A stretch of DNA of 64,000 nucleotides, taken from Geobacter sp. DSM 9736 (GTDB taxonomy: Bacteria > Desulfobacterota > Desulfuromonadia > Geobacterales > Geobacteraceae). The stretch covers positions 3,596,753 to 3,660,752 of the forward strand of contig NZ_LT896716.1 of assembly GCF_900187405.1 (NCBI RefSeq). Reading direction: 5' to 3'. The position numbers and the translations under genes are program-made. Below the pieces are notes generated by a model. That model searched no databases, was not told the origin of the DNA, and saw only the letters and a program-made list of their open reading frames with translations. Shown here piece by piece: positions 1-64,000 of this stretch (positions are counted from its first letter, which is position 1; each line of letters begins with the position of its first letter).

Positions 1-939
1 GCTAAACTCGGGCAGGGAAAGTTTCTCGTCGCAGAGGCGGACGAGTCGGATGGTTCCTTCCTCAGGCTCTCCCCAACCATCGCCGTCGTTACCAACATCG
101 ATGCCGATCACCTCGATTTCTACAAAGGGGGGATCGAGGAGATAAAGGATACGTTCGTCGACTTCATCAACAAGGTTCCATTCTACGGGATGGCAGTCCT
201 CTGCCTCGATGACAGGAACATAGCGACGGTCATTCCGCGGGTCAAGAAACGGTTCGTAACCTACGGCATGTCGTCCCAGGCCGACCTTAGAGCGACCCAT
301 ATCAGGCTCGAAGGTGGGACCACCAGCTTTACTGCTCACTACAAGGGTTACCGTATGGGGGACATCTCCTTCCGGATGCCCGGCGTTCACAATGTTCTCA
401 ACGCCCTCGCCTGTACGGCGGTAGCTATGGAACTGGACGTCCCCTTCCCGCTGATTCAGGAGGGCTTTGCGAAGTTCGGAGGAGTGGGACGCAGGTTCCA
501 GGTAAAGGGGGAGCCTGACGGGATCATGATCGTTGACGACTACGGTCATCACCCGGTGGAGATCCGGGCGACTCTGGCAGCCGCCAAACGCGGTTGGCCC
601 GAGCGGCGGCTGGTCGTGGCATTCCAGCCGCACCGGTATACGCGGACGCACGAACTCTTCAACGATTTCGTGAAGTGTTTTTACGATGCCGACGTGCTCG
701 TGCTGACCGACATCTATGCTGCCGGAGAACCTCCCATCGAGGGGGTGAGCAGCGAGAGCCTGGTCACTACAATCCGCCAGCACGGCCAGCGTGACGTCAC
801 CTATATCGCCGACAGGGAGGAGCTTCCGGAGTATTTCGCGGGTGTCGTGAAGCCGGGAGACATATTCCTTACCCTGGGCGCGGGGAACATATGGCAGACG
901 GGCGAGGCGCTCCTGGAGCGCCTTCAGGGAGCGCAGTGA
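1..939 (+). CDS. murC: UDP-N-acetylmuramate--L-alanine ligase (5' truncated)
   Basis: Adds L-alanine to UDP-MurNAc, the first amino acid step of cytoplasmic peptidoglycan precursor synthesis, using ATP. The window starts inside the gene: the frame is open from base 1, about 312 codons are visible, and the N-terminal UMP-binding part is missing. Visible family marks are the central Mur-ligase stretch [10 protein letters not shown], a TNIDADHLD segment, and the C-terminal domain with [10 protein letters not shown] and FQPHRYTRT. The stop codon overlaps the murB start (GTGA at 936-939), so the two are translationally coupled at the head of the mur/fts cluster. The identification is firm; only the start lies outside the window. 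Confidence 0.95.
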
Positions 940-1838
940 CGAGCGAGCTTGAGCGGGAGCTTCGGAGGGAGTTCCGGGGAGAGCTCCTGGCCGGCGAGTC
1001 TCTCGCCCGGCATACTTCGCTGAAGGTCGGAGGGCCGGCCGATCTCTTCGCCATTCCGGCTGACGAGGCAGACCTCCTCATCCTGATGGCTTTCATATCC
1101 GCCGCAGGGAAAGCCTACTTCGTGATCGGCGGCGGCTATAACCTCCTTGTACGGGATGGAGGTTTTCCCGGGGTGGTCATATCGCTCAGGAAACTGGATC
1201 GCCTCGAATATCTGAAGGATGGCTGCATCACGGCCGGAGCTGGAGTCGGCAACCTGCCGCTGGCCCGTTTTGCTGAGCAGCATAAAAGGACGGGACTAGA
1301 ATTCATCAGCGGCATCCCGGGAACGGTTGGCGGCGCTCTGGCGGTAAATGCCGGCGCCCATGACGCGGCGCTCCTGGACCGGGTAGTAACCTTGACCACG
1401 CTCCTTGACAGGAAAAAAAGAGTAAGGGCACGGGCCGAACTGGAATACGGCTATCGCTTTCTCAGCCTCGAACCGGGAGAGATCATACTCGGGGCCAATT
1501 TCCACGCTCCGGAAGGAAAGAGGGAAGAGATCAGGGAGCGTATGTCGGCATGCCAGGCCCATCGGCGGTCCGCTCAGGCGGTAACACTTCCAAACGCGGG
1601 CTCCTTTTTCAAGAACCCCACAGGAATGCAGGCCTGGCGTCTGATTGACCAAGCCGGATTGCGGGGGGCGAAGGTTGGGGGGGCTCAGGTCTCGGAAGCA
1701 CATGCCAATTTCCTGGTGAATGCAGGCGGAGCAACGGCGGCTGACTTTATCCAACTGGCAGCGCTGATCAAGGAGAGAGTAAAAGCGCTGCTGGGGGTAG
1801 AACTTGAAGAGGAAGTGCGGATCGTAGGAACTGATTGA
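936..1838 (+). CDS. murB: UDP-N-acetylenolpyruvoylglucosamine reductase
   Basis: FAD-dependent enzyme that reduces UDP-GlcNAc-enolpyruvate to UDP-MurNAc with NADPH. The GTG at 936 is preferred over an in-frame ATG at 891, because it overlaps the murC stop and has an AGGGAG ribosome site just upstream; this gives 300 residues, normal for the family. The FAD_binding_4 region contains the glycine-rich [14 protein letters not shown] and the [16 protein letters not shown] segment. The C-terminal MurB domain contains GSFFKNP with the proton-donating serine. It lies between murC and ddl, the usual order in Geobacter-type dcw clusters. Confidence 0.95.
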
Positions 1839-1866
1839 GAAAGTCTGCGTGCGGAGGAGCACGATT

Positions 1867-2799
1867 ATGGGCAAGGAATACATGAAAGAGAAGAAAATCG
1901 GAGTGCTGATGGGGGGGCTGTCGGCGGAGCGGGAAGTGTCGCTGAAGAGCGGAGCCGCCGTTCACAAAGCCCTCATCGCCCGGGGCTACGACGCCGTCGC
2001 TATCGACGTGGGGCGCGACCTTCCCCAGGCCCTCGTAAGGGAGGGGGTAGAAGTCGCCTTCATATGCCTGCACGGCCGCTATGGCGAAGACGGCACGGTT
2101 CAGGGGCTCCTTGAGCTGATGGACATTCCCTACACCGGATCGGGATTGCTGGCGAGTGCGCTAGCCATGAACAAGGTTTACGCCAAGCGAGTATTTGCGG
2201 CAGCCGGGCTCACGGTTGCTCCGTACAAGGTGTTCCGCCGCGGCTGGGCCTTCAGGCCCGATTCTCTGGGATTTTCTCTTCCGGTGGTGATCAAGCCCTC
2301 TCAAGAGGGGTCTTCTGTCGGTGTTTCCATCGTACGGGAGCCGGACCAGGCTGCCGAGGCGCTGAAGCTTGCTTTTTCGTACGATGACGAGATCCTCGTG
2401 GAACAGTTCATCAAGGGGCGCGAAATACAGGTGGGAATTCTTGAGGAACGTGCTCTCGGAGCAATAGAGATCGTGCCGAAGCGCGAATTCTACGACTTCG
2501 AGGCGAAGTACACGGCCGGGATGGCGGAGCACATCCTGCCGGCACCACTTCCTGAAGATCTCTACGCCAAAGTCCTCGCTGCAGGTGAAGAAGCTCATCG
2601 GGCGCTGGGATGCAGCGGATACAGCAGGGTCGATTTCCTCGTGACCGAAGAGGGGGAGTGCTACCTCCTGGAGGTGAACACACTGCCGGGAATGACGGCC
2701 CTGAGCCTTCTGCCGGAGATCGCCGGCGGGGCGGGGATCGGATTTGAAGATCTTGTCGAGCGCATTCTTACGTCGGCTTCACTCAAAATAAAACTGTAG
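1867..2799 (+). CDS. ddl: D-alanine--D-alanine ligase
   Basis: ATP-grasp ligase that joins two D-alanines for the peptidoglycan stem peptide. The ATG at 1867 has a GGAGGAG site seven bases upstream and gives 310 residues; a GTG at 1849 has no ribosome site. Sequence marks are the N-terminal [17 protein letters not shown], the ATP-binding [15 protein letters not shown], and the C-terminal YSRVDFLV and [10 protein letters not shown] that carry metal and substrate ligands. It sits in the mur/fts run, 28 bases after murB and 27 before ftsQ. Confidence 0.95.
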
Positions 2800-2826
2800 C
2801 GGCTGTGCCCGCGTTTACGGATATAA

Positions 2827-3645
2827 ATGCGCGACCTTCGTCAAAAAAATCAGAAACCTGTCAGCCGGAATAGGGTCAAGCGGGAACGTATCCCCATCGA
2901 CTACCGGGGCATCCTGAAAAAAGGGGTGCGGTTCATCCGATGGGCGACAGTCGTATCTCTAGCGGTCCTCGTGGTGTACGAAGTTTATGGGGTGGTGGCG
3001 CGCACCACCTTCCTCAGGCTGGAGCGGATCGAGGTGAGCGGCCTGAAGCGACTTACCCGGGAAGAGGTGGTTACTCAGGCGGGGGTGAAGGTCGGCGACG
3101 GGATGCTGGGTCTGAGGCTGCGCCGGATCGGAGAGCAACTCTCCAAAATCCCATGGGTGGATAAAGTCCGCGTGAGGCGCTACTTCCCCGGGAGCCTGAT
3201 TGTAGAGATCGCAGAGCGGGAGCCGCAGGCGATAGCGCACATGGGTTACCTCTACTACCTGGACAAGGGGGGGGAGCCGTTCAAGCCCCTCACGGTTGGC
3301 GACTCCCTCGACTACCCGGTGATTACGGGGGTGACCGAGGAGGACATGGCCCGGGACCCGGCGGGGAGCCGGGAGGCGCTCAAGGGAGCACTCGACCTGA
3401 TAGCGATTCTGAACGAAGGTGCGGCCCTCAAGATGGACGAAGTGTCGGAGATCCACTTCGACAAAGGATTCGGGTATACCCTGTTCGCTCTCCAGAACGG
3501 CGTGCCGGTCAAGCTCGGGAACGGCCAGTACAGGGAGAAGCTCCAGCGGCTTGCACGCATCTACCGAGAACTGCAGGCACAGTTACCGAACGTCGAGTAT
3601 GTCGACCTAGACTACGGCGACAGGATCATAGTGAAAAAATCGTAG
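2827..3645 (+). CDS. ftsQ: Cell division protein FtsQ/DivIB
   Basis: Bitopic inner-membrane divisome protein that links early cytoplasmic and late periplasmic division proteins. The 272-residue product has a basic cytoplasmic N-terminus, one membrane segment at about residues 38-58, a POTRA domain (about 68-138, beginning FLRLERIEVSGLKRLTREEV) and a C-terminal FtsQ domain ending in YVDLDYGDRIIVK. The ribosome site before the ATG is weak, so expression may rely on coupling with the genes upstream. It is followed after 15 bases by a short FtsA-like gene rather than directly by ftsA. Confidence 0.92.
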   Translation: MRDLRQKNQKPVSRNRVKRERIPIDYRGILKKGVRFIRWATVVSLAVLVVYEVYGVVARTTFLRLERIEVSGLKRLTREEVVTQAGVKVGDGMLGLRLRRIGEQLSKIPWVDKVRVRRYFPGSLIVEIAEREPQAIAHMGYLYYLDKGGEPFKPLTVGDSLDYPVITGVTEEDMARDPAGSREALKGALDLIAILNEGAALKMDEVSEIHFDKGFGYTLFALQNGVPVKLGNGQYREKLQRLARIYRELQAQLPNVEYVDLDYGDRIIVKKS

Positions 3646-3660
3646 CCAGGAGGGGGGATC

Positions 3661-3882
3661 ATGGCGGGAAAACGTGGGAGTGTAATAGGTGGAGTTGATT
3701 TCGGAAGCACCAACGTCTGCGCTATTCTCGGCAATTTCACCGCAGACGGTCTCGACATCGTCTACAAGAACCTTCAGGCGCGCGTTCTCAATTTCGAGCA
3801 TGTCGATCTCGGTCTGAGCGACCGGGGCGAGGTACAAAAGGCAACACTTAAAGGGGGGAAGTATGTCCGGCAAAAGGGATAA
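3661..3882 (+). CDS. Short FtsA N-terminal-like protein (73 aa), possible partial duplication
   Basis: This 73-residue reading frame has a strong ribosome site (AGGAGGGGGG) six or so bases before its ATG. Its first 34 residues align without gaps to the start of FtsA encoded directly downstream: MAGKRGSVIGGVDFGSTNVC against MSGKRDNLIVGLDIGTTKIC, and both continue to GLDIV, about 20 of 34 identical. After that the similarity ends. The remaining residues read into the ftsA leader, and the frame overlaps the first 20 bases of ftsA. It keeps only the first phosphate-binding strand of the actin fold, so it cannot be a working ATPase. It may be an old duplication remnant or a leader peptide controlling ftsA translation. 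Confidence 0.6.
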   Translation: MAGKRGSVIGGVDFGSTNVCAILGNFTADGLDIVYKNLQARVLNFEHVDLGLSDRGEVQKATLKGGKYVRQKG

Positions 3883-5098
3883 TCTGATCGTAGGACTCGA
3901 TATAGGAACCACAAAGATCTGCGCCATAGTCGGCAATGTCACTGAAGAAGGCCTTGATATCGTCGGCATCGGCACGAGCCCGTCCCGCGGCCTCCGCAAG
4001 GGTGTTGTGATCAATATCGACAGCACCGTCGCATCCATCCGGAAGGCGGTCGAGGAGGCCGAGCTGATGGCCGGCTGCGAAATCAGGTCGGTGTATGCCG
4101 GAATAGCGGGGGGGCACATCCGGGGGCTCAACTCCCAGGGGATCATAGCGATCAAGAATCGGGAAGTTTCTCCGGAAGACGTGAAGCGGGTCATCGAAGC
4201 TGCAAAAGCCATCGCCATACCGATGGACCGCGAGGTAATACACATACTTCCGCAGGAATTCATCATCGACGATCAGGACGGCATCCGTGAGCCGCTCGGC
4301 ATGAGCGGGGTCAGGCTCGAAGCAAAAGTCCACATCGTCACCGGCGCAGTGGCAAGCGCACAGAACATCATCAAGTCGTGCAACCGGGCAGGCCTCGACG
4401 TTGCCGACATCGTCCTGGAGCAGCTGGCTTCGTCAGAGGCAGTTCTTTCCGCCGATGAAAAGGAGCTTGGAGTGGCGCTGGTGGATATCGGCGGAGGTAC
4501 CACGGACATCGCCATCTTCGTTGACGGTGCGATCAAGCATACCTCGGTCCTTTCGCTGGGCGGCAACCACCTCACCAACGATATCGCCGTCGGTCTTCGA
4601 ACCCCGATGGCCGAAGCGGAAAAGATCAAGCAGAAGTACGGCTGCTGCCTGGCCTCGCTGGTAGGTAAAGATGAAACCATCGAAGTCCCAAGCGTGGGGG
4701 GCAGAAAGCCCCGCGTCCTCTCCCGGCAGCTTCTTGCCGAGATCCTGGAGCCGCGGGTCGAGGAGATATTCACCCTCGTCAACCGGGAGATAGTGAAATC
4801 CGGCTTCGAGGATCTGATAGCGTCGGGCATCGTCATCACCGGCGGCAGCACGATCCTGGAGGGGATGCCCGAGCTCGCCGAGCAGGTCTTCAATCTTCCG
4901 GTGCGCAGGGGGACCCCGCAGAACCTGGGGGGGCTGGTGGATGTGGTCAACTCCCCGGTCTACGCCACCGGTGTGGGTCTCGTCGTCTACGGGAGCAAGA
5001 ATGTCGGGATCAGCGAGTTCCCTACCACCCAGACCGATGAAAACCTGTTCAGGAGGGTGAGTAGGAGGATGAGGGAGTGGTTCGGGGAGTTTTTCTAA
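3863..5098 (+). CDS. ftsA: Cell division protein FtsA
   Basis: Actin-like ATPase that tethers FtsZ filaments to the inner membrane. The 411-residue product has the phosphate-1 motif VGLDIGTTKICAIVG, the phosphate-2 motif VDIGGGTTDIAIF, the adenosine motif GIVITGGSTILEGM and a C-terminal amphipathic helix (NLFRRVSRRMREWFGEFF) that serves as the membrane-targeting sequence. The ATG at 3863 follows an AAAGGGGGGAAG ribosome site inside the preceding short FtsA-like frame. A 120-base palindromic repeat separates it from ftsZ. Confidence 0.96.
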   Translation: MSGKRDNLIVGLDIGTTKICAIVGNVTEEGLDIVGIGTSPSRGLRKGVVINIDSTVASIRKAVEEAELMAGCEIRSVYAGIAGGHIRGLNSQGIIAIKNREVSPEDVKRVIEAAKAIAIPMDREVIHILPQEFIIDDQDGIREPLGMSGVRLEAKVHIVTGAVASAQNIIKSCNRAGLDVADIVLEQLASSEAVLSADEKELGVALVDIGGGTTDIAIFVDGAIKHTSVLSLGGNHLTNDIAVGLRTPMAEAEKIKQKYGCCLASLVGKDETIEVPSVGGRKPRVLSRQLLAEILEPRVEEIFTLVNREIVKSGFEDLIASGIVITGGSTILEGMPELAEQVFNLPVRRGTPQNLGGLVDVVNSPVYATGVGLVVYGSKNVGISEFPTTQTDENLFRRVSRRMREWFGEFF

Positions 5099-5109
5099 AT
5101 GTGGAGGGA

Positions 5110-5229
5110 GGTTGTTGAAAAACAGCCATCTCGCCGCCGTCCTCGAAAGCCCCTTTGTGCGGCGTAGCGCTGCTACGCCTCCGCACGGGCTTTCTGTGGG
5201 TGCGACGATCTGACTGTTTTTGAACAACC
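5110..5229. repeat. Palindromic intergenic repeat, copy A
   Basis: About 120 bases that fold back on themselves. The outer arms are GGTTGTTGAAAAACAG and CTGTTTTTGAACAACC, and the centre holds GCGTAGCGCTGCTACGC. Six more copies lie in this window, near 6462, 18070, 33671, 36271, 39217 and 46909, all outside genes. Here it sits between ftsA and ftsZ, where a folded transcript could dampen read-through. Confidence 0.85.
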
Positions 5230-5304
5230 CGGAGTAATGCTGTTCTTAATCACCTTGTGTGTACTTACTACTGAAGGCAATGAAAGGAAAAGGGGGAAGC
5301 GGAC

Positions 5305-6456
5305 ATGTTCGAATTTGATGAAAGCATTGACCAGAGCGCGAAGATCAAGGTTGTCGGCGTCGGAGGGGGCGGCGGCAACGCAATCAACACGATGATCGCC
5401 AGCGAGATTAACGGCATCGAGTTCATTGTGGCAAATACCGATGCCCAGGCGCTGCGGATGTCGAAGGCACCCGAAAAGATCCAGATCGGCGGGCAGCTCA
5501 CCAAGGGCCTTGGTGCCGGGGCGAACCCGAACGTCGGCCGTGACGCGGCCATGGAAGACCGGCAGAAGCTGGCGGAAGTCCTCAAGGGCTCCGACATGGT
5601 CTTTATCGCATGCGGAATGGGTGGCGGCACCGGTACCGGCGCTGCACCGGTCATTGCCGAAGCGGCCCGCGAGATCGGTGCGCTAACCGTCGGCGTCGTG
5701 ACCAAGCCATTCACACGCGAGGGGAAGCAGCGTCTGGCCAAGGCGGAAGAAGGGATCAGGGAGCTGAAGAAACACGTAGACTCCCTCATCGTGATCCCCA
5801 ACGACCGTCTCCTGGGCCTCGCCGGCAAGTCGATGTCCATAGTAGACGCCTTCAAGCCTTCCGATGACGTACTTCGCCAGGCCGTTCAGGGCATTTCGGA
5901 CCTGATCACCACCTCAGGCATGATCAACGTCGACTTTGCCGACGTGAAGGCGATCATGGGTGAGCGCGGGATGGCAATGATGGGAATCGGCCTCGGTGCC
6001 GGGGAAAACCGAGCCGTCGATGCGGCTACCCGCGCCATCTCCAGTCCGCTCCTGGAAGATATCGACATTTCGGGGGCCAGAGGCGTTCTCGTAAACATCA
6101 CCGGATCTTCCAGCATGACCATGGATGAATTCGATGCAGCCAGCCGTATCATCCACGAGAAGGTGCATGAGGATGCCAACATCATCGTCGGCCTCGTTAT
6201 CGACGAAAGTCTCGGCGAGCAGATCAAGGTAACCGCGATTGCAACCGGTTTCGGCGATCGGTTCGATATGGAGAGGCCCCGTGAAGAGGTGAAGAAGCCG
6301 ACTCCCTTCGTATCTCGTCAGGAAATCAACCGTGAGATACCGACATTCATCCGCGAGCGGAACCAGCGTGAGACCATGGTTCGGCAGCGGAGCTTCATGA
6401 TGGATGATGAGGAGCAATACGATATCCCAACGTTCCTCCGCAAGTCGGTCGATTAA
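5305..6456 (+). CDS. ftsZ: Cell division protein FtsZ
   Basis: Tubulin-like GTPase that forms the division ring. The 383-residue protein has the N-terminal [15 protein letters not shown], the tubulin signature [12 protein letters not shown] in the GTP site, and the synergy segment [11 protein letters not shown] that carries the catalytic aspartates. The C-terminal conserved tail YDIPTFLRK binds FtsA and ZipA-like partners. A GGGGGAAG ribosome site precedes the ATG. It ends the division operon: a repeat, a hairpin and an intrinsic terminator follow. Confidence 0.97.
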
Positions 6457-6461
6457 AGGAG

Positions 6462-6575
6462 ACGCCGCTTTTCGTCCAGCTCCGCGTTGCGTCTTCGTCG
6501 CTCCTTGTGCGGCGTAGCGCTGCTACGCCTCCGCGGGCTCCTTGCTGCGCCTTGATCTGAACGAAAATCGACGCT
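6462..6575. repeat. Palindromic intergenic repeat, copy B (divergent arms)
   Basis: Shares the central GCGTAGCGCTGCTACGCCTC with the other copies but has different outer arms (CTTTTCGTCCAG against CTGAACGAAAATCG). These arms still pair with each other, so the fold has been kept although the arm sequence changed. It lies just after the ftsZ stop. Confidence 0.7.
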
Positions 6576-6639
6576 CCTGCACCATTTTGGGTTGTTTCAG
6601 ACCAAAAAGCTTTTCTTTCCGCTTCCCCAAGCGTCAACC

Positions 6640-6660
6640 GGTGGCGGTTTAGCCGCCACC
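6640..6660 (+). other. Perfect 8-bp hairpin
   Basis: GGTGGCGG and CCGCCACC form a perfect stem around the loop TTTAG. No T-run follows, so it is not an intrinsic terminator by itself. It may act together with the terminator 13 bases downstream or protect the 3' end of the ftsZ transcript. Confidence 0.5.
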
Positions 6661-6672
6661 AAGGCTTTCAAT

Positions 6673-6714
6673 CCCCGGCCTCCATTCCCCCTCCAGGGGG
6701 CCGGGTCTTTTTTT
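6673..6714 (+). terminator. Rho-independent terminator of the mur/fts operon
   Basis: An outer stem CCCGG/CCGGG and an inner stem CCCCC/GGGGG are followed by a run of T. It is correctly placed and oriented to end the ftsZ transcript, and it marks the right edge of the conserved division cluster. Confidence 0.75.
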
Positions 6715-6716
6715 CT

Positions 6717-7057
6717 CCTTCCATTATTGAATTGCCCCATCACGTTGTACGTGCCGGCACCGCTCAATCTTCCTCTCACTGAATCTTAATAAATTCTTGT
6801 GAAAGTACTTCTCTAACGCTATCATCCCTGAAATTGTGCAGGCAAATGTCGAATCGGATTCGGAAATGGTTCATACATAAGGTCCATTTCCTGGAAATCC
6901 TTGTGCTAAATACATGGGCGGCCAGCGCTGACCAATTCCCCCTGGATTGCAAGAGGCAAAGCACTTTCAGGATCAAGCAAAGTTACAGGGTGGGCAAGTG
7001 GGATCGGCAAAAAGCGGTGGCGCTACTATATGGTGCTCTCGGGACAAGGCTGTAAAA
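6717..7057. other. Non-coding stretch at the left edge of the accessory region
   Basis: About 340 bases with no convincing gene. Short frames exist on both strands but have no ribosome sites, family resemblance or consistent codon use. Base composition becomes AT-rich here. No integrase, tRNA or insertion-sequence ends are recognisable. It may be decayed mobile DNA. Confidence 0.5.
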
Positions 7058-7184
7058 GCTTATAGTATTATAAACCTTGAAATGAGCCATCACCATGCAA
7101 GGTTTATAGATATAGAAATTTGGCAGGTTTATACATATATAAGCTTGTTTATAATAGTATAAACTTGTTTATAGATGTATAAAC
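7058..7184. promoter_or_regulatory. Array of 18-bp palindromes GYTTATA-N4-TATAARC
   Basis: Four clear copies start at 7058, 7127, 7147 and 7167. A degenerate fifth starts at 7102 (GTTTATA, four bases, TAGAAAT). The last three are exactly 20 bases apart, two helical turns, so a dimeric DNA-binding protein could load cooperatively on one face. A separate 11-bp inverted repeat (TATAAACCTTG at 7069-7079, CAAGGTTTATA at 7098-7108) overlaps the first two. The array ends 55 bases before the first cassette gene. The binding protein is not identified. Iterons or recombinase sites are alternatives. Confidence 0.6.
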
Positions 7185-7239
7185 CAGCCTCTAACTGCTC
7201 AATAACGAGTTGAGTGAATAAGTAAAGGAGAAGGTCAAG

Positions 7240-7728
7240 ATGAGTAAAGAAGCATCAGCGACGTTAATTGCTGCAGTCATTGCTGCTGTTGTGAGTGTAA
7301 TAACATTGGCAGGTACATTGGGCATTGGCTATTGGCAATCCACCCAACTCAGAAAAGATACTTTTCAACTTGCTGCATCTGAAAGGCGGCTGGAAGCGGC
7401 TCAAGGCTACTATAGAATCACCTTCAGGTGGATGCGCAATCAAAACAACCTTGATAAGTTGAAAAGAATCGAAAAAGAACTGGATGAATTTCATCAGTCG
7501 CATGCTTTATATCTTACGACTGAAGGTCGCAAAAGAATGAACGTGATAATTACTTCAATGTGGTCCATTACTCGTCCCAAAGGCAAGTTACTCCAAAATG
7601 ATGACTTGAAGCAGAAGGTCCTTGATGTTTCCAAGCATATTCCCTCCTTCCATGAAGAATTGATTAAAAGCGTGTGGCTAGAAATGGACCCAAGGGACAG
7701 TGAATTATACAAAATAAATGGTCTTTAA
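7240..7728 (+). CDS. Hypothetical protein with one N-terminal membrane helix (cassette 1)
   Basis: The 162-residue product begins with a membrane segment at about residues 8-30 (LIAAVIAAVVSVITLAGTLG) and continues as a charged, helical cytoplasmic or periplasmic domain with no motif I recognise. A strong AAAGGAG ribosome site lies upstream of the ATG. It is the first gene of the cassette array, directly downstream of the palindrome array that may control it, and an attC-like site begins 20 bases after its stop. Membrane-anchored small proteins of this kind are common integron-cassette cargo. The function is unknown. Confidence 0.7.
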   Translation: MSKEASATLIAAVIAAVVSVITLAGTLGIGYWQSTQLRKDTFQLAASERRLEAAQGYYRITFRWMRNQNNLDKLKRIEKELDEFHQSHALYLTTEGRKRMNVIITSMWSITRPKGKLLQNDDLKQKVLDVSKHIPSFHEELIKSVWLEMDPRDSELYKINGL

Positions 7729-7747
7729 ATGAACAAATAAAAAATAA

Positions 7748-7802
7748 TTCCAACCATCGGCAAGACCGGCCCGATGTGCCGGTCAGCCTCAGAACGTTGG
7801 GT
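7748..7802 (+). other. attC-like recombination site 1
   Basis: The 5' core TTCCAAC (one mismatch to RYYYAAC) and 3' core GTTGGGT (full match to GTTRRRY) are 55 bases end to end. The outer CCAAC pairs with GTTGG, then GGC pairs with GCC, then GACCGGC with GCCGGTC. This leaves the bulges typical of folded attC. Its inner arm is nearly the same as in site 3. Confidence 0.65.
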
Positions 7803-7822
7803 GATTAAAAGATGAGGGAACA

Positions 7823-8266
7823 ATGAGACATCTACTAGCCCTTTCAGCGTTGCCATTCTTACTTACCGCTTCCGCTTGCTCTGGAACTGCAATGAAGACA
7901 ATAAAAACAAAAGGGTGTGGAGGAATTACAGGGGGTTGTCGAGGGTACGAGATTCACAGCGATGGCACTGTTTTCCAGACACAAACTGAACTAAGTGATT
8001 TTGGACCAAAAGAAAAGAAAATAGAGATTTGTAAAGATCGTAAAATAGCAGACCTGCTTTTCGAGAAGCTAAATAAGATCAAGTTCACGGACATACAAAT
8101 GAACGAAGTCGAAAACATTACAACGTATATTTTGTTGGAGTCTGAGGGGCGCAGGCATGAAGTGTCGTGGTGGCAGAAGAATGAGTCGACAAAGGCCTTA
8201 GATGACTTTTGGGAAGAGGAGTTGCGACTTCTGCGAGAGTCTAATTGTTTGAACGGGCCACGGTAA
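7823..8266 (+). CDS. Hypothetical lipoprotein (cassette 2)
   Basis: The 147-residue product has a short signal peptide ending TASAC, a lipobox-like site with the lipidated cysteine at residue 19. A small mature domain follows, with a Gly/Cys-rich start (GCGGITGGCRGYEIHSDGTV) and a C-terminal helix. No known family is recognised, although the layout resembles small DUF6438-type lipoproteins; that comparison is only an impression. A GAGGGAAC ribosome site precedes the ATG. The gene starts 20 bases after attC-like site 1 and ends 6 bases before site 2, so it fills a whole cassette. Confidence 0.7.
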   Translation: MRHLLALSALPFLLTASACSGTAMKTIKTKGCGGITGGCRGYEIHSDGTVFQTQTELSDFGPKEKKIEICKDRKIADLLFEKLNKIKFTDIQMNEVENITTYILLESEGRRHEVSWWQKNESTKALDDFWEEELRLLRESNCLNGPR

Positions 8267-8272
8267 AGCGGC

Positions 8273-8335
8273 ATCCAACAAAGCGTGGCAGACAGTCTCC
8301 GCTACGCTCCGCAGCTGCACTCTCACCCGTTACCC
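8273..8335 (+). other. attC-like recombination site 2
   Basis: The 5' core ATCCAAC matches RYYYAAC fully. The 3' core GTTACCC is only a partial match to GTTRRRY. The interior shares TGGCAGAC and GCTGCAC with site 5 and can fold by pairing GCAG with CTGC. This is the weakest 3' core of the five, but the placement right after a gene fits. Confidence 0.55.
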
Positions 8336-8366
8336 TTAAAAGTAAATTAGAACCGGATGAGACTTT

Positions 8367-9011
8367 ATGACGTTTGCTGACATTTCATTCATTATCGGAG
8401 CCATTGTCGTCTATGGTATCTATGACATCTGTAAGAGCCAAAAAGCTAATGAAGCAAAAAGTAAAAAGGAGGCCGAACAGAAGGTAGCTCACGAGAAGTT
8501 CATGGTTGAGTATGAGGCAAAACAACGTGCAGCAATAAAGGAAACAAAATCTCATCAAGAAAGGCCAGACGACTGGGAGCTGAGGAAATCTTATATACTG
8601 AAGAGAGATGGCTACAAGTGTGTAAGGTGTGGAAGCTACCAGAACCTACACGTACACCACAAAATCCCCGTTTCGGCACGTCCAGATCACTCTGAAAATA
8701 ATCTGATTACTCTATGCATTCGATGCCACGGAGACCAAGGCGGACCAGGTCATAATAGCTTGGTGCCTATGTCTGTCGGTAAACAATGTAGCAAGTACAG
8801 CTTCCAGCAAATAAAGGGCAGAAAGGAATATAAGTGTGATTCCTGCGGCGGAAGGATTATAAGCGGACAGCACTCGTATAAAAAGAGCTATTGGTATCGA
8901 AGTGTTAAATACAGCTCAAACAAAATTCCAGACAATACAATTAGAATCTGTGAAGACTGTCTGTTGAGCTTCAATGATTATTCAGACAAAATCATGAGAC
9001 AACCTCGTTAG
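8367..9011 (+). CDS. Membrane-anchored HNH endonuclease (cassette 3, first gene)
   Basis: The 214-residue protein has an N-terminal membrane helix (about 3-22) and a charged coiled coil (about 25-65). An HNH nuclease domain follows: C85-x2-C88, VHHKIP with H97-H98, SENNLITLC with the asparagine, and C117-x2-C120-H121. A second zinc-ribbon-like part has C157-x2-C160 and C195-x2-C198. HNH domains of this type cut DNA and are frequent in restriction and phage-defence systems; a membrane anchor is unusual. The next gene follows 10 bases later without an attC between, so the two probably travel as one cassette. Confidence 0.8.
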   Translation: MTFADISFIIGAIVVYGIYDICKSQKANEAKSKKEAEQKVAHEKFMVEYEAKQRAAIKETKSHQERPDDWELRKSYILKRDGYKCVRCGSYQNLHVHHKIPVSARPDHSENNLITLCIRCHGDQGGPGHNSLVPMSVGKQCSKYSFQQIKGRKEYKCDSCGGRIISGQHSYKKSYWYRSVKYSSNKIPDNTIRICEDCLLSFNDYSDKIMRQPR

Positions 9012-9021
9012 AGGAGTTAAA

Positions 9022-9480
9022 ATGCCTGAAAAAAATATTTTGTATGCGCTCCTGGGATTTCTCGTCGGCCTAATCGGCTCGCTATTTATTGAACGCAGTA
9101 AGCAGACACGCCAAAGGATGGCGATACTTGATGTTGTAGAATGGCAGGTACAATCGTTGATCGATGCCTGTGGCGAGGCTGCTAAGAGAAAGCAATGGGA
9201 CTCATCCAATGTAGAGAGCTTCGCCAATTTTCTTCATGCAACGTATCTTCGGCAGCCAGACCTCGTGTTGGCGATTCGAACGATTGAAGGGCGACAAAAT
9301 CTAGCAAATGTCTACGCAGAGGTTACAGGACTCCTCGGGTTGATAACCTTTTACCGATCTGACGCTAGCAATGCATCTTCTGCAATTGGTCCTGGGACAT
9401 ATGAAGGATTCTCCGAACGCTGCGAAAGAGCGCTGGGATTGATCAGGCAGTCTCGGAGGCGCTGGCAAATCCTTGGCTAA
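9022..9480 (+). CDS. Hypothetical protein with one membrane helix (cassette 3, second gene)
   Basis: The 152-residue product has an N-terminal membrane segment (about 5-23, LYALLGFLVGLIGSLFIE) and a helical soluble domain rich in charged residues; no family is recognised. An AGAGGAG ribosome site precedes the ATG, which lies 10 bases after the HNH gene, so the two are co-transcribed. The stop codon lies inside the 5' core of attC-like site 3. It could be a partner or inhibitor of the membrane-bound HNH protein, but only the proximity suggests this. Confidence 0.65.
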   Translation: MPEKNILYALLGFLVGLIGSLFIERSKQTRQRMAILDVVEWQVQSLIDACGEAAKRKQWDSSNVESFANFLHATYLRQPDLVLAIRTIEGRQNLANVYAEVTGLLGLITFYRSDASNASSAIGPGTYEGFSERCERALGLIRQSRRRWQILG

Positions 9481-9533
9481 CCATCGGCAAGACCGGTCCA
9501 AAACCCGCCCGGTCAGCCTCAGCACCGTTGGGA
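9475..9533 (+). other. attC-like recombination site 3
   Basis: The 5' core GGCTAAC and 3' core GTTGGGA each have one mismatch to consensus. The inner arm CATCGGCAAGACCGG is shared with site 1, and GACCGG pairs with the downstream CCGGTC. The stop codon of the preceding gene is inside the 5' core. Confidence 0.62.
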
Positions 9534-9603
9534 GGAGAGATTTAAATTAAGGTGCGTATTAGGCTGGAGATTTGGTAAATGCCGCGGTAATCCTGAGGTG
9601 TGC

Positions 9604-10551
9604 ATGAGTATAAAACTATCAAAGGGTAAAAAAATGATTCCTGCAGGCTTCTGGCGACATATGTATAGTTTTTTGTTTTTAATTTTATTAGCATGTGCAC
9701 CTGTTTCTTTGGTGCTTGGTGCGGAATTAGATCCAAAGGAGACCCAAAAGGACCTTGCAGATGACAATCAGAGGAATCCTGGGAAAAAAGACGATCGAGA
9801 TGTGCCTAACGATTCGAGAAAGCTTAACGAACTAGCAGAGCTTAGCCGCACTCAAGGCCGTTACCTCCAGGCTGAGTCACTTTACAAACGGGCATTGGAA
9901 CTCTGTGAGCAGCTCGGGAAACCGGACAATCAAGTGTGTCAGGGCAGAGTTCTGAATAACCTCGGAGGCATGTACTACTCCCAGGGCCGATACAAGGAAG
10001 CCGAACCAATCTATAAACGCGCACTGGTGATAGGTGAAGCCGTACTTGGGTCAGAAAATCCCGAAGTTGCCACCACGCTGACCAATCTTGCGTCACTTTA
10101 TTCAGCTCAAGGCTCTCATGCCCAAGCAGAGCCAATATTTAGCCGTGCCTTAGCAATCACTGAAAAGGCACTCGGCCCAGAGCATACTGAAGTGGCTACA
10201 TGTCTAAACAACTTAGCACAACACCACATGTCCCAACGACATTATCAACAGGCGGATGTGCTTTTTAAACGTGCATTGGCTATTTATGAAAAGGCACTCG
10301 GTAGTTCGACTACTGAAGTCGGAATGATATTAAACAACCTTGCCACGCTATACGCTAACCAAAAACTATACTCAGAAGCTGAGCCACTCTATAACCGTGC
10401 ATTGGAAATTATCACTAAAAACCTTAATACCTCACATCCCTACCTCGCGTCTATATATGTAAATATGGCTGTTTTGTATAGATCAACGAACCGTGGAAAT
10501 TTAGCGATTCAGTTTGAGCGGCGCGCGGCAGTGATTCGTACAATGCAATGA
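9604..10551 (+). CDS. Secreted TPR-repeat protein (cassette 4)
   Basis: The 315-residue protein has an N-terminal signal or anchor sequence (about 18-38, YSFLFLILLACAPVSLVLG), then at least five tetratricopeptide repeats of the kinesin-light-chain (TPR_12) type, with 42-residue spacing. Typical repeats read AEPIYKRALVIGEAVLG and AEPIFSRALAITEKALG. Such repeats are protein-binding scaffolds. The ATG at 9604 is chosen for its GAGG site six bases upstream; GTG 9598 and ATG 9634 are alternatives. The gene lies between attC-like sites 3 and 4, directly before the WD40-GTPase cassette. TPR proteins often accompany NTPase-based conflict genes, but the export signal argues against direct contact. Confidence 0.75.
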   Translation: MSIKLSKGKKMIPAGFWRHMYSFLFLILLACAPVSLVLGAELDPKETQKDLADDNQRNPGKKDDRDVPNDSRKLNELAELSRTQGRYLQAESLYKRALELCEQLGKPDNQVCQGRVLNNLGGMYYSQGRYKEAEPIYKRALVIGEAVLGSENPEVATTLTNLASLYSAQGSHAQAEPIFSRALAITEKALGPEHTEVATCLNNLAQHHMSQRHYQQADVLFKRALAIYEKALGSSTTEVGMILNNLATLYANQKLYSEAEPLYNRALEIITKNLNTSHPYLASIYVNMAVLYRSTNRGNLAIQFERRAAVIRTMQ

Positions 10552-10587
10552 GGGCTGTGTCTAGTATTGAGAGCTAAGGCGAAGAAT

Positions 10588-10641
10588 TCCCAACCAGGCA
10601 GAAGCAGCGGCCTACGCCGCTGTTCTCCCGAGTCGTTGGAC
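10588..10641 (+). other. attC-like recombination site 4
   Basis: The 5' core TCCCAAC has one mismatch and the 3' core GTTGGAC fully matches GTTRRRY. The centre is a clean hairpin, CAGCGGC-ctac-GCCGCTG, and the outer CCAAC pairs with GTTGG. It lies 36 bases after the TPR gene. Confidence 0.65.
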
Positions 10642-10686
10642 TTTTGACTTCTATTGAAATAAATGAATACAAGATCAGTGTAGGAG

Positions 10687-13600
10687 ATGGGAATAGTGAC
10701 TACCAAAAATAAAATTAAAGGGCCGTTAGAAAGTGAAGACATTCAGTTCAATCTGCATGGCGTTAAATACGTGCAACCGCTACAAGGGCACATAGGGAGG
10801 ATTTGGCGCATCGCCTGGTCCCCAAATGGTCGAATCCTTGCGACACCTTCATCAGACAGAACAATTCGACTATGGAATACCGATACTGGTGAAGTGCTTC
10901 ATACGCTTGAGAGACACGGTAAAACTGTTACATGCGTGGCTTTTGACCCAGAAGGGCAGCTGTTAGCCAGCGGGAGTCAAGACTACACCGTTAAATTATG
11001 GGAAGTATCTAGCGGCCGATTGCTCCGCACCCTAAGAAGACATAAGGAGTCTATTTTTGATGTTGTTTTCGGGCCAAAAGGACAACTCGCTAGCTGTAGT
11101 ATGGACGGAAGCATCATACTCTGGGATATAGTAAGCGGACATGCAAATAAAGAAATGGATGTGAGCGATGGAGGTCTTATCGCGATAGCATTTGATCCGA
11201 ATAGCGGACTCTTGGCGTGCGGGGGGAACGGCGGTTCGGTAAGGATTTGGAATGATCAAGACAATACTTTACGTTCTTTTGAAGTAATTCCAAGTGGATT
11301 TGTGACAGGAATTGCATTTAGTCCTGATGGCAGCAAAATAGCGTGTGTTGGCAGCGAAGGAAATATTAGGCTTTTGGAAGTAGCAACAGGCCAACCTTTA
11401 CTCACCATAGAAGGGCACACTTCCGGTATTACATCCATAAAATTTTATGCCGATGGACAGCTGTTAGCTGCAAAAGGTTGGGACGGTGTTGTTACAGTTT
11501 CGCACTGTGATACAGGCGCTCTGCTTGCCAAAATACCTGCACCTACTGTAGGCACATCAAATCTTTCAGGCATTGCTTTTCATCCCCACATTCCCCTGTT
11601 AGCCACAGTCGCTTCAGCACCAGATACATCAGCAAAGTACGCAGACAGAGTAGTCAATATCTGGGAATTAGATGTCGGCTTGCTTCTCGGGCAAACCATA
11701 ATTCATAAAATTACTTATACAAGTGCCAAAGTTGTCTTAGTCGGTGAGAGTAATGTTGGTAAATCATATCTTGCCCATAGGATAGCAAACGGAACACCAC
11801 CAGAGGCAGGTGAAATCAAAAGCACACATGGCATGAAGTTTTGGCCACTGGATCCAGAACGTCTCTGTCCAACAGCAAAAGCCCCACTAGGCCAGCGACG
11901 AGATGTAGTAATATGGGATATGGGTGGGCAGGAAGAATATCGACTGATCCATCAGCTTTTCCTCCACGATACAACCGTTGCGCTTGTACTTTTTAACCCG
12001 ATTCGAGGAGTAACCTCATTCAAAGATGTGGAGACGTGGACTAAATACTTGGACAAACAACTTTCAGGCCGCGCTGCGATTAAACTACTCGTTGGAGCCC
12101 AAATAGATGAACCATGCAGCGTGATTGACAGTAATGCGGTTCAACGCCTCTGTTCAGAACACGGCTTTGCCGGTTATTTTGAGACTAGTGCCATCTCTGG
12201 AAGGGGTATACCTGAATTGTGCGTGGCAACGGCTAGAGCCATTAATTGGGAGAAACTCGGCCTGACTAGTCGCCCAGCACTTTTTCAGCTAATCCGTGAT
12301 TTTATAGAGACTAAGCGCAAGCAAGGCGATGTTATTCTTTATGTGGCTGACTTGCTTCGCCTCCTGGGAGACCAATTTTCATCAGAAGATGAAAAAAAAG
12401 CGGTTAATGCCGTAACTGATCAGCTTGCCACTCAGGGTGTAATTGCTCGCTCACGTGTTTCAACTGGTGAGCCAGTTCTGGTTCTGCAAGTTCAAGAAAT
12501 CGAGCGTTATGCCGGCTCGCTCATATTGGCTGCTCGCAATAACCCCCGTGGAGTGCCTGCGCTGGAACTGAGGGTTATCGCACAGGCTAACTTTTCGCTG
12601 CCAGGAATCGCAGAAGATGATCGGCTCCCGCGCAATCAAGAAAAACCAGTAATGGAATGTACTGTTCAGCTTATGCTAGAGCACGGCATATGTTTTGAGC
12701 ATGAGGGCTTGTTGATTTTTCCGACACTCTTCGCACCCACATCGTTTACAACAGGGCAAGAACTTCTTCATGCTGTGTCCCTCTATTATGATTTTGCTGG
12801 GGCAATCGACAATATTTACGCTTCGCTGGTAGCATGGCTGGTTCTTGCGCAGGACTTTGGTCGGGTGCGGTTATGGCCAGATCGAGCGGAGTTCGAAGTC
12901 AAGGATGGCGGCCTTTGTGGCTTACGTAAAGTCGGAAGGCCTGGTGGGTTTGCCCATGTGGACGTATATTTCGAGACTAACACACCCGAACACCTACGTA
13001 AGGAATTTATTGATTTTGTTGAGGATCATTTGGCAAGACATGGTGTGGAAATACAGGAGCACCTTGCGATTACCTGCCCCTGCGGACACAGGTTTGAAGA
13101 GGAAACTTTAAGGCAACGCATCGTTCGTGGTGACAAAGATGTGGGCTGCCCGGTTTGCGAACTGCGGCACAATCTGACTGAAGGTGCTGCAAAGGCTCGC
13201 GAGCGCGATCCAAAGATCAAACAACAAACGTGGGCACTAAGAACCAAAATAGAAAAACTCCGCGAAAAGTCAACGGAACAAGCGGTGCAAGTATTGGAAA
13301 CAGCAACTAAAACAGAGCATTCCTCAGGGCCAATTCGACTTTTGCACCTAAGCGACCTACATTTCGACGCGACTACCCCTGTTAAGGCACGATTGCAATG
13401 GTTGCTAGATGACCTTAAACAAGATGGCGGCATTGATTTCGAGGAACTTGACTATCTCGTCATTACCGGAGATTTTACTGATAAAGCCTGTGCAGAGGGC
13501 TTTGAGAAGGCATATGATTTCGCATCTCAGCTTGCTCAAGAGTTCAGCTTATCCGCTGAGCGATGTGTTTTTGTGCCGGGCAATCATGACGTGACTGACC

Positions 13601-14352
13601 TTGTAGATGCATACTCTCGTAGGAAGGATAGCGCGGGACTGAATGATGGCGAATGGATGCAGGAGGGGAGAATTGTGCTCGCCCGTGATCCGCAAAAGTA
13701 CCCGCTGCGCTTTAAACCATTTTCCGATGGGTTTTTCCACAAGTTCCTTCAACGACCCTATCCTACTGACTTTTCCGAACAAGGCATGTGTATTCCTTTC
13801 TGGGAGTCGGGTATCCAATTTTTGGCACTTAATTCATGTTGGCAGATTGATGAGTTCCATAGAAAGCGCTCGGGTATTAACGTGGAGGCCATAGCACGGG
13901 CCGTCAATATGGCTCAAAAGCAGGAGAATGAAGCACGGGAATCAGGGCAACTTGTTCCGGATAAACCCCTTTTGCGTATTGCGTTGTTCCACCATGCGGT
14001 TGCAGGCGCGGAGCAAATGAAAGACTTGGATTTTCTTGGTAATTTGCAAAAGAATGGCATCAAATTGATACTTCATGGTGATGTACATAAAATGCATCGT
14101 GACCAAATCGGATATTGGCACGAGAAGAGAATGCATGTAGTAGGTTCTGGAAGCTTCGGCGCACGAGCAGTGGACCGACCAGAGGCATCGCCGCGGTTGT
14201 ACAATGCTATCGAAATTAGTCGCGATTTAAGCAGTGCTCGAGTGCATACAAGGCAGCAAACCAAGCCGGACGGCCCATGGGATGGATGGTATGAATGGCC
14301 TGACCCAGATGGCGGCAAGGGACGCCTACCATATTATGACATCAAGTTTTGA
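10687..14352 (+). CDS. WD40 / Ras-like GTPase (ROC-type) / zinc ribbon / calcineurin-like phosphoesterase fusion
   Basis: A 1221-residue multidomain protein. Residues about 33-330 are WD40 repeats (RLWNTDTG, VKLWEVSSG, VRIWND). Residues about 347-520 are a Ras-like/ROC GTPase: P-loop GESNVGKS 353-360, switch-2 WDMGGQEE 410-417, a degenerate G4 (AQID 471-474) and G5 ETSAISGRG. A winged-helix-like region (about 530-605) and further helical domains follow. A zinc ribbon has CPCGH 797-801 and CPVC 821-824, then a short coiled coil. Residues about 883-1170 are a metallophosphoesterase with an intact metal site: D890, H892, D929, GNHD 965-968, H1102-H1103 and HGDVH 1130-1134. WD40 sensor, GTPase switch and hydrolase effector suggest a conflict/defence protein; this is inference. 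The start is uncertain (ATG 10687 or GTG 10696). Confidence 0.85.
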   Translation: MGIVTTKNKIKGPLESEDIQFNLHGVKYVQPLQGHIGRIWRIAWSPNGRILATPSSDRTIRLWNTDTGEVLHTLERHGKTVTCVAFDPEGQLLASGSQDYTVKLWEVSSGRLLRTLRRHKESIFDVVFGPKGQLASCSMDGSIILWDIVSGHANKEMDVSDGGLIAIAFDPNSGLLACGGNGGSVRIWNDQDNTLRSFEVIPSGFVTGIAFSPDGSKIACVGSEGNIRLLEVATGQPLLTIEGHTSGITSIKFYADGQLLAAKGWDGVVTVSHCDTGALLAKIPAPTVGTSNLSGIAFHPHIPLLATVASAPDTSAKYADRVVNIWELDVGLLLGQTIIHKITYTSAKVVLVGESNVGKSYLAHRIANGTPPEAGEIKSTHGMKFWPLDPERLCPTAKAPLGQRRDVVIWDMGGQEEYRLIHQLFLHDTTVALVLFNPIRGVTSFKDVETWTKYLDKQLSGRAAIKLLVGAQIDEPCSVIDSNAVQRLCSEHGFAGYFETSAISGRGIPELCVATARAINWEKLGLTSRPALFQLIRDFIETKRKQGDVILYVADLLRLLGDQFSSEDEKKAVNAVTDQLATQGVIARSRVSTGEPVLVLQVQEIERYAGSLILAARNNPRGVPALELRVIAQANFSLPGIAEDDRLPRNQEKPVMECTVQLMLEHGICFEHEGLLIFPTLFAPTSFTTGQELLHAVSLYYDFAGAIDNIYASLVAWLVLAQDFGRVRLWPDRAEFEVKDGGLCGLRKVGRPGGFAHVDVYFETNTPEHLRKEFIDFVEDHLARHGVEIQEHLAITCPCGHRFEEETLRQRIVRGDKDVGCPVCELRHNLTEGAAKARERDPKIKQQTWALRTKIEKLREKSTEQAVQVLETATKTEHSSGPIRLLHLSDLHFDATTPVKARLQWLLDDLKQDGGIDFEELDYLVITGDFTDKACAEGFEKAYDFASQLAQEFSLSAERCVFVPGNHDVTDLVDAYSRRKDSAGLNDGEWMQEGRIVLARDPQKYPLRFKPFSDGFFHKFLQRPYPTDFSEQGMCIPFWESGIQFLALNSCWQIDEFHRKRSGINVEAIARAVNMAQKQENEARESGQLVPDKPLLRIALFHHAVAGAEQMKDLDFLGNLQKNGIKLILHGDVHKMHRDQIGYWHEKRMHVVGSGSFGARAVDRPEASPRLYNAIEISRDLSSARVHTRQQTKPDGPWDGWYEWPDPDGGKGRLPYYDIKF

Positions 14353-14385
14353 ATTTCTTTGTAGGCGCTAACTCAAAATAAAAAT

Positions 14386-14438
14386 GTCCAACAATCGGTG
14401 GCAGACGGACAAGCCGCTGCACCTCATGCCCGTTGAAT
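14386..14438 (+). other. attC-like recombination site 5
   Basis: The best match of the five: 5' core GTCCAAC and 3' core GTTGAAT both fit RYYYAAC and GTTRRRY exactly. The interior pairs GCAG-A-CGG with CCGCTGC, leaving one unpaired A, as in the extrahelical bases of known attC sites. It follows the WD40-GTPase gene and precedes the next gene by 16 bases. Confidence 0.7.
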
Positions 14439-14454
14439 AAATAAAAGGAGATGA

Positions 14455-14934
14455 ATGAAAAAATTGGTTATGCTTTTGATTATGGCGTCAACGTCAATCG
14501 CAGGTTGTGCAAGAGATTCAGGAGTCGTTCTAGCGAGAGACAGTAAGTCTTTATTTGATGATGCTGTTTGCTCATTTGAAACTAAAACACTCGCAGAGGA
14601 TACAAGTGGTAGTGAGCAGTACAGAGTTTATCAGCAAGGAGCAACTGGCTTTGTTCCCCCGAGCGTTGTTCGAGAAGAAGTTTATCGGCAAGCACTAAAG
14701 TACTGTGAAAACACAGGAAAAGCATTAAAAATACTAAAAGAAACAGCACCGCCATATCAGTATGGCTGCTACCCAAAAGCAGAATTAATTTTTGTCTGCC
14801 TTCCAAAATCGAACTCACCCGGATCAGAAGATCTACTCTACACCAGGCTTACAAACCTAAAGAAACTTTTGGATAACGGCACTATAACAAAAGAGGAGTT
14901 CGAACAACAAAAAGAAAGAATTTTCAAACAATGA
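14455..14934 (+). CDS. Lipoprotein with C-terminal SHOCT-like segment
   Basis: The 159-residue product has a signal peptide with lipobox SIAGC (cysteine 18). The mature domain has several cysteines (FDDAVCSFETK, LKYCENTG, YQYGCYPK, LIFVCLPK). The C-terminal segment LKKLLDNGTITKEEFEQQK matches the SHOCT pattern, a short oligomerisation motif. An AAAAGGAGATGA ribosome site precedes the ATG, 16 bases after attC-like site 5. No attC-like element is visible downstream, so this is either the last, incomplete cassette or the first gene outside the array. The function is unknown. Confidence 0.72.
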   Translation: MKKLVMLLIMASTSIAGCARDSGVVLARDSKSLFDDAVCSFETKTLAEDTSGSEQYRVYQQGATGFVPPSVVREEVYRQALKYCENTGKALKILKETAPPYQYGCYPKAELIFVCLPKSNSPGSEDLLYTRLTNLKKLLDNGTITKEEFEQQKERIFKQ

Positions 14935-15099
14935 GTGCAGTGTTTGGGCAGTGTTTGGAGTCGAACCAAATTAACTCACTAGAATCACAATATATTTGAC
15001 CATATCTAGCGCTACTTTTTCCCCTTAGAGCTACCTTTTTCCCATCAAAAGTGAGCCTGTAAGCATCTGTGACGATCAAAACCAATGGAGGTAATTGGT

Positions 15100-15387
15100 G
15101 TGTGCAGGAACATCAAAACGCTGTATAACTTCGATCCTCCAGCAACTGACGATGAGATCCACGCAGCGGCGCTCCAATATGTCAGGAAGATAGCAGGTTT
15201 TGCCTCGCCTTCCGCGGCGAACGAAGCAGCTTTCAATCGTGCGGTCGTGGAGATTGAAAGGACATCTTCCGAATTGCTCAGGTCGTTAGTGACTGCCGCT
15301 CCTCCCAAAAACCGTGAAGCTGAAGCTGCCAAGGCGCAGGCCAGAGCTGAAAAGAGGTTCCGGCCGACCGGGCCTCCGGAGCGATGA
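15100..15387 (+). CDS. DUF2277 family protein
   Basis: A 95-residue protein of the DUF2277 family, recognised by its N-terminal MCRNIKTLYNFDPPATDDEI and the following AALQYVRKIAGFASPSAANEAAF. The start is GTG at 15100, because family members begin exactly at MCRNIK and a GGAGG site sits eight bases upstream; an in-frame ATG at 15085 would place the ribosome site inside the gene. The function of the family is unknown. The Ala/Lys-rich C-terminus is low in complexity. It stands alone on the plus strand between the cassette region and a pseudogene. Confidence 0.85.
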   Translation: MCRNIKTLYNFDPPATDDEIHAAALQYVRKIAGFASPSAANEAAFNRAVVEIERTSSELLRSLVTAAPPKNREAEAAKAQARAEKRFRPTGPPER

Positions 15388-15462
15388 AACCAGCTCACCG
15401 CCTACAAGCCGCTAATTCCGAGGACAGCATACTTAATTGTTGCTACTTGACAAGATAAGGTA

Positions 15463-15706
15463 TCATTTCCATCCAACGGACTGGTATCCCTTTTCCCTGA
15501 GGCACTGTTCCACAAACTGCTGAAACACTGGATCCGGCTCGTCCGACCGCATCGTTCCCGCGCCCAGCGCAGCAGTGGTCCCCCCCCGGCCCCGCCGATG
15601 GCCGCCCCTACACCGGCGTCTCCGGTGATGCGCCTATCACCGCCCCGGTGGCCGCCCCAATCACTGCTGTCTTTCCGGTTGGAGAAGCAAGCGAGTCGAA
15701 AAACAT
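15463..15706 (-). pseudogene. Frameshifted glycine-zipper protein remnant
   Basis: Read on the minus strand, three pieces of one protein appear in different frames. The first is TGKTAVIGAATGAVIG near the start, the second ITGDAGVGAAIGGAGG, and the third a C-terminus ending FVEQCLREKGYQSVGWK before a stop at 15463-15465. The last ending is typical of glycine-zipper outer-membrane lipoproteins of Geobacter relatives. The second frame change falls in a run of eight G, a common slippage or base-calling site. The first has no such run. The signal peptide is also missing, which argues for true decay. Confidence 0.65.
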
Positions 15707-15707
15707 T

Positions 15708-15755
15708 TTGCAATAGAGCTTGAGTGGCGATATCATGCGCATAAGCCATGCGCAT
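15708..15755 (+). promoter_or_regulatory. ccdAB promoter with tandem ATGCGCAT operators
   Basis: A -35 box TTGCAA (15708-15713) and a -10 box TATCAT (15731-15736) have a 17-base spacer. The 8-bp palindrome ATGCGCAT occurs at 15735-15742 and again at 15748-15755, so the first copy overlaps the -10. This is the position expected for autorepression by the CcdA antitoxin or CcdAB complex. Confidence 0.65.
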
Positions 15756-15765
15756 TGGAGGTCAC

Positions 15766-16014
15766 ATGCAAACGAATTTCTTTGATTCTAACGCCCCTAA
15801 AAAATCTACAAACCTTAGCATTAATAGTGACTTGCTTCGCCAGGCCAAGGAACGCCGGATCAATATTTCACAGGCACTGGAACAAAGGCTTGTCGAGTTG
15901 TTACGGGAGGAAAAGAGCCTCAGGTGGAAAGAAGAAAACCGCGAGGCCATAGAAGATTACAACCGACGGACTGAAGCTCACGGTACTTTCAGCGACGGCT
16001 TGAGGCGCTTCTGA
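15766..16014 (+). CDS. ccdA: CcdA-type antitoxin
   Basis: The 82-residue antitoxin binds and neutralises CcdB and represses its own operon. The N-terminal ribbon-helix-helix reads STNLSINSDLLRQAKERRIN, followed by ISQALEQRLVELLREEKSLRWKEENREAIEDYNRR, the family's toxin-binding tail. The start at 15766 is preferred because GGAGGT lies four bases upstream; the ATG at 15748 lies inside an operator. The stop overlaps the ccdB start (TGATG at 16012-16016), the usual coupling for this pair. Identification by motif is good. Confidence 0.88.
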   Translation: MQTNFFDSNAPKKSTNLSINSDLLRQAKERRINISQALEQRLVELLREEKSLRWKEENREAIEDYNRRTEAHGTFSDGLRRF

Positions 16015-16328
16015 TGGCGCAGTTCGATGTATATGAAAATCAAAACCCGGAAACCAAAGCTGCCATCCCTTATTTGCTCGACGTGCAGGCAGACCTCCTT
16101 GACAACCTTTCAACGCGGGTAGTTGTTCCGCTCATCACAGTTGCCGCCATGGGCAAAGCAGCCAAACATCTCAACCCTCAATTCAAGATAAAACGAATCA
16201 CTGTCATCATGTCCACCGCTGAACTGGCCGGTGTCAATCTGCATGTCCTCGGGAACAAAGTCTGCTCCCTCAAAGAGCACAGAGCCGAAATCATTGCGGC
16301 CCTCGACTTCCTCTTCACCGGTTTCTAA
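16014..16328 (+). CDS. ccdB: CcdB-type gyrase-poisoning toxin
   Basis: A 104-residue toxin. Family members trap DNA gyrase on cut DNA. The sequence has the CcdB start QFDVYENQNPETKAAIPYLLDVQ, the middle LLDNLSTRVVVPL and a C-terminal helix ending EHRAEIIAALDFLFTGF, comparable to the C-terminal gyrase-contact region of F-plasmid CcdB. The length is normal and there are no disruptions, so the pair looks active. It marks the right border of the accessory region and may stabilise it; the next gene is a conserved radical SAM gene. Confidence 0.88.
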   Translation: MAQFDVYENQNPETKAAIPYLLDVQADLLDNLSTRVVVPLITVAAMGKAAKHLNPQFKIKRITVIMSTAELAGVNLHVLGNKVCSLKEHRAEIIAALDFLFTGF

Positions 16329-16384
16329 CGCGCAAAACGGTCGCCATCCACCCACTTTTTCTCCTTCCCTTACCCCCATCGTAA

Positions 16385-16399
16385 TGCTACCTTTTCCCC
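16385..16399 (+). promoter_or_regulatory. Leaderless extended -10 promoter
   Basis: TG-C-TACCTT (16385-16393) is followed by six bases, TTCCCC, and then the ATG of the radical SAM gene at 16400. The predicted transcription start falls on the start codon, and no ribosome site is visible. The same 6-base spacing occurs before 21500 and 35149. Confidence 0.5.
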
Positions 16400-18067
16400 A
16401 TGTCATGGAAGATCATCGAGAGCTACCGCAAGAGGCTTGCTGCAGAGAGCGGCGCGTACGCCAAGCGTGGCGGGCGGCTTTCCGTATGCCTCGTGTATCC
16501 CAACCGCTACCGCACCGCCATGAGCAACCTCGGCTTCCAGACTGTCTATGCCCTCTTCAACGAGCACCCGGAGGTGATCTGCGAGCGAGCTTTCCTTCCC
16601 GACGACGATGAGCTGGCGGAGTACCGCAAGGCTGGAACGCCGCTCCTTTCTCTAGAATCGCAGCGGCCGGTGGCGGACTTCGACCTGCTCGCTTTTTCGG
16701 TCTCTTTCGAAAGCGACTACCTCCATATCCCGGCCATCTTCGATCTCGCCGGGATTCCCCCCTTTGCCGCCGACCGTGAATCACGCCATCCCCTCGTCAT
16801 GGCGGGAGGCGCTGCTCTCTTTCTCAATCCCGAGCCTGTCGCCGAGCTGATGGACCTTGTCGTAGTGGGTGAGGCCGAACCACTCCTGCCGGAACTTCTC
16901 GCGCTCCTGCTGGAGACGGCGGGGAGTGATCGCCGCTCGCTGCTTGAAAGAGCCTGCCGGCTCTCCGGGTTATATGTCCCTTCATTCTACCGGGTGCTAT
17001 ACGAAGGTCCGGCGGTGGCAAAACGGGAGGAGACGGGTGGGGCGCCGCCGACAGTAGAGCGAAGGTGGGAGCGGGCTCTCGACGAGCACCCCACTCGCAC
17101 AGTGATTGCTGCGCCCGATACCGAGTTTTCGGATATGCATCTTGTGGAACTTTCGCGCGGCTGCCCGCGGGGGTGCCGGTTCTGCGCCGCGGGATTCATC
17201 TACTGGCCGTACCGGCAGCGCTCTCTTGAGGTGATGAAAGAGGAGGCCGAAGAGGGCGTGCTGCGTAAGGAGAAGGTCGGGCTGGTCGGCGCGGCCGTCT
17301 CGGATTATCGCGGCATCGGGGAGCTCTCCCGGCACATCCTGGAAAAGGGGGGGAGGGTATCTGTTTCGTCCCTTCGCATCGACGGCCTTGATGATGAGAT
17401 GATAGAGGTTCTCAAGGCCAGCGGCCACAAAACGGTGGCGCTTGCGCCGGAAGGGGGATCGCAGCGGCTGCGCGACCTGATCGGGAAGAACATCCGGGAG
17501 GAGCAGATACTCGCCGCATGCGACAGGCTGATCGGCCACGACATTCTCAACCTCAAGCTCTACTTCATCATCGGCCTTCCGACGGAAACGCCGGCAGACC
17601 TGGAAGAGATGATCCGTCTCGTGAACAAGATCAGGGAGCGGGTGGTGGAAGCCGCCCGTGCTAATCGCCGGCTCGGGGAGATCGTCCTCTCGGTAAACCC
17701 GTTCATCCCGAAGCCCTTTACCCCATTCCAGTGGTGCGGGATGGAGGATCTGAAATCGCTGGAGAAGAAAGTGCGGCTGCTGCAGAAGGCTGTAGCGGGA
17801 CTTTCAAATGTGAGGATGCAGGTGGAGAGCCTGAGGGAGGCACAGCTTCAGGCTTTTCTGTCGCGGGGGGACCGCAGGCTTGCCCGATGGCTTGTTCTTT
17901 CCCATCAGAACGGGAGCTGGAAGCGGGCGGCGAAGGAGATCGGCCTCGACGTGACGCAGTTCGCGGAGCGGACGATCCCACTTGAGGAGATACTGCCGTG
18001 GGGATTTATTGCCGGCGGAGCCGGCATGGAACACCTGAGGCGGGAATACGAGAAGGCTTTTTCGTAG
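16400..18067 (+). CDS. B12-binding-like radical SAM protein
   Basis: The 555-residue protein has an N-terminal Rossmann-like, B12-binding-type region (about 25-190) and a radical SAM core with the 4Fe-4S motif C255-x3-C259-x2-C262 (CPRGCRFC). The core continues with LAPEGGSQRLRDLIGKN, LKLYFIIGLPTE and PKPFTPFQW. It resembles the N-terminal module of the TIGR03960 protein encoded at 27245 but lacks the DUF2344 extension. The substrate is unknown. There is no ribosome site; transcription probably starts at the ATG. A palindromic repeat follows the stop. Confidence 0.85.
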   Translation: MSWKIIESYRKRLAAESGAYAKRGGRLSVCLVYPNRYRTAMSNLGFQTVYALFNEHPEVICERAFLPDDDELAEYRKAGTPLLSLESQRPVADFDLLAFSVSFESDYLHIPAIFDLAGIPPFAADRESRHPLVMAGGAALFLNPEPVAELMDLVVVGEAEPLLPELLALLLETAGSDRRSLLERACRLSGLYVPSFYRVLYEGPAVAKREETGGAPPTVERRWERALDEHPTRTVIAAPDTEFSDMHLVELSRGCPRGCRFCAAGFIYWPYRQRSLEVMKEEAEEGVLRKEKVGLVGAAVSDYRGIGELSRHILEKGGRVSVSSLRIDGLDDEMIEVLKASGHKTVALAPEGGSQRLRDLIGKNIREEQILAACDRLIGHDILNLKLYFIIGLPTETPADLEEMIRLVNKIRERVVEAARANRRLGEIVLSVNPFIPKPFTPFQWCGMEDLKSLEKKVRLLQKAVAGLSNVRMQVESLREAQLQAFLSRGDRRLARWLVLSHQNGSWKRAAKEIGLDVTQFAERTIPLEEILPWGFIAGGAGMEHLRREYEKAFS

Positions 18068-18069
18068 GC

Positions 18070-18212
18070 GGTTGTTGAAAAACAGCCGTCCCGCCGCCCT
18101 CCTCGAAAGCCGCGGTGTGCGGCGTAGCGCTGTTTATGCCCCAGAGGGTACTACGCCTCCGTCGGGCTTTCTGCGGGTGCGACATTTTAAAATGACTGAG
18201 TTTTTTCGGTAA
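18070..18212. repeat. Palindromic intergenic repeat, copy C (with 20-bp insertion)
   Basis: The left arm GGTTGTTGAAAAACAGCC matches copy A. The centre is interrupted by TTTATGCCCCAGAGGGTA, an insertion also found at the same place in copy G. The right arm has diverged (TTTTAAAATGACTGAG). It lies between two convergent genes. Confidence 0.75.
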
Positions 18213-18216
18213 GCTG

Positions 18217-19497
18217 CTAGTCCTTTTCCTCACCCAATAGCACGGCCACCCTGTTTCTCCCTTCATGCTTCGCCTTGTAGAGCGCATTGTCTACCCTCTT
18301 CAGAAGAGTACTTATCGTTCCGTCGAGAACATCCCCGATTACGACGCCTGCGCTCACCGTGACCGTTACTTCCGTGGTGCCGTCGCTCACCGGCTCGCTG
18401 CTGATGGTGTTCCTCAGTCGCTCGGCCAGCACCACGGCCTCGTCAAGCGTGGTGCCGGGGGCGACGATGAGGAATTCTTCTCCTCCGATTCGCCCGATGA
18501 CATCGTACTTCCGCAGCGTCTCCCCCATACGTTTAGCTACGTTCTTGAGGACCACGTCGCCGAAGGGGTGGCCGTGACTGTCATTGATCTTCTTGAAGTG
18601 ATCGATGTCGATGAGGATCAGGCATAGCGGTTCGTCAAGGCGGCATGATCGCTGATACTCCTCGTCGAGCCGCGACATGATCCTTCGCCGGTTCTTGAGC
18701 CCCGTCAGCTCGTCCGTAGTGGCCTGCTCCTTGAGATGGCGCTGGACCTGGTCGAGCTTTGTGACTAGCCGCCAGGTGAGGAAGTAGCAGAGCCCTACGA
18801 GAAAACCGGTGGTCGCCAGGGCTCCAACGATGAACAGGATCTTGTTGGATTGTTGTTCTTTGATGATCGAGCCGATAGGGACGGTGACGCTCACTGCGCC
18901 GATGATGCTTCCGACGTTGTACCCCTGTGTCGTATGGCATTCAAGGCAGCTTCGATCGGCGTAAAGGGGGACGACGTAGCGAAAGACGGGAGTGGCGCCG
19001 GTTTTCCTTTCGATGATCCAGGACTCCTTCTCCCCCTGCTCGAACCTGAGAAGTGCTGCCCGCTCCACCTTGTCGGGACCGTTTTCCGGGGAGAGAGGAG
19101 TGAGGCTGACTGCGCGGAACCGGGAGCCGTCCCGCCGCTCGCTGATCCGTGACAGTTCCTTGATCATGATGGCATGGTTGCGGACAGTGAATGTCCTGTC
19201 CCCGGCCGATATATCCGGGTCGATGTTCAGCTTCCGGAGGTAGATGTTGGATTCGACACCGGGACGCTTTTCGACGTAGACCCCGGAATACTGCAGGTTC
19301 CATATCCGCATGTAGGCGAGAAGGTCTACGTAGCTTATGGCCTGCTCGCGGACCCGTTCAAGGATGAGCCGGTTCGTTCGGGTATAGATGATAGCGAAGA
19401 GGGAGACGACCAGAAGGGAAATGATAAGGCAGAGACTTATCAGGAAAGCCTTTGCATGGTTGAGGTAAAGAAACGGTTTCGGCCACATGGGGCGCAT
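18217..19497 (-). CDS. Diguanylate cyclase with periplasmic c-type haem sensor domain
   Basis: Makes cyclic di-GMP from two GTP. Numbered from the ATG at 19497 (AGAGG site upstream), the 426-residue protein has a membrane helix at about 17-38. A periplasmic DUF3365/Tll0287-like sensor domain carries one c-type haem site (CLECH, 184-188). A second helix lies at about 220-242, then a GGDEF domain with active-site GGEEF (338-342) and inhibitory-site RKYD (329-332) exactly five residues before it. Haem-based input suggests redox, oxygen or NO sensing. It follows pcnB after about 50 bases, probably in one transcript. An ATG 10 codons upstream is possible but poorly spaced. Confidence 0.88.
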   Translation of the reverse strand: MRPMWPKPFLYLNHAKAFLISLCLIISLLVVSLFAIIYTRTNRLILERVREQAISYVDLLAYMRIWNLQYSGVYVEKRPGVESNIYLRKLNIDPDISAGDRTFTVRNHAIMIKELSRISERRDGSRFRAVSLTPLSPENGPDKVERAALLRFEQGEKESWIIERKTGATPVFRYVVPLYADRSCLECHTTQGYNVGSIIGAVSVTVPIGSIIKEQQSNKILFIVGALATTGFLVGLCYFLTWRLVTKLDQVQRHLKEQATTDELTGLKNRRRIMSRLDEEYQRSCRLDEPLCLILIDIDHFKKINDSHGHPFGDVVLKNVAKRMGETLRKYDVIGRIGGEEFLIVAPGTTLDEAVVLAERLRNTISSEPVSDGTTEVTVTVSAGVVIGDVLDGTISTLLKRVDNALYKAKHEGRNRVAVLLGEEKD

Positions 19498-19547
19498 GTC
19501 TGACCTCTTCTGGCGGGACAGGAGCATGCTCCCGCGCTGCTGTTTCC

Positions 19548-20906
19548 TCAGGAAGCGTTTTGGGGACGGCGCCGGCGCCGTTTCCTGCGGCGTTGACGCC
19601 GCGGAGCTTCATCGCCTGCCTGGGGCGTTGCCGTGGGGGGAGTGTCGAGACATTCCCTGGCGTGATCTTCCCACCAGGTAACCGTCTCCATTCCCTTGCC
19701 GCAGCTCTCGGCGCGGAAACGGAGAAAAAGGAGAGCCTCGGTAAATCCGGGATGGGTGACGAATGAAGGAGAGCGGCGCCCCGGCATCTTCTGGAACCTG
19801 CGCTGCATCGAGAATATCGAGCGTATCAGGACCGCCATCCTGTGGGGGATCAGGACGCTCGGGGAAAGTTCGCCGAGCAGTTCCGCCACCGCGGCATCGA
19901 TGCTCTGCTGGTAGGGAACTCCCTCTTCCCGGAATCGTGCGCTCTTCTCCTCGAAGTATTGGCCGAACAGCAGAGCGAAGAGCAGAGGGGGGGCTACAGA
20001 CTCCCCCTGTTGAATTCTGCCATCTATCCAGGCGAGGGCGTGCCCGGGTTCCGTATGCGGAAAATCGAGTGTTTCGAGCTGCAGCCACGCATCGAAATCG
20101 GGAAAGAGTGCGGCGGAAAGACCCGTCTGCCGTAGCAATTGCCAGACTTTCGCACCCTCTCCGCAGAGTAGCAGCTTAAGGACTTCCTCGTAGAGGCGGG
20201 CAGGGGCTGCACGGCTCATCGTCTCGCTAAGGCTGAGGATCGCCCGCCAAGTCTCCTCCTCGATCCTGAAGCCGAGGAGAGCGGCAAAGCGGATTGCACG
20301 GATCATCCTCACCGGGTCCTCGGTGAATCTTTCGAAAGGGTCGCCGATTATCCGGATGATCCCGTTTTCCAGGTCGTGCATGCCCCCGACATGATCGATT
20401 ATCGAGAAATCCGCGATGTTGTAAAAAAGGGCATTTATGGTGAAGTCCCGCCGATGTGCGTCTTCCTCCGGTGTTCCGAAGACATTGTCCCGGAGGATCA
20501 TCCCCTCCGTGCTTTTCAGGTGCCGGGGGGGGCGGTGCGTTTCTCGGAGCTCGGCAGGCTCCCCCGATGGAGTTTCCGGCTCATCATCTCCCGGTTGCAG
20601 GGAGCGGAAGGTGGCGACCTCGATGATCTCGTCCTGGAAATGAAGGTGGGCAAGCCTGAAACGCCTCCCCACCAGCCGGCAGTTGCGGAAGAGGCGCTTG
20701 ATCTGCCCGGGAGTCGCATTGGTGACGATATCGAAATCTTTCGGCTCTCGCCCGAGCAGGAGGTCTCTTACGCAGCCTCCGACGAGATATGCTGTGAAGC
20801 CGTGATCGCGCAGGCGGTAAAGGACGCGAACGGAGTTGAGACTGAGGGAGCTACGGGAGACAATGTGGTCGGAGCGCGGGATTGTAACGGTGGACGTCGG
20901 GTTCAT
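19548..20906 (-). CDS. pcnB: Poly(A) polymerase I
   Basis: Adds poly(A) tails to RNA 3' ends, promoting decay by exonucleases. The 452-residue protein has the class II nucleotidyltransferase motif LVGGCVRDLLLGREPKDFDI with GG 43-44 and catalytic D57 and D59. The following VTNATP is characteristic of PcnB rather than CCA-adding enzymes; RRDFTINALFYN and the RNA-binding domain (EDPVRMIRAIRFAALLGF) follow. It ends in a very basic tail (RRQRRRKRRRRRP), common in this family. A diguanylate cyclase gene follows downstream; the plus-strand gene at 21000 is divergent. Confidence 0.92.
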   Translation of the reverse strand: MNPTSTVTIPRSDHIVSRSSLSLNSVRVLYRLRDHGFTAYLVGGCVRDLLLGREPKDFDIVTNATPGQIKRLFRNCRLVGRRFRLAHLHFQDEIIEVATFRSLQPGDDEPETPSGEPAELRETHRPPRHLKSTEGMILRDNVFGTPEEDAHRRDFTINALFYNIADFSIIDHVGGMHDLENGIIRIIGDPFERFTEDPVRMIRAIRFAALLGFRIEEETWRAILSLSETMSRAAPARLYEEVLKLLLCGEGAKVWQLLRQTGLSAALFPDFDAWLQLETLDFPHTEPGHALAWIDGRIQQGESVAPPLLFALLFGQYFEEKSARFREEGVPYQQSIDAAVAELLGELSPSVLIPHRMAVLIRSIFSMQRRFQKMPGRRSPSFVTHPGFTEALLFLRFRAESCGKGMETVTWWEDHARECLDTPPTATPQAGDEAPRRQRRRKRRRRRPQNAS

Positions 20907-20966
20907 AGTCCTTTGATACCATACAAACGCTTGAGAAGTAAAGGAACCCCCGAGAGCGGGAAAAAC

Positions 20967-20975
20967 TGCTATACT
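20967..20975 (+). promoter_or_regulatory. Extended -10 promoter for the gene at 21000
   Basis: TG-C-TATACT is an extended -10 box about 25 bases before the ATG, leaving room for the GAAAGGGGGA ribosome site. No good -35 box is seen, as is usual with extended -10 elements. Confidence 0.5.
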
Positions 20976-20999
20976 CTACTTTCCGCGAAAGGGGGACCA

Positions 21000-21416
21000 A
21001 TGTTCGGATGGCTGAAAAGGAAAAACGATGAACCCGTTTCTTTCGAGAATAACGAGGCTGCTTTCGCTTTTGCGTGCGAAAATTTGAAGTACCGGGTGCT
21101 GGCCGAGGCGGTAATTCCGGCTCTTGTGCTGTACAGCGGGAAGCGCGGCGACGAGGGGGAGCAGTATTTTCGTCTCAGGCTGGCGGTGCCGGAACGTATG
21201 GAGCTGTGGGGCTGCACGCTGAAAGGAGCACCCGCCCTCCCGGAACCCGGCGAACTTGTCGGTTTTCGTGTGGTGCGCGTGGCTACGGATATGCCGGAAG
21301 AGTTGAGCGTAGTCGGCTACATCTCCTGCGGACTGGAGCCGATCGTTGCAGGACGCGCGTGGAAGCACCGACGGAGTTACGCCCCCGACAACATAAAGCC
21401 GACCGTGCGGTTTTGA
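21000..21416 (+). CDS. Hypothetical protein (138 aa)
   Basis: The 138-residue protein begins MFGWLKRKNDEPVSFENNEAAF, with a strong GAAAGGGGGA ribosome site and its own extended -10 box. No signal peptide or membrane helix is present. The middle (FRLRLAVPERMELWGCTLKG, GELVGFRVVRVA) looks like a compact beta-rich domain; no family is recognised. A much longer open frame that starts upstream at 20376 merely runs antisense through pcnB, so the short start is chosen. The gene precedes the NO-response operon but is separated from it by that operon's own promoter region. Confidence 0.75.
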   Translation: MFGWLKRKNDEPVSFENNEAAFAFACENLKYRVLAEAVIPALVLYSGKRGDEGEQYFRLRLAVPERMELWGCTLKGAPALPEPGELVGFRVVRVATDMPEELSVVGYISCGLEPIVAGRAWKHRRSYAPDNIKPTVRF

Positions 21417-21451
21417 ACCAGATGAGCAGACTGCCGCTTTTCTCTCATTTT

Positions 21452-21499
21452 TTGACTCACATCATGTGTTCTCTGCCTGTTGTCGTCTAGTATTTCCCC
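21452..21499 (+). promoter_or_regulatory. FNR/DNR-type box at -41.5 and leaderless -10
   Basis: TTGAC-tcac-ATCAT (21452-21465) matches TTGAT-N4-ATCAA with one mismatch per half-site. A -10-like TAGTAT (21488-21493) is followed by TTCCCC and the ATG at 21500. If transcription starts at the ATG, the box is centred at -41.5, the classic position of a class II FNR-family activator. Confidence 0.55.
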
Positions 21500-21856
21500 A
21501 TGGACCAACTGACCGATCAGCAGATCAATGACCAGAAGGTGCTCTTCGATTTCATCCGGGTCTATTGCCGTGCGAAGCATGCGAGTGTCGAGGCGGCGGA
21601 GGTCGAAATCCCGGAGAAGATGCGCCGCTTTTACCGCAAAGGGTTAAGCCTCTGCCCCGACTGCGCGGCGTTGGCCGCCTATGCCCTGGAGAAGCGCAGG
21701 AAATGTCCGCTCGACCCGAAACCCTCCTGCAAGCATTGCCGAATCCACTGCTACAGCCGGGAGTACCGCTCCCGCATCAGAGAGATCATGGCCTTCTCCG
21801 GAAGACGGATGATTCTGCGGGGCCGGCTCGATTACCTGTGGCACTACTTTTTCTAA
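21500..21856 (+). CDS. YgbA-type nitrous-oxide-stimulated promoter family protein
   Basis: A 118-residue member of the YgbA_NO family, whose E. coli member is induced under nitrosative stress; the molecular role is not firmly known. Diagnostic features are the conserved cysteines LCPDCAAL, KCPLDPKPSCKHCRIHCY and the ending SREYRSRIREIMAFSGRRMIL. The Cys pattern suggests an iron-sulphur or zinc site. The ATG lacks a ribosome site and is probably the first transcribed base, with an FNR-type box upstream. A ferredoxin-like gene follows after 12 bases, so both are probably controlled together. Confidence 0.85.
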   Translation: MDQLTDQQINDQKVLFDFIRVYCRAKHASVEAAEVEIPEKMRRFYRKGLSLCPDCAALAAYALEKRRKCPLDPKPSCKHCRIHCYSREYRSRIREIMAFSGRRMILRGRLDYLWHYFF

Positions 21857-21868
21857 AGGGAGCACACC

Positions 21869-22585
21869 ATGATAAGAAAAATAGTTCGTATCGACGAAGA
21901 GAAATGTAACGGCTGCGGCCTCTGCGTGCCCGCGTGCGCCGAAGGGGCGATAACTATAGTAGACGGCAAGGCACGTCTGGCTGCGGACAATCTCTGCGAC
22001 GGCCTCGGGGCCTGCCTCGGGGACTGCCCCCAGGATGCCATTTCCATAATAGAGCGTGAAGCGGATGCATTTGACGAGACGGCGGTGGAAGAACGGCTGA
22101 AGGAAACGAAACCGGCTGAGAATCCCCACGCCGCCGCACATCACGGTGGTTGCCCCGGCTCACGCATCATGCAGTTCGAATCGGCGCCGGCTCCGGCTTC
22201 CGATGCCGCACCGAAGCAGAGCCGACTTGGCCAGTGGCCGGTGCAGCTGGCTCTCGTTCCTCCGACTGCCCCATATTTTCAGAATGCCGACCTGCTCATT
22301 ACCGCAGACTGCGTACCTTTTGCCTACGCCGGGTACCACGACGAATTCCTGGCAGGCAAGGCGGTCGTCATCGGCTGCCCGAAACTGGACGACATCCGCT
22401 TCTATCGGGAAAAGCTCACGGAGATTTTCCGCTCCTCCTCCATCAGGAGCATCACCGTCCTCAGGATGGAAGTTCCCTGCTGCAGCGGGATAGTCATGGC
22501 TGCCCGGGAGGCACTGGCTAGCTGCGGAAAGGATATTCCTTTCCGTGAAGTCAATATCTCGATTCGCGGCGAGATAAAGGAGTAG
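21869..22585 (+). CDS. 4Fe-4S ferredoxin-type protein
   Basis: The 238-residue protein has two 4Fe-4S motifs near its start: [11 protein letters not shown] with partner cysteines, and [13 protein letters not shown] Pro/Ala-rich linker follows, then a C-terminal domain with further cysteines ([20 protein letters not shown]). It resembles iron-sulphur proteins found beside hybrid-cluster proteins and YgbA genes in anaerobes, so an electron-transfer role under nitrosative or redox stress is plausible. An AAAGGGAG ribosome site precedes the ATG. It is the second gene of the putative FNR/DNR-controlled operon. The partner is unknown. Confidence 0.85.
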
Positions 22586-22663
22586 GGGGGCACTGTCGGG
22601 AAATAGCCGGCGCTGCAGGAAATGCGGTTGGCGACAAAAAGGATTATTTTTGTCTTTTATTCG

Positions 22664-22692
22664 TTGACAAGGGTAACCTCGCCTGTTATGGT
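22664..22692 (+). promoter_or_regulatory. Sigma-70 promoter of the peroxiredoxin gene
   Basis: TTGACA (22664-22669), a 17-base spacer and TATGGT (22687-22692) form a strong vegetative promoter. The leader to the ATG at 22759 is about 60 bases and contains the AAAGGAG ribosome site. Confidence 0.7.
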
Positions 22693-22758
22693 TTGCTCCA
22701 TGAACGGCGTCGCAGCCGCCGAATCATTTCATGCAATCCGGTGAAAGGAGAAAAATCC

Positions 22759-23355
22759 ATGTCCCTCATCACACTCGTTACCCAGGATGCCCCCGATTTC
22801 AAAGCCGAGGCAGTCATGCCGGACAATACCTTCGGTGAAGTCACCTTGTCCAGTTACAGGGGAAAGTATGTCATCCTCTTTTTCTATCCGCTCGATTTCA
22901 CCTTCGTCTGCCCTTCCGAAATCCTTGCTTTCGACAAGCGTCTTGGCGAGTTCAAGGCAAAGAATTGCGAGGTTATAGGTGTCTCCGTCGATTCCAAGTT
23001 TACGCATCTGGCCTGGAAAAACACCCCGGTTGACCAGGGGGGGATCGGCAATATCCAGTACCCGCTCGTTCAGGACCTGAACAAGGCCATCGCCCGCTCC
23101 TATGGAATCCTGTTCAACGAATCGGTGGCGCTTCGAGGGCTGTTTCTCATCGACCCCCACGGCAAGATCCGTCATGCCATCATCAACGACCTCCCCTTCG
23201 GCAGGAACGTAACGGAGGCACTGCGGATGGTGGACGCGGTGCAGTTCTTCGAGGCTCACGGCGAAGTCTGCCCCGCCAACTGGCAGGAAGGGGAAGAGGC
23301 GATGAAGCCGACACGGGAGGGAGTTGCCAACTACCTTGCAAAGCATGCGAAGTAA
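22759..23355 (+). CDS. 2-Cys peroxiredoxin (AhpC/TSA)
   Basis: Thiol peroxidase that reduces hydrogen peroxide and organic hydroperoxides. The 198-residue protein has the peroxidatic cysteine C51 in DFTFVCPSE and the resolving cysteine C171 in GEVCPANW, so it is a typical 2-Cys enzyme. [13 protein letters not shown] and the C-terminal helix are also present, linked to overoxidation sensitivity in related enzymes. The ATG follows an AAAGGAG site. It is a single-gene unit with a strong promoter. No AhpF reductase is nearby, so thioredoxin or a similar donor is likely. Confidence 0.95.
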
Positions 23356-23408
23356 GATCGCAGATCTTCTGAATCTGAACGGCGTGGTCACCCAAGACCG
23401 CGCCGTTC

Positions 23409-25670
23409 GTGCATTTGACAGAGGAAAATGTGGAACGCTTTGAGTTCGAGGGAGATGCCCTGCTTTTCGGCAGGGATCCCACCGAAAATATCGTAGCGGC
23501 AGAGCTGGCCGGCCGGTTCGTCCGGCTCTTTATCCGTGACGATTCCGGTTTGCGGTTTCATGACGAGCCGTTTCATCCGTTTCTGCTCCTGGACGAGCCG
23601 GGGCGGCTCGACGGATTTCCAGGTGATGTTACGTTCCGCAGGCTCCAGGGGGAGGGGGCATTCCGGCATATTGCCTTCTTCCGTGACTGGCGTGATTGCA
23701 TAGCAGCAAAAAGCTTTATTTCGCAAGTTACCCTCCGCACCCCCTCAGCTCCCGATGCTCCCTACGTCTGGATTCCTGATCCGGTGCACCAGCATCTCCT
23801 CATCACGGGAAAGACGCTCTTCAAGGGTCTCGAGTTCGGTAAGTTGAGGCGACTCGCCCTGGATATCGAGACCTGGTGCGGAGAGAATTTCGAATTCCCC
23901 AATGCGGAGCGGGAAACGGATCGTATCGTCTCCATCGCGCTCATGGATGGGGACGGCTTCAGCCGGGTCCTTTCGGGGGACCAAATGTCGGAGCGGGAGA
24001 TGCTGGAGGAACTGAACGTTCTCATCCGGCATAACGACCCCGATGTCATAGAGGGGCACAATATCTTCTGTTTCGACCTGGAGTATATCCGCGTTCGAGC
24101 GCAACGGCACGGCGTCAGCCTGTCCTGGGGGCGCGACGGCAGCTCCCCCCGTATCACTCCTTCACGCTTCTCCATCGCCGATCGCAGCATCGACTACCCA
24201 CGTTGGAATGTCTATGGCCGCCATATTATCGATACCTATTTTCTCCTGCAGATCCATGATGTCGGTTCACGGGATCTCGATGGCTACGGCCTGAAGGCTG
24301 CAGCCGTTCACTTCGGGCTTGCTCAGCCCGACCGGGTGTATCTCGACCGTCGGCACATCAACCGGGTGTTCGCAGAGGAACCGGAGCTGCTGCGCCAGTA
24401 CAATCTGGACGACGTCCGGGAGACCCTCGCCCTTTCCAGGCTCCTTTCCTATCCTTTTTTCCTTCAGACCCGCATATTTCCCTACTCGTATCAGAACTGC
24501 ATCGTCCGGGGAAACGCAACCAAGATAAACAGCCTCCTGGTGAGGGAGTACCTCCGTCGCGGCGCCGCCATTCCAAGGCAGGAACGGCGGGAAGGCGCCG
24601 AAGGCTTCGAGGGTGGCTATACGGAAATCCTTCGGGAGGGGGTGGTGCGTCCGGTGGTCCATTGCGACGTCGCCTCGCTGTATCCATCGCTCATCCTCGT
24701 TTACCGGCTTTCTCCTGCGTCGGATCGTCTCGGCGTCTTTCTTTCCCTTTTGAAGGACCTGCGCAACTTCCGCCTTGAGGCTAAAAGAGGCGCGCGGAGT
24801 GCATCATCCCGGGAAACCAGGGATTATTTCCAGGCACTGCAGCAGGTCTTCAAGGTACTGATCAACTCCTTTTACGGCTACCTGGGTACCTCGATTCATA
24901 ACTTCGCCGACCCGGCGGCCGCCGCCCGGGTGACCGCCCTGGGCCGCGAGACCATTGTCGAAATGGTGCGCTGGCTCAAAGAGCGGGGTGCGGAGCCTGT
25001 CGAGGTGGATACCGACGGCATCTACTTCATACCTCCGTCAGATGTAGGAACTTTGGCCGAGGAAGAGGCTCTGGTGCGCAAGCTCTCGGAATCGCTGCCG
25101 CAAGGGATAGAGGTCGAACACTCCGGCAGGTATCGGGCGATGTTTTCATACAAGATGAAGAATTATGCTCTGCTGGCATACGATGGGAGGGTGACAGTAA
25201 AGGGGAGCGCACTTAAATCGAGGGGGATGGAGCGGTATCTTCGGCAGTTTATGGAGGATATGATCAGGCTTCTCCTGGCAGGAGAAGGGGAGCGTGTGGA
25301 GGAGTTGTACGCCGAATACCTGGAACGGCTGCGAAAGCATGATTTCCCGATAGAATGGCTCTCCAGGACGGAAACACTCAGTGAGTCTCCGGCTTCGTAC
25401 AGCCAGAAGGTCGGCCAGGGTAAGCGGAACCCTTCTGCTGCGTTCGAGACCGCTCTTGCTACAGGTTTAGGATACCGGTCCGGTGACAGGGTCGCATACT
25501 ACATAGCGGGTTCGAGAAGAGACATTCCGGCTTACGGGGCGTGCAAGCCGGCATGGGCATACGATCCGGGAGCTCCCGATGAGAATACGGCCTATTACGC
25601 GGACAAGCTGTACCGCCTGAAAAAGAGATTCGACCGTTTCCTGCCGCAGGAGCCGACCCTGTTTGATTAG
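23409..25670 (+). CDS. polB: Family B DNA polymerase (Pol II type)
   Basis: Replicative-type repair polymerase with proofreading, used for translesion and restart synthesis. The 753-residue protein has exonuclease motifs I (LALDIETW, D152/E154), II (HNIFCFDLEY) and III (YNLDD). The polymerase motifs are A (DVASLYPS 420-427), B (KVLINSFYGYLG 482-493) and C (VDTDGIYF, D534/D536), so both activities look intact. The length is close to E. coli Pol II. The start is unsure: GTG 23409 or, better placed after GAGG, GTG 23430. It stands alone, about 50 bases after the peroxiredoxin gene. Confidence 0.92.
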   Translation: MHLTEENVERFEFEGDALLFGRDPTENIVAAELAGRFVRLFIRDDSGLRFHDEPFHPFLLLDEPGRLDGFPGDVTFRRLQGEGAFRHIAFFRDWRDCIAAKSFISQVTLRTPSAPDAPYVWIPDPVHQHLLITGKTLFKGLEFGKLRRLALDIETWCGENFEFPNAERETDRIVSIALMDGDGFSRVLSGDQMSEREMLEELNVLIRHNDPDVIEGHNIFCFDLEYIRVRAQRHGVSLSWGRDGSSPRITPSRFSIADRSIDYPRWNVYGRHIIDTYFLLQIHDVGSRDLDGYGLKAAAVHFGLAQPDRVYLDRRHINRVFAEEPELLRQYNLDDVRETLALSRLLSYPFFLQTRIFPYSYQNCIVRGNATKINSLLVREYLRRGAAIPRQERREGAEGFEGGYTEILREGVVRPVVHCDVASLYPSLILVYRLSPASDRLGVFLSLLKDLRNFRLEAKRGARSASSRETRDYFQALQQVFKVLINSFYGYLGTSIHNFADPAAAARVTALGRETIVEMVRWLKERGAEPVEVDTDGIYFIPPSDVGTLAEEEALVRKLSESLPQGIEVEHSGRYRAMFSYKMKNYALLAYDGRVTVKGSALKSRGMERYLRQFMEDMIRLLLAGEGERVEELYAEYLERLRKHDFPIEWLSRTETLSESPASYSQKVGQGKRNPSAAFETALATGLGYRSGDRVAYYIAGSRRDIPAYGACKPAWAYDPGAPDENTAYYADKLYRLKKRFDRFLPQEPTLFD

Positions 25671-25782
25671 AATTCGTCAGGTGACCCTGCAGGAGGGGGT
25701 TTTGCCGGTGGGTGCGCTTGCTACACGGTGGCATTTGTGCTACAAACGGAGGTATCTGTGATGATATGACGAAGGAGGTCCC

Positions 25783-26202
25783 ATGCGTAACGTGGCTGCA
25801 GTCTTTTCGGTGCTTCTCCTGCTCGGCATGGCTGTTCCTGCTGTTGCTCAGGAGTCGATCAAGCCCGAAGCAGTAGTGGAAAGGATGGCATTCAAACTCG
25901 CGCGTGGAGTAACCAACGTGACGACTGCCATTGTTGAGATTCCCAAGCAGAGCTACCTTACGGTTCGGGACCGGGGGAGTATCGGCTACGTCATCGGTCC
26001 TTTGAAAGGCCTCGGGATGGGGATCTATCGACTGCTGGTGGGTGGGGCGGAAACCGTCTTTTTCATGGTGCCTCAACCGGGATATTATGACCCGATGGTA
26101 GACCCTCCGTACGTGTGGAACGGTTGGGAGGATCGGCGGCCGGAGCAGCTGAAATCACCGGGCACGGTGCAGGAAGCACCTCCCGTGAAGCAGGAGGAAT
26201 AA
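25783..26202 (+). CDS. TIGR04073-type exported protein, copy 1
   Basis: The 139-residue protein has a signal peptide (about 1-22, ending AVAQ). The TIGR04073 pattern is MAFKLARGVTNVTTAIVEIPKQSYLT, then IGYVIGPLKGLGMGIYRLLVG and a Tyr/Pro-rich end (PGYYDPMVDPPYVW). The family is named as exosortase-system associated, but no exosortase gene is nearby. A GAAGGAGG site precedes the ATG. The stop overlaps the start of a paralogue (TAATG), so the two are made together. It carries an extra Glu/Pro-rich tail that the second copy lacks. Probably periplasmic or outer-membrane associated. Confidence 0.82.
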   Translation: MRNVAAVFSVLLLLGMAVPAVAQESIKPEAVVERMAFKLARGVTNVTTAIVEIPKQSYLTVRDRGSIGYVIGPLKGLGMGIYRLLVGGAETVFFMVPQPGYYDPMVDPPYVWNGWEDRRPEQLKSPGTVQEAPPVKQEE

Positions 26203-26579
26203 TGATCCGATCTATTCAGGCACTGCTGCTGGGGGTTATGGGGGTTCTGCTGGTTGTGGGCCAGGCGGAGCAGGGATGGTGCAGCACCCAGACCATAGAG
26301 AATTCCTCGCCTCAGGAGATAGTCGACGGCATGGCCAACAAGGCGGTGCGCGGCATTGCCAACGTTGGCACCGGCTGGATCGAATTTCCGAAACAGATCT
26401 ATCTGACCTACAAAGAGGATGGGGTCGTCAAGGGGATGTTCGTCGGGCCCCTGAAGGGGGTCGGCATGACCCTGGTGCGCACGGCTGCAGGGTTCGGCGA
26501 AACCCTGACCTTTTTCCTGGCATACCCTGGTTTCTACAGCCCATACGTCGAGCCGGCCTACGTCTGGCAGAAGGAGTAG
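26202..26579 (+). CDS. TIGR04073-type exported protein, copy 2
   Basis: The 125-residue paralogue of the preceding gene has a signal peptide ending near QGWCS. The shared core is MANKAVRGIANVGTGWIEFPKQIYLT, GMFVGPLKGVGMTLVRTAAG and PGFYSPYVEPAYVW. The ATG overlaps the upstream stop, with AGGAGGAA as ribosome site. The pair probably arose by tandem duplication and may form a hetero-oligomer. A strong bidirectional terminator follows. Its function is unknown. Confidence 0.82.
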   Translation: MIRSIQALLLGVMGVLLVVGQAEQGWCSTQTIENSSPQEIVDGMANKAVRGIANVGTGWIEFPKQIYLTYKEDGVVKGMFVGPLKGVGMTLVRTAAGFGETLTFFLAYPGFYSPYVEPAYVWQKE

Positions 26580-26610
26580 CAGGTTCGGGGATTGGTATAA
26601 CGGCCAGATA

Positions 26611-26642
26611 AAAAAAGCCGCATCCGAGGATGCGGCTTTTTC
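26611..26642. terminator. Bidirectional intrinsic terminator
   Basis: GCCGCATCC and GGATGCGGC form a perfect stem with A-run on the left and T-run on the right, so it can end both the TIGR04073 operon and the convergent minus-strand gene. Confidence 0.88.
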
Positions 26643-26661
26643 GTTCCTGGGGAAGGAAAGA

Positions 26662-26910
26662 TTACTTCTTCTCTGCCGGAGCAGCAGCCGGAGCTTCTTC
26701 TTTCTTCTCTTCTTTCTTGGCCTTCTTGGCTTTCTTAGCTTTCTTTGCAGGCTTCTTCTCTTCAGCTTTCTTCTCCTCGCCAGCCGGAGCAGCAGCAGCC
26801 GGAGCAGCAGCCGGAGCTGCTTCTTTCTTTGCCGGCTCAGCGGCGAAGACGGTGCCGGCGAAAGCAACGGCAACAAGAGCGCTTACGAGGGTGGAGAGAA
26901 CTTTTTTCAT
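26662..26910 (-). CDS. Small exported Lys/Ala/Pro/Glu-rich protein
   Basis: The 82-residue product has a clear signal peptide (MKKVLSTLVSALVAVAFAG, cleavage after VFAA). The mature part is made almost only of Ala, Lys, Glu and Pro, with runs such as PAKKAKKAKKAKKEEKK. It has no fold motif and is probably disordered and highly basic in the periplasm or outside. Similar proteins occur in Geobacter relatives, with unknown role. An AGGAGG site lies 8 bases before the ATG, and a sigma-54-type promoter lies 38 bases upstream. Confidence 0.78.
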   Translation of the reverse strand: MKKVLSTLVSALVAVAFAGTVFAAEPAKKEAAPAAAPAAAAPAGEEKKAEEKKPAKKAKKAKKAKKEEKKEEAPAAAPAEKK

Positions 26911-26947
26911 TTGTGAATCCTCCTGAAGTTATTTTAGCCATTCATGA

Positions 26948-26964
26948 TTGCAGCAGTCATGCCA
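26948..26964 (-). promoter_or_regulatory. Sigma-54 (RpoN) promoter candidate
   Basis: On the minus strand this reads TGGCATGACTGCTGCAA, with GG and GC separated by exactly ten bases as required for RpoN (-24/-12). It would give a leader of about 25 bases ahead of the Lys/Ala/Pro-rich gene. No activator site was identified. Confidence 0.5.
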
Positions 26965-27135
26965 ATTTGTAAGTTCCTCTGTAGCCCAGCTTTAGAGACA
27001 TTTTCGACCGGGGCGGCCGGATGTGTGCCCCATATCATCCATTTTCCACCTCATTTGCGGTATCGGCTTCCTGGTGGTGGATTAACGGTGTTGCGAAACG
27101 GAGAGAGATATACTATGGTAACGCTGATTGCCAAG

Positions 27136-27169
27136 GCCGTGGCGGCTTGCTCCGCCGGGGCTTTTTTTT
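27136..27169 (+). terminator. Intrinsic terminator or attenuator
   Basis: GGCGG and CCGCC form a stem around CTTGCT, extended by GCC/GGC, followed by eight T. It lies about 75 bases before the radical SAM gene at 27245 and downstream of a TATACT box (27108-27113), so it could attenuate that gene or end a very short transcript. Confidence 0.55.
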
Positions 27170-27244
27170 CGGCGTCGGTTGTATGGATATTCCTGAATCT
27201 TCGGGAGCAATAAAACGAGCCGGTTTTCCGGACGAAAGCGGTAT

Positions 27245-29776
27245 ATGTCTGACCTGAATCTTCTGAAAGTGGAAAAGCCCGCCCGTTACATGGGGGGGGA
27301 GATGGGTGCGGTGCGAAAGGATGGCGCGGAGGTCCGTTTCGTGCTTGCGTTCCCCGATGTGTACGAAGTTGGCATGAGCCACCTGGGGCTGAAGATCCTG
27401 TATTCCGTACTTAACGATGTTTCATGGGCCTCCGCCGAGCGGGCCTATGCACCCTGGCCGGATATGGAAGAGTTGCTGCGGCGGGACCGCATTCAGCTCT
27501 CCACGCTGGAGACCGGGCTTCCGCTGGCCCAGGCGGACATCGTCGGATTCACTCTCCAGTACGAGCTGTCATACAGCAACATCCTGAACATGTTGGAACT
27601 GGCCGGCATCCCTCTGCTTGCCTCCGAACGGGGTGAGGATGCCCCACTCATTCTCGGCGGGGGGCCCTGCGCATACAACCCTGAGCCGCTGGCTGAATTT
27701 TTCGATGCTTTTCTCATAGGAGATGGTGAAGAGGCGGTTCTCGAGATAGCTTCCGTAGTCAGGGAATGGAAGCGGGATGGCGGATTGAGGAGCGAGCTTC
27801 TCGAGCGCCTTGCTGCTATCCAGGGAGTTTACATCCCTTCCTTCTTCAATGTGGAATATGACGGGGAGGGCAGAATCGCCGGAATCCTTCCGTTGCGGGA
27901 CGACTACCGACGGGTCAGGCGGCGCTTTCTAACCCGGCTCGATGGTGCGCCCTATCCGGCGGCTCCGGTCGTTCCCTTCCTGAAGACGGTTCACGACCGT
28001 GTAAGCCTGGAGATTTCCCGCGGATGCACACGCGGCTGCCGGTTTTGCCAGGCGGGTTACATCTATAGGCCTGTGCGTGAAAGGTCGCCCCGTACGGTGC
28101 TCCAGCTTGTAGAAGAGGCGCTGCGCAATAGCGGCTACGAGGAGATATCCCTCCTTTCCCTCTCTGCCGGAGATTACGGTTGCATCGCGCCGCTTCTCAA
28201 GGCGCTCATGGCGCGCCATGCCGACGACCGCATAGCGGTATCCTTCCCTTCGCTTCGCGTTGGAACATTGACGAAGGAGCTGGTGGAGGAGGTGAAACGG
28301 GTTCGGAAAACCGGGTTTACCCTGGCTCCCGAGGCGGGGAGCGAGCGCCTTCGCCGGGTGATCAACAAGGGTATCGAGGAGGAGAACCTGCTGCGGTCGG
28401 CGGCGGAGGTCTACGGCGCCGGGTGGCGGATGATCAAGCTCTATTTCATGATCGGCCTTCCCACCGAGACGCGGGAAGACCTCCTCGCCCTGATCGAGCT
28501 GGCGCGAAAGGTAAAGCTGGAAGGAAAGCGGCTGGGCAAGGGGGGGGATGTCAATGTTGCCGTCAGCACCTTCGTTCCCAAGGCCCATACTCCTTTCCAG
28601 TGGGAGGCTCAGATAAGTTTCGAGGAGACCCTGGAGCGGCAGCGATTCCTGCGCCAGGAGCTAAAGCGGCACCGGCTCAACTTCAAGTGGCAGGATGCTT
28701 CTCTGTCGGTGATGGAGGGTGTTTTTGCCCGCGGGGATCGCAGGCTGGGTCGGGTGCTTCTGGAGGCCAGACGGTTAGGGTGCCGGTTTGACGGCTGGGG
28801 GGAGCACTTCAGCATGTCCAAATGGCAAGAGGCGTTTGCGACAGCGGGGGTCGATCCTGCTTTCTACCACCGGCAGCGCGGTTTCGACGAGATTCTGCCA
28901 TGGGATCACCTTGATTGCGGAGTGAGCAGCGAGTACCTCCGCGCTGAACGGGAGAAGGCCGGGGTGGAAGCGGTCACTCCCGATTGCCGCACCGGCTGCA
29001 CCGGTTGTGGTGTCTGCAACTTCACAGACTTGAAGATGCTTGTTCATGATGCCGATGCTGCGGGAGAGCTGCCGGCGGCCGTATCCAAGGCGGCGCCGTT
29101 GTCCACAGGGGAGCGCCAGCGGGTCAGGCTCCGGTTCACCAAGACCGGGCGAATGCGATATCTGAGTCATCTGGAAATGATCGCCCTTTTCGGGCGTGCG
29201 GTGTCCCGGGCGGATATCCCGGTCATGTTCTCCCAGGGCTTCCACCCGCACCCGAAATTTTCGTTCGCCACAGCCCTCTCGGTGGGAGTCGAATCATATG
29301 CGGAGTATATGGACATGGAAGTTGCAGCAGGTTTTCCTCCGCAGCTGGTCATGCAAGGCTTGAATGACGTTCTTCCGGAGGGTGTCATGGTCGCGGAAGC
29401 CGAGGAAATACCATTGCGGGCTCAATCATTGTCGGTTATCATTAATGCAGTTCGGTACAAGGTCACCCTGCCGCCCCACCTGGCAGCGGGTCTCCCCGGG
29501 CAGGCGGCTCGCTTTCTCTCCCTCGACAGCTGCTCCTATCGAAGAGAAAAAAAAGGAAAGACCCAGGAGTTCGACCTGCGCCACGAACTTGTGGAGCTTA
29601 AGGCATCGGGGCCGGTCCTGGAGATGGTCGTACGAAGGGGGAAGCCTGTCGAATACGCCGCCGCGGTTACTGGTCTCACTGTCGCGGAGCTGTCTGAATC
29701 GCCCGTCGAAAAGGTCGAGGTCATTTTTGCTTCACCGGAGGAGACCCATAACGAGATGTGCGCTCCCTCCATCTGA
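27245..29776 (+). CDS. TIGR03960 radical SAM protein fused to DUF2344
   Basis: The 843-residue protein has a B12-binding-like N-terminus (about 30-200) and a radical SAM core with C261-x3-C265-x2-C268 (CTRGCRFC), LAPEAGSERLRRVINKG and LYFMIGLPTE. A Cys-rich segment follows (CRTGCTGCGVC), and a C-terminal DUF2344 domain (about 625-840) begins RLRFTKTGRMRYLSHLEM. TIGR03960 and DUF2344 genes commonly neighbour RNase G, as here, suggesting a role in RNA or ribosome modification, but the reaction is unproven. The ribosome site is weak. It is the first gene of a run with rng and a Rieske protein. Confidence 0.88.
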   Translation: MSDLNLLKVEKPARYMGGEMGAVRKDGAEVRFVLAFPDVYEVGMSHLGLKILYSVLNDVSWASAERAYAPWPDMEELLRRDRIQLSTLETGLPLAQADIVGFTLQYELSYSNILNMLELAGIPLLASERGEDAPLILGGGPCAYNPEPLAEFFDAFLIGDGEEAVLEIASVVREWKRDGGLRSELLERLAAIQGVYIPSFFNVEYDGEGRIAGILPLRDDYRRVRRRFLTRLDGAPYPAAPVVPFLKTVHDRVSLEISRGCTRGCRFCQAGYIYRPVRERSPRTVLQLVEEALRNSGYEEISLLSLSAGDYGCIAPLLKALMARHADDRIAVSFPSLRVGTLTKELVEEVKRVRKTGFTLAPEAGSERLRRVINKGIEEENLLRSAAEVYGAGWRMIKLYFMIGLPTETREDLLALIELARKVKLEGKRLGKGGDVNVAVSTFVPKAHTPFQWEAQISFEETLERQRFLRQELKRHRLNFKWQDASLSVMEGVFARGDRRLGRVLLEARRLGCRFDGWGEHFSMSKWQEAFATAGVDPAFYHRQRGFDEILPWDHLDCGVSSEYLRAEREKAGVEAVTPDCRTGCTGCGVCNFTDLKMLVHDADAAGELPAAVSKAAPLSTGERQRVRLRFTKTGRMRYLSHLEMIALFGRAVSRADIPVMFSQGFHPHPKFSFATALSVGVESYAEYMDMEVAAGFPPQLVMQGLNDVLPEGVMVAEAEEIPLRAQSLSVIINAVRYKVTLPPHLAAGLPGQAARFLSLDSCSYRREKKGKTQEFDLRHELVELKASGPVLEMVVRRGKPVEYAAAVTGLTVAELSESPVEKVEVIFASPEETHNEMCAPSI

Positions 29777-29821
29777 AATTGAGTGCAAGGTTTCACAAAT
29801 ATAGAGAGAGTGAGGTTACGG

Positions 29822-31333
29822 ATGGGTACCGAGCTTGTCATCAATACCACATCCCATGAGACACGGGTGGCGCTCATAGAGAACGGCACCATTGCGGAAC
29901 TCTACATCGAGCGGAGCAAGGTCAAGGGAATCGTCGGGAACATCTATAAGGGACGGGTCATCCGGGTCCTGCCGGGGATGCAGGCTGCCTTCGTCGACAT
30001 CGGACTCGAAAAGGCCGCATTTCTCTATGTGGCAGACGTTTTCGATGCAATAGAAGAGTATGAGTCGTTCATGGATGGGAACGGGAAAAAGGAGGAGCCG
30101 AGGGAAGGAGAGGGGCCCGTGCTTCATCCGCTTCATCCGATCGAGGAACTTCTCCAGGAGGGACAGGAACTTCTCGTGCAGGTCTCCAAGGAGCCGATCG
30201 GCACCAAGGGGGCGAGGATAACCTCACACATATCACTCCCCGGGCGCCATCTCGTCTACATGCCTACGGTGGACCATGTCGGCATCTCCCGCCGCATCGA
30301 GGATGAAGCGGAGCGGGAGCGGCTCAAGGAGATCGTCGAGCGCATCAAGCCGGCAGGTAGCGGGTTCATTGTCAGGACCGTTTCGGAAGGGAAGACCGAG
30401 GAGGACATGATCTCCGACATGAATTACCTGACGAAGCTGTGGGAGGAGATAGTCAGGCGGAAGGAGACTGCTTCCGCTCCCTCTCTCATCCATTCCGATC
30501 TGGATGTTACCCAGAAGGTTGTGCGCGATATTCTGACCGAGTCGGTCGACCGCATTGTTGTAGACTCCAAGCCCGAGTACGACAAGATCATTCAGTTCAT
30601 TTCCACCTTCATGGCAAAAACGAAATATTCCATCGAACTCTATGACGAAGAGGAGCCGATCTTCGATCACTACGGCCTTGAAGTGGAAATCAGCCGGGCG
30701 CTGGGACGCAAGGTATGGCTCAAGAGCGGCGGTTACATCATCATTGAGCAGACCGAAGCCCTCACTGCGATCGATGTTAATACCGGGAGATTCGTCGGCA
30801 AGCATAACCTTGAGGATACGATCCTCAAGACCAACCTGGAAGCGGTGAAGGAGATCGCTTACCAGTTGCGGCTTCGCAACATCGGCGGAATCATCATAAT
30901 CGACTTCATAGACATGGAGAAGGAGGTGAACCGTGACAAGGTGTTCACCGCCCTCGAAGAGGCGTTGAAGCTCGACAAGTCGAAGACGAACATCCTGAAG
31001 ATCTCCGAACTGGGCCTTGTGGAGATGACGCGCAAGCGCGTGCGTGAAAGCATCGGCCGCATGCTGTGCGAGCCCTGCCCTTACTGCGAAGGGCGTGGAT
31101 ACGTCAAGTCCAAGACAACCGTGTGCTATGAAATCTTCCGGGAGCTGCGCCGGGAGATGCTGGACATACGCGGCACCAAAGCGATGCTCACGGTCCATCC
31201 ACAGGTTGCAGATCTTCTGTACGACGAAGAGCGGCGAGGCCTGGAAGAACTGGAAAAACGGTTCAGGAAGCGGATTACGGTGCGGGCGAAGCCCGGTTTT
31301 CATCAGGAGCAGTTCGAAATCGTCATCACCTGA
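29822..31333 (+). CDS. rng: Ribonuclease G
   Basis: Endoribonuclease of the RNase E/G family, acting in rRNA maturation and mRNA decay. The ATG at 29822 gives 503 residues starting MGTELVINTTSHETRVALIE, the usual start of the family, with a GTGAGG site seven bases upstream; a GTG at 29783 is too far upstream. It contains an S1 RNA-binding region (GNIYKGRVIRVLPGMQAAFVDI), catalytic aspartates in AIDVNTGRFVGK and IIIDFIDM, and the zinc-link cysteines CEPCPYCEGRGY. The RNase E C-terminal scaffold is absent, so the G-type is assigned. Confidence 0.95.
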   Translation: MGTELVINTTSHETRVALIENGTIAELYIERSKVKGIVGNIYKGRVIRVLPGMQAAFVDIGLEKAAFLYVADVFDAIEEYESFMDGNGKKEEPREGEGPVLHPLHPIEELLQEGQELLVQVSKEPIGTKGARITSHISLPGRHLVYMPTVDHVGISRRIEDEAERERLKEIVERIKPAGSGFIVRTVSEGKTEEDMISDMNYLTKLWEEIVRRKETASAPSLIHSDLDVTQKVVRDILTESVDRIVVDSKPEYDKIIQFISTFMAKTKYSIELYDEEEPIFDHYGLEVEISRALGRKVWLKSGGYIIIEQTEALTAIDVNTGRFVGKHNLEDTILKTNLEAVKEIAYQLRLRNIGGIIIIDFIDMEKEVNRDKVFTALEEALKLDKSKTNILKISELGLVEMTRKRVRESIGRMLCEPCPYCEGRGYVKSKTTVCYEIFRELRREMLDIRGTKAMLTVHPQVADLLYDEERRGLEELEKRFRKRITVRAKPGFHQEQFEIVIT

Positions 31334-31348
31334 GGAAAGGGGGTAGGG

Positions 31349-31651
31349 ATGGTATTCGCTGCGAAAGTTTCAGAGGTTCCGAACTGGGGTAAGAAGATTG
31401 TTTCCGTTAACGGTACCCAGGTCCTTCTCGTTCAGAGCAAGGGGGAGTTCTATGCCTGTGAGCCTGAATGTCCGCACCAGGGTGCGCCTCTTTCGGGGGC
31501 GCTGTTAAAGGAGGCCGGCACCATCACCTGTCAGCGCCACGGTTACCGTTTCGACCTGAAAACCGGTGCATGCGCAGGATTTCCCCAGTACACCCTCAAA
31601 GTATACCCTGTAAGGGTCGAGGGAGAGAACATCATGGTTGACTTGGGGTAG
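31349..31651 (+). CDS. Rieske-type 2Fe-2S protein
   Basis: A 100-residue small Rieske ferredoxin. The 2Fe-2S ligands are C-P-H in EPECPHQGAPLSG and C-Q-R-H in ITCQRHGYRFD, followed by TGACAGFPQYTLKVYPV. It resembles the ferredoxin subunit of ring-hydroxylating dioxygenases and the NirD fold, but no oxygenase is nearby, so its partner is unknown. An AAAGGGGG ribosome site lies upstream, 15 bases after rng, so it probably ends that operon. Confidence 0.9.
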   Translation: MVFAAKVSEVPNWGKKIVSVNGTQVLLVQSKGEFYACEPECPHQGAPLSGALLKEAGTITCQRHGYRFDLKTGACAGFPQYTLKVYPVRVEGENIMVDLG

Positions 31652-31664
31652 ATGGAGAAAGCAG

Positions 31665-31693
31665 TTGACATCTTCTGTCCCTCCCTCTATATT
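31665..31693 (+). promoter_or_regulatory. Sigma-70 promoter of the manganese riboswitch unit
   Basis: TTGACA (31665-31670), a 17-base spacer and TATATT (31688-31693) are close to consensus. Transcription would start near 31700, at the left foot of the riboswitch. Confidence 0.8.
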
Positions 31694-31701
31694 TCTGCGA
31701 C

Positions 31702-31860
31702 GTAAAGGGGAGTAGCTATCGGTCCAATAGACCGACCCATGTCCGTCAGTACGGCTTCCGCCCGGACCTGGGGCACGACACTCCGAAGTCGATGCCAGCA
31801 AGACCTTTACCTGAAGCGTTTCAGTACGCCGAGGGTAGGGGTCTTTTTTTTACCTCGGCG
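31702..31860 (+). promoter_or_regulatory. yybP-ykoY manganese riboswitch with terminator platform
   Basis: The aptamer starts GTAAAGGGGAGTAGC (31702-31716) and ends GCCAGCAAGACCTTTAC (31794-31810), both hallmarks of the yybP-ykoY class. P1 pairs GTAAAGG with CCTTTAC. The same 3' strand (AGACCTTTACC) can pair with GGGTAGGGGTCT just before a T-run, forming a terminator. Manganese binding should hold P1 closed and prevent termination, an ON switch. A further stem (CGCCGAGG/CCTCGGCG) surrounds the T-run. The class is known to control TerC/Alx-type Mn exporters, and terC lies downstream. Confidence 0.88.
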
Positions 31861-31878
31861 ATTCCCATGGAGGTGGAA

Positions 31879-32130
31879 ATGAACCGGCATCAAAAGGAGG
31901 CAGTGAACGTGCAGAGCCCCAATAACAAAAAACGGGAGCAGCGAAGAACCGGAAAGAAGCGGAAGGAGAGAAAACCGCTCCAGAACATAGTTTCGGTCAG
32001 GGTGAGCGACCAGGAAAGGAAAGCTCTGGAAAAGGTCGCCGCGTCCACGTCGAAAAGCGTGTCTGACATCATGCGTGAGGCGATAGATCTATGGAAGCTT
32101 CAGAGGCGGAGGGTCTGTCTCGATGGATGA
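31879..32130 (+). CDS. Small ribbon-helix-helix-like protein
   Basis: The 83-residue product has a basic, Lys/Arg-rich N-terminus (NKKREQRRTGKKRKERKP) followed by a CopG/Arc-type ribbon-helix-helix: IVSVRVSDQERKALEKVAAS, then SVSDIMREAIDLWK. The ATG at 31879 has GGAGG five bases upstream, inside the 3' flank of the riboswitch. It lies between the manganese riboswitch and terC, 27 bases from the latter, so it is made when manganese is high. It may be a DNA-binding regulator of metal genes; that is inference. Membership of an antitoxin pair is unlikely, as no toxin is adjacent. Confidence 0.7.
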   Translation: MNRHQKEAVNVQSPNNKKREQRRTGKKRKERKPLQNIVSVRVSDQERKALEKVAASTSKSVSDIMREAIDLWKLQRRRVCLDG

Positions 32131-32157
32131 TAAAAAGATCTTCGGGGGGTGGTGCAG

Positions 32158-32901
32158 ATGGAATGGCTGACTGATCCGCAGGTGTGGCTGGCGCTGGTGA
32201 CGCTTACAGGGCTTGAGATCGTCCTTGGGATCGATAACATCATATTCATTTCGATACTCGCGGGGAAGCTCCCCGCGCACCAGCAGGAGAAGGCGCGGCT
32301 TACTGGACTCGGACTGGCAATGTTCATTCGTGTGGGGCTCCTCTTTTCCCTCGCATGGCTCATGGGCCTCACTGCCCCTATCTTCTCGGTGCTCGGCAAC
32401 GAAATTTCCGGACGCGACCTTATCCTCATTTCGGGCGGTCTCTTTCTGCTGGGAAAGAGTACCCTGGAGATCCACGAGAAGCTGGAGGGGGAGGAGGGTC
32501 ATTCCTCGACCCGCGCCGCCGCGTCGTTTGCAGGAATCATTGTCCAGATACTGCTGCTTGACATCGTCTTTTCGCTCGACTCGATCATAACCGCCATCGG
32601 GATGGCGAGCCAGCTCTGGGTCATGGTGACGGCGGTCGTCATTGCCGTCTTCTTCATGATGCTCTTCTCGGGCAAGATCAGCAGGTTCGTGGAGCGGCAT
32701 CCGACAATCAAGATGCTGGCGCTGAGTTTTCTGATACTGATCGGAGTCGCACTCATCGGCGACGGCCTCGACAGGCACATCCCGAAGGGATACATCTACT
32801 TCGCAATGGCTTTTTCGGTGCTGGTGGAGATGCTGAACCTGCGGCTGCGTGCCAAAGGGGAGCCGGTGAAGCTCCACTCTCCCTATAGCGAAAACGGGTA
32901 G
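32158..32901 (+). CDS. TerC-family membrane protein (probable manganese exporter)
   Basis: The 247-residue integral membrane protein has about seven helices. The TerC signatures are TLTGLEIVLGIDNIIFISIL in the first helix and LLLDIVFSLDSIITAIGMA in the fifth; both carry the conserved acidic residues of the family. Members such as Alx and YkoY export manganese and are controlled by the same riboswitch class found upstream here. The ATG at 32158 is chosen for the GGGGGG site about 8 bases upstream; GTG at 32149 is an alternative. The substrate follows from the riboswitch context. Confidence 0.9.
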   Translation: MEWLTDPQVWLALVTLTGLEIVLGIDNIIFISILAGKLPAHQQEKARLTGLGLAMFIRVGLLFSLAWLMGLTAPIFSVLGNEISGRDLILISGGLFLLGKSTLEIHEKLEGEEGHSSTRAAASFAGIIVQILLLDIVFSLDSIITAIGMASQLWVMVTAVVIAVFFMMLFSGKISRFVERHPTIKMLALSFLILIGVALIGDGLDRHIPKGYIYFAMAFSVLVEMLNLRLRAKGEPVKLHSPYSENG

Positions 32902-32928
32902 CGGGCTTCGCACGTTTGTAAAAACATC

Positions 32929-32956
32929 TTGACTTCAGGCTGCGCTTTGGTTAAAT
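32929..32956 (+). promoter_or_regulatory. Promoter of rplU-rpmA
   Basis: TTGACT (32929-32934), a 16-base spacer and TTAAAT (32951-32956). It lies 44 bases before the rplU ATG and is the only good promoter in the gap after terC. Confidence 0.6.
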
Positions 32957-32999
32957 TTCAACGCTCGTCTAAAATCCGCGAAAAGGTGGTGAAGTGCAT

Positions 33000-33308
33000 A
33001 TGTACGCAGTAATCAAAACCGGAGGGAAGCAGTACAAAGTTTCCGAAGGAGACCTGCTCAAGGTCGAAAAGCTCGATGGGGCGGTGGGTGACACCGTGGA
33101 GCTCAGCGAGGTCCTGATGGTTGGCGGCGAAAAGGTCAGTATCGGAACACCTTTAGTGCCCAGCGCGTCCGTGGTCGGCAAGATCGTCGAACAGGGAAAA
33201 GGAAAGAAGATTCTCGTCTTCAAGTCCAAGCGCCGCAAGGACTCCCGCAAGCTCAGGGGGCACCGTCAGCCGAGAACGATCCTCAGGATTGAAAAGATCA
33301 ACGCATAG
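33000..33308 (+). CDS. rplU: 50S ribosomal protein L21
   Basis: Large-subunit protein that binds 23S rRNA. The start at 33000 gives the standard MYAVIKTGGKQYKVSEGD and 102 residues; a GTG two codons upstream is not needed, as GGTGGTGA provides the ribosome site. The C-terminal VFKSKRRKDSRKLRGHRQ and YxxxI-type end match the family. It is paired with rpmA 34 bases downstream, the nearly universal L21-L27 order. Confidence 0.97.
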   Translation: MYAVIKTGGKQYKVSEGDLLKVEKLDGAVGDTVELSEVLMVGGEKVSIGTPLVPSASVVGKIVEQGKGKKILVFKSKRRKDSRKLRGHRQPRTILRIEKINA

Positions 33309-33342
33309 TAGTACCGGAACGATCAGGAAGGAGAATTGACAT

Positions 33343-33600
33343 ATGGCTCACAAGAAAGGCGTTGGCAGTTCCCGCAACGGCCGTGACTCCGCCGGCCAGC
33401 GGCTCGGCTGCAAGAAGTTCGGCGGCGAGGCTGTCAAGGCAGGCAACATCATCTACCGGCAGCGTGGCACCCAGATCCACCCGGGGACCAATGTCGGGTG
33501 CGGTAACGACTACACCCTCTTTGCCCTTATCGACGGCGTCGTCCAGTACGAGCGGTTGGGCAGGGACCGGAAAAAGGTTTCCGTTTACCCGATACAGTAG
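33343..33600 (+). CDS. rpmA: 50S ribosomal protein L27
   Basis: Large-subunit protein whose N-terminal tail reaches the peptidyl-transferase centre. The 85 residues begin [20 protein letters not shown], the standard start without the cleaved leader seen in Firmicutes, and contain [18 protein letters not shown]. An AAGGAG site precedes the ATG. An intrinsic terminator follows at 33625. Confidence 0.97.
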
Positions 33601-33624
33601 GTGCCGGGTCGGCGGTTCATACAG

Positions 33625-33658
33625 AAGCCTGGGGCTGCACGAGCTCCGGGCTTTTCTT
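33625..33658 (+). terminator. Terminator after rpmA
   Basis: AAGCC-GG-GCT pairs with AGC-CC-GGCTT around GCACG, with two single mismatches, and is followed by CTTTTCTT. It separates the ribosomal genes from obgE. Confidence 0.65.
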
Positions 33659-33670
33659 ATTTGTGTCGAT

Positions 33671-33795
33671 AGGAGCGCGGTCTTCCCGCCATCTCGACGC
33701 CGTCCTCGGAAGCCTCCTTGTGCGGCGTAGCGCTGCTACGCCTCCGCGGGGACTTCCTGCGGGTGCGCCGATCTGGCGGAAATCTCGCGCTCCTG
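33671..33795. repeat. Palindromic intergenic repeat, copy D (divergent arms)
   Basis: The centre GCGGCGTAGCGCTGCTACGC is the same as in copy A. The outer arms are GGAGCGCG...CCGCCATCT and GATCTGGCGG...CGCGCTCC, pairing with each other but differing from copies A, E and F. About 250 bases of unassigned sequence lie between it and obgE. Confidence 0.75.
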
Positions 33796-33817
33796 CGGGG
33801 CGATTCGCCGATTTTGA

Positions 33818-35056
<1,239 letters not shown>

Positions 35057-35136
35057 TGGTTCTCTGCGGCTCTGGCGGCCACCTGTAAGCAACTGAACGT
35101 CTGAATGCGGATCATTTCAAATGCACCTGTCTTTGG

Positions 35137-35148
35137 TACAATCAACCC
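35137..35148 (+). promoter_or_regulatory. Leaderless -10 promoter of proB
   Basis: TACAAT (35137-35142) is followed by six bases, CAACCC, and the ATG of proB. No ribosome site lies before the ATG, so transcription and translation probably start at the same base. A weak -35 (TTTCAA, 35115-35120) is 16 bases upstream. Confidence 0.5.
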
Positions 35149-36270
35149 ATGCGCAGTGACGTGCTGAAAAAGGTACGGCGCGTCATCATCAAGGTAGGGA
35201 GCAGGGTCCTTACACGTGACGACGGATGCCTTGACGCCACGGTCATCGCGCGCATTGCCGACGAGCTGTCTCAGCTACGCGCCGAGGGGCGGGAAGTCGT
35301 ACTGGTATCTTCTGGTGCGGTAGCAGCGGGGCGGCATGCTCTGGCCGGTGGCGACCGTCCCAGGACGATACCCCAGAAGCAGGCGGCGGCGGCGATAGGC
35401 CAGCCCCGTCTCATGCATGCATATGAGGAAGCTTTTTCCCGTTTTGGTGCGAGCGTCGGTCAGGTGCTCCTTACCCGGGAGGACCTGGCGAACCGCCAGC
35501 GTTTCCTCAACGCCCGGGCAACCCTGGATACGCTTCTTGCGGAAGGGGTCGTTCCGATCATAAACGAGAACGATACTGTTGCCGTAGAAGAGATCAAGTT
35601 CGGGGACAATGACAATCTCTCCGCCTTGGTGACGACGCTTGCCGAGGGGGATCTCCTCATCATAATGACCGATATCGATGGCTTCTATGATGCCAATCCG
35701 CGAACGAACCCGGAGGCGAAGCTGATTCCGCTGGTGCGGTCAATAACCAGGGAGATGGAGCTGGCTGCAGGGGGGAGCGGTTCCGCTGTCGGTACCGGTG
35801 GTATGGTTACGAAGCTGGCGGCGGCGAAGAAGGTATGCCGCTCGGGTGTCCCCGTGATCATGCTGAACGGGCGGAAGCCGGGGAGCCTCAGTCGCGCGCT
35901 CGCCGATGAAGAGACGGGCACTCTTTTTCTCCCTGCAGGAAAAAGCCTCAACAGGCGCAAGCACTGGATCGCCTTTACCCTCAGGCCTGCAGGCCGGATT
36001 CTGGTGGATGACGGTGCTCGGAAGGTTCTGGCAGCTCAGGGACGAAGCCTTCTTCCTTCCGGGATCATGCGGGTGGAGGGGAAGTTCGATCGGGGTGCCT
36101 GCGTAAGGGTGTGCGGTCCCGACGGCACTGAATTTGCCCGAGGCATTGCGGACTATTCCCATGAGGAAATAGCTCGGGTGCTGGGTCACCGGAGCAGCGA
36201 AATCGAAACGATACTCGGCTACCGGTATAGTGACGAGATTATTCACCGGGACAATCTGGTGGTCCTTTAG
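35149..36270 (+). CDS. proB: Glutamate 5-kinase
   Basis: Phosphorylates glutamate in the first step of proline synthesis. The 373-residue protein has an amino-acid-kinase domain ([53 protein letters not shown]) and a C-terminal PUA domain from about 275 ([14 protein letters not shown]). It matches the long, PUA-containing form that is feedback-inhibited by proline. No ribosome site is seen; the gene looks leaderless. proA follows after a palindromic repeat. Confidence 0.95.
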
Positions 36271-36394
36271 CAGGTCGCTGAAAAACAGCCATCTCGCCGC
36301 CGTCCTTGGAAGCCGCCTTGTACGGCTTAGCGCTGCTACGCCTCCGCGGGGCTTTCTGCTGGTGCGGACGATCTGACCGTTTTTGAGCAACCTG
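36271..36394. repeat. Palindromic intergenic repeat, copy E
   Basis: Starts directly after the proB stop with CAGGTCGCTGAAAAACAGCC and ends GTTTTTGAGCAACCTG. The centre differs at one base (GGCTTAGCGCTGCTACGC), which breaks one pair. It splits proB from proA, which are otherwise adjacent. Confidence 0.82.
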
Positions 36395-36457
36395 ATCTGG
36401 GCTGGGTTGAGAAGCTTGATCTTGACTCCTGACCCCTTAATGACGGGAGGTTCCTTC

Positions 36458-37714
36458 ATGAGCATTGCTGAACAAGTCCGACAACTAGCTTCCCAGGCGC
36501 GTCAGGCCTCCTTCGTGATTGCGAGACTTTCGTCCGCAGTCAAGAACGAGCTCCTCCTCAACATGGCTTCTGCCCTGGTGGAGGGGACGCAGCAGCTGGT
36601 CGAGGAGAATGCGAAGGACCTGGAGCAGGGTGAGGCAAAGGGTCTGTCCCCCGCGATGCTCGATCGCCTGATGCTGAACGATACCCGTATAGCCGCCATG
36701 GCGGAGGGGCTGCGGGAAGTGGCAGCGCTTCCTGACCCTGTGGGATCTGTGACGGGGATGTGGAAACGACCCAATAATCTGACAGTGGGCAAGATGCGGA
36801 TTCCGTTGGGGGTGATAGGAATCATCTACGAGTCACGCCCGAATGTCACCGCCGACGCGGCGGCTCTTTGTCTCAAGGCAGGCAACGCCGTCATCCTCCG
36901 CGGCGGTTCGGAATCGATTCATTCAAATCTGGCCATCGGCGCCATTCTTCAGCGGGAGATGGAAAAGATGTCGATTCCAACGGCTGCCCTGACGGTGGTG
37001 CCCTTCACACAGCGGGAAGGGGTCCTGGAGCTGCTCAAGCAGGATGAAACCATCGACCTCATCATCCCGCGAGGGGGCGAAAGCCTGATCCGCTTCGTGT
37101 CGGAAAATTCGAAGATCCCCGTCATAAAGCACTACAAGGGAGTCTGTCACGTTTTCATCGATGCCACCGCCGATTTTGCGATGGCGGAGAAGATCATAGT
37201 GAATTCCAAGACGCAGCGCCCCGGGGTATGCAACGCGCTGGAGACGCTCCTTATTCACAAGGATATAGCGGAAACCTTCGTTCCTCACATCGCCGGTGTG
37301 CTTACTGCACTCGGGGTCGAACTGCGCGGGGACTCCTGCGTGCGGCAGTTTGCTCCCGATGCGAAAGCGGCAAAGGAAGAAGACTGGCACGCGGAGTATC
37401 TCGACCTGATACTTGCAGTGAGGGTGGTGGACGATCTCGACGAGGCGGTGGCCCATATCAACAGGTACGGCTCCCTCCATACGGAAGCTATCGTGACCGC
37501 CGATTATGCCAACGCACAACGCTTCCTCCGCGAGGTCAATTCAAGTACCGTCGTCGTCAACGCATCAACCAGGTTCGCCGACGGGAATCAGCTGGGGCTC
37601 GGCGCGGAGATAGGCATTTCAACTACCAAGCTGCATTCGTTCGGCCCCATGGGGGTTGAAGACCTCACGACGCAAAAATTCATCGTCTACGGCGACGGTC
37701 AGGTGAGGAGCTGA
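36458..37714 (+). CDS. proA: Glutamate-5-semialdehyde dehydrogenase
   Basis: NADPH-dependent reduction of glutamyl-5-phosphate, the second step of proline synthesis. The ATG at 36458 has GGGAGG upstream and gives 418 residues; the frame is open further upstream only through the repeat. Family marks are [34 protein letters not shown] and the catalytic cysteine segment [14 protein letters not shown]. nadD starts two bases after its stop, so translation is coupled. Confidence 0.95.
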
Positions 37715-37715
37715 G

Positions 37716-38363
37716 ATGAAGATCGGCATCATAGGCGGGACCTTCAATCCCGTCCATAATGCCCACCTGCGGATTGCCGAAGAGGTGCGGGACTGGTTCG
37801 GGCTCGACCGTGTTATCTTCATTCCGGCGGCGGTGCCTCCGCACAAGCCGATATACGGAGACCTCCCCTTCATTCACCGGTACGAGATGGTGCGGCTTGC
37901 CATAGCGGCGAATCCGCACTTTACGGTTTCCGACATGGAGCAGCAGCGGGGTGGAACTTCCTATTCCATCGACACGCTCCGCGCACTGCGCAGGGCATAT
38001 CAGAACGATTCGCTCTACTTCGTAATCGGCAGCGACTCCTTCCTCGAGATCGGGTCCTGGCGGGAATATCAGGGGATTTTCGGCTGCTGCAACATTATCG
38101 TGGTGGAACGACCCGGTGCCGCTGTGACCGACCCGCACAAGGCGCTGCCGGTTGCCGTTGCGGGAGAATTCAGCTATTTGGAGGCCGAGCGGCAGCTTTC
38201 GCACTGCTCGGGCAATTCCGTTTATTTCAGGACGGGAGCGCCTCTGGATATCTCTTCGAGCGCTATCCGTGAACTTGCGAGTCGAGGCCGCTCCATCAGG
38301 TACCTCGTGCCGGATGCGGTAGAGCATTACATCAAGGAAAAGAGGTTATACGCGCATGCGTAG
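37716..38363 (+). CDS. nadD: Nicotinate-nucleotide adenylyltransferase
   Basis: Joins nicotinate mononucleotide and ATP to deamido-NAD in NAD synthesis. The 215-residue protein has the nucleotidyltransferase start GIIGGTFNPVHNAHL, the PPHKP loop and the ISSSAIRELASRG motif near the C-terminus. The ATG is two bases after the proA stop, and its end overlaps rsfS by eight bases. nadD-rsfS-rlmH is a common order. Confidence 0.94.
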   Translation: MKIGIIGGTFNPVHNAHLRIAEEVRDWFGLDRVIFIPAAVPPHKPIYGDLPFIHRYEMVRLAIAANPHFTVSDMEQQRGGTSYSIDTLRALRRAYQNDSLYFVIGSDSFLEIGSWREYQGIFGCCNIIVVERPGAAVTDPHKALPVAVAGEFSYLEAERQLSHCSGNSVYFRTGAPLDISSSAIRELASRGRSIRYLVPDAVEHYIKEKRLYAHA

Positions 38364-38742
38364 CAAAGAAACGTTATCATCCCGCGAGCGGGCGCTGAAG
38401 TGCGCCATCGCCGCTCTGGACAAGAAGGCGTACGATGTGAAAGTCCTGGAGATAGAACCGATTTCGAGCATAGCGGACTATCTGGTTCTCGCTAATGGTA
38501 CCTCCGACAAGCAGGTCCAGGCAATTGCGGAATCGGTTAAGCAGGGCTTGAAGAAGTTCGGCAAGGCCTTGGATATAGAGGGGCTGCAGGAGGGTAACTG
38601 GGTCATCATCGACTATGGGGATGTCATCGTCCACGTCTTCCTTGACGAGCGGCGCCGTTACTACAACCTGGATGAACTGTGGGAGAACGCGGCCATGCTC
38701 GAAATCCCCGAGGAGTACCAGTGGGAGAGGGCGCAGGGGTGA
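38356..38742 (+). CDS. rsfS: Ribosomal silencing factor RsfS
   Basis: Binds L14 and blocks subunit joining when nutrients are scarce. The 128-residue protein has the family core YDVKVLEIEPISSIADYLV, ANGTSDKQVQAIAE, and GNWVIIDYGDVIVHVFLDERRRYYNLDELW. It overlaps nadD at the start and rlmH at the end (GTGA), so three genes are coupled. Confidence 0.94.
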   Translation: MRSKETLSSRERALKCAIAALDKKAYDVKVLEIEPISSIADYLVLANGTSDKQVQAIAESVKQGLKKFGKALDIEGLQEGNWVIIDYGDVIVHVFLDERRRYYNLDELWENAAMLEIPEEYQWERAQG

Positions 38743-39200
38743 AGCTACGGGTGCTCTGGGTCGGCCGAACACAGGAGGAGTGGGTCCGGCGCGGCATCGA
38801 AGAGTATGCGGGACGGATCAGGCGCTATCTTCCCCTGGAGATCTCCGAGGCAAAAGAGGAGAAGGGGTGCCGTGAAGAGGCGGGGCGGGAGCGGGAGTGT
38901 GCACGTCTCGAGAAGCTCTTGCCGAAGGGGGCACGGCTGGTTCTCCTGGACGAGCGGGGAAGCCGCCTCACTTCGCCGGAGTTTTCCGCATTCATCGGCA
39001 GGCATCGTGACGGTGGCGCTTCGGAACTGGCCTTCGCCGTTGGGGGTGCTTACGGCTTTGCGGAGACGCTCCGAGAACGTGCGGCAGGAGTGATTTCCCT
39101 TTCCCCCATGACCTTCACGCACCAGATGGTGCGGGTCTTTCTCCTGGAGCAGATTTACCGCGGCTTCACGATTTTAAACGGGGAGCAGTACCACCATTGA
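38739..39200 (+). CDS. rlmH: 23S rRNA pseudouridine-1915 N3-methyltransferase RlmH
   Basis: SPOUT methyltransferase acting on helix 69 of 23S rRNA. The GTG at 38739 overlaps the rsfS stop and gives 153 residues, the family's length, starting VKLRVLWVGRTQEEW. The AdoMet knot is seen in FAVGGAYGF and ISLSPMTFTHQMVRVFLLEQIYR, ending in the conserved YHH. A frame opening upstream inside rsfS is ignored. A long repeat follows. Confidence 0.94.
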   Translation: MKLRVLWVGRTQEEWVRRGIEEYAGRIRRYLPLEISEAKEEKGCREEAGRERECARLEKLLPKGARLVLLDERGSRLTSPEFSAFIGRHRDGGASELAFAVGGAYGFAETLRERAAGVISLSPMTFTHQMVRVFLLEQIYRGFTILNGEQYHH

Positions 39201-39216
39201 CCGGGGGCGGCTAATA

Positions 39217-39402
39217 GGTTGTTGAAAAACAGCCATCTCGCCACCGTCCTCGAAAGCCGCCTTGTGACTTCGGCCTTTGGCCTCACCCTTCGGGCGCTTA
39301 AAGCTGCGGTCCACTTTCACAAGTGAAAGTGTGCGGCGTAGCGCTGCTACACCTCCGCGGGGCTTTCTGCGGGTGCGACGATCTGGCCGTTTTTGAACAA
39401 CC
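39217..39402. repeat. Palindromic intergenic repeat, copy F (with 66-bp insertion)
   Basis: The outer arms GGTTGTTGAAAAACAGCC and GTTTTTGAACAACC are as in copy A. Only this copy has about 66 extra bases in the left half, which include their own palindrome CACTTTCACAAGTGAAAGTG. The right half is unchanged. Confidence 0.8.
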
Positions 39403-39461
39403 CTAGTTTTTCCAATGCCTTCTGCCGTCCCGGTTTTTTATTTTGATCCGCTACTGTGACG

Positions 39462-39542
39462 CAGAGACACGGAGGGGTGGTATAGTTCTCAGAAAGCGAA
39501 GATTCAAGATTGGGTTGTTTTCTCTGTGTCTCCGTGCCTCTG
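39462..39542. repeat. Inverted repeat of a second family
   Basis: CAGAGACACGGAG (39462-39474) and CTCCGTGCCTCTG (39530-39542) are inverted copies with one mismatch, separated by 55 bases. The right arm carries the phrase TCTCTGTGTCTCCGTGCCTC, which I have seen dispersed in several bacterial genomes. It ends just before the gpmI ribosome site. Confidence 0.6.
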
Positions 39543-39570
39543 TGGCGGAAATCTTTGATTGGAGGAAGTG

Positions 39571-41112
39571 ATGCCGAAAAAACCGCTGCTGCTGATGATC
39601 CTTGACGGGTGGGGGATCAATCCCCGAACGGACAACAACGCCATCGCTCTTGCCAATACGCCGAACATGACGCGGCTTTGCGCCGAATATCCCTGCACCG
39701 ACATCGGTACTTCCGGAATGTCTGTCGGGCTTCCCGAGGGGCAGATGGGGAACTCGGAGGTCGGACATCTCAATGTCGGGGCCGGTCGGGTGGTTTACCA
39801 GGATCTGACACGCATCAGCAAGGCGATTGAGGAGGGGGAGTTCTTCCATAACCGGGTGCTCCTGGACTGCATCGCACGCACCAAGGCGGCGGGGGGAAGG
39901 CTTCACCTGGCGGGACTTCTCTCCGACGGCGGGGTCCACTCCCACATGACCCACCTCTACGGGCTCCTGGAACTGGCGAAGCGGGAGGGTGTGCGCGAGG
40001 TCTTCATTCACTGTCTCCTGGACGGGCGGGATACGCCTCCCAAGAGCGGAGCCGGTTACCTCGGGGACCTGGAGAGGAAGATAGCGGAGCTGGGAGTCGG
40101 CAGGATCGCCACGGTGATCGGCCGCTACTATGCCATGGACCGCGACAACCGATGGGAGCGTGTAGCGAGAGCATATGACGCAATCGTTCTGGGGGAGGGC
40201 GCCCACGCCACATCGGCCGCTGAGGCCATAGAGCGGAGCTATATGAACGGCATCACCGACGAATTCGTTCATCCTTCGGTGATTACCGGCCCTGACTGCG
40301 CCCCCGTCGGCACAGTTTCCGACGGAGACGGCTTCATCTTCTTCAATTATCGCTCCGACCGCGCCCGCGAAATCACCCGCTCTCTTACTGACGGCGGGTT
40401 CACCGGATTCGCCCGCGCCCGTTATCCACAGCTTGCTTCCTACGTCTGCATGACCGAGTACGATGAAACGTTCGGTCTTCCTGTGGCGTATCCCCCTGTA
40501 CAGCTTAAAAACATCTTCGGCGAGGTTATCTCCAAGGCCGGTTTGACCCAACTCCGCATTGCGGAGACGGAGAAATACGCCCACGTGACGTTCTTTTTCA
40601 ACGGCGGGAACGAGGTCCCCTACCCGGGGGAGGAACGCTGCCTCATCCCCTCACCCAAGGAGGTGGCTACATACGACCAGAAACCGGAGATGAGTGCGTA
40701 CGCCGTCACCGAGGAACTTCTGCAGCGGCTTGACCGGGACGCTTACGACGTCGTCATCCTCAACTTCGCCAATCCGGACATGGTGGGGCACACGGGGATC
40801 ATTGAAGCGGCCGTGAAAGCTGTCGAAACCGTGGATCAATGTGTAGGGAGACTAGCGACTAAGGTGTTGGAAAAAGGAGGGCGGGCAATCATAACCTCCG
40901 ACCATGGCAATGCCGAATGCATGATCGACGATACCGGGGGTCCCCACACTGCTCACACCACCGAGCGCGTTCCACTTATCCTCGTGGATAACCAGCGCAG
41001 GGGGGCGCGGCTTCGTCCCGGCATTCTCGCGGACATAGCTCCGACAATGCTGGAACTGCTTGGGCTTCCCCAGCCGCCGGAGATGACTGGAAAGAGCCTC
41101 ATCGAGGAGTAG
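39571..41112 (+). CDS. gpmI: 2,3-bisphosphoglycerate-independent phosphoglycerate mutase
   Basis: Interconverts 3- and 2-phosphoglycerate with two manganese ions. The 513-residue protein has the alkaline-phosphatase fold: LLMILDGWG, the phosphoserine motif [40 protein letters not shown] and SDHGNAECM. The ATG at 39571 has GGAGG upstream; an in-frame TTG at 39559 would include the ribosome site. It stands alone after a repeat-rich gap. Confidence 0.96.
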
Positions 41113-41147
41113 TCCGGGTGACTGGGTCCGAGAGGGCTGCTCCGGGG

Positions 41148-41177
41148 TTGACCTCTTCGGCCTGCTTACGTTATAAC
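41148..41177 (+). promoter_or_regulatory. Promoter of the M23 peptidase gene
   Basis: TTGACC (41148-41153), an 18-base spacer and TATAAC (41172-41177) lie about 30 bases before the TTG start at 41208. Confidence 0.6.
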
Positions 41178-41207
41178 AAATGAGACGAATTCCCAAGGAG
41201 ACGCTGG

Positions 41208-41774
41208 TTGCCCCGTTTCATTTCACCCGTGCTGCTGTCAATACTGCTCCTTCTGCCTCTCTCCAGCGAGGCCGCCCGCCGTTCCCCCGTTGACGGCGGT
41301 ACGGTAACCTCCGGTGTCGGCTGGCGCGTCGACCCCTTCGGCAGCGGCCGCATGGTGTACCACAACGGGTATGACATTGCGGTGCCGACCGGGACCCCGG
41401 TCTACCCCACCCAGGTGGGTACCGTTTATTTCGCCGGGCAATACAAGGGGTACGGCAACCTTGTTGCCATACAGCATGGAGAAGGGTATGTCACCTTCTA
41501 TGGTCACAATGCCGAAGTCCTCGTAAAGGTGGGACAACAGGTAGATTGCAATACCGTCATAGCCCTTGCCGGCAGTACCGGTCGTTCCACCGGCCCCCAC
41601 GTCCATTATGAAATCAGACAGATTCCCGGATATAAAGAGCATCAGCGGGAGAAGCTTCAGAAGGAGCTGAAGACCGCCGTCGCCGAAAAGATCGAGGGTT
41701 GGGTTGAAGGGTACGAGAGCGGCAAAGGCGGGCCCGAGCGGGAAACGATAATGCCGCAAGATCCGTACGAGTAA
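41208..41774 (+). CDS. M23-family metallopeptidase (LytM type)
   Basis: The 188-residue exported protein has a signal peptide (about 1-22, ending SEAA) and an M23 domain with the zinc-binding pair YHNGYDIAVP and GPHVHYEI, so it should be an active cell-wall endopeptidase. A charged tail follows the domain. The start codon appears to be TTG at 41208 with AAGGAG seven bases upstream; no other start fits. It probably trims peptidoglycan in the periplasm. Confidence 0.9.
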   Translation: MPRFISPVLLSILLLLPLSSEAARRSPVDGGTVTSGVGWRVDPFGSGRMVYHNGYDIAVPTGTPVYPTQVGTVYFAGQYKGYGNLVAIQHGEGYVTFYGHNAEVLVKVGQQVDCNTVIALAGSTGRSTGPHVHYEIRQIPGYKEHQREKLQKELKTAVAEKIEGWVEGYESGKGGPERETIMPQDPYE

Positions 41775-41794
41775 AGGAGGGGACCTGGCGTGTA

Positions 41795-42220
41795 TCAGCC
41801 CGTCATGTCTATCCTTGGTAAAAGCTCCTGTTCCAGCTGGTTCATTCTCTCCATCCCAAGACCTTCCAGTTTGACCTGTAACTGTTCCGTCTGGTGAATC
41901 AGACCCTCCACATCCACCAACTGACATACGGGAGCGACCTGGCGCAGCAGTTGAAGTGCCGTTTTCAGCTGCCGCATCGTCCCGCGGTAATCTCCTGACT
42001 GCCAGTGATGCAGGGCGATGGCGATCTGCGCGATCCCCTGGTAGAGATTCCTCTCCAGCCGCGGCTCATGGATCGAAACGAACTCCAGGGTGGTGCGGCA
42101 TTCCAGGTAAGCTCCCCGGTTGAACTGCTCTATCCCCCGTATCAGTTCGTCCGGAGGAGATTGCCGGCAGGACCTCTCCCGGTGAGCGAGCCCGCTGCTC
42201 CCTTCCCTCATCTTCTGCAT
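41795..42220 (-). CDS. DUF309 family protein
   Basis: The 141-residue protein contains the DUF309 pattern GIEQFNRGAYLECRTTLEFV, then NLYQGIAQIAIALHHWQSGDYRGTMRQLKTA. This is an all-helical domain of unknown role. An AAAGGAGG site precedes the ATG, which overlaps the end of the PolX gene, so the two are co-translated. The C-terminal half is helical and Gln/Leu-rich. Linkage to a DNA-repair gene is suggestive but not proof of function. Confidence 0.85.
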   Translation of the reverse strand: MQKMREGSSGLAHRERSCRQSPPDELIRGIEQFNRGAYLECRTTLEFVSIHEPRLERNLYQGIAQIAIALHHWQSGDYRGTMRQLKTALQLLRQVAPVCQLVDVEGLIHQTEQLQVKLEGLGMERMNQLEQELLPRIDMTG

Positions 42221-43938
42221 GATTTTCCTCCTTTTAATCTCCTCACCAACTCGGCAGCCGAGAGAGTGTTGAGAATGTCCTTCCGTTCAAGCCCGCTGCG
42301 GCGCGCAACCGCAACCCCGTAAGGAAGCGTTTCGAACTGGCCGATGAAGTGGGTGTCGCTGTTGATAACCAGCGTCACGCCGCGCTGCCGCGCCTTTCTG
42401 CAGTAGAGATCACTCAGGTCCAGGCGAAGCGGGTAGGAGTTTATTTCAAGTGCGGTTCCCGTTTCGGCTGCGACCGTGATTACCTCTTCCATATCGATTT
42501 CATATTCCTCACGCTGCCCGATGATCCGCCCGGTGGGGTGAGCGATCATTGAGACGTGTGGGTTTCGCATGGCGGCTACCATGCGTGCCGTGATCTGCTC
42601 CCGCGATTGCTTGAACGCCGAGTGAAGTGCTCCGATAACGAAATCGAGTTCCCGGAGAATCTCGTCGGGGAAGTCGAGGGTGCCGTCGGGCTTTATGTCC
42701 ATTTCGGTCCCGTGTAGAACGGTGAAGCCGTCGAGCCTTCTATTCAGATCCGCCACCGCCCGCTTCTGCTCCATCAGGCGCTCGATGCTCAACCCCCGTG
42801 TCATGGCCAGCGATTGGGAGTGGTCCGTAAGCGCCAGGTATTCAAGTCCTTGTCTGCGTGCCGCCGCTACCAGCTCTTCAAGTTCGTGGGCCCCGTCGCT
42901 CCACCTGGAGTGGACATGAAGATCGCCAAGGATATCCTCCCGTGTTACGAGTGCCGGCAGCTCTCCTGCCAGGGCGGCTTCCACCTCTCCCTGGTCTTCG
43001 CGTAATTCCGGCGGAATGTACGGCAACCCCAGGAGCCGGTAGACCTCTTCTTCATCCACGCCCCCGATGCGGAGGTCGTCGCTTTCACGAAACACCCCGT
43101 ACTCGTTCAGTTTCATGCCCAGCTTTACGGCGATGCTTCGCAGCCGGACGTTATGGTTCTTGCTCCCGGTCAGGTACGCCAGAGCGGCTCCGAAGCAGGC
43201 GGGTTCCACCACCCGAAGGTCGACCTGCACTCCCTCCCTCAGGATTACGCTTGACCGGGTAGGTCCCCGGAGTATCACCTCCCGGACTCGCGGGAGGCTG
43301 GTGAAGGTCTCCATCACCTTTGCGGGGTCTGCGGATGTGGCGACGATATCTATGTCACGGACGGTATCCTTCCATCGCCGCAGGCTTCCCGCCAGCTCGA
43401 TCCGTTCCACAGGTGAATTCCGCTTGAGCTGCTCCACCAGGTCACGGGCCACCGGCAGTACCGCTGACAAAGGAAGTCGTTCTTTCCCCCGCTTTACCGC
43501 CGATATTCCCTTGAGGATGTTTTCTTCGGTCTTAGCCTGTATGCCTCTGATGCCCGCCAGCTTGTGTTCCGCCGCCAGCTTCTCCAGTTCGTCCAGGGAT
43601 GTCACCCCTGTCTTGTCAAAGAGGAGGCGGGCAGTCTTCGGCCCAAGCCCGGGGATGGCGAGAAGGGTCCGCAAGCCCGCCGGCAGCTCGCCACGCAGCT
43701 GCTCGTGAAGGGCCATTCTCCCCTCGCGCAGATACTCCTCGATCCGTTTCGCCAGATCGTGGCCTATCCCCGGCACCTGTCTCAGCTCCTTGCCGGACAG
43801 CTCTTCCAGATTCCTGGGCAGGTCTTCCAGGTTGAGTGCGGCACGTCGGTATGCCCTGACCTTGAAGACACTCTCTTCCTTGAGTTCAAGGATGTCTGCA
43901 ATTTCGGAGAATATCCGCGCCACTTCCTGATTTTTCAT
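42208..43938 (-). CDS. polX: DNA polymerase/3'-5' exonuclease PolX
   Basis: Gap-filling repair polymerase with a PHP nuclease. The 576-residue protein has an N-terminal helix-hairpin-helix part (LRQVPGIGHDLAKRIEEY, LLAIPGLGPKTARLLFD) and a Pol-beta palm with RIELAGSLRRWKDTVRDIDIV and VQVDLRVV, holding three acidic residues. The C-terminal PHP domain has GDLHVHSRWSDG, ALTDHSQ, GTEMDI, IAHPTG and INSDTH. Both activities look intact. It lies in a four-gene minus-strand run (44493 to 41795). Confidence 0.93.
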   Translation of the reverse strand: MKNQEVARIFSEIADILELKEESVFKVRAYRRAALNLEDLPRNLEELSGKELRQVPGIGHDLAKRIEEYLREGRMALHEQLRGELPAGLRTLLAIPGLGPKTARLLFDKTGVTSLDELEKLAAEHKLAGIRGIQAKTEENILKGISAVKRGKERLPLSAVLPVARDLVEQLKRNSPVERIELAGSLRRWKDTVRDIDIVATSADPAKVMETFTSLPRVREVILRGPTRSSVILREGVQVDLRVVEPACFGAALAYLTGSKNHNVRLRSIAVKLGMKLNEYGVFRESDDLRIGGVDEEEVYRLLGLPYIPPELREDQGEVEAALAGELPALVTREDILGDLHVHSRWSDGAHELEELVAAARRQGLEYLALTDHSQSLAMTRGLSIERLMEQKRAVADLNRRLDGFTVLHGTEMDIKPDGTLDFPDEILRELDFVIGALHSAFKQSREQITARMVAAMRNPHVSMIAHPTGRIIGQREEYEIDMEEVITVAAETGTALEINSYPLRLDLSDLYCRKARQRGVTLVINSDTHFIGQFETLPYGVAVARRSGLERKDILNTLSAAELVRRLKGGKSCRR

Positions 43939-43945
43939 TTCCGGG

Positions 43946-44182
43946 TTAGTTGCAGTGATACCATGACATCTCCTGCTCGTCGTAGCAGATGAGATGTGCC
44001 CGGGAATCGCTGCCTTTGACCTTGAAGTAGCGGCGGCGTTGCCAGTTGGCGGCCTCCTGCTCCTGCCACTGATCGAGAACCTTCACGACATCTATCCGGG
44101 ACTCGTTGAAGAAGAAAGCCCGCGGGGTCTCGTCGGCCCGGTAGCCGGCGTATGCTATTACCCGTATACGTTCTTCCATCAT
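43946..44182 (-). CDS. Hypothetical protein (78 aa)
   Basis: A small soluble protein beginning MMEERIRVIAYAGYRADETP, with a GGGAG site upstream. The sequence RAFFFNESRIDVVKVLDQW and YFKVKGSDSRAHLICYDEQE suggests a compact beta-sheet domain. It resembles small hypothetical proteins common in Geobacter relatives, but I cannot name the family. It ends eight bases before polX and is probably in the same transcript. Confidence 0.75.
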   Translation of the reverse strand: MMEERIRVIAYAGYRADETPRAFFFNESRIDVVKVLDQWQEQEAANWQRRRYFKVKGSDSRAHLICYDEQEMSWYHCN

Positions 44183-44304
44183 GGAATCTCCCGTACGAAT
44201 GGTGGATAGGGTTAGAGCCCTGGCCCGAATGGGAAATACCTAACAGTATAGCCCAAGTTGGTCAGAGAAAAAGTGGAGCGGGGAAAAAAGTGGGGGGACG
44301 TGTG

Positions 44305-44493
44305 TTAGCCGTGTCCGGGCGAGTAGGAATAACCTTCGGAGTAGCTGCAGGAACAGCAGAGCACACGCCGAGGCGTGAGGGGAGTGCACGGCAGGTCGAA
44401 CGCGCAGAGGGAACCGCATTCGGGGCAATCTCCCATTCTGACCACCCATGAATGCGTCACTCCGTTTCGATCTGTTTCATGTATCCTCAGCAT
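44305..44493 (-). CDS. Small Cys-rich protein, probable zinc ribbon (62 aa)
   Basis: The 62-residue protein has CPECGSLC and, after a loop, CCSCSYSEGYSY, a four-cysteine arrangement fit to bind zinc. A GAGGAG site lies before the ATG at 44493. It is the first gene of the minus-strand run that continues to PolX and DUF309. Zinc-ribbon proteins of this size often bind nucleic acid or protein; no more can be said. Confidence 0.65.
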   Translation of the reverse strand: MLRIHETDRNGVTHSWVVRMGDCPECGSLCAFDLPCTPLTPRRVLCCSCSYSEGYSYSPGHG

Positions 44494-44655
44494 GAACGGC
44501 TCCTCGTGGTTTTGTGTTTCGATTTTACCATAATCGGAACAAGTGGCAGGTTCCTGAACGGGCAGTAACTAAATTTTCCGGCAAAAATAGAGGTTGACCC
44601 ACGGAAAAAAGTGCGGGTAGCATATGGCCTACCCGATTTGAAAGGACGGACCGTC

Positions 44656-45714
44656 ATGAATGTTGAGCAGATGAAGACCGTCGTCAGGGAGATTCTCGTC
44701 AAGACCGATCTGACCCCCTGTATCGTAGGCCACCGGGGCGTGGGCAAGACCGCAGGCATCATCCAGGTGTGCCGCGAACTGGGGCGCCGTTACGTGCCGC
44801 TCCGGCTTGGACAGATGGAAGTAGGCGATCTGGTGGGGATTCCCTATCGTGAAGGTGAGGCGATGCACTGGTCGCGCCCGTCGTGGATGCCGCGATCCGA
44901 GGACCAGCCGACCATCGTCCACTGCGACGAGCTTAACCGGGCGCAGCAGGAGGACACTCTCCAGGCGATCTTTCAGTTCGTGGAGCCGCCGGCGGAAGGG
45001 GAGCGGCGGGCGCTTCATACCCACAAACTTGATCCGAAGCATAAGGTGATCGTCACGATAAATCCCCCTGACGGAAGTTATCAGGTGACACCGCTTGACC
45101 GGGCGCTCATCGACCGGATGGTGATGCTCTACGTCGAAACCGACTACCACTGCTGGGCTGCATATGCTCAGCGCCGGGATCTGGAGGCGGGTGTCCGCCA
45201 GTTTCTTGCCGGCAACACCTCGATGCTGGCAAAGGCCGGCATCCCCATGGAGATAGAGGCGGAGCCGACGGAGCGCGGGTGGGAGATGGTGAGCACGCTT
45301 AGGAAAGAGTGCCGCTTTCCCCGCGAACTGGAAATGGAAGTCTATGCCGGGATTGTGGGGAAGACGGCCGCGGTCGCTTTCCTGCGATGGTGCGCGGAGC
45401 AGCGGCACAGGCCGGTAACGGCGGCGGAAGTCCTGGATAACTGGCCGGAGGTGGCGGATCGCCTTGCCGCGCAGAGGGATGACGCCCAGGCGGCCACAAT
45501 GAACGACATCATCACGACTCTCAAGAATGACCCGCAGTTGAATGTGACGAGAGAGGAGAATCTGGTCCGATATGTGGACATTCTTCCCCGTGACATGCGG
45601 TTCGGAATGGTGAAGGCCCTTCTCAGAATACCTCCGGTAGCGCAAGCCTTGAGCCGGGACAAGTACGACGGCGTCATCCTGGACGCGATACGGCAGATCA
45701 GCGCGGAAGCATGA
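44656..45714 (+). CDS. MoxR-type AAA+ ATPase
   Basis: A 352-residue ATPase with Walker A GHRGVGKT (25-32), Walker B TIVHCDELNRA and sensor region VIVTINPPDGSYQVTPLDRALIDR, the MoxR pattern. Such ATPases remodel or load metal into partner proteins with VWA domains. The ATG at 44656 is preferred over a GTG at 44611. The VWA-like partner gene starts 19 bases downstream, so the two form a functional pair of the common MoxR/VWA kind. The target is unknown. Confidence 0.88.
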   Translation: MNVEQMKTVVREILVKTDLTPCIVGHRGVGKTAGIIQVCRELGRRYVPLRLGQMEVGDLVGIPYREGEAMHWSRPSWMPRSEDQPTIVHCDELNRAQQEDTLQAIFQFVEPPAEGERRALHTHKLDPKHKVIVTINPPDGSYQVTPLDRALIDRMVMLYVETDYHCWAAYAQRRDLEAGVRQFLAGNTSMLAKAGIPMEIEAEPTERGWEMVSTLRKECRFPRELEMEVYAGIVGKTAAVAFLRWCAEQRHRPVTAAEVLDNWPEVADRLAAQRDDAQAATMNDIITTLKNDPQLNVTREENLVRYVDILPRDMRFGMVKALLRIPPVAQALSRDKYDGVILDAIRQISAEA

Positions 45715-45733
45715 GGCTTCCTGGAGCAGCTTC

Positions 45734-46906
45734 TTGAGCCGCGAACTGGAAAATGCGATCGTCCGCCTGCTGAAGCGCCGCCCCTTCTACGGCCAGTTCC
45801 TCCTCAACTGCCGGAAGGAGGAGAGGGGAGAGTATCCCGCGGGGGTTACCGTCCGGGACGGGATACCCCTCGTCGCGGTGAATCCGGCGCTTTTTGCCCA
45901 GGCCTCGGCAGCAGAGCAAGAGGCCCTTCTGGAGCATGGGGTGAAGCACCTTCTTCACCTTCACATGTTCCGGAGGGGGGAGCGAAACGTCCACGACTGG
46001 GATATCTCATGTGATCTGGCTATCAATCCTTCTATTGAAGGCCTTCCTTCCGGGGCTGCGGTTCCTTCCGATTTCAGTGTGCCGGAGGGGCTTGCCGCAG
46101 AGGAATACTATATTCGCCTGAGTTCACCGTTCGATACGGGCAACATGGCCGGCAACGGCATCGGCACTGCCGCTCCCGATGCGGGGGGGCATGCGGGCCC
46201 GGGAGGAGGAACAGAGCGTGCGGTGCGGGGAGCCGTCATCGACGACCATACCATCTGGTCCGACGCCGACAGCACGCCACTGCGCCTTGCCGAGGAAGTG
46301 CTTCGGGAGATTGTTCGGGACGCTTCGTTGAAAAGTCATGGTGAGCTGCCGGAGGATATCCGGCCGCTGGCGGAAGCTCTTCTGAAGCCATCGCTCATCC
46401 CCTGGCAGCAGGTGTTGCGGCAGTTCGTCGCTACCGCAGGAAGGATCGGCAGGCAGACCACCTGGATGCGGGAGCATCGGCGTTTCGGCAACCTCACGCC
46501 GGGCACGAGGAAGCGTCATCGCCTCAACCTGCTGGTCGGGGTGGACGTGAGCGATTCTACGGATACCGTGGAGTTGCGGGAGGCGTTTGCGGCGGAGCTG
46601 ATGCGAATCGCCAGGGGGCGAGATGCGCAGATTACCGTGCTCTACGCCAACAGCCGCATCAGGCGTATCGATAACTTTCGCGGCGATGCGGTGCGTGCCG
46701 AGAGCTATCACGGAGGAGGGTTCACCGACCTGAGGCCCGTTTTTCAGCACGCCCGTTCCATGATTCCCCCTCCCGCTGCAGTCGTGTATCTTACTGACGG
46801 CATCGGTCCCGCTCCCGAGACGATGGAGTTTCCCACTCTCTGGGTGCTGACGAGGGAAGGGGAGAGGCCGGCGCCGTGGGGAGTGGAGCTGCGGCTCGAC
46901 GTTTGA
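45734..46906 (+). CDS. VWA-like domain protein (DUF2201 type)
   Basis: The 390-residue protein has an N-terminal metallopeptidase-like DUF2201 part in which the usual HExxH is altered (LEHGVKHLLHLH). A Gly-rich linker follows (about 145-165). The C-terminal VWA-like domain has LLVGVDVSDSTD (a changed MIDAS, DxSxS-like), GGGFTDLRPVF and VVYLTDGIG. It is normally partnered with a MoxR ATPase, encoded directly upstream. The start is TTG at 45734 after GGAG. Altered metal residues suggest a binding rather than protease role. Confidence 0.85.
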   Translation: MSRELENAIVRLLKRRPFYGQFLLNCRKEERGEYPAGVTVRDGIPLVAVNPALFAQASAAEQEALLEHGVKHLLHLHMFRRGERNVHDWDISCDLAINPSIEGLPSGAAVPSDFSVPEGLAAEEYYIRLSSPFDTGNMAGNGIGTAAPDAGGHAGPGGGTERAVRGAVIDDHTIWSDADSTPLRLAEEVLREIVRDASLKSHGELPEDIRPLAEALLKPSLIPWQQVLRQFVATAGRIGRQTTWMREHRRFGNLTPGTRKRHRLNLLVGVDVSDSTDTVELREAFAAELMRIARGRDAQITVLYANSRIRRIDNFRGDAVRAESYHGGGFTDLRPVFQHARSMIPPPAAVVYLTDGIGPAPETMEFPTLWVLTREGERPAPWGVELRLDV

Positions 46907-46908
46907 CA

Positions 46909-47046
46909 GGCGGCTGAAAAACAGCCATCTCGCCGCCGTCCTCGAAAGCCGCCTCGTGCAGCGTAGCGCTGTTTATGCCCCAGAGGGTACTACGCTTCCG
47001 CGGGGCTTTCTGCGGGTGCGGCGACCTGACTGTTTTTGATCCACCC
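46909..47046. repeat. Palindromic intergenic repeat, copy G (with 20-bp insertion)
   Basis: The left arm GGCGGCTGAAAAACAGCC and right arm GACTGTTTTTGATCCACC can pair. The centre contains TTTATGCCCCAGAGGGTA, the same insertion as copy C. It begins two bases after the stop of the VWA gene. Confidence 0.8.
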
Positions 47047-47098
47047 GATTTTGATAAATCTAATAAGGAGTGCACGGTAGTTTTGGAGGAGCAGAAAA

Positions 47099-47509
47099 AT
47101 GGAAAATGAATTTGCACCGATGACGGTCGAATCGGTCCGCCTGCTGCTGGAGGAGGCGGGGGCGCAAGTGGCGGCGAGATCGGGACGGAGCGACCATTAC
47201 GGCGCGCCGCGTGATTTCTCATTTGAAGTGAAGGGTGTCTTTCCCAATGGCATGGCCCTGCATGTGGTAGCCCGTCAGTTCAACTACCGCGACCCCTGGG
47301 AGGGGGCCGGGCGGGTGAACGACCTTGTGGACGTATCGCTTCTGCGGGACGGGGCTTATGTACCTCTGCCCAAGGGATACCCCTTTTTTCAGGGGAGCGA
47401 TCAGGAAGAGGGGATCGACGAGCCGACCCTCCGGGAGCTCGTTGTGTGTGTTCGTGATCTGAACCCCAAGATTTATCTGCTTCAGCATCTGACGGGGGAT
47501 GAGCCTTAG
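47099..47509 (+). CDS. Hypothetical protein (136 aa)
   Basis: A soluble 136-residue protein beginning MENEFAPMTVESVRLLLEEA. It has no signal peptide or membrane helix. The middle (GMALHVVARQFNYRDPWEGAGRVNDLVDVSLLRDGAYVPLPKG) suggests an alpha/beta domain that I cannot assign. A GGAGGAGC site lies before the ATG. The next gene is 69 bases downstream. Confidence 0.72.
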   Translation: MENEFAPMTVESVRLLLEEAGAQVAARSGRSDHYGAPRDFSFEVKGVFPNGMALHVVARQFNYRDPWEGAGRVNDLVDVSLLRDGAYVPLPKGYPFFQGSDQEEGIDEPTLRELVVCVRDLNPKIYLLQHLTGDEP

Positions 47510-47578
47510 CGGGATGCGCTTCTGCGCTGCTGCGAAACCGGTGAAGGATGGTAGACTTGAACCAGGAGGTGGAATGCC

Positions 47579-47776
47579 ATGGTCTTTTTTTACGATCCTA
47601 AAGATGACGCCGATCTGACCCGCGTGGAAGGGGTGCTGCATAAGGGGGGAATAGAGTATTTCCTGCGTCGCGAGCCGGCGGGAGGTCCCGGACGGCTCCA
47701 GGTCTGCGTGGCGGAAGAAGATGTGCCGGAGGCCCATCGCCTGGTGGAGACGAGTGAATCGCCGGGGCGGCCATGA
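47579..47776 (+). CDS. DUF2007-like small protein
   Basis: The 65-residue protein MVFFYDPKDDADLTRVEGVL...AEEDVPEAHRLVETS follows the DUF2007 plan: one domain in which the last helix carries the V-x-EEDVxEAxxL motif. Members are small cytosolic proteins proposed to bind ligands or partner proteins. An AGGAGG site precedes the ATG. It overlaps the start of the downstream lipoprotein gene by four bases (ATGA). Confidence 0.75.
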   Translation: MVFFYDPKDDADLTRVEGVLHKGGIEYFLRREPAGGPGRLQVCVAEEDVPEAHRLVETSESPGRP

Positions 47777-48363
47777 ACAGTCCTGCACGTGGTGCTTTGA
47801 TTGGATGCTTTCTCCTGCTTGCCGGTTGCGCCACCACCGACAGGAGAGTCAATATTCTCTACGAGCCGTCGGTGGGCGCCAAGGGAGGGACAGGCGACCT
47901 TTATCTGGTCGGAGACAGGGAAGCACAGGGTAAGAAGGTGCAGTGGGTAATCGGGGAGGTAATAAATAACCGGAAGGAGCAGGTGGGAAACATAGTAACC
48001 GATCTGGCTCCCGCCGAACTCGTGCTGGACGCCTTTGCCGCCGAGCTGAGAAGCGCCGGCTATCGGGTCGTCATGAGCAGGAGCATCCCGGCAGATGTGG
48101 ATAAAGGGCTTGTACTGGGTGATGTATCAATCACGCTGCGCGAGGTGGACGGCCTGTTCCAGTCTGAGGCCCGCAACAAGATGAAGGTGGCCATCGAAGT
48201 GTGGCGAAAAGGTGTCAAGCTCACCAAGCTCGATTACGAGACGGAGTATGTCGATTCGACGGTCAGGGACCGCCGGCGGCTCGCCGAGGAGACTCTGCGG
48301 ACCTCCCTGCGTAACTTTCTACGCCAGGCAGTGCCGGAGATAATCAGAAAACTGGAGCAGTGA
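47773..48363 (+). CDS. YajG-like lipoprotein
   Basis: The 196-residue protein has a lipoprotein signal (LLLAGC, Cys 19). A mature domain resembling the YajG family follows: VNILYEPS, LVLDAFAAELRSAGYRVVMSR, and a C-terminal RTSLRNFLRQAVPEIIRKL helix. It is probably attached to the outer membrane, facing the periplasm. The role is unknown. The ATG overlaps the preceding gene; it converges with the histidine kinase gene, with 31 bases between. Confidence 0.8.
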   Translation: MNSPARGALIGCFLLLAGCATTDRRVNILYEPSVGAKGGTGDLYLVGDREAQGKKVQWVIGEVINNRKEQVGNIVTDLAPAELVLDAFAAELRSAGYRVVMSRSIPADVDKGLVLGDVSITLREVDGLFQSEARNKMKVAIEVWRKGVKLTKLDYETEYVDSTVRDRRRLAEETLRTSLRNFLRQAVPEIIRKLEQ

Positions 48364-48394
48364 CTGCCGTACCCCAGTCGTCGGCACCTTCCTT

Positions 48395-50233
48395 TCAAAT
48401 GCTGAAGTAGAAGGTAGCTCCCCGATCCGGCTCACCTTCCGCCCACACACTTCCGCCGTGGCGTTCGATGATCCGAAGGACCGTTGCCAGGCCGATGCCG
48501 TGCCCCTCCACTTCGTCGCTTCCGGGGAGGCGTTGGAACGGAGCAAAGAGTCGGTGGGCATCTTCGGCGCGAAATCCTCTTCCGTTGTCCTTGACGAAGA
48601 ATGCCGGATGTCCACCAGTTGTTACCGCGCCGAAGCGGATCTTCGCCATTTCCCGATGCGCAGTGTACTTCCAGGCGTTTCCCAGAAGGTTGCGCATCAC
48701 GATCCGTAGCAGGCGGAGGTCCCCCCTGGCGAGGAGCCCGTCCATAACTTCGACTTCCACTCTCCTATCCGGCCATTCGAACTGAAGGTCCGCCAGGATT
48801 TCCTTCGCTATTTCGCTCAGATCCACCTCTTCCTCTTTCAGCGTGCTTTGCGTCAGAAGTGAAAATTCGAGCAGCGTTTCTATAAGCTCATTCATGCGTT
48901 CGGTGCCGCGGCGTATCTCTGAAAGAAACCCCTTGCATTTGTCGTCGAGCTGGTTCTCGCACAGATCGGCGAGAACCTGACTGTACCCGTGGATTGATGT
49001 GAGGGGAGAGCGCAGGTCGTGGCATACCGTGTAGCTGAAGGATTCCAACTCCCTGTTGGCAGCTTCCAGCTCAGCGGCGCGTGCTTCGAGGGCGCGGTTC
49101 AACTGCTCGATTTCTTCCTCCATTACTTTGCGTTCGGTCACGTCGAGAGCGGTTCCAATAACCATGATAGGTTTGTTGCCGCAGTCAGTAAGAACTTCCT
49201 CCTGTCCCAGGAGAACCCGGATGCTTCCATCGGGGCGCACTATACGGAAGTAGTAGCTGTTGAGTGCATCAGGCTCTGTAATGGCAAACTCCGCCCGTCT
49301 CCGTATTTCATCCATGTCTTCTGGATGAAGCATCTTCAGGAATTGCTCAAGGGATGCCGCGACTGCTCCCGGCTCAAGCCCGAAGATGCGATACAGCTCG
49401 TCGGACCAGAAGGATTTTCCCGTGTCGATGTAGCGCTTCCAGCTTCCCAAATGGGCTATCTTCTGCGCTTCTGCCAGTTGTCGCTCGCTGCTGCGAAGCT
49501 GCTCTTCGTACCGTTTCCGATCGGTTACATCTTCTATGATGGCAACGAAATTGGTGACGGTCCCGCTGGTATCTTCGATTGGTGCGATGGAGATCGATTC
49601 GTGGAAGAGTTCTCCGTTCTTGCGGCAGCTGATCAGCTCCCCCCGCCATTCATTCCCGCCGGTAACCGCCTCCCGCATCTGCTGATACGTTTTCGGCACC
49701 TTCAATCCCGGTTTATATTCGGCCAGATTCGTTCCGACTGTATCGGCGGGTGAAAAGCCGGTTGTTTCCGTAAACTTCGGGTTGACGTATTCGATCGTCC
49801 CCAGCGGGTCGGTGATCACGATGTTAACCGGACTTTCATGCACCGCCCGATACATTTTACGAAGCTCCTGCTCGCTACGTTTTCTTTCGGTTATGTCCTG
49901 CAGCCATACGAGCCATGCCGGTTTTCCCCGCCATTCGGTTTCCAGGGCTGACATTTCCAGGATGATGCCTCTCCCCTCGCTGGTGCTTATCTGGGTTTCG
50001 GTGGTTCCATCGGGGGGAATGGGGAAGGGGAAGGGCTTTCCCTGGAGCTGACGGGCACTGCTCCCGTAGATCCGCTCCGCAGCTGCATTCGCATAACGGA
50101 TCCGATTGCCGCTGTCGACGATCAGCATGCCGTGCAGGCACCGCTGCATCAAAGACTGGAAGCGCCTGTAGCAGGCGAGCAGCTCTTTGCGTCTGTGCTC
50201 AAGGAGAATCCGGTTGTTCTTTTGTCTGAACAT
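48395..50233 (-). CDS. PAS-domain sensor histidine kinase
   Basis: A 612-residue soluble kinase without membrane helices. Three PAS units lie at about 20-115, 125-240 (with PAC) and 255-370. The HisKA dimerisation domain has phosphoacceptor H405 in SYTVCHDLRSPLTSIHGYSQ. The HATPase_c domain holds N (MRNLLGNAWKYT), G1 (VKDNGRGF) and G2 (GHGIGLATV). The ending is complete. It senses a cytosolic signal, perhaps redox or a small ligand. No response regulator is adjacent, so its partner is elsewhere. GAGG precedes the ATG. Confidence 0.92.
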   Translation of the reverse strand: MFRQKNNRILLEHRRKELLACYRRFQSLMQRCLHGMLIVDSGNRIRYANAAAERIYGSSARQLQGKPFPFPIPPDGTTETQISTSEGRGIILEMSALETEWRGKPAWLVWLQDITERKRSEQELRKMYRAVHESPVNIVITDPLGTIEYVNPKFTETTGFSPADTVGTNLAEYKPGLKVPKTYQQMREAVTGGNEWRGELISCRKNGELFHESISIAPIEDTSGTVTNFVAIIEDVTDRKRYEEQLRSSERQLAEAQKIAHLGSWKRYIDTGKSFWSDELYRIFGLEPGAVAASLEQFLKMLHPEDMDEIRRRAEFAITEPDALNSYYFRIVRPDGSIRVLLGQEEVLTDCGNKPIMVIGTALDVTERKVMEEEIEQLNRALEARAAELEAANRELESFSYTVCHDLRSPLTSIHGYSQVLADLCENQLDDKCKGFLSEIRRGTERMNELIETLLEFSLLTQSTLKEEEVDLSEIAKEILADLQFEWPDRRVEVEVMDGLLARGDLRLLRIVMRNLLGNAWKYTAHREMAKIRFGAVTTGGHPAFFVKDNGRGFRAEDAHRLFAPFQRLPGSDEVEGHGIGLATVLRIIERHGGSVWAEGEPDRGATFYFSI

Positions 50234-50632
50234 GATGCCTCACTCCCACAAGCCTTCAGCGACAGTCACCAGTGCCGGCATTGCCCCGGCATGGGAAAAG
50301 GAGCTGTAGAAGTCCTCCCCGCTCCTGAACCGGCTTGCACAGGGGAGGATGATGACGTATAAGACGAAGTGAATATTGCTGATAGAGAGGGTGCTGCTTC
50401 CGATCGCTCTAAAAAGAATAAGGGATGCAGTCAGACTCCTCATGCGGCAGGAAATGCCATATTAATTAATTTACTATAATTTTATGCCGGTGCAACGGAG
50501 ATGATGCCTTTTCCGTCTAACCTCCAGGGTTCGGCACTGTCTGTGAAAACGAAAAAAGTGTGCTACCCTGAAAGTGCAGTTGTAGAGACGGCGGTATGAT
50601 GCAATGCGTGCTGTTCTTTAAAGGAGAGAGGG
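50234..50632. other. Divergent intergenic region
   Basis: About 400 bases between the minus-strand kinase and the plus-strand ROK kinase. It has an AT-rich patch near 50459-50490 (ATTAATTAAT), which could serve the kinase promoter, and an extended -10-like TG-C-TACCCT at 50561-50569 before the ROK gene. No gene, RNA or terminator was recognised. Confidence 0.5.
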
Positions 50633-51619
50633 ATGAAGAGCGGAGCGGAATCGTGGGCCATAGGTGTCGACCTCGGCGGAACCAAGATTCAGGTGGCGCA
50701 GGTCGACTCGCGGGGGCAGGTTTTCGGCCGGTTGCGTGTACCTACGCGAGTCGATTCCGGGGCGGAGGGGGTAGTTGCGGATATTGTATCGGCAGTACGG
50801 GAACTGCTCGATCTGCAGGGAGCTGTTCCTGCGGGAATCGGCGTCGGAGTTGCCGGGCAGGTTTCCCCTGACGATGGGACGGTTTTTTTTGCACCCAACC
50901 TGAACTGGCTCGATGTTCCCCTGCAGGCGGACCTTACTCGGGCGCTAGGCCTGCCGGTGGTAGTCACCAATGACGTCCGTGCAGCAACTGTCGGGGAGTG
51001 GCTCCACGGTGCCGGTCGGGGGCACGACGACATAGTGTGCATGTTCGTGGGAACCGGGATCGGCGGCGGCATGGTGTGCGGGGGCAAGCTTCTGACGGGG
51101 TGCAGCAACAACGCGGGGGAGGTGGGTCATGCCACGGTGGACCTGCACGGCCCGATCTGTCATTGCGGCAACAGGGGGTGCCTTGAGGCTGTAGCGGGTG
51201 GGTGGGGGATCGCCCATCGCGCTCAGGAAGCGGTCATGGCTGATCCGGATGCGGGAAAAACGCTGATGGAGCTGGCCGAAGGGCGTCCCGACAAGATTAC
51301 GACAGCCATGGTGGGCCGTCTGGCGCTGAGCGGAGATCCCCTGTGTCTACATCTCCTTGCGGAAACGGCTGAAGTTTTGGGGGCAGGGGCGGCTGCCCTT
51401 GTCAACGCCTTCAACCCCTGCTGTCTCATCCTCGGCGGCGGAGTCATCGAGGGAATTCCGGATCTCGTCCAGCAGGTGGAGCAGGAGGTGCACCGTCGCG
51501 CCCTACGTGCGGCCGTTACACCGCTGCAGGTCGTGCGCTCGGTCCTCGGGGGGGATGCGGGTGTAGTCGGTGCCGCAAGCCTTGCGCTTTCAACCTTCGC
51601 CGGCATCCGCCAGTCATGA
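50633..51619 (+). CDS. ROK-family sugar kinase (glucokinase-like)
   Basis: A 328-residue kinase of the ROK type. Seen are the phosphate-1 motif [10 protein letters not shown], the sugar-binding [21 protein letters not shown], the ROK signature [27 protein letters not shown] with zinc-binding cysteines, and the C-terminal ILGGGVIEG. Glucose or a related hexose is the likely substrate. An AAAGGAG site precedes the ATG. The stop overlaps the transketolase start (TCATGA), placing it with the pentose phosphate pathway. Confidence 0.9.
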
Positions 51620-53697
51620 TGTCGGTGGGGGAAAGGGAATTCGGGGAGCTTGACCTGCTGTGCGTCAACACCATCAGGTTTCTATCCGTGGACGCTGTCG
51701 AAAACGCCGCCAGCGGGCATCCCGGAATGCCGCTCGGTGCTGCGCCCATGGCGTACGTCCTCTGGAGCCGGTTTCTACGCTGCAACCCCTCCAACCCATC
51801 CTGGTTCAACCGGGACCGCTTCGTCCTCTCGGCCGGACACGGCTCTGCTCTGCTCTATGCGCTGCTCCACCTTGCTGGTTATGATCTTTCTCTAGACGAG
51901 CTTCGCCGTTTCCGGCAGTGGGGGAGCCTGACACCGGGACACCCGGAGCGTGGCCATGTACCTGGGGTCGAGATGACTACGGGACCTCTTGGGCAGGGGC
52001 TGGCAAACATGGTGGGGATCGCGATGGCCGAGGCTCATATGGCAGCCCGCTACAACAGGCAGGGCTTTCCGGTGGTCGACCACTGGACATATGGCATTGC
52101 GGGAGACGGCGATCTCATGGAGGGTGTGGCGGCTGAGGCCGCTTCTCTCGCCGGGCACCTGCGGCTGGGAAAACTCATCTGTCTTTATGACGACAACCGT
52201 ATGACTTTGGCTGCGGCAGCAGGTCTTTCATTTACAGAAGACCGCGCCGCGCGGTTTCAGGCTTACGGCTGGCATGTAACAGGAGTCGAGGACGGCAACG
52301 ACCTTGCTGCGATCAACAATGCCATTGAAGAGGCGCGGAGGGAGACGACGCGACCTTCTCTGATCATCGTCCGCACTATCCTCGGCTATGGCTCCCCAAA
52401 TCGTCAGAATACGCCTGCTGCTCACGGCTCTCCCCTCGGAAGGGAGGAGGTGAGGCTGACCAAGGAGCGGCTCGGGTGGCCGGATTCTCCTACTTTCCTG
52501 GTGCCCGAGGAAGCAGTGGCCTTTTTCCGTGAGGCGGTGGGAAAGGGGGCGATGGCAGAGGAGAAGTGGCACGAGCTTTATTCCTCCTATGAGGAGGCAT
52601 TCCCCTGCGAAGCAGCCGAGTTGGGTCGTATGATGTGCGGGAAGTTGCCGGATGGCTGGGATGCCCGGCTGCCGGAGTATGGCGCTGACGCAAAGGGAAA
52701 ATCAACAAGGGCCGTGTCGGGGGAGGTGCTGAACGTATTGGCTTCAGTTCTGCCTGGACTGTTGGGAGGGTCGGCGGACCTTGAGTCCTCCACCATGACC
52801 ATCCTCAAGGAGATGGGTGACTTCGCCTCTCCCTCATGTCCGGTGGATGACAGGCAGGGGGCGGCGGGAGGAACGTGGGGGTATGCAGGCCGCAACATCC
52901 ACTTCGGGGTGAGGGAGCATGGAATGGCGGCGGTCATGAACGGTATTGCCGGCCATGGTGGACTCATACCCTTCGGCTCGACCTTTCTGGTCTTCTCGGA
53001 TTACCTGAAGCCGGCCTTGCGGCTCGCTGCACTGATGGGGTTGCACGTAATCCATGTTTTCACACACGACAGCATTGCCGTCGGGGAAGATGGCCCAACC
53101 CATCAGCCGGTAGAGCAACTGGCTGGGCTGCGGGCCATCCCGCGGCTCTTGGTAATCCGTCCCGGCGATGCCAACGAAACCGTTGCCGCGTGGCGTACGG
53201 CCGTAACCGCGGAGGGGCCGGTAGTGCTGGTTCTTTCCCGCCAGAACGTCCCGATCCTCGATCGCGCCAGGTTTGCCTCTGCCGAAGGGGTAGCCCGGGG
53301 GGGCTATGTTCTTGCCGATATGCCGGGAGGCGAGCCGCAGCTAATCCTGATCGCTTCGGGTTCCGAAGTCCCTCTGATCGCCGCAGCATGGGAAAAGCTG
53401 GTGGGGATGGGAGTGGCTGCGCGGGCGGTTTCGATGCCCTGCTGGGAGCTATTCCTGGAACAGCCTCAGGATTACCGCGACACTGTGCTGCCGCCGCAGG
53501 TGGAGGCCCGACTGGCGGTGGAGGCAGGGACCACCCAGGGATGGCACCGGTTCGTGGGGAGCCGCGGCCTTGTCATCGGAGTCGACCGGTTCGGCTCATC
53601 GGCTCCCGGTGATGAAGTGATGGAGAGGTATGGTTTTACCGTGGAGCACGTTACCGAGGCGGCCCTTGAATTAGCGGGAGTCAGGGAAGACGGGTGA
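51616..53697 (+). CDS. tkt: Transketolase
   Basis: Thiamine-diphosphate enzyme of the non-oxidative pentose phosphate pathway, moving two-carbon units. The 693-residue protein has the start [25 protein letters not shown], the ThDP motif [20 protein letters not shown] with YDDNRMTL, and the second domain [18 protein letters not shown] and [20 protein letters not shown]. The length is normal. ATG at 51616 or 51619. It overlaps the ROK gene, so hexose phosphorylation and sugar rearrangement are co-expressed. Confidence 0.96.
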
Positions 53698-53720
53698 GCC
53701 GGTAGTTGCCGGCTCACCCG
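53691..53720 (+). terminator. Perfect 12-bp hairpin over the tkt stop codon
   Basis: CGGGTGAGCCGG and CCGGCTCACCCG pair perfectly around TAGTTG, and the stop codon of tkt lies in the left arm. No T-run follows on either side. It lies between convergent genes and may act as a 3'-end stabiliser or a Rho-type end. Confidence 0.6.
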
Positions 53721-53739
53721 CTCATGATGCCGAGCAGAA

Positions 53740-54222
53740 TCAGGCGCCGCAGCATTTCTTGTATTTCGCCCCGCTGCCGCAGGGGCACGGTTCGTTGCGG
53801 CCGACCTTGTTGCTTGTTGCCGGCTTTTCAGCCACCATCTTCCCCTCGGTGAAGAGCCAGTGTCCCTCTTCTTTACTGAAGGCAGCGGCCTCGTGATGCA
53901 CCCGCCGCACTCCCTTTTCCTTGTAGGTGGCGATGAATTCCACCTCTCCGGTGTTGTCGCCGCTCTTCCCCGCTTTTGTGTTCACTATCTCCAGGTTTTC
54001 CCACTCCGAATTTTCCGCCCAGATTTTTGTCCCCTTGTGGTCGTACCCCTGACGATGGTTCGGGTGGGTCGTTTCGTAGAGGTAATCCACCGCTGCTGTG
54101 GTGTAGGCGGAGTAGCGGGAGCGCATCAGCTCTTCGGCCGTATCGGCGATGCGTTGCCCGGAAATTAGAGGTTCGCAGCACTCGGCGTAGCTTCTGCCGG
54201 ACTTGCAGGGACAGCTTTCCAT
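53740..54222 (-). CDS. YchJ/SEC-C motif protein
   Basis: The 160-residue protein has an N-terminal SEC-C-like zinc motif ([15 protein letters not shown]), a central NTF2-like YchJ domain ([24 protein letters not shown]) and a second C-terminal SEC-C motif ([18 protein letters not shown]). Zinc-binding SEC-C units resemble the SecA C-terminus that binds SecB and ribosomes. The function is unproven. A GAAAGGAG site lies before the ATG. It is a single gene convergent with tkt. Confidence 0.9.
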
Positions 54223-54287
54223 TTATGGAGCTCCTTTCAATGCTAAAGTGAGAAACAGGCTGATGGTAAAGAAGCTCTTCCTCTTTT

Positions 54288-55370
54288 TCAAGAGATAAGG
54301 GGCACGAGAAACATTGCATCGAGCAGGGGAGCAGCTCGCTCCTGCTCCGAAGGCGTCAATTCGGCTATAGGATAAGGCTTACGGAACCGCCGGAGAAATG
54401 CGCGGTTGCTCCTGTCGAGGACGGGGTTGGGGAAGCCCAGCCTGCCTGCCACCTGCACCTTACTTAGCCGCAGTAACCCGGTACACTCCTGCAGCATCGG
54501 ATTGAGCATCAGCCGGGCTCCTGCCGGAAGATTTTCCCGTGAGAGCGGAGCACTGCGACCCAGATAGGCTATGAAGTTCGTTGTCACTCCCCGTACTTCC
54601 TCCAGCCCCCGAAGCCGCTGCGTCTCCTCTTCCACATCCGCAAGCGCGCCCCAATGGGCGAAGCGGAGAGGGCGAAGCCCGGCCAGGGATATGAGCTCGC
54701 GAAACTGGTCGATCCGGAAGGTCAGCGCCTGGGGGTGGAGCAGCGCGTCGGCAAGGCCGGACCCGGATTTTGCTTCGCTGGACCCGGCAAGGTAGCGACC
54801 GAGCCGTGAAGCCGGATGGGCACGACGGATGAGCTTCTTCAGGGCGGAGATTTCCCTGATACCCAGAAGGCGCAGTGCACGGCGTATCGATTCCTCGTCT
54901 CGGCGGGCATACCGGCTGTAGACCATGATGCGTATGATGCCATCCGGGGCAAGCCGTCGCTCCAGTGCACGCAGACCTTCAAGCGGGTCGGCGAGGTGGT
55001 GCAGGACTCCGAAACAGTCGATGAAGTTGAAGAGGCCGGGGGCGGTGGAGGTGTCGAGGAGGTCTCCCTGCCGGTAATCGATGTTGAAGCAGCCGTGCAG
55101 GATGGAGTGAAGATGCGCTCTGTTCAGGTTACGGCGTGACAGGTCCAGGGCGGTAATTGCGGCGTTCCGGTTGGCGATGCCGGTCGGGTAGGGGGAGAAG
55201 CTTCCGCAGCCGGCAAGCAGTATGCGCCGCTGTTCCGGAAGCCTGCCGTAGAAGAAGGCGGAGAGGCTTTCGAGGTTGAGGTGATAGGTGTCGCAGGGGC
55301 GAACTGACACGAACAGGGGAAACTGGGGGTAGGGATGCCGTTCGTAGTGCATCCGGACGTCGTTGCTCAT
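54288..55370 (-). CDS. Class I SAM-dependent methyltransferase
   Basis: The 360-residue protein has a Rossmann methyltransferase domain: ILLAGCGSFSPYPTGIA (AdoMet loop), ITALDLSRRNL (acidic residue) and FIDCFGVLHHLADPLEGL. The N-terminal HYERHPYPQFP is seen in a family of bacterial methyltransferases of unknown target. The ATG at 55370 (AGGAA upstream) is preferred over a TTG at 55406. The C-terminal 150 residues form a separate helical domain. A small-molecule or protein substrate cannot be decided. Confidence 0.82.
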   Translation of the reverse strand: MSNDVRMHYERHPYPQFPLFVSVRPCDTYHLNLESLSAFFYGRLPEQRRILLAGCGSFSPYPTGIANRNAAITALDLSRRNLNRAHLHSILHGCFNIDYRQGDLLDTSTAPGLFNFIDCFGVLHHLADPLEGLRALERRLAPDGIIRIMVYSRYARRDEESIRRALRLLGIREISALKKLIRRAHPASRLGRYLAGSSEAKSGSGLADALLHPQALTFRIDQFRELISLAGLRPLRFAHWGALADVEEETQRLRGLEEVRGVTTNFIAYLGRSAPLSRENLPAGARLMLNPMLQECTGLLRLSKVQVAGRLGFPNPVLDRSNRAFLRRFRKPYPIAELTPSEQERAAPLLDAMFLVPLIS

Positions 55371-55461
55371 GCTGCTTCCTGGAGACGGACGGGTGAGGGT
55401 TGACAATATGACAGCTACGATTATGTTTTAAGCAGACGTAATCTACAAGGGGGAGGTTCAC

Positions 55462-55611
55462 ATGTTCTACTTCGTCAAGAACAGGAAGCTTCACCGGTTG
55501 CCGGTGCCCGAGCGGTGCGGCACCTCTTATGAGGACGAGAAGGTCTGGGATTACAAAGTTCACGATGTGGAGGAGTGTGTCTATTGCCTAAGGAGATGGC
55601 CGGGAGACTGA
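55462..55611 (+). CDS. Small Cys-containing protein (49 aa)
   Basis: A 49-codon gene with a strong GGGGGAGG ribosome site six bases before the ATG. The product starts MFYFVKNRKLHRLPVPERCG and ends with DVEECVYCLRRWPGD. Three cysteines, two in C-x2-C, could bind a metal. It is divergent from the methyltransferase gene, with about 90 bases between. I recognise no family. The strong start signal and charged, non-random composition support it being real. Confidence 0.55.
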   Translation: MFYFVKNRKLHRLPVPERCGTSYEDEKVWDYKVHDVEECVYCLRRWPGD

Positions 55612-55625
55612 CAGTCCTTAAACGC

Positions 55626-55702
55626 CTGCAGGAGCCGATTGCGGCCATTCGCTACGGAAGCTACGGTAGCGCCGCTGCACATAGCTCCTTTGCGGCCTGC
55701 AG
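55626..55702. repeat. Imperfect inverted repeat
   Basis: CTGCAGG at the left and CCTGCAG at the right bracket a hairpin with stem CGCTAC/GTAGCG (55650-55671). GCGGCC occurs on both sides. It resembles a REP-like unit but has no second copy in this window. It fills most of the gap before the Imm27-type gene. Confidence 0.45.
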
Positions 55703-55779
55703 CCCAGCCATCTTGCTGACCTGAAGCTTGCAGCAGGGAGGAGCCAGGTGTCCCGTTCAGAAGCGAGTGTTCCTGTGGT

Positions 55780-56046
55780 TCAAAGGCCGTATTTCTCCTG
55801 CGCTTCTTCCGGTGTCAGCACTCTCAGGCTAGGCGGGGCTCCAGGGAAGGCGCGGGACTGCTCCCAGAGCCTGCCGTCGGAAGGGTCCCGCCAGAGTTCT
55901 TCCCCAGACTTCGCAGCAGCTACATGTTCGAGGCGGTTCGCCGTCAGCCATTCGATTCGGTCGCTGACGGCATCCCCGGTCACCTTGCTTCCCAGATCGA
56001 GCCACATGCCGACAAGGCACGTTTCCTCAGGTTTCAACGCTTCCAT
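55780..56046 (-). CDS. Imm27-type immunity protein
   Basis: The 88-residue protein fits the Imm27 family: WLDLGSKVTGDAVSDRIEWLTANRLEHV, then GEELWRDPSDGRLWEQS and PPSLRVLTPEEAQEKYGL. Family members are linked to polymorphic toxin loci as immunity proteins. No toxin gene lies nearby, so it may be an orphan immunity gene or have a different role. It lies 14 bases downstream of a quinone oxidoreductase gene and may be its co-transcript. A weak GGTAG site precedes the ATG. Confidence 0.75.
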   Translation of the reverse strand: MEALKPEETCLVGMWLDLGSKVTGDAVSDRIEWLTANRLEHVAAAKSGEELWRDPSDGRLWEQSRAFPGAPPSLRVLTPEEAQEKYGL

Positions 56047-56060
56047 TCGCTACCTGCGCC

Positions 56061-57047
56061 TTATCCGATTTTCAGGACGATTTTGCCGAAGTGCCGGTCC
56101 TCTTCCATCATCCGGTGTGCTTCTACGACCTGGTCGAGGGGGAACACCTTCTCGATGAGGGGTACGATCGTCCTATCGGCGAATTTAGGCAGTGCACGCC
56201 GGGTGAATTCTGCGACGATCTCACCTTTTTCGGAAACAGGCCGGGAGCGGAGCACGGAACCGATGATCTGTTGCCGCTTTACCATCATGAGGGCAAGGTT
56301 GAGCTCGGCCTTGATGCCGCTCGTGACACCGATGATCACGAGCTTCCCTTTGTAGGCGAGGGAATTCATGTTGGGCGCCAGGTACTTTGCTCCGATATGG
56401 TCGAGGATCAGGTCGACCCCTTTCTTGTTCGTATACTCCTTGACGATTTCAGTGAAATCCGGAGTTTCCTTGAAGTTTATGAGGAAGTCAGCGCCGATCT
56501 GTTTCACCCGGTCCATCTTTTCCGGGGAGGTCGTGACGATCAGCTTGCAGTTGGGGGTAAGCGCGCGGCAGAGCTGGATGCCGGCTGTGTTCACGCCGCC
56601 GCCGCCGCCGTGGAGGATTGCGGCCTGGCCATCCCTGAACTCGCCGATCATGAAGATGTTGAGGAACGCGGTGATGTAGGATTCACATACACATGCAGCT
56701 TCCTCGAAGCTCATGCTCTCCGGAATAGGCATCAGGTGGTTGGCATATGCGACGGCGTATTCGGCATATCCCCCCCCGCCTACCAGCGATATCACCCGGT
56801 CTCCCTTCTTCCAGCCGGTGACGCCGGGGCCGAGCTCTTCGATTACGCCTGCGACCTCAAGCCCAAGAATTTCGGAATCGCCTGGAGGGGGAGGGTACTT
56901 GCCTTCCCGCTGCACTAGGTCGGGCCGGTTTACCGTAGTGGCCATCACCTTTACGAGCACCTGGTTTTCCGCCGGCTTCGGGGTCTCCGCCTCGCCGACC
57001 TTTAGCACTTCGAGACCGCCAAATCCATCGAGCAGTACTGCTTTCAT
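56061..57047 (-). CDS. NAD(P)H:quinone oxidoreductase (PIG3 type)
   Basis: A 328-residue zinc-independent MDR enzyme that reduces quinones with NADPH. The start at 57047 (MKAVLLDGFGG) has GGAGG five bases upstream; an ATG seven codons earlier lies before the ribosome site. Features are the fold start TVNRPDLVQREGKYPPPPG, GLEVAGVIEELG, the nucleotide-binding ILHGGGGGVNTAGIQL and VDLILDHIGAKYL. The spacing of the GGGGGV motif is slightly changed from the common GAAGGVG. It is divergent from the MRJP-type gene. Confidence 0.9.
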   Translation of the reverse strand: MKAVLLDGFGGLEVLKVGEAETPKPAENQVLVKVMATTVNRPDLVQREGKYPPPPGDSEILGLEVAGVIEELGPGVTGWKKGDRVISLVGGGGYAEYAVAYANHLMPIPESMSFEEAACVCESYITAFLNIFMIGEFRDGQAAILHGGGGGVNTAGIQLCRALTPNCKLIVTTSPEKMDRVKQIGADFLINFKETPDFTEIVKEYTNKKGVDLILDHIGAKYLAPNMNSLAYKGKLVIIGVTSGIKAELNLALMMVKRQQIIGSVLRSRPVSEKGEIVAEFTRRALPKFADRTIVPLIEKVFPLDQVVEAHRMMEEDRHFGKIVLKIG

Positions 57048-57181
57048 GATAGCCTCCATTGTTTTCATGTCATCGAAACGAAGTATGTATACACATGAAG
57101 TCGAAGAAAATCAAGGCTGCTTCCTGTGCACGATTGCCAGTCAAGGGAGGGGCGATATACTCATCAGGAAAGGAGGGGGCA

Positions 57182-58339
57182 ATGAACCTGTTCCCATCAG
57201 CGAAATGCAAGAGCCTCAACAAAGAAATGATTTGTGCGCTGCTCTTCCTCTTGCCGCTGTTCCTCTTAAGCTGCACGACCTACCAGCCCCGTTCCGGTCC
57301 CGTTATCACTCCCCGTACCGCGGCCCTCTTCGAGGTGGCCGGGTTCGATGACCAGGTGACCGGAGTGGCTGTTTCTCGCAAAGGGCGGATCTTCGTCAAT
57401 TTTCCGCGCTGGGGAAAGGACCCCCGTTACTCAGTGGCGGAGCTTCTGCCCGACAGGACGCTCCGCCCCTACCCCGATGCGAACTGGAACAGATGGGACG
57501 GCAAGGCCAATGATGCGGCCGGCCATTTCGTCTGCGTACAGAGCGTCTTCGTCGACAGAGAGGATAATCTCTGGATCCTTGATCCGGCATCCCCTTCATT
57601 CAAGGGAGTCGTGCCCGGCGGAGCCAAACTGCTGAAGGTGAACCTTGCTCACGACCGGGTGGAGCGGGTGTACCCGTTCGATTCATCCGCAGCGCCCTCC
57701 GCCGGCTACCTGAACGATGTGCGGATCGACCCAGCGGGAAAATTCGCCTATATAACCGAATCGGGGACAGGCGCCATAGTCGTTCTCGACCTGAAAACGG
57801 GGGAAAGCCGCCGCCTTCTCGACGGACACCCCTCAACAAGGGCGGAGCCGGGAGTGGTGCCCGTCATCGATGGCCGGGAATGGCGGGATGAGAAAGGGAA
57901 GGTGCCTCAGGTGCATGCAGACGGGATAGCCCTCGACGCAAAGGGGGAATACCTCTATTACCATGCCCTTACCGGCCGGACTCTATACCGTATCAAGACT
58001 GCATTTCTTAATGATCCCACCCTCTCACCAGAGGAGTTGGAACGCAGGGTCGAACGGTTGGCGGAGACCGGTCCGGTGGACGGAATGGAAATGTGGCGGG
58101 ACGTCCTCTACTTCACTGCACTTGAGGAGAATGCCGTCAAAAACTTGCGGCCGGATGGATCGGTGGCGACGGTTGTGAGGGAGCCTCTTGTTCAATGGCC
58201 CGACAGCCTGGCGGTGGGACCGGACAACTACCTCTACGTTACCGCATCCCAGATCCATCGGTCTCCCCGTTTCAATAAGGGGGTCGACCGGCACGAGCCG
58301 CCGTACCGGCTCTTCAGGGTCTGGCTGGAACCGCTGTAG
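57182..58339 (+). CDS. Yellow/major royal jelly family lipoprotein
   Basis: The 385-residue exported protein has a lipobox LLSC (Cys 31) and a six-bladed beta-propeller of the MRJP/yellow family: VSRKGRIFVNFPRWG, FVDREDNLWILDPAS, YLNDVRIDPAGKFAYITESG, LDGHPST, VHADGIALDAKGEYLYYHALTGRTLYRI and PDSLAVGPDNYLYVTASQ. Bacterial members are called L-dopachrome tautomerase-related, but their activity is unknown. The start is chosen for the AAAGGAGGGGGC site. It is probably in the periplasm. Confidence 0.88.
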   Translation: MNLFPSAKCKSLNKEMICALLFLLPLFLLSCTTYQPRSGPVITPRTAALFEVAGFDDQVTGVAVSRKGRIFVNFPRWGKDPRYSVAELLPDRTLRPYPDANWNRWDGKANDAAGHFVCVQSVFVDREDNLWILDPASPSFKGVVPGGAKLLKVNLAHDRVERVYPFDSSAAPSAGYLNDVRIDPAGKFAYITESGTGAIVVLDLKTGESRRLLDGHPSTRAEPGVVPVIDGREWRDEKGKVPQVHADGIALDAKGEYLYYHALTGRTLYRIKTAFLNDPTLSPEELERRVERLAETGPVDGMEMWRDVLYFTALEENAVKNLRPDGSVATVVREPLVQWPDSLAVGPDNYLYVTASQIHRSPRFNKGVDRHEPPYRLFRVWLEPL

Positions 58340-58340
58340 A

Positions 58341-58368
58341 TGGACATCGGCCGTTTCGTTGCTACAAT
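58341..58368 (+). promoter_or_regulatory. Promoter of the small ferredoxin gene
   Basis: TGGACA (58341-58346), a 16-base spacer and TACAAT (58363-58368), with TG at 58360-58361 making an extended -10. It starts right after the stop of the MRJP gene. Confidence 0.7.
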
Positions 58369-58406
58369 TGTGGTAATTTCCCTATCTCATCCAAAGGAGT
58401 GCTGTC

Positions 58407-58598
58407 ATGGCGAAAACACCCTATGTCGACAAGGATGTCTGCATCAGTTGCGGACTGTGCATCAACAATTTACCCGATGTCTTTCGGTTTGACGATGACG
58501 GCAAAGCGGAATGCTTCGATGCTGAAGGTGCGTTGGAGGACGATATCCAGACCCAGGGGATCGATGCATGCCCCGTTTCCTGCATTCACTGGCAATAG
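58407..58598 (+). CDS. Small 4Fe-4S ferredoxin
   Basis: The 63-residue electron carrier has CISCGLCINNLP (C-x2-C-x2-C) and a distant DACPVSCIHW that supplies the fourth ligand: the single-cluster ferredoxin layout of many anaerobes. The acidic surface (DDDGKAECFDAEGALEDD) suits electron transfer. An AAAGGAGTG site precedes the ATG, and a good promoter lies upstream, so it is a single-gene unit. A hairpin follows. Confidence 0.93.
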   Translation: MAKTPYVDKDVCISCGLCINNLPDVFRFDDDGKAECFDAEGALEDDIQTQGIDACPVSCIHWQ

Positions 58599-58617
58599 CC
58601 CTGCCGTCTGATCTGCC

Positions 58618-58642
58618 GCGGCGGGGTCTCCTGCCCCGCCGC
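58618..58642. terminator. Bidirectional hairpin between convergent genes
   Basis: GCGGCGGGG and CCCCGCCGC form a perfect 9-bp stem around TCTCCTG. There is no T-run, so the strength as a terminator is uncertain, but the place between two gene ends fits. Confidence 0.6.
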
Positions 58643-58672
58643 CTCGATTCATCATTCCAAGCTGAATAAAAC

Positions 58673-59254
58673 CTAGCCGACTACCAGCAGCCTCGGTACG
58701 GGGTGTTTCCGTCCGACCACTGTGCCGTGCTGCGTCCTGAGATCCTCCAGATTCCCTTCCAGAAAATCTAGGAGCGTCCTGTCCTCGATCAGTTCCAGGT
58801 AGCGGTCTACCATCCGTCCCATGAGCTGGTTGTAGCGGCGCGTTGAGCTGCCATGGGCGTAGTTCCTGCCGGCGAAGCGCCGGATGTCGCCGTTGAACTC
58901 CGGGGAGATGTGGTACAGTTCGTGGAAAATCGTTACCAGCTTTTCCCGTAGAGGGAGGTCGAGGAACCTGGGCACGAGGAAGTAGATGAGATAGAGGATC
59001 TCCACGCCGCGATGGGTAATGGTTGGAAGGGAGCAGGTGCAGCGGCGTCGGCCGCGCCTGATCTCGGTTGTACGGACGCCGCCGGCAAAGCATAGCGGGT
59101 GGATCTTCGCATATACGCCATGGATTCCGCCGTTCCTGGTGCTGGAAACGCAGATTAGCAGCCTGTTCGGCTCTATGTGGTGCAGTTCACCGATGCGCCG
59201 GACGATGTCGCCGATCAACCGCTTAAGCGCACCGGTGATATTGAAGCTGCCCAC
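58673..59254 (-). CDS. Putative metallopeptidase
   Basis: The 193-residue protein contains a zinc-protease motif HELYH in REKLVTIFHELYHISPEFNG, with a further acidic residue ten residues on. An N-terminal part is rich in His/Arg and cysteines (RRRCTCSLPTITHRGVEILY). No signal peptide is seen. The GTG start directly follows the stop of the cytochrome gene. It ends a five-gene minus-strand run and may process a partner encoded there; the target is unknown. Confidence 0.8.
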   Translation of the reverse strand: MGSFNITGALKRLIGDIVRRIGELHHIEPNRLLICVSSTRNGGIHGVYAKIHPLCFAGGVRTTEIRRGRRRCTCSLPTITHRGVEILYLIYFLVPRFLDLPLREKLVTIFHELYHISPEFNGDIRRFAGRNYAHGSSTRRYNQLMGRMVDRYLELIEDRTLLDFLEGNLEDLRTQHGTVVGRKHPVPRLLVVG

Positions 59255-59542
59255 CTAGATCTTCTGAAGTTTGTGGCAGAACAGGCAGCGCGACGGACCT
59301 TCCTTCGGTTTGACCGGATGGTTTGCCGGGAATGGGATTCCCCCCTGCTCGTTGTGGCACTGGGGGCATCCCTTGTCCGCCTCCATCTTGCTGCCCGTCT
59401 GTTTGAAGATCTCGTAAGACGGTTTATGATTCTCGTCGTACGGGACCTTCTTCGTCTTTTCTTCCCCCGAAATGGCGAAGAAAACGATGAGCACCCCCGC
59501 CACCAGGGCAATAAACAGCCAATCCTTTTTCGCAATTTTCAT
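59255..59542 (-). CDS. Small membrane-anchored diheme cytochrome c
   Basis: The 95-residue protein has an N-terminal membrane anchor (about 8-25, WLFIALVAGVLIVFFAI) and two c-type haem sites, CPQCH and CLFCH, in the periplasmic part. A KxxPYDENHKPSYEIF segment lies between. It carries electrons at the outer face of the inner membrane. A GGAGG site precedes the ATG. It lies between the activase gene and the metallopeptidase gene, suggesting it serves the same pathway. Confidence 0.9.
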   Translation of the reverse strand: MKIAKKDWLFIALVAGVLIVFFAISGEEKTKKVPYDENHKPSYEIFKQTGSKMEADKGCPQCHNEQGGIPFPANHPVKPKEGPSRCLFCHKLQKI

Positions 59543-59577
59543 CGAACCTCCATAATGGCAGGTAGAGGCCCATGCCT

Positions 59578-60360
59578 TTACCTGTTTCTAAAAGTTGCGC
59601 ATCCGATAGCGCCGTTGTGCTGCGGGTAGGTGGGGACGACGACCTGCATCCCGCTATCCCTTTCAAGAAGCTTGATCAGCCCCTGGTTCCGGGCGACCCC
59701 GCCGGTTACAACCACGTTAGACGAGGGGTATCGACGAAGCATGGGAAGAACCCGCTTGACGAGGGTCTGATTGACTCCCGCGCAGAGCCGGGGCACCGGA
59801 TGCCCCTGCAGGATCTGGCCGATCAGCTCCGATTCGCCGAAGATGCCGCAGGTGGCGTCGAGTTTTACCGGGTCCTCCCAGTAGGATGACAACTCGTCGA
59901 GGCTGACTTCGAGAATGGCCGCCATGTTTTCCAGGTACCTGCCGCTGCTTGCCGCGCACTTGTCGTTCATGACGAAGTCGTCCAATCGTCCGCTGCGGAC
60001 GAGGGCCACCTTCGTATCCTGCCCCCCCAGATCGAGCAGTGTGAAATCCCGCAGCCCCGTCTGGTGGAGAACTCCCGCCACGTGTGCCCGGATTTCCGAA
60101 ATGACGGTGGCACCGCGAAGCGAAAGGGTATTGCGGCCGTAGCCGGTGGCGGCTATGGAAGCCTCCTCCAGTTCCATGGTAGTGAAGAACCCGGTGGCCG
60201 GCAGGTCGAGGCAAAGCTCCCCCCCCTCCAACCGGCCGAAGCGCTTGTAGAAGAGGACTGTGTCGAAGTCTGCCAGCCGCGGTTCATCCCCTTCCCGGAT
60301 GAGTGCGAACTTTGCCTTTCTGCTTCCGAGATCGATTCCTATATGTATCCGGTTTTCCAT
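59578..60360 (-). CDS. 2-hydroxyacyl-CoA dehydratase activase (BadF/HgdC type)
   Basis: The 260-residue ATPase drives an electron into a partner iron-sulphur enzyme. The ASKHA fold shows IHIGIDLGSRKAKFALI, TLLDLGGQDTKVALV and VVVTGGVARNQGLI. The dimer-bridging 4Fe-4S cysteines lie in NDKCAASSGRYLE and DATCGIFGESELIGQ. The start at 60360 (MENRIHIG) is three bases after the upstream stop; a longer frame is antisense-like. The partner is the HgdB-like gene directly upstream. Confidence 0.92.
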   Translation of the reverse strand: MENRIHIGIDLGSRKAKFALIREGDEPRLADFDTVLFYKRFGRLEGGELCLDLPATGFFTTMELEEASIAATGYGRNTLSLRGATVISEIRAHVAGVLHQTGLRDFTLLDLGGQDTKVALVRSGRLDDFVMNDKCAASSGRYLENMAAILEVSLDELSSYWEDPVKLDATCGIFGESELIGQILQGHPVPRLCAGVNQTLVKRVLPMLRRYPSSNVVVTGGVARNQGLIKLLERDSGMQVVVPTYPQHNGAIGCATFRNR

Positions 60361-60362
60361 GG

Positions 60363-61361
60363 CTACACGTTCTTCTTTCGTTCCTGGAGCATCTCGATGA
60401 ACCCTTCGATGCGGATCTTGCTCCGGGCGTCTAAGGGGGAGGGTTTGTCCCCTTCGAGGGTGAGCACCGGGAAGGGAAGTTTTGCCCGGATGATCATATC
60501 CTCGATCTGGCGAAAGCAGAAGGACTGTACGTAGTGTATTACGCCGTCCACCCGCCTTTTCCCTGTCTCTGCAACGATGTCCGCGAGCCTGTGGAAGATG
60601 TCGTAGGGATAGGTATAGGCCAGATACTGCTGCACCAGATCGTCCAGGCAATACGGCATCGCGAACTGGCGCTGCGTCTCGTTGAATACGACCCGTGCAC
60701 CGTGGGATTCCAGAAACCGGTACAGGTCGCTGAAGATCGGCGGCACCCCGATGTATGCGAGCCTGAGCGGCTGGTCTGAAGGGGTTCTGCCGGATGCCCT
60801 GGCCAGAAACGCATCGACCTCCTCTTCAAAGAGGTCCGGATCGCTGTTCATATCCGAGGTTGCAACCTGGAAGTAGTGGTTTTCCTCCCCACTGACGACG
60901 TTTTCCTGCCATGTGAGGCGGTCTATCTCCGAGACCTTCCGCCTTATCCTGTCGAGCCTTTCCTTGGACTGCCGCACTTTCTCTCTATCTACGCCGAAGT
61001 GGCTCATGAGCCGTTCTATCTCGGCGCGCAGGGAATCGGCATCCCGGCGGTGCGGGTAAGCGAAAGGGATCACGGTGACGCCATGAAGTGAAAGCACTTC
61101 CATAAGGGCTTTAGTGTAGCTGCAGTCCCCCTCGGTGACTGCAATCATCTCCTTGATTCCCCGTTCCAGGATGACTGAATAGATACCCTTGATCCAGCCG
61201 CATGTATTGCGGGGAAAGCCTGCCAGTTCAGCCTCATCTATCAGCTCAAGGCTTCTCGGGCTGGTGATGAAGATGTTGTTCAGGTCTACCGGGACTCGCC
61301 CGGCGGCAAGGATTATTTCCAGCGGAATTGTGGTTGTAAAGCCGACTGTGGTCACGGTCAT
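60363..61361 (-). CDS. HgdB-like 2-hydroxyacyl-CoA dehydratase family protein
   Basis: A 332-residue protein of the HgdB/FldC or double-cubane (DCCP) superfamily, beginning TTVGFTTTIPLEIILAAG. Cluster cysteines are seen in PRNTCGWIKG, GDCSYTK, PYCLDDL and QSFCFRQIE. Only one large subunit is encoded, unlike two-subunit dehydratases, so a double-cubane-type reductase is a good alternative. It is coupled to its activase. The ATG overlaps the stop of the membrane-protein gene (ATGA). The substrate is unknown. Confidence 0.83.
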   Translation of the reverse strand: MTVTTVGFTTTIPLEIILAAGRVPVDLNNIFITSPRSLELIDEAELAGFPRNTCGWIKGIYSVILERGIKEMIAVTEGDCSYTKALMEVLSLHGVTVIPFAYPHRRDADSLRAEIERLMSHFGVDREKVRQSKERLDRIRRKVSEIDRLTWQENVVSGEENHYFQVATSDMNSDPDLFEEEVDAFLARASGRTPSDQPLRLAYIGVPPIFSDLYRFLESHGARVVFNETQRQFAMPYCLDDLVQQYLAYTYPYDIFHRLADIVAETGKRRVDGVIHYVQSFCFRQIEDMIIRAKLPFPVLTLEGDKPSPLDARSKIRIEGFIEMLQERKKNV

Positions 61362-61699
61362 TCCGATTTGACGAACAGGAAGTAGATGAGGGCGCCTCCA
61401 ATTATGAGGGAGCCGAAGGCGAAGGGGAGAGTCGAGCCTAGACTGAGCTGGTCCCCTTCATGGCCTTGAAGCGTGAAGCGAACGAGTAGAATGGTCGAGA
61501 CGCAGGCGAATAGAAACGCCAGCACGAACTTCGAACGCTTTACGACGGCGTAAAAGAAGACGACCATGAGCATCGTCAGGATAAGCGGGTTTTCCATGAT
61601 CGACTTCAAGGTTAGGCTGGTGGCGAACCGGATCACATTTTCCGTTTCCAGCGGAGCTACCAGCTCCTTCGTCTTCGTCAGAAATGATTTGGTTCCCAT
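61358..61699 (-). CDS. Small membrane protein (three helices)
   Basis: The 113-residue product has membrane segments at about 39-54 (LTMLMVVFFYAVV), 58-75 (FVLAFLFACVSTILLV) and 90-108 (LPFAFGSLIIGGALIYFLF). No family is recognised. The ATG at 61699 has GGGGGAAG upstream and is preferred over one nine codons earlier. It opens the five-gene minus-strand run and overlaps the HgdB-like gene by four bases, so a linked membrane role is plausible. Confidence 0.75.
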   Translation of the reverse strand: MGTKSFLTKTKELVAPLETENVIRFATSLTLKSIMENPLILTMLMVVFFYAVVKRSKFVLAFLFACVSTILLVRFTLQGHEGDQLSLGSTLPFAFGSLIIGGALIYFLFVKSE

Positions 61700-61914
61700 C
61701 GCTTCCCCCGCGCCTCCCCCTCTCATAGCAGATTTAGTCCTCGAATTACAGCAGGATTTTCAGGAGGTTGCGCGCCAAATGCCTTGACACTGTCAGAGAT
61801 GACCTAGTATATATGTCTTTTTCGACAGCTACAAGATACTCTTGATACACTTGAATGTGTGAGCATAGCGGCAGGCGGGTTTAGAGCACCGTGCCGGCAA
61901 GGAGACGTGCCATA

Positions 61915-62757
61915 GTGGCCTGGAAAGGTATAGGGATTTTCGATTCCGGAGTGGGGGGGCTTACTGTCCTCAAGGAGATAATGAAGACTCTTCCCCAGGA
62001 GGACACCATATATTTCGGGGATTCCGCGCGCTTCCCCTACGGTACGAAGTCCCCTGACACCATCGTCAGGTACAGCCACGAGATCGCCGCCTTTCTTTCC
62101 CACCGTGACATCAAGCTCCTCGTGGTCGCCTGCAATACCGCATCTGCAATGGCGCTCGAATCTCTCAAGCAGCAGTATGACATGCCCATCGTTGGCGTGA
62201 TCGAGCCGGGGGCGCGCCGGGCGGTGACGGTGACGAGAACGGGGAGGGTGGGTGTAATCGGGACGGAGGGTACAATCCGGAGCGGCGCCTACACGAAGGC
62301 CATCAAGCGCATGAACCCTGAGGTCGAGGTGCTCACCCGGGCGTGCCCGCTTTTTGTTCCCCTGGCTGAAGAAGGCTGGGTCGATAATGATGTGGCGAGG
62401 CTTACGGCCAACCGTTATCTTCAGGGGCTCAAGGAGGAGGGGGTCGATACGCTGGTCCTGGGCTGCACCCATTACCCGCTCCTCAAGGGGATCATTTCGG
62501 AAGTGATGGGAGAAGGGGTTACGCTGGTCGATTCAGCCGAGGAGACGGCGCGCACCGTTGCCGAAATTCTTCGCGGGAGAGCGCTGCTGCGCCCTTCGGC
62601 AGAGAGGGGCAATCATCACTACTTCGTAACAGACGTGCCGGCGGGCTTCATACGGATCGGTAACCGCCTCTTCGGGGGGAAGCTCGGCGATGTCTTTCAG
62701 GTGAGCCTTGACGACCCTGAGCTGGCGGGAAGGGGAGCGGTGCATGAAGAGAGTTAG
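61915..62757 (+). CDS. murI: Glutamate racemase
   Basis: Makes D-glutamate for peptidoglycan with two catalytic cysteines. These are seen in VVACNTASAMAL and LGCTHYPLL; IGIFDSGVGGLTVL starts the fold, and YFGDSARFPYGTKS and IGTEGTIRSGAY follow. The GTG at 61915 is chosen because AAGGAG lies about 11 bases upstream and nothing precedes the GTG at 61891; the length is then 280. It overlaps the next gene by 14 bases. Confidence 0.94.
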   Translation: MAWKGIGIFDSGVGGLTVLKEIMKTLPQEDTIYFGDSARFPYGTKSPDTIVRYSHEIAAFLSHRDIKLLVVACNTASAMALESLKQQYDMPIVGVIEPGARRAVTVTRTGRVGVIGTEGTIRSGAYTKAIKRMNPEVEVLTRACPLFVPLAEEGWVDNDVARLTANRYLQGLKEEGVDTLVLGCTHYPLLKGIISEVMGEGVTLVDSAEETARTVAEILRGRALLRPSAERGNHHYFVTDVPAGFIRIGNRLFGGKLGDVFQVSLDDPELAGRGAVHEES

Positions 62758-63322
62758 ATCGCGGCGGAAGACGACGCTCATCTTTCTTGCGTTCCTGGTC
62801 TGCGCCGGCTTTCTGGGCCTGTTCATGCTGAAGCGGTACGAGACCAGGCATCCGCAGGTTCCGGCAGTTCCGGTTCCTCAACAATCGGGCAGCGTTTCCC
62901 TTACACTCTTCTTCGCCGCTCCCGATGGTTCCGGCCTGATTCGCGAGGGGCGCAACGTCGAACCGTGCAGCGCTACCGCAGAGTGCATCGGACGGCTCAT
63001 CGAGGAGCTCGCAAGTGGGCCACTGGGAGAACTTGGGCCTACGATCCCGCCTAATACCGTTGCCCGTGGAGTGAACGTAGCGGGGGACATGGCGGTTATC
63101 GACCTTGAGGAGAGCTTCGTGGAGGGCCTGCCGCCGGGAAGCTCCGCGGAGATGATGGCGGCCTACTCCCTCGTCAACAGTATCGCGGTCAATTTCCCGC
63201 AGATCAGCAAGGTGCGATTATTGGTAGGTGGCAAGGGTGTAGAAACGCTGAAGGAGCATCTTGATATCCGGGAGCCTCTTTCTCCCGATTTTTCTCTGGA
63301 AAAGAACGCCGCGGCACAGTGA
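62744..63322 (+). CDS. GerMN-domain protein
   Basis: The 192-residue protein has an N-terminal membrane anchor (about 11-30, TLIFLAFLVCAGFLGLFML) and a GerMN (sporulation/germination) domain: VSLTLFFAAPDGSGLI, then RLIEELASGPL, GVNVAGDMAVIDLEESFV, AAYSLVNSIAVNFPQISKVRLLVGG. In non-spore-formers such proteins are thought to act at the cell envelope, possibly with peptidoglycan. The ATG at 62744 (GGGGAG upstream) overlaps murI, supporting a cell-wall link. Confidence 0.88.
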   Translation: MKRVRSRRKTTLIFLAFLVCAGFLGLFMLKRYETRHPQVPAVPVPQQSGSVSLTLFFAAPDGSGLIREGRNVEPCSATAECIGRLIEELASGPLGELGPTIPPNTVARGVNVAGDMAVIDLEESFVEGLPPGSSAEMMAAYSLVNSIAVNFPQISKVRLLVGGKGVETLKEHLDIREPLSPDFSLEKNAAAQ

Positions 63323-63395
63323 CCGATGCTGCTGCGGGATGTTCCAGGGCTGCATGTTCATCTCGGCAGCACATATTCTAAAGTGAGGACGAATT

Positions 63396-64000
63396 AAATG
63401 ATGCGACCTTTTCTTCAGGCCCTGCAGGAGCGGGTGCTTGTTCTTGATGGTGCGATGGGGACCCTGCTTCAGGAGCGCGGGCTCGCCCCTGGGCAGTCGC
63501 CGGAAGAGCTCAACCTGACGATGCCCGATGTGGTGGGGGGGGTGCACCGAGATTACGTGGAGGCCGGGGCCGATATCATCGTTACGAACTCCTTCGGCGG
63601 AAACCGGATCAAGCTTTCCCACTATGGCCTTGAAGAGAAGGTGCGAGAGATCAATGTCCGCTCTGTCGAGATAGCACGTGCGGCTGCGGGTGACCGGGCT
63701 TACGTTGCGGCATCCATAGGTCCTACGGGGAGGTTTATGGAGCCTGTCGGAGATGCTTCCTTCGACGAGCTGTACGAGGTCTTCCACGAACAGGCCGAGG
63801 CTCTCATCGCAGCCGGGGCCGATGCTATCACTTTCGAGACCTTCCTGGACATAAAGGAGCTTCGAGCCGGCATCATAGCTGTCCGGGACATAGATCCCAC
63901 CTTTCCGATTATCGCAATGCTTACCTTCGACGATAACGGCAGAAGCGTACTGGGTACGCCGCCGGAGGCCGCTGCCATCACCCTTGAAGCGGCGGGAGCC
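63396..64000 (+). CDS. metH: Methionine synthase, homocysteine methyltransferase part (3' truncated)
   Basis: The frame is open from 63396 to the window end (about 201 codons) without stop. It encodes the N-terminal homocysteine-binding barrel: VLVLDGAMGTLLQERG, EELNLTMPD, VHRDYVEAGADIIVTNSFGGN, YVAASIGPTGRFMEPVG and DAITFETFLD. The zinc cysteines would lie beyond the end. A full cobalamin-dependent MetH is likely but cannot be told from a shorter homocysteine methyltransferase here. ATG at 63396 or 63399 after GTGAGG. Confidence 0.88.

Follow-up and report, generated by a model that had tools for sequence, protein, structure and literature searches.

Phased palindromes beside attI as a putative binding array for a small protein encoded by a clade of chromosomal integrons

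Palindromes, attI and cassettes in the window

The window, by which we mean the whole stretch of 64,000 nucleotides of Geobacter sp. DSM 9736 analysed here, contains, all on its forward (+) strand, a group of 18-bp palindromes, an attachment site and a chain of cassettes. The palindromes follow the pattern GYTTATA-N4-TATAARC, which a pattern search finds exactly at positions 7058-7075, 7127-7144, 7147-7164 and 7167-7184, together with a weaker copy (two mismatches) at 7102-7119. The three copies closest to the cassettes have a period of exactly 20 bp. Placed relative to the attI described below, these three sites lie at -65, -45 and -25; the copies at 7102 and 7058 keep to the same register, standing at -90 and -134 respectively, and 45 bp separate the start of the nearest palindrome from the end of the crossover GTT. 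When up to two mismatches are allowed, the window contains six matches, to be compared with a mean of 0.13 and a maximum of 2 in 100 shuffles; the sixth, at 9675, looks like a chance occurrence. The tandem palindromes with a 20-bp period that an earlier note had described from the letters of this DNA are therefore real, in four exact copies and a weak one.

In the genome, a single contig of 3.96 Mb, the exact pattern occurs at six places, all of them in three clusters, one in the window and two others at 346 kb and 2.61 Mb, while a reversed control pattern has no exact match at all. At up to two mismatches the pattern is found at 21 places (five in the window, five at 346 kb, four at 2.61 Mb and seven scattered) and the reversed control at 23, so that single matches are meaningless at this level and clustering alone counts. 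The many random copies that would have undone the earlier note are thus not what this genome contains. A chance AT-rich repeat was discarded on the combined basis of the shuffles and of this comparison with the reversed control, and a tRNA-linked island was discarded as well, the window being devoid of any tRNA.

Each of the three clusters is directly followed by one and the same sequence, TAACTGCTCAATNACGAGTTG, the first base of which is 25 bp past the point where the nearest palindrome starts. At least seven relatives carry it some 1 kb away from a divergent match to the integron integrase IntI (the model TIGR02249 scored above its cut-off in 27 of 58 genomes), and we read it for this reason as the attI of a clade of chromosomal integrons. 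Its core in the window, TAACTGCTCAATAACGAGTTG, occupies positions 7192-7212, with the crossover placed inside the GTT at 7209-7211, where the cassettes begin; the window therefore possesses the attI expected of a complete integron. Iterons, which the earlier note had also envisaged, receive no support here, the arrays being part of integron heads on the chromosome.

Every cassette of the window begins at a GTT. The first (7209-7795; ORF 7240-7728) has its attC at about 7748-7798, a hairpin located through its resemblance to the attC at 9475; its R''/R' pairing, 5/7, is at background, as 6 of the 9 AAC 7-mers of this cassette reach that value. Pairing is better in cassettes 2 to 5, where it amounts to six or seven of seven: cassette 2 (7796-8328; ORF 7823-8266, attC 8273-8331) pairs at 7/7 with G-T counted, the best of 9; cassette 3 (8329-9526; attC 9475-9529), with an HNH ORF at 8367-9011 (match E 4.9e-8) followed by an ORF at 9022-9480, at 6/7, the best of 15; cassette 4 (9527-10634; TPR ORF 9598-10551, attC 10588-10637) at 7/7, reached by 2 of 25; and cassette 5 (10635-14431; ORF 10687-14352, attC 14386-14434) at 7/7, reached by 3 of 57. 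Cassette 6 (14432-14934; SHOCT ORF 14455-14934), where no attC was seen by eye, is the last that we recognised. At the sister heads (346 kb and 2.61 Mb) the R'' box is, by eye, perfectly complementary. The gene at 7240, put forward in the earlier note as the one whose transcription might respond to the palindromes, does exist as an open reading frame, and is that of the first cassette. Two cassette products deserve a comment in passing. The HNH protein of cassette 3 has a local similarity to the HNH region of IscB (NCBIfam E 2.5e-9, far under the cut-off), and the product of cassette 5, which combines WD40 repeats with a Roc/Ras-like GTPase, is large for a cassette with its 1221 residues, its C-terminal part looking, by eye, like a metallophosphoesterase.

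A cluster of attC sites devoid of an integron integrase is called a CALIN. The window contains more than two attC sites and no neighbouring intI: the best TIGR02249 score in the whole genome is 88.6 bits, against a cut-off of 265, and a search for a relic of IntI upstream of the array, at 6301-7300, gave nothing (best E 0.96). Judged from its sequence, the locus is the head of an integron without an integrase, or a CALIN in which attI has been preserved. It shares with a CALIN the chain of attC cassettes and the absence of a detectable intI in this genome, and differs from it in that it has retained attI and an array of five sites; moreover, there are three such heads in one genome.

The protein module of the clade and its fate in this genome

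Integrons are usually described as an assembly of intI, attI, the cassette promoter Pc and cassettes. In the complete integrons of the present clade, intI is followed by a divergent ORF of about 115 codons (hereafter the sORF), then by the array of 18-bp palindromes, attI and the cassettes. In listings made without imposed spacing, the palindromes recur at about -25, -45, -65, -90, -134 and sometimes -177 from attI. Their half-sites vary from integron to integron (GTTTATA, GCATMTA, GCATCYY, GTTACCT, GTTCCY or CYATMTA), the type being mostly uniform inside one array, with some arrays mixed.

A scan of genome contigs retrieved 275 relatives of the sORF, of which the best 80 were taken further; among these 80 the titles extend beyond Geobacteraceae to Nitrospirae, Rokubacteria, Acidobacteria, Chloroflexi and others, many of them metagenome-assembled genomes. 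Within the family and order of the window, 46 of 58 genomes match the sORF at E<=0.001 when fragments are counted. An even sampling of the phylum yielded matches at E<=1e-20 in 9 of 297 genomes, five of these from the window's own order, and another phylum sample gave 11 of 297 at E<=1e-15. Viral contigs yielded a single relative, 55 residues long. At four loci (L085, L086, L090, L091) we noted attachment-like sites of a different look, with GAACYGSTCAATNANGAGTTG after a sequence like CACGCGCGCGT; GTTTATA-type palindromes were neither listed nor seen by eye there.

As for the protein itself, none of the three sORFs scanned scored above the cut-off of any Pfam or NCBIfam model. One that came near is DUF5710 (PF18974), which resembles the sORF stretch GGRWDxxxKLWxVPYG (E 1.3e-5 to 2.4e-4) and gave 22.8, 21.2 and 25.2 bits in the three sORFs, under the curated cut-off of 26.5. 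A literature search on DUF5710 brought up an Acinetobacter paper and led no further. The predicted structure is confident (pLDDT 92, pTM 0.57), with a beta-strand at the N-terminus, residues 2-7. A fold search found nothing at E<=0.001, the best score with VIA being Z 4.0, and its weak rows were NrdR-like and ferredoxin-like parts; a sequence search of the PDB with the sORF alignment returned no match up to E 10. NrdR calls for attention because its boxes are tandem AT-rich palindromes. It is, like the sORF product, a small protein, and its zinc-ribbon part is weakly resembled by sORF residues 1-47 (Foldseek probability 0.77, Z about 3); the sORF consensus, however, is devoid of CxxC pairs, has no significant match in sequence or fold, and goes with sites that are tied to attI. 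The IntI of the clade has a peculiarity of its own (L042, L094 and others): about 90 additional residues at the N-terminus, predicted to form a four-helix domain with a pLDDT of 83-95 over residues 1-90, with a sub-threshold match to Phage_int_SAM_4 (E 0.0056), after which comes a stretch of low confidence.

The sORF and the extension of IntI tend to go together. Where more than 600 nt are available upstream, the sORF is present at 15 of the 18 loci with an N-extended IntI (partial at L053), and it is found at none of the six loci with a short IntI and more than 1.4 kb upstream; this count omits L054 (219 nt upstream), L032 (51 nt) and the incomplete L057, L059 and L061, and keeps L040 apart, a locus where the sORF is present although the extension of IntI is not in frame. 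The three extended-IntI loci that are without the sORF (L044, L051, L055) have no array above shuffles in the roughly 1 kb examined, and L051 keeps an attI-like site. One of the short-IntI controls, L035, exceeded its 20 shuffles by little (19.0 against 18.5) and had no palindromes centred on AT or TA.

Conversely, 71 sORF loci offer 2.3 kb or more of upstream sequence; the sORF stands beside IntI in 39 of them, and in the other 32 there is no IntI within 2.5 kb (L155 has too little upstream sequence to judge IntI). Two pairs of sORF loci of the latter kind gave dN/dS ratios of 0.09 and 0.19, the pair L133-L137 being left out as misaligned. The sORF thus seems to be under purifying selection without an adjacent IntI, which suggests either that it stays useful there or that it serves an IntI in trans.

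In Geobacter sp. DSM 9736 the protein that would match the window array is decayed. Upstream of the window array, a possible remnant of the C-terminal part of the sORF, with a stop inside, lies at 6879-7064 (+); the match is weak (tblastn E 0.025 in a database of five sequences), and its place and strand are right. The copy at 346 kb, the one of the matching type, is devoid of the first 17-18 residues, the 3.82-Mb copy is broken into two frames, and that at 19 kb appears to be intact, belongs to another specificity class (MKAHK) and goes with a GTTCCT-like array that is barely above shuffles. From this inventory of copies, the GTTTATA arrays would have no evident reader in this organism, the sORF of the matching type having apparently decayed. 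The earlier note had stated that no nearby gene is known to use the site: this holds for the window, where what persists of the cognate gene is a doubtful fragment at best, and fails in relatives, where that gene is directly upstream of the array. A recent loss of the reader is the simplest account for arrays that have been kept, and the window array is probably a relic, or unserved. The array at 346 kb has its sites at -25, -62, -87, -130 and -175, departing from the usual offsets at -62, -87 and -130. We also noted a fourth integron head at 3817400-3817893 (L216), made of the split sORF, of the KSRLN class, a palindrome of the GCATCCT type and an attI-like site.

Helical phase of the array and covariation with the sORF

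Arrays were accepted against shuffles put through the same chain search, which retained 73 of 95 distinct sORFs and found no array above shuffles for the other 22. Of the 73 arrays, 53 allowed the right half of attI to be located with at most four mismatches, and 20 did not. In 41 of these 53 loci the start of the nearest palindrome is 43-45 bp from the crossover GTT, as in the window (45), and in six it is 35 bp, which is one helical turn less; the remaining six have other distances, at least some of which are spurious matches. The 20/20/25 spacing is found in 46 of the 73 arrays, a figure to which the method itself contributes in part, the chain search being built to find palindromes at 0/20/40/65 with a tolerance of one base. 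The searches for arrays at the 73 loci and at distant loci scored palindromes higher when AT or TA stood at their centre; in a search without this preference, 140 of 208 palindromes had TA or AT as their two central bases, which fits recognition of the duplex by a symmetric dimer.

The array sequence follows the sORF, not IntI. Over 52 loci, the distance between palindromes correlates with that between sORFs with r=0.50, a value reached by none of 2000 permutations. This set is made of the 47 loci with a chain score of at least 19.5, minus L073, plus six of lower score added by hand (L041, L045, L046, L115, L149, L105), and the sORF alignment holds 65 of the 80 loci, L105 being out (stop in the stated range), L131 and L148 also removed, and 12 others never included, mostly because they were cut or near-duplicate. 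At the 20 loci where both genes are present, r is 0.59 for the sORF, 0.11 for the N-terminal extension of IntI and 0.06 for its core.

Once overall similarity is accounted for, the sORF columns that best explain the palindrome are those of residues 5 and 4. Both lie in the predicted N-terminal beta-strand, the candidate reader of the bases. Residue 5 obeys a simple rule: leucine goes with A at base 3 of the half-site, and any other residue with T. The rule holds at all 52 discovery loci; over the 73 loci, leucine goes with A in 42 of 42 and non-leucine with T in 28 of 31, the exceptions being L145, L207 and L204, the last of which may be a register error. Held-out loci, which number 28, or 25 under the strict definition, gave for these 25 10/10 with leucine and 12/15 without. 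Six distant loci with clear arrays agree as well (two with leucine, four without), and two single palindromes go against the rule, at L257, where Val accompanies A, and at L269, where Lys accompanies G, both loci having failed the array test.

Shared ancestry has to be considered here. When the first ten columns are left out in building the tree, eight changes of residue 5 are found on it. Among the supported independent pairs (n=5), 4.8 on average change in the same direction and none in the opposite one, on a tree that included the six distant loci chosen for clear arrays, L257 and L269 being cases that would count against the rule; the best result among 77 control columns was 3.2 in the same direction and 6.8 unchanged. 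The sign test on these supported pairs gives p=0.06, because independent pairs are few. At three loci (L226, L227, L211), sORFs starting with MKAYG may accompany half-sites of the GTCAC type, with C at base 3, a pairing that would extend the code of residue 5; these arrays are not resolved by the chain test, and L227 is scored as T with 3 of 8 half-sites.

A possible role at attI

Taken together, these data make it reasonably probable that a dimeric DNA-binding protein, the sORF product encoded by the clade itself, has its binding array in the palindromes and forms a phased complex at attI. The earlier note had seen in the regular spacing a pointer to cooperative binding of a dimeric protein, and comparison of sequences argues for an ordered binding of this kind: position is kept across integrons, helical phase is kept with attI, and the palindrome changes in step with residue 5 of a single small protein. 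Two subunits would bind each palindrome, their N-terminal strands reading its outer bases, and four to six dimers aligned on one face of the helix would build a nucleoprotein complex abutting attI. Such a complex might then help or gate the IntI-mediated insertion of cassettes, as an accessory device akin to arm-type sites, and each sORF might act mainly on its own array. Two facts sit uneasily with this reading. The arrays are well kept in Geobacter sp. DSM 9736 although both reader and integrase are gone, and sORF loci without IntI, with their low dN/dS, do not fit a role that purely serves IntI, unless IntI acts in trans.

The main competing explanation holds that the sORF product is a regulator of transcription from the cassette promoter, the array being its operator with no part in recombination. 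The persistence of the sORF under low dN/dS away from IntI is what such a regulator would display; in Vibrio cholerae Pc sits just upstream of attI (PMC3948777), and the window array does hold one promoter-like match (10/12). Over the 73 arrays, however, promoter-like matches are no better than in shuffles, and the phase is kept relative to the crossover, shifts of one turn included. Finally, 65 of the 73 loci are devoid of matching sites near the promoters of intI and the sORF, which counts against a control of intI and less so against a control of Pc; the 42 extra sites found outside arrays belong to eight loci, 40 of them to six loci where arrays are poorly defined. We see regulation of Pc as possible and rather doubtful. 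A LexA-like operator of intI receives no backing, as there is no intI in the genome of the window and no matching site outside the array over the stretch covered at each of those 65 loci; control of the intI promoter through the palindromes was rejected on this latter ground.

It might also be imagined that IntI itself binds the palindromes through its extra N-terminal four-helix domain, the sORF being a bystander. The clade IntI does have this SAM-like domain, and the class 1 site attI1 carries the additional sites DR1 and DR2 (PMC8946536). The palindromes, though, track neither the extension nor the core of IntI, L051 combines an extended IntI and an attI-like site with no array found, and arrays accompany the sORF where no IntI is adjacent; we consider this highly improbable, and IntI was rejected as the reader of the palindromes on the contrast between its coefficients (0.06-0.11) and that of the sORF (0.59). 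Hairpins formed by single strands, of the attC kind or linked to replication, are just as hard to credit: the palindromes are inverted repeats and lie beside a recombination site that reacts with a single-stranded partner, but the two bases of the would-be loop are TA or AT in most of them, and the phase with attI and the covariation with one protein residue are better explained by recognition of a duplex. That we are facing a functionless low-complexity repeat, suggested by the AT-rich type of palindrome in the window and by the loss of the matching genes in its genome, has a negligible probability in view of the chance expectation given above and of the same arrangement recurring across phyla with different sequences, some of them containing G+C.

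If we return to the sORF product as the occupant of a phased complex at attI, the nearest familiar image is attP of phage lambda, with its arm-type sites and accessory proteins (Int/Xis/IHF). The likeness lies in a core site for a tyrosine recombinase flanked by phased accessory sites, putative in our case; the difference is that here there is one type of palindrome, on one side only, and a protein of no named family. In class 1 integrons, DR1 and DR2 are described as supplementary integrase sites, suggested to act as topological filters and favouring attI1 x attC (PMC8946536). They resemble the present array as extra binding repeats beside attI, and differ from it as direct repeats meant for the integrase, whereas we have four to six palindromes that differ from one integron to the next and track a small protein distinct from the integrase. 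GInts (GinABCD) also associate tyrosine recombinases with a small extra gene, the four genes being reported as essential for recombination; they are genomic islands without attI or attC cassettes, their GinD is reported to be TnpC-like, and the term palindrome is absent from the text (PMC5385486). In the open-licence literature searched, which included PMC2426708, PMC3108266, PMC8946536, PMC5385486, PMC8618304 and PMC9668308, we found no integron-encoded protein with such a palindrome array, and the present module would, as far as its sequences tell, be an integron variant whose protein is named by no Pfam or NCBIfam model above cut-off.

The matter bears on the suspicion that at least one chromosomal integrase needs accessory proteins. 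In Escherichia coli, the IntIA integrase of V. cholerae is 2000-fold less efficient in the attIA x attC reaction, and such proteins are suspected (PMC8946536). Here a whole clade encodes a candidate accessory factor next to attI, with an array that can be read, and this makes the question directly testable. One may go further, and quite tentatively propose a third core component of the integrons of Geobacteraceae and relatives: the specificity of the sORF product would drift together with the array of its attI along a residue-to-base code, so that several heads in one genome would be kept orthogonal, each serviced by its own protein alone in a way reminiscent of incompatibility or immunity, and this protein would be the suspected accessory factor. 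On the practical side, the pair formed by sORF and array is a compact protein-DNA recognition code for study, and it may be used as a marker for integron heads missed by searches based on the integrase. As a last observation, five arrays (L111, L161, L170, L149, L151) mix GTTT and GCAT half-sites, and these are possible intermediates in a change of specificity.
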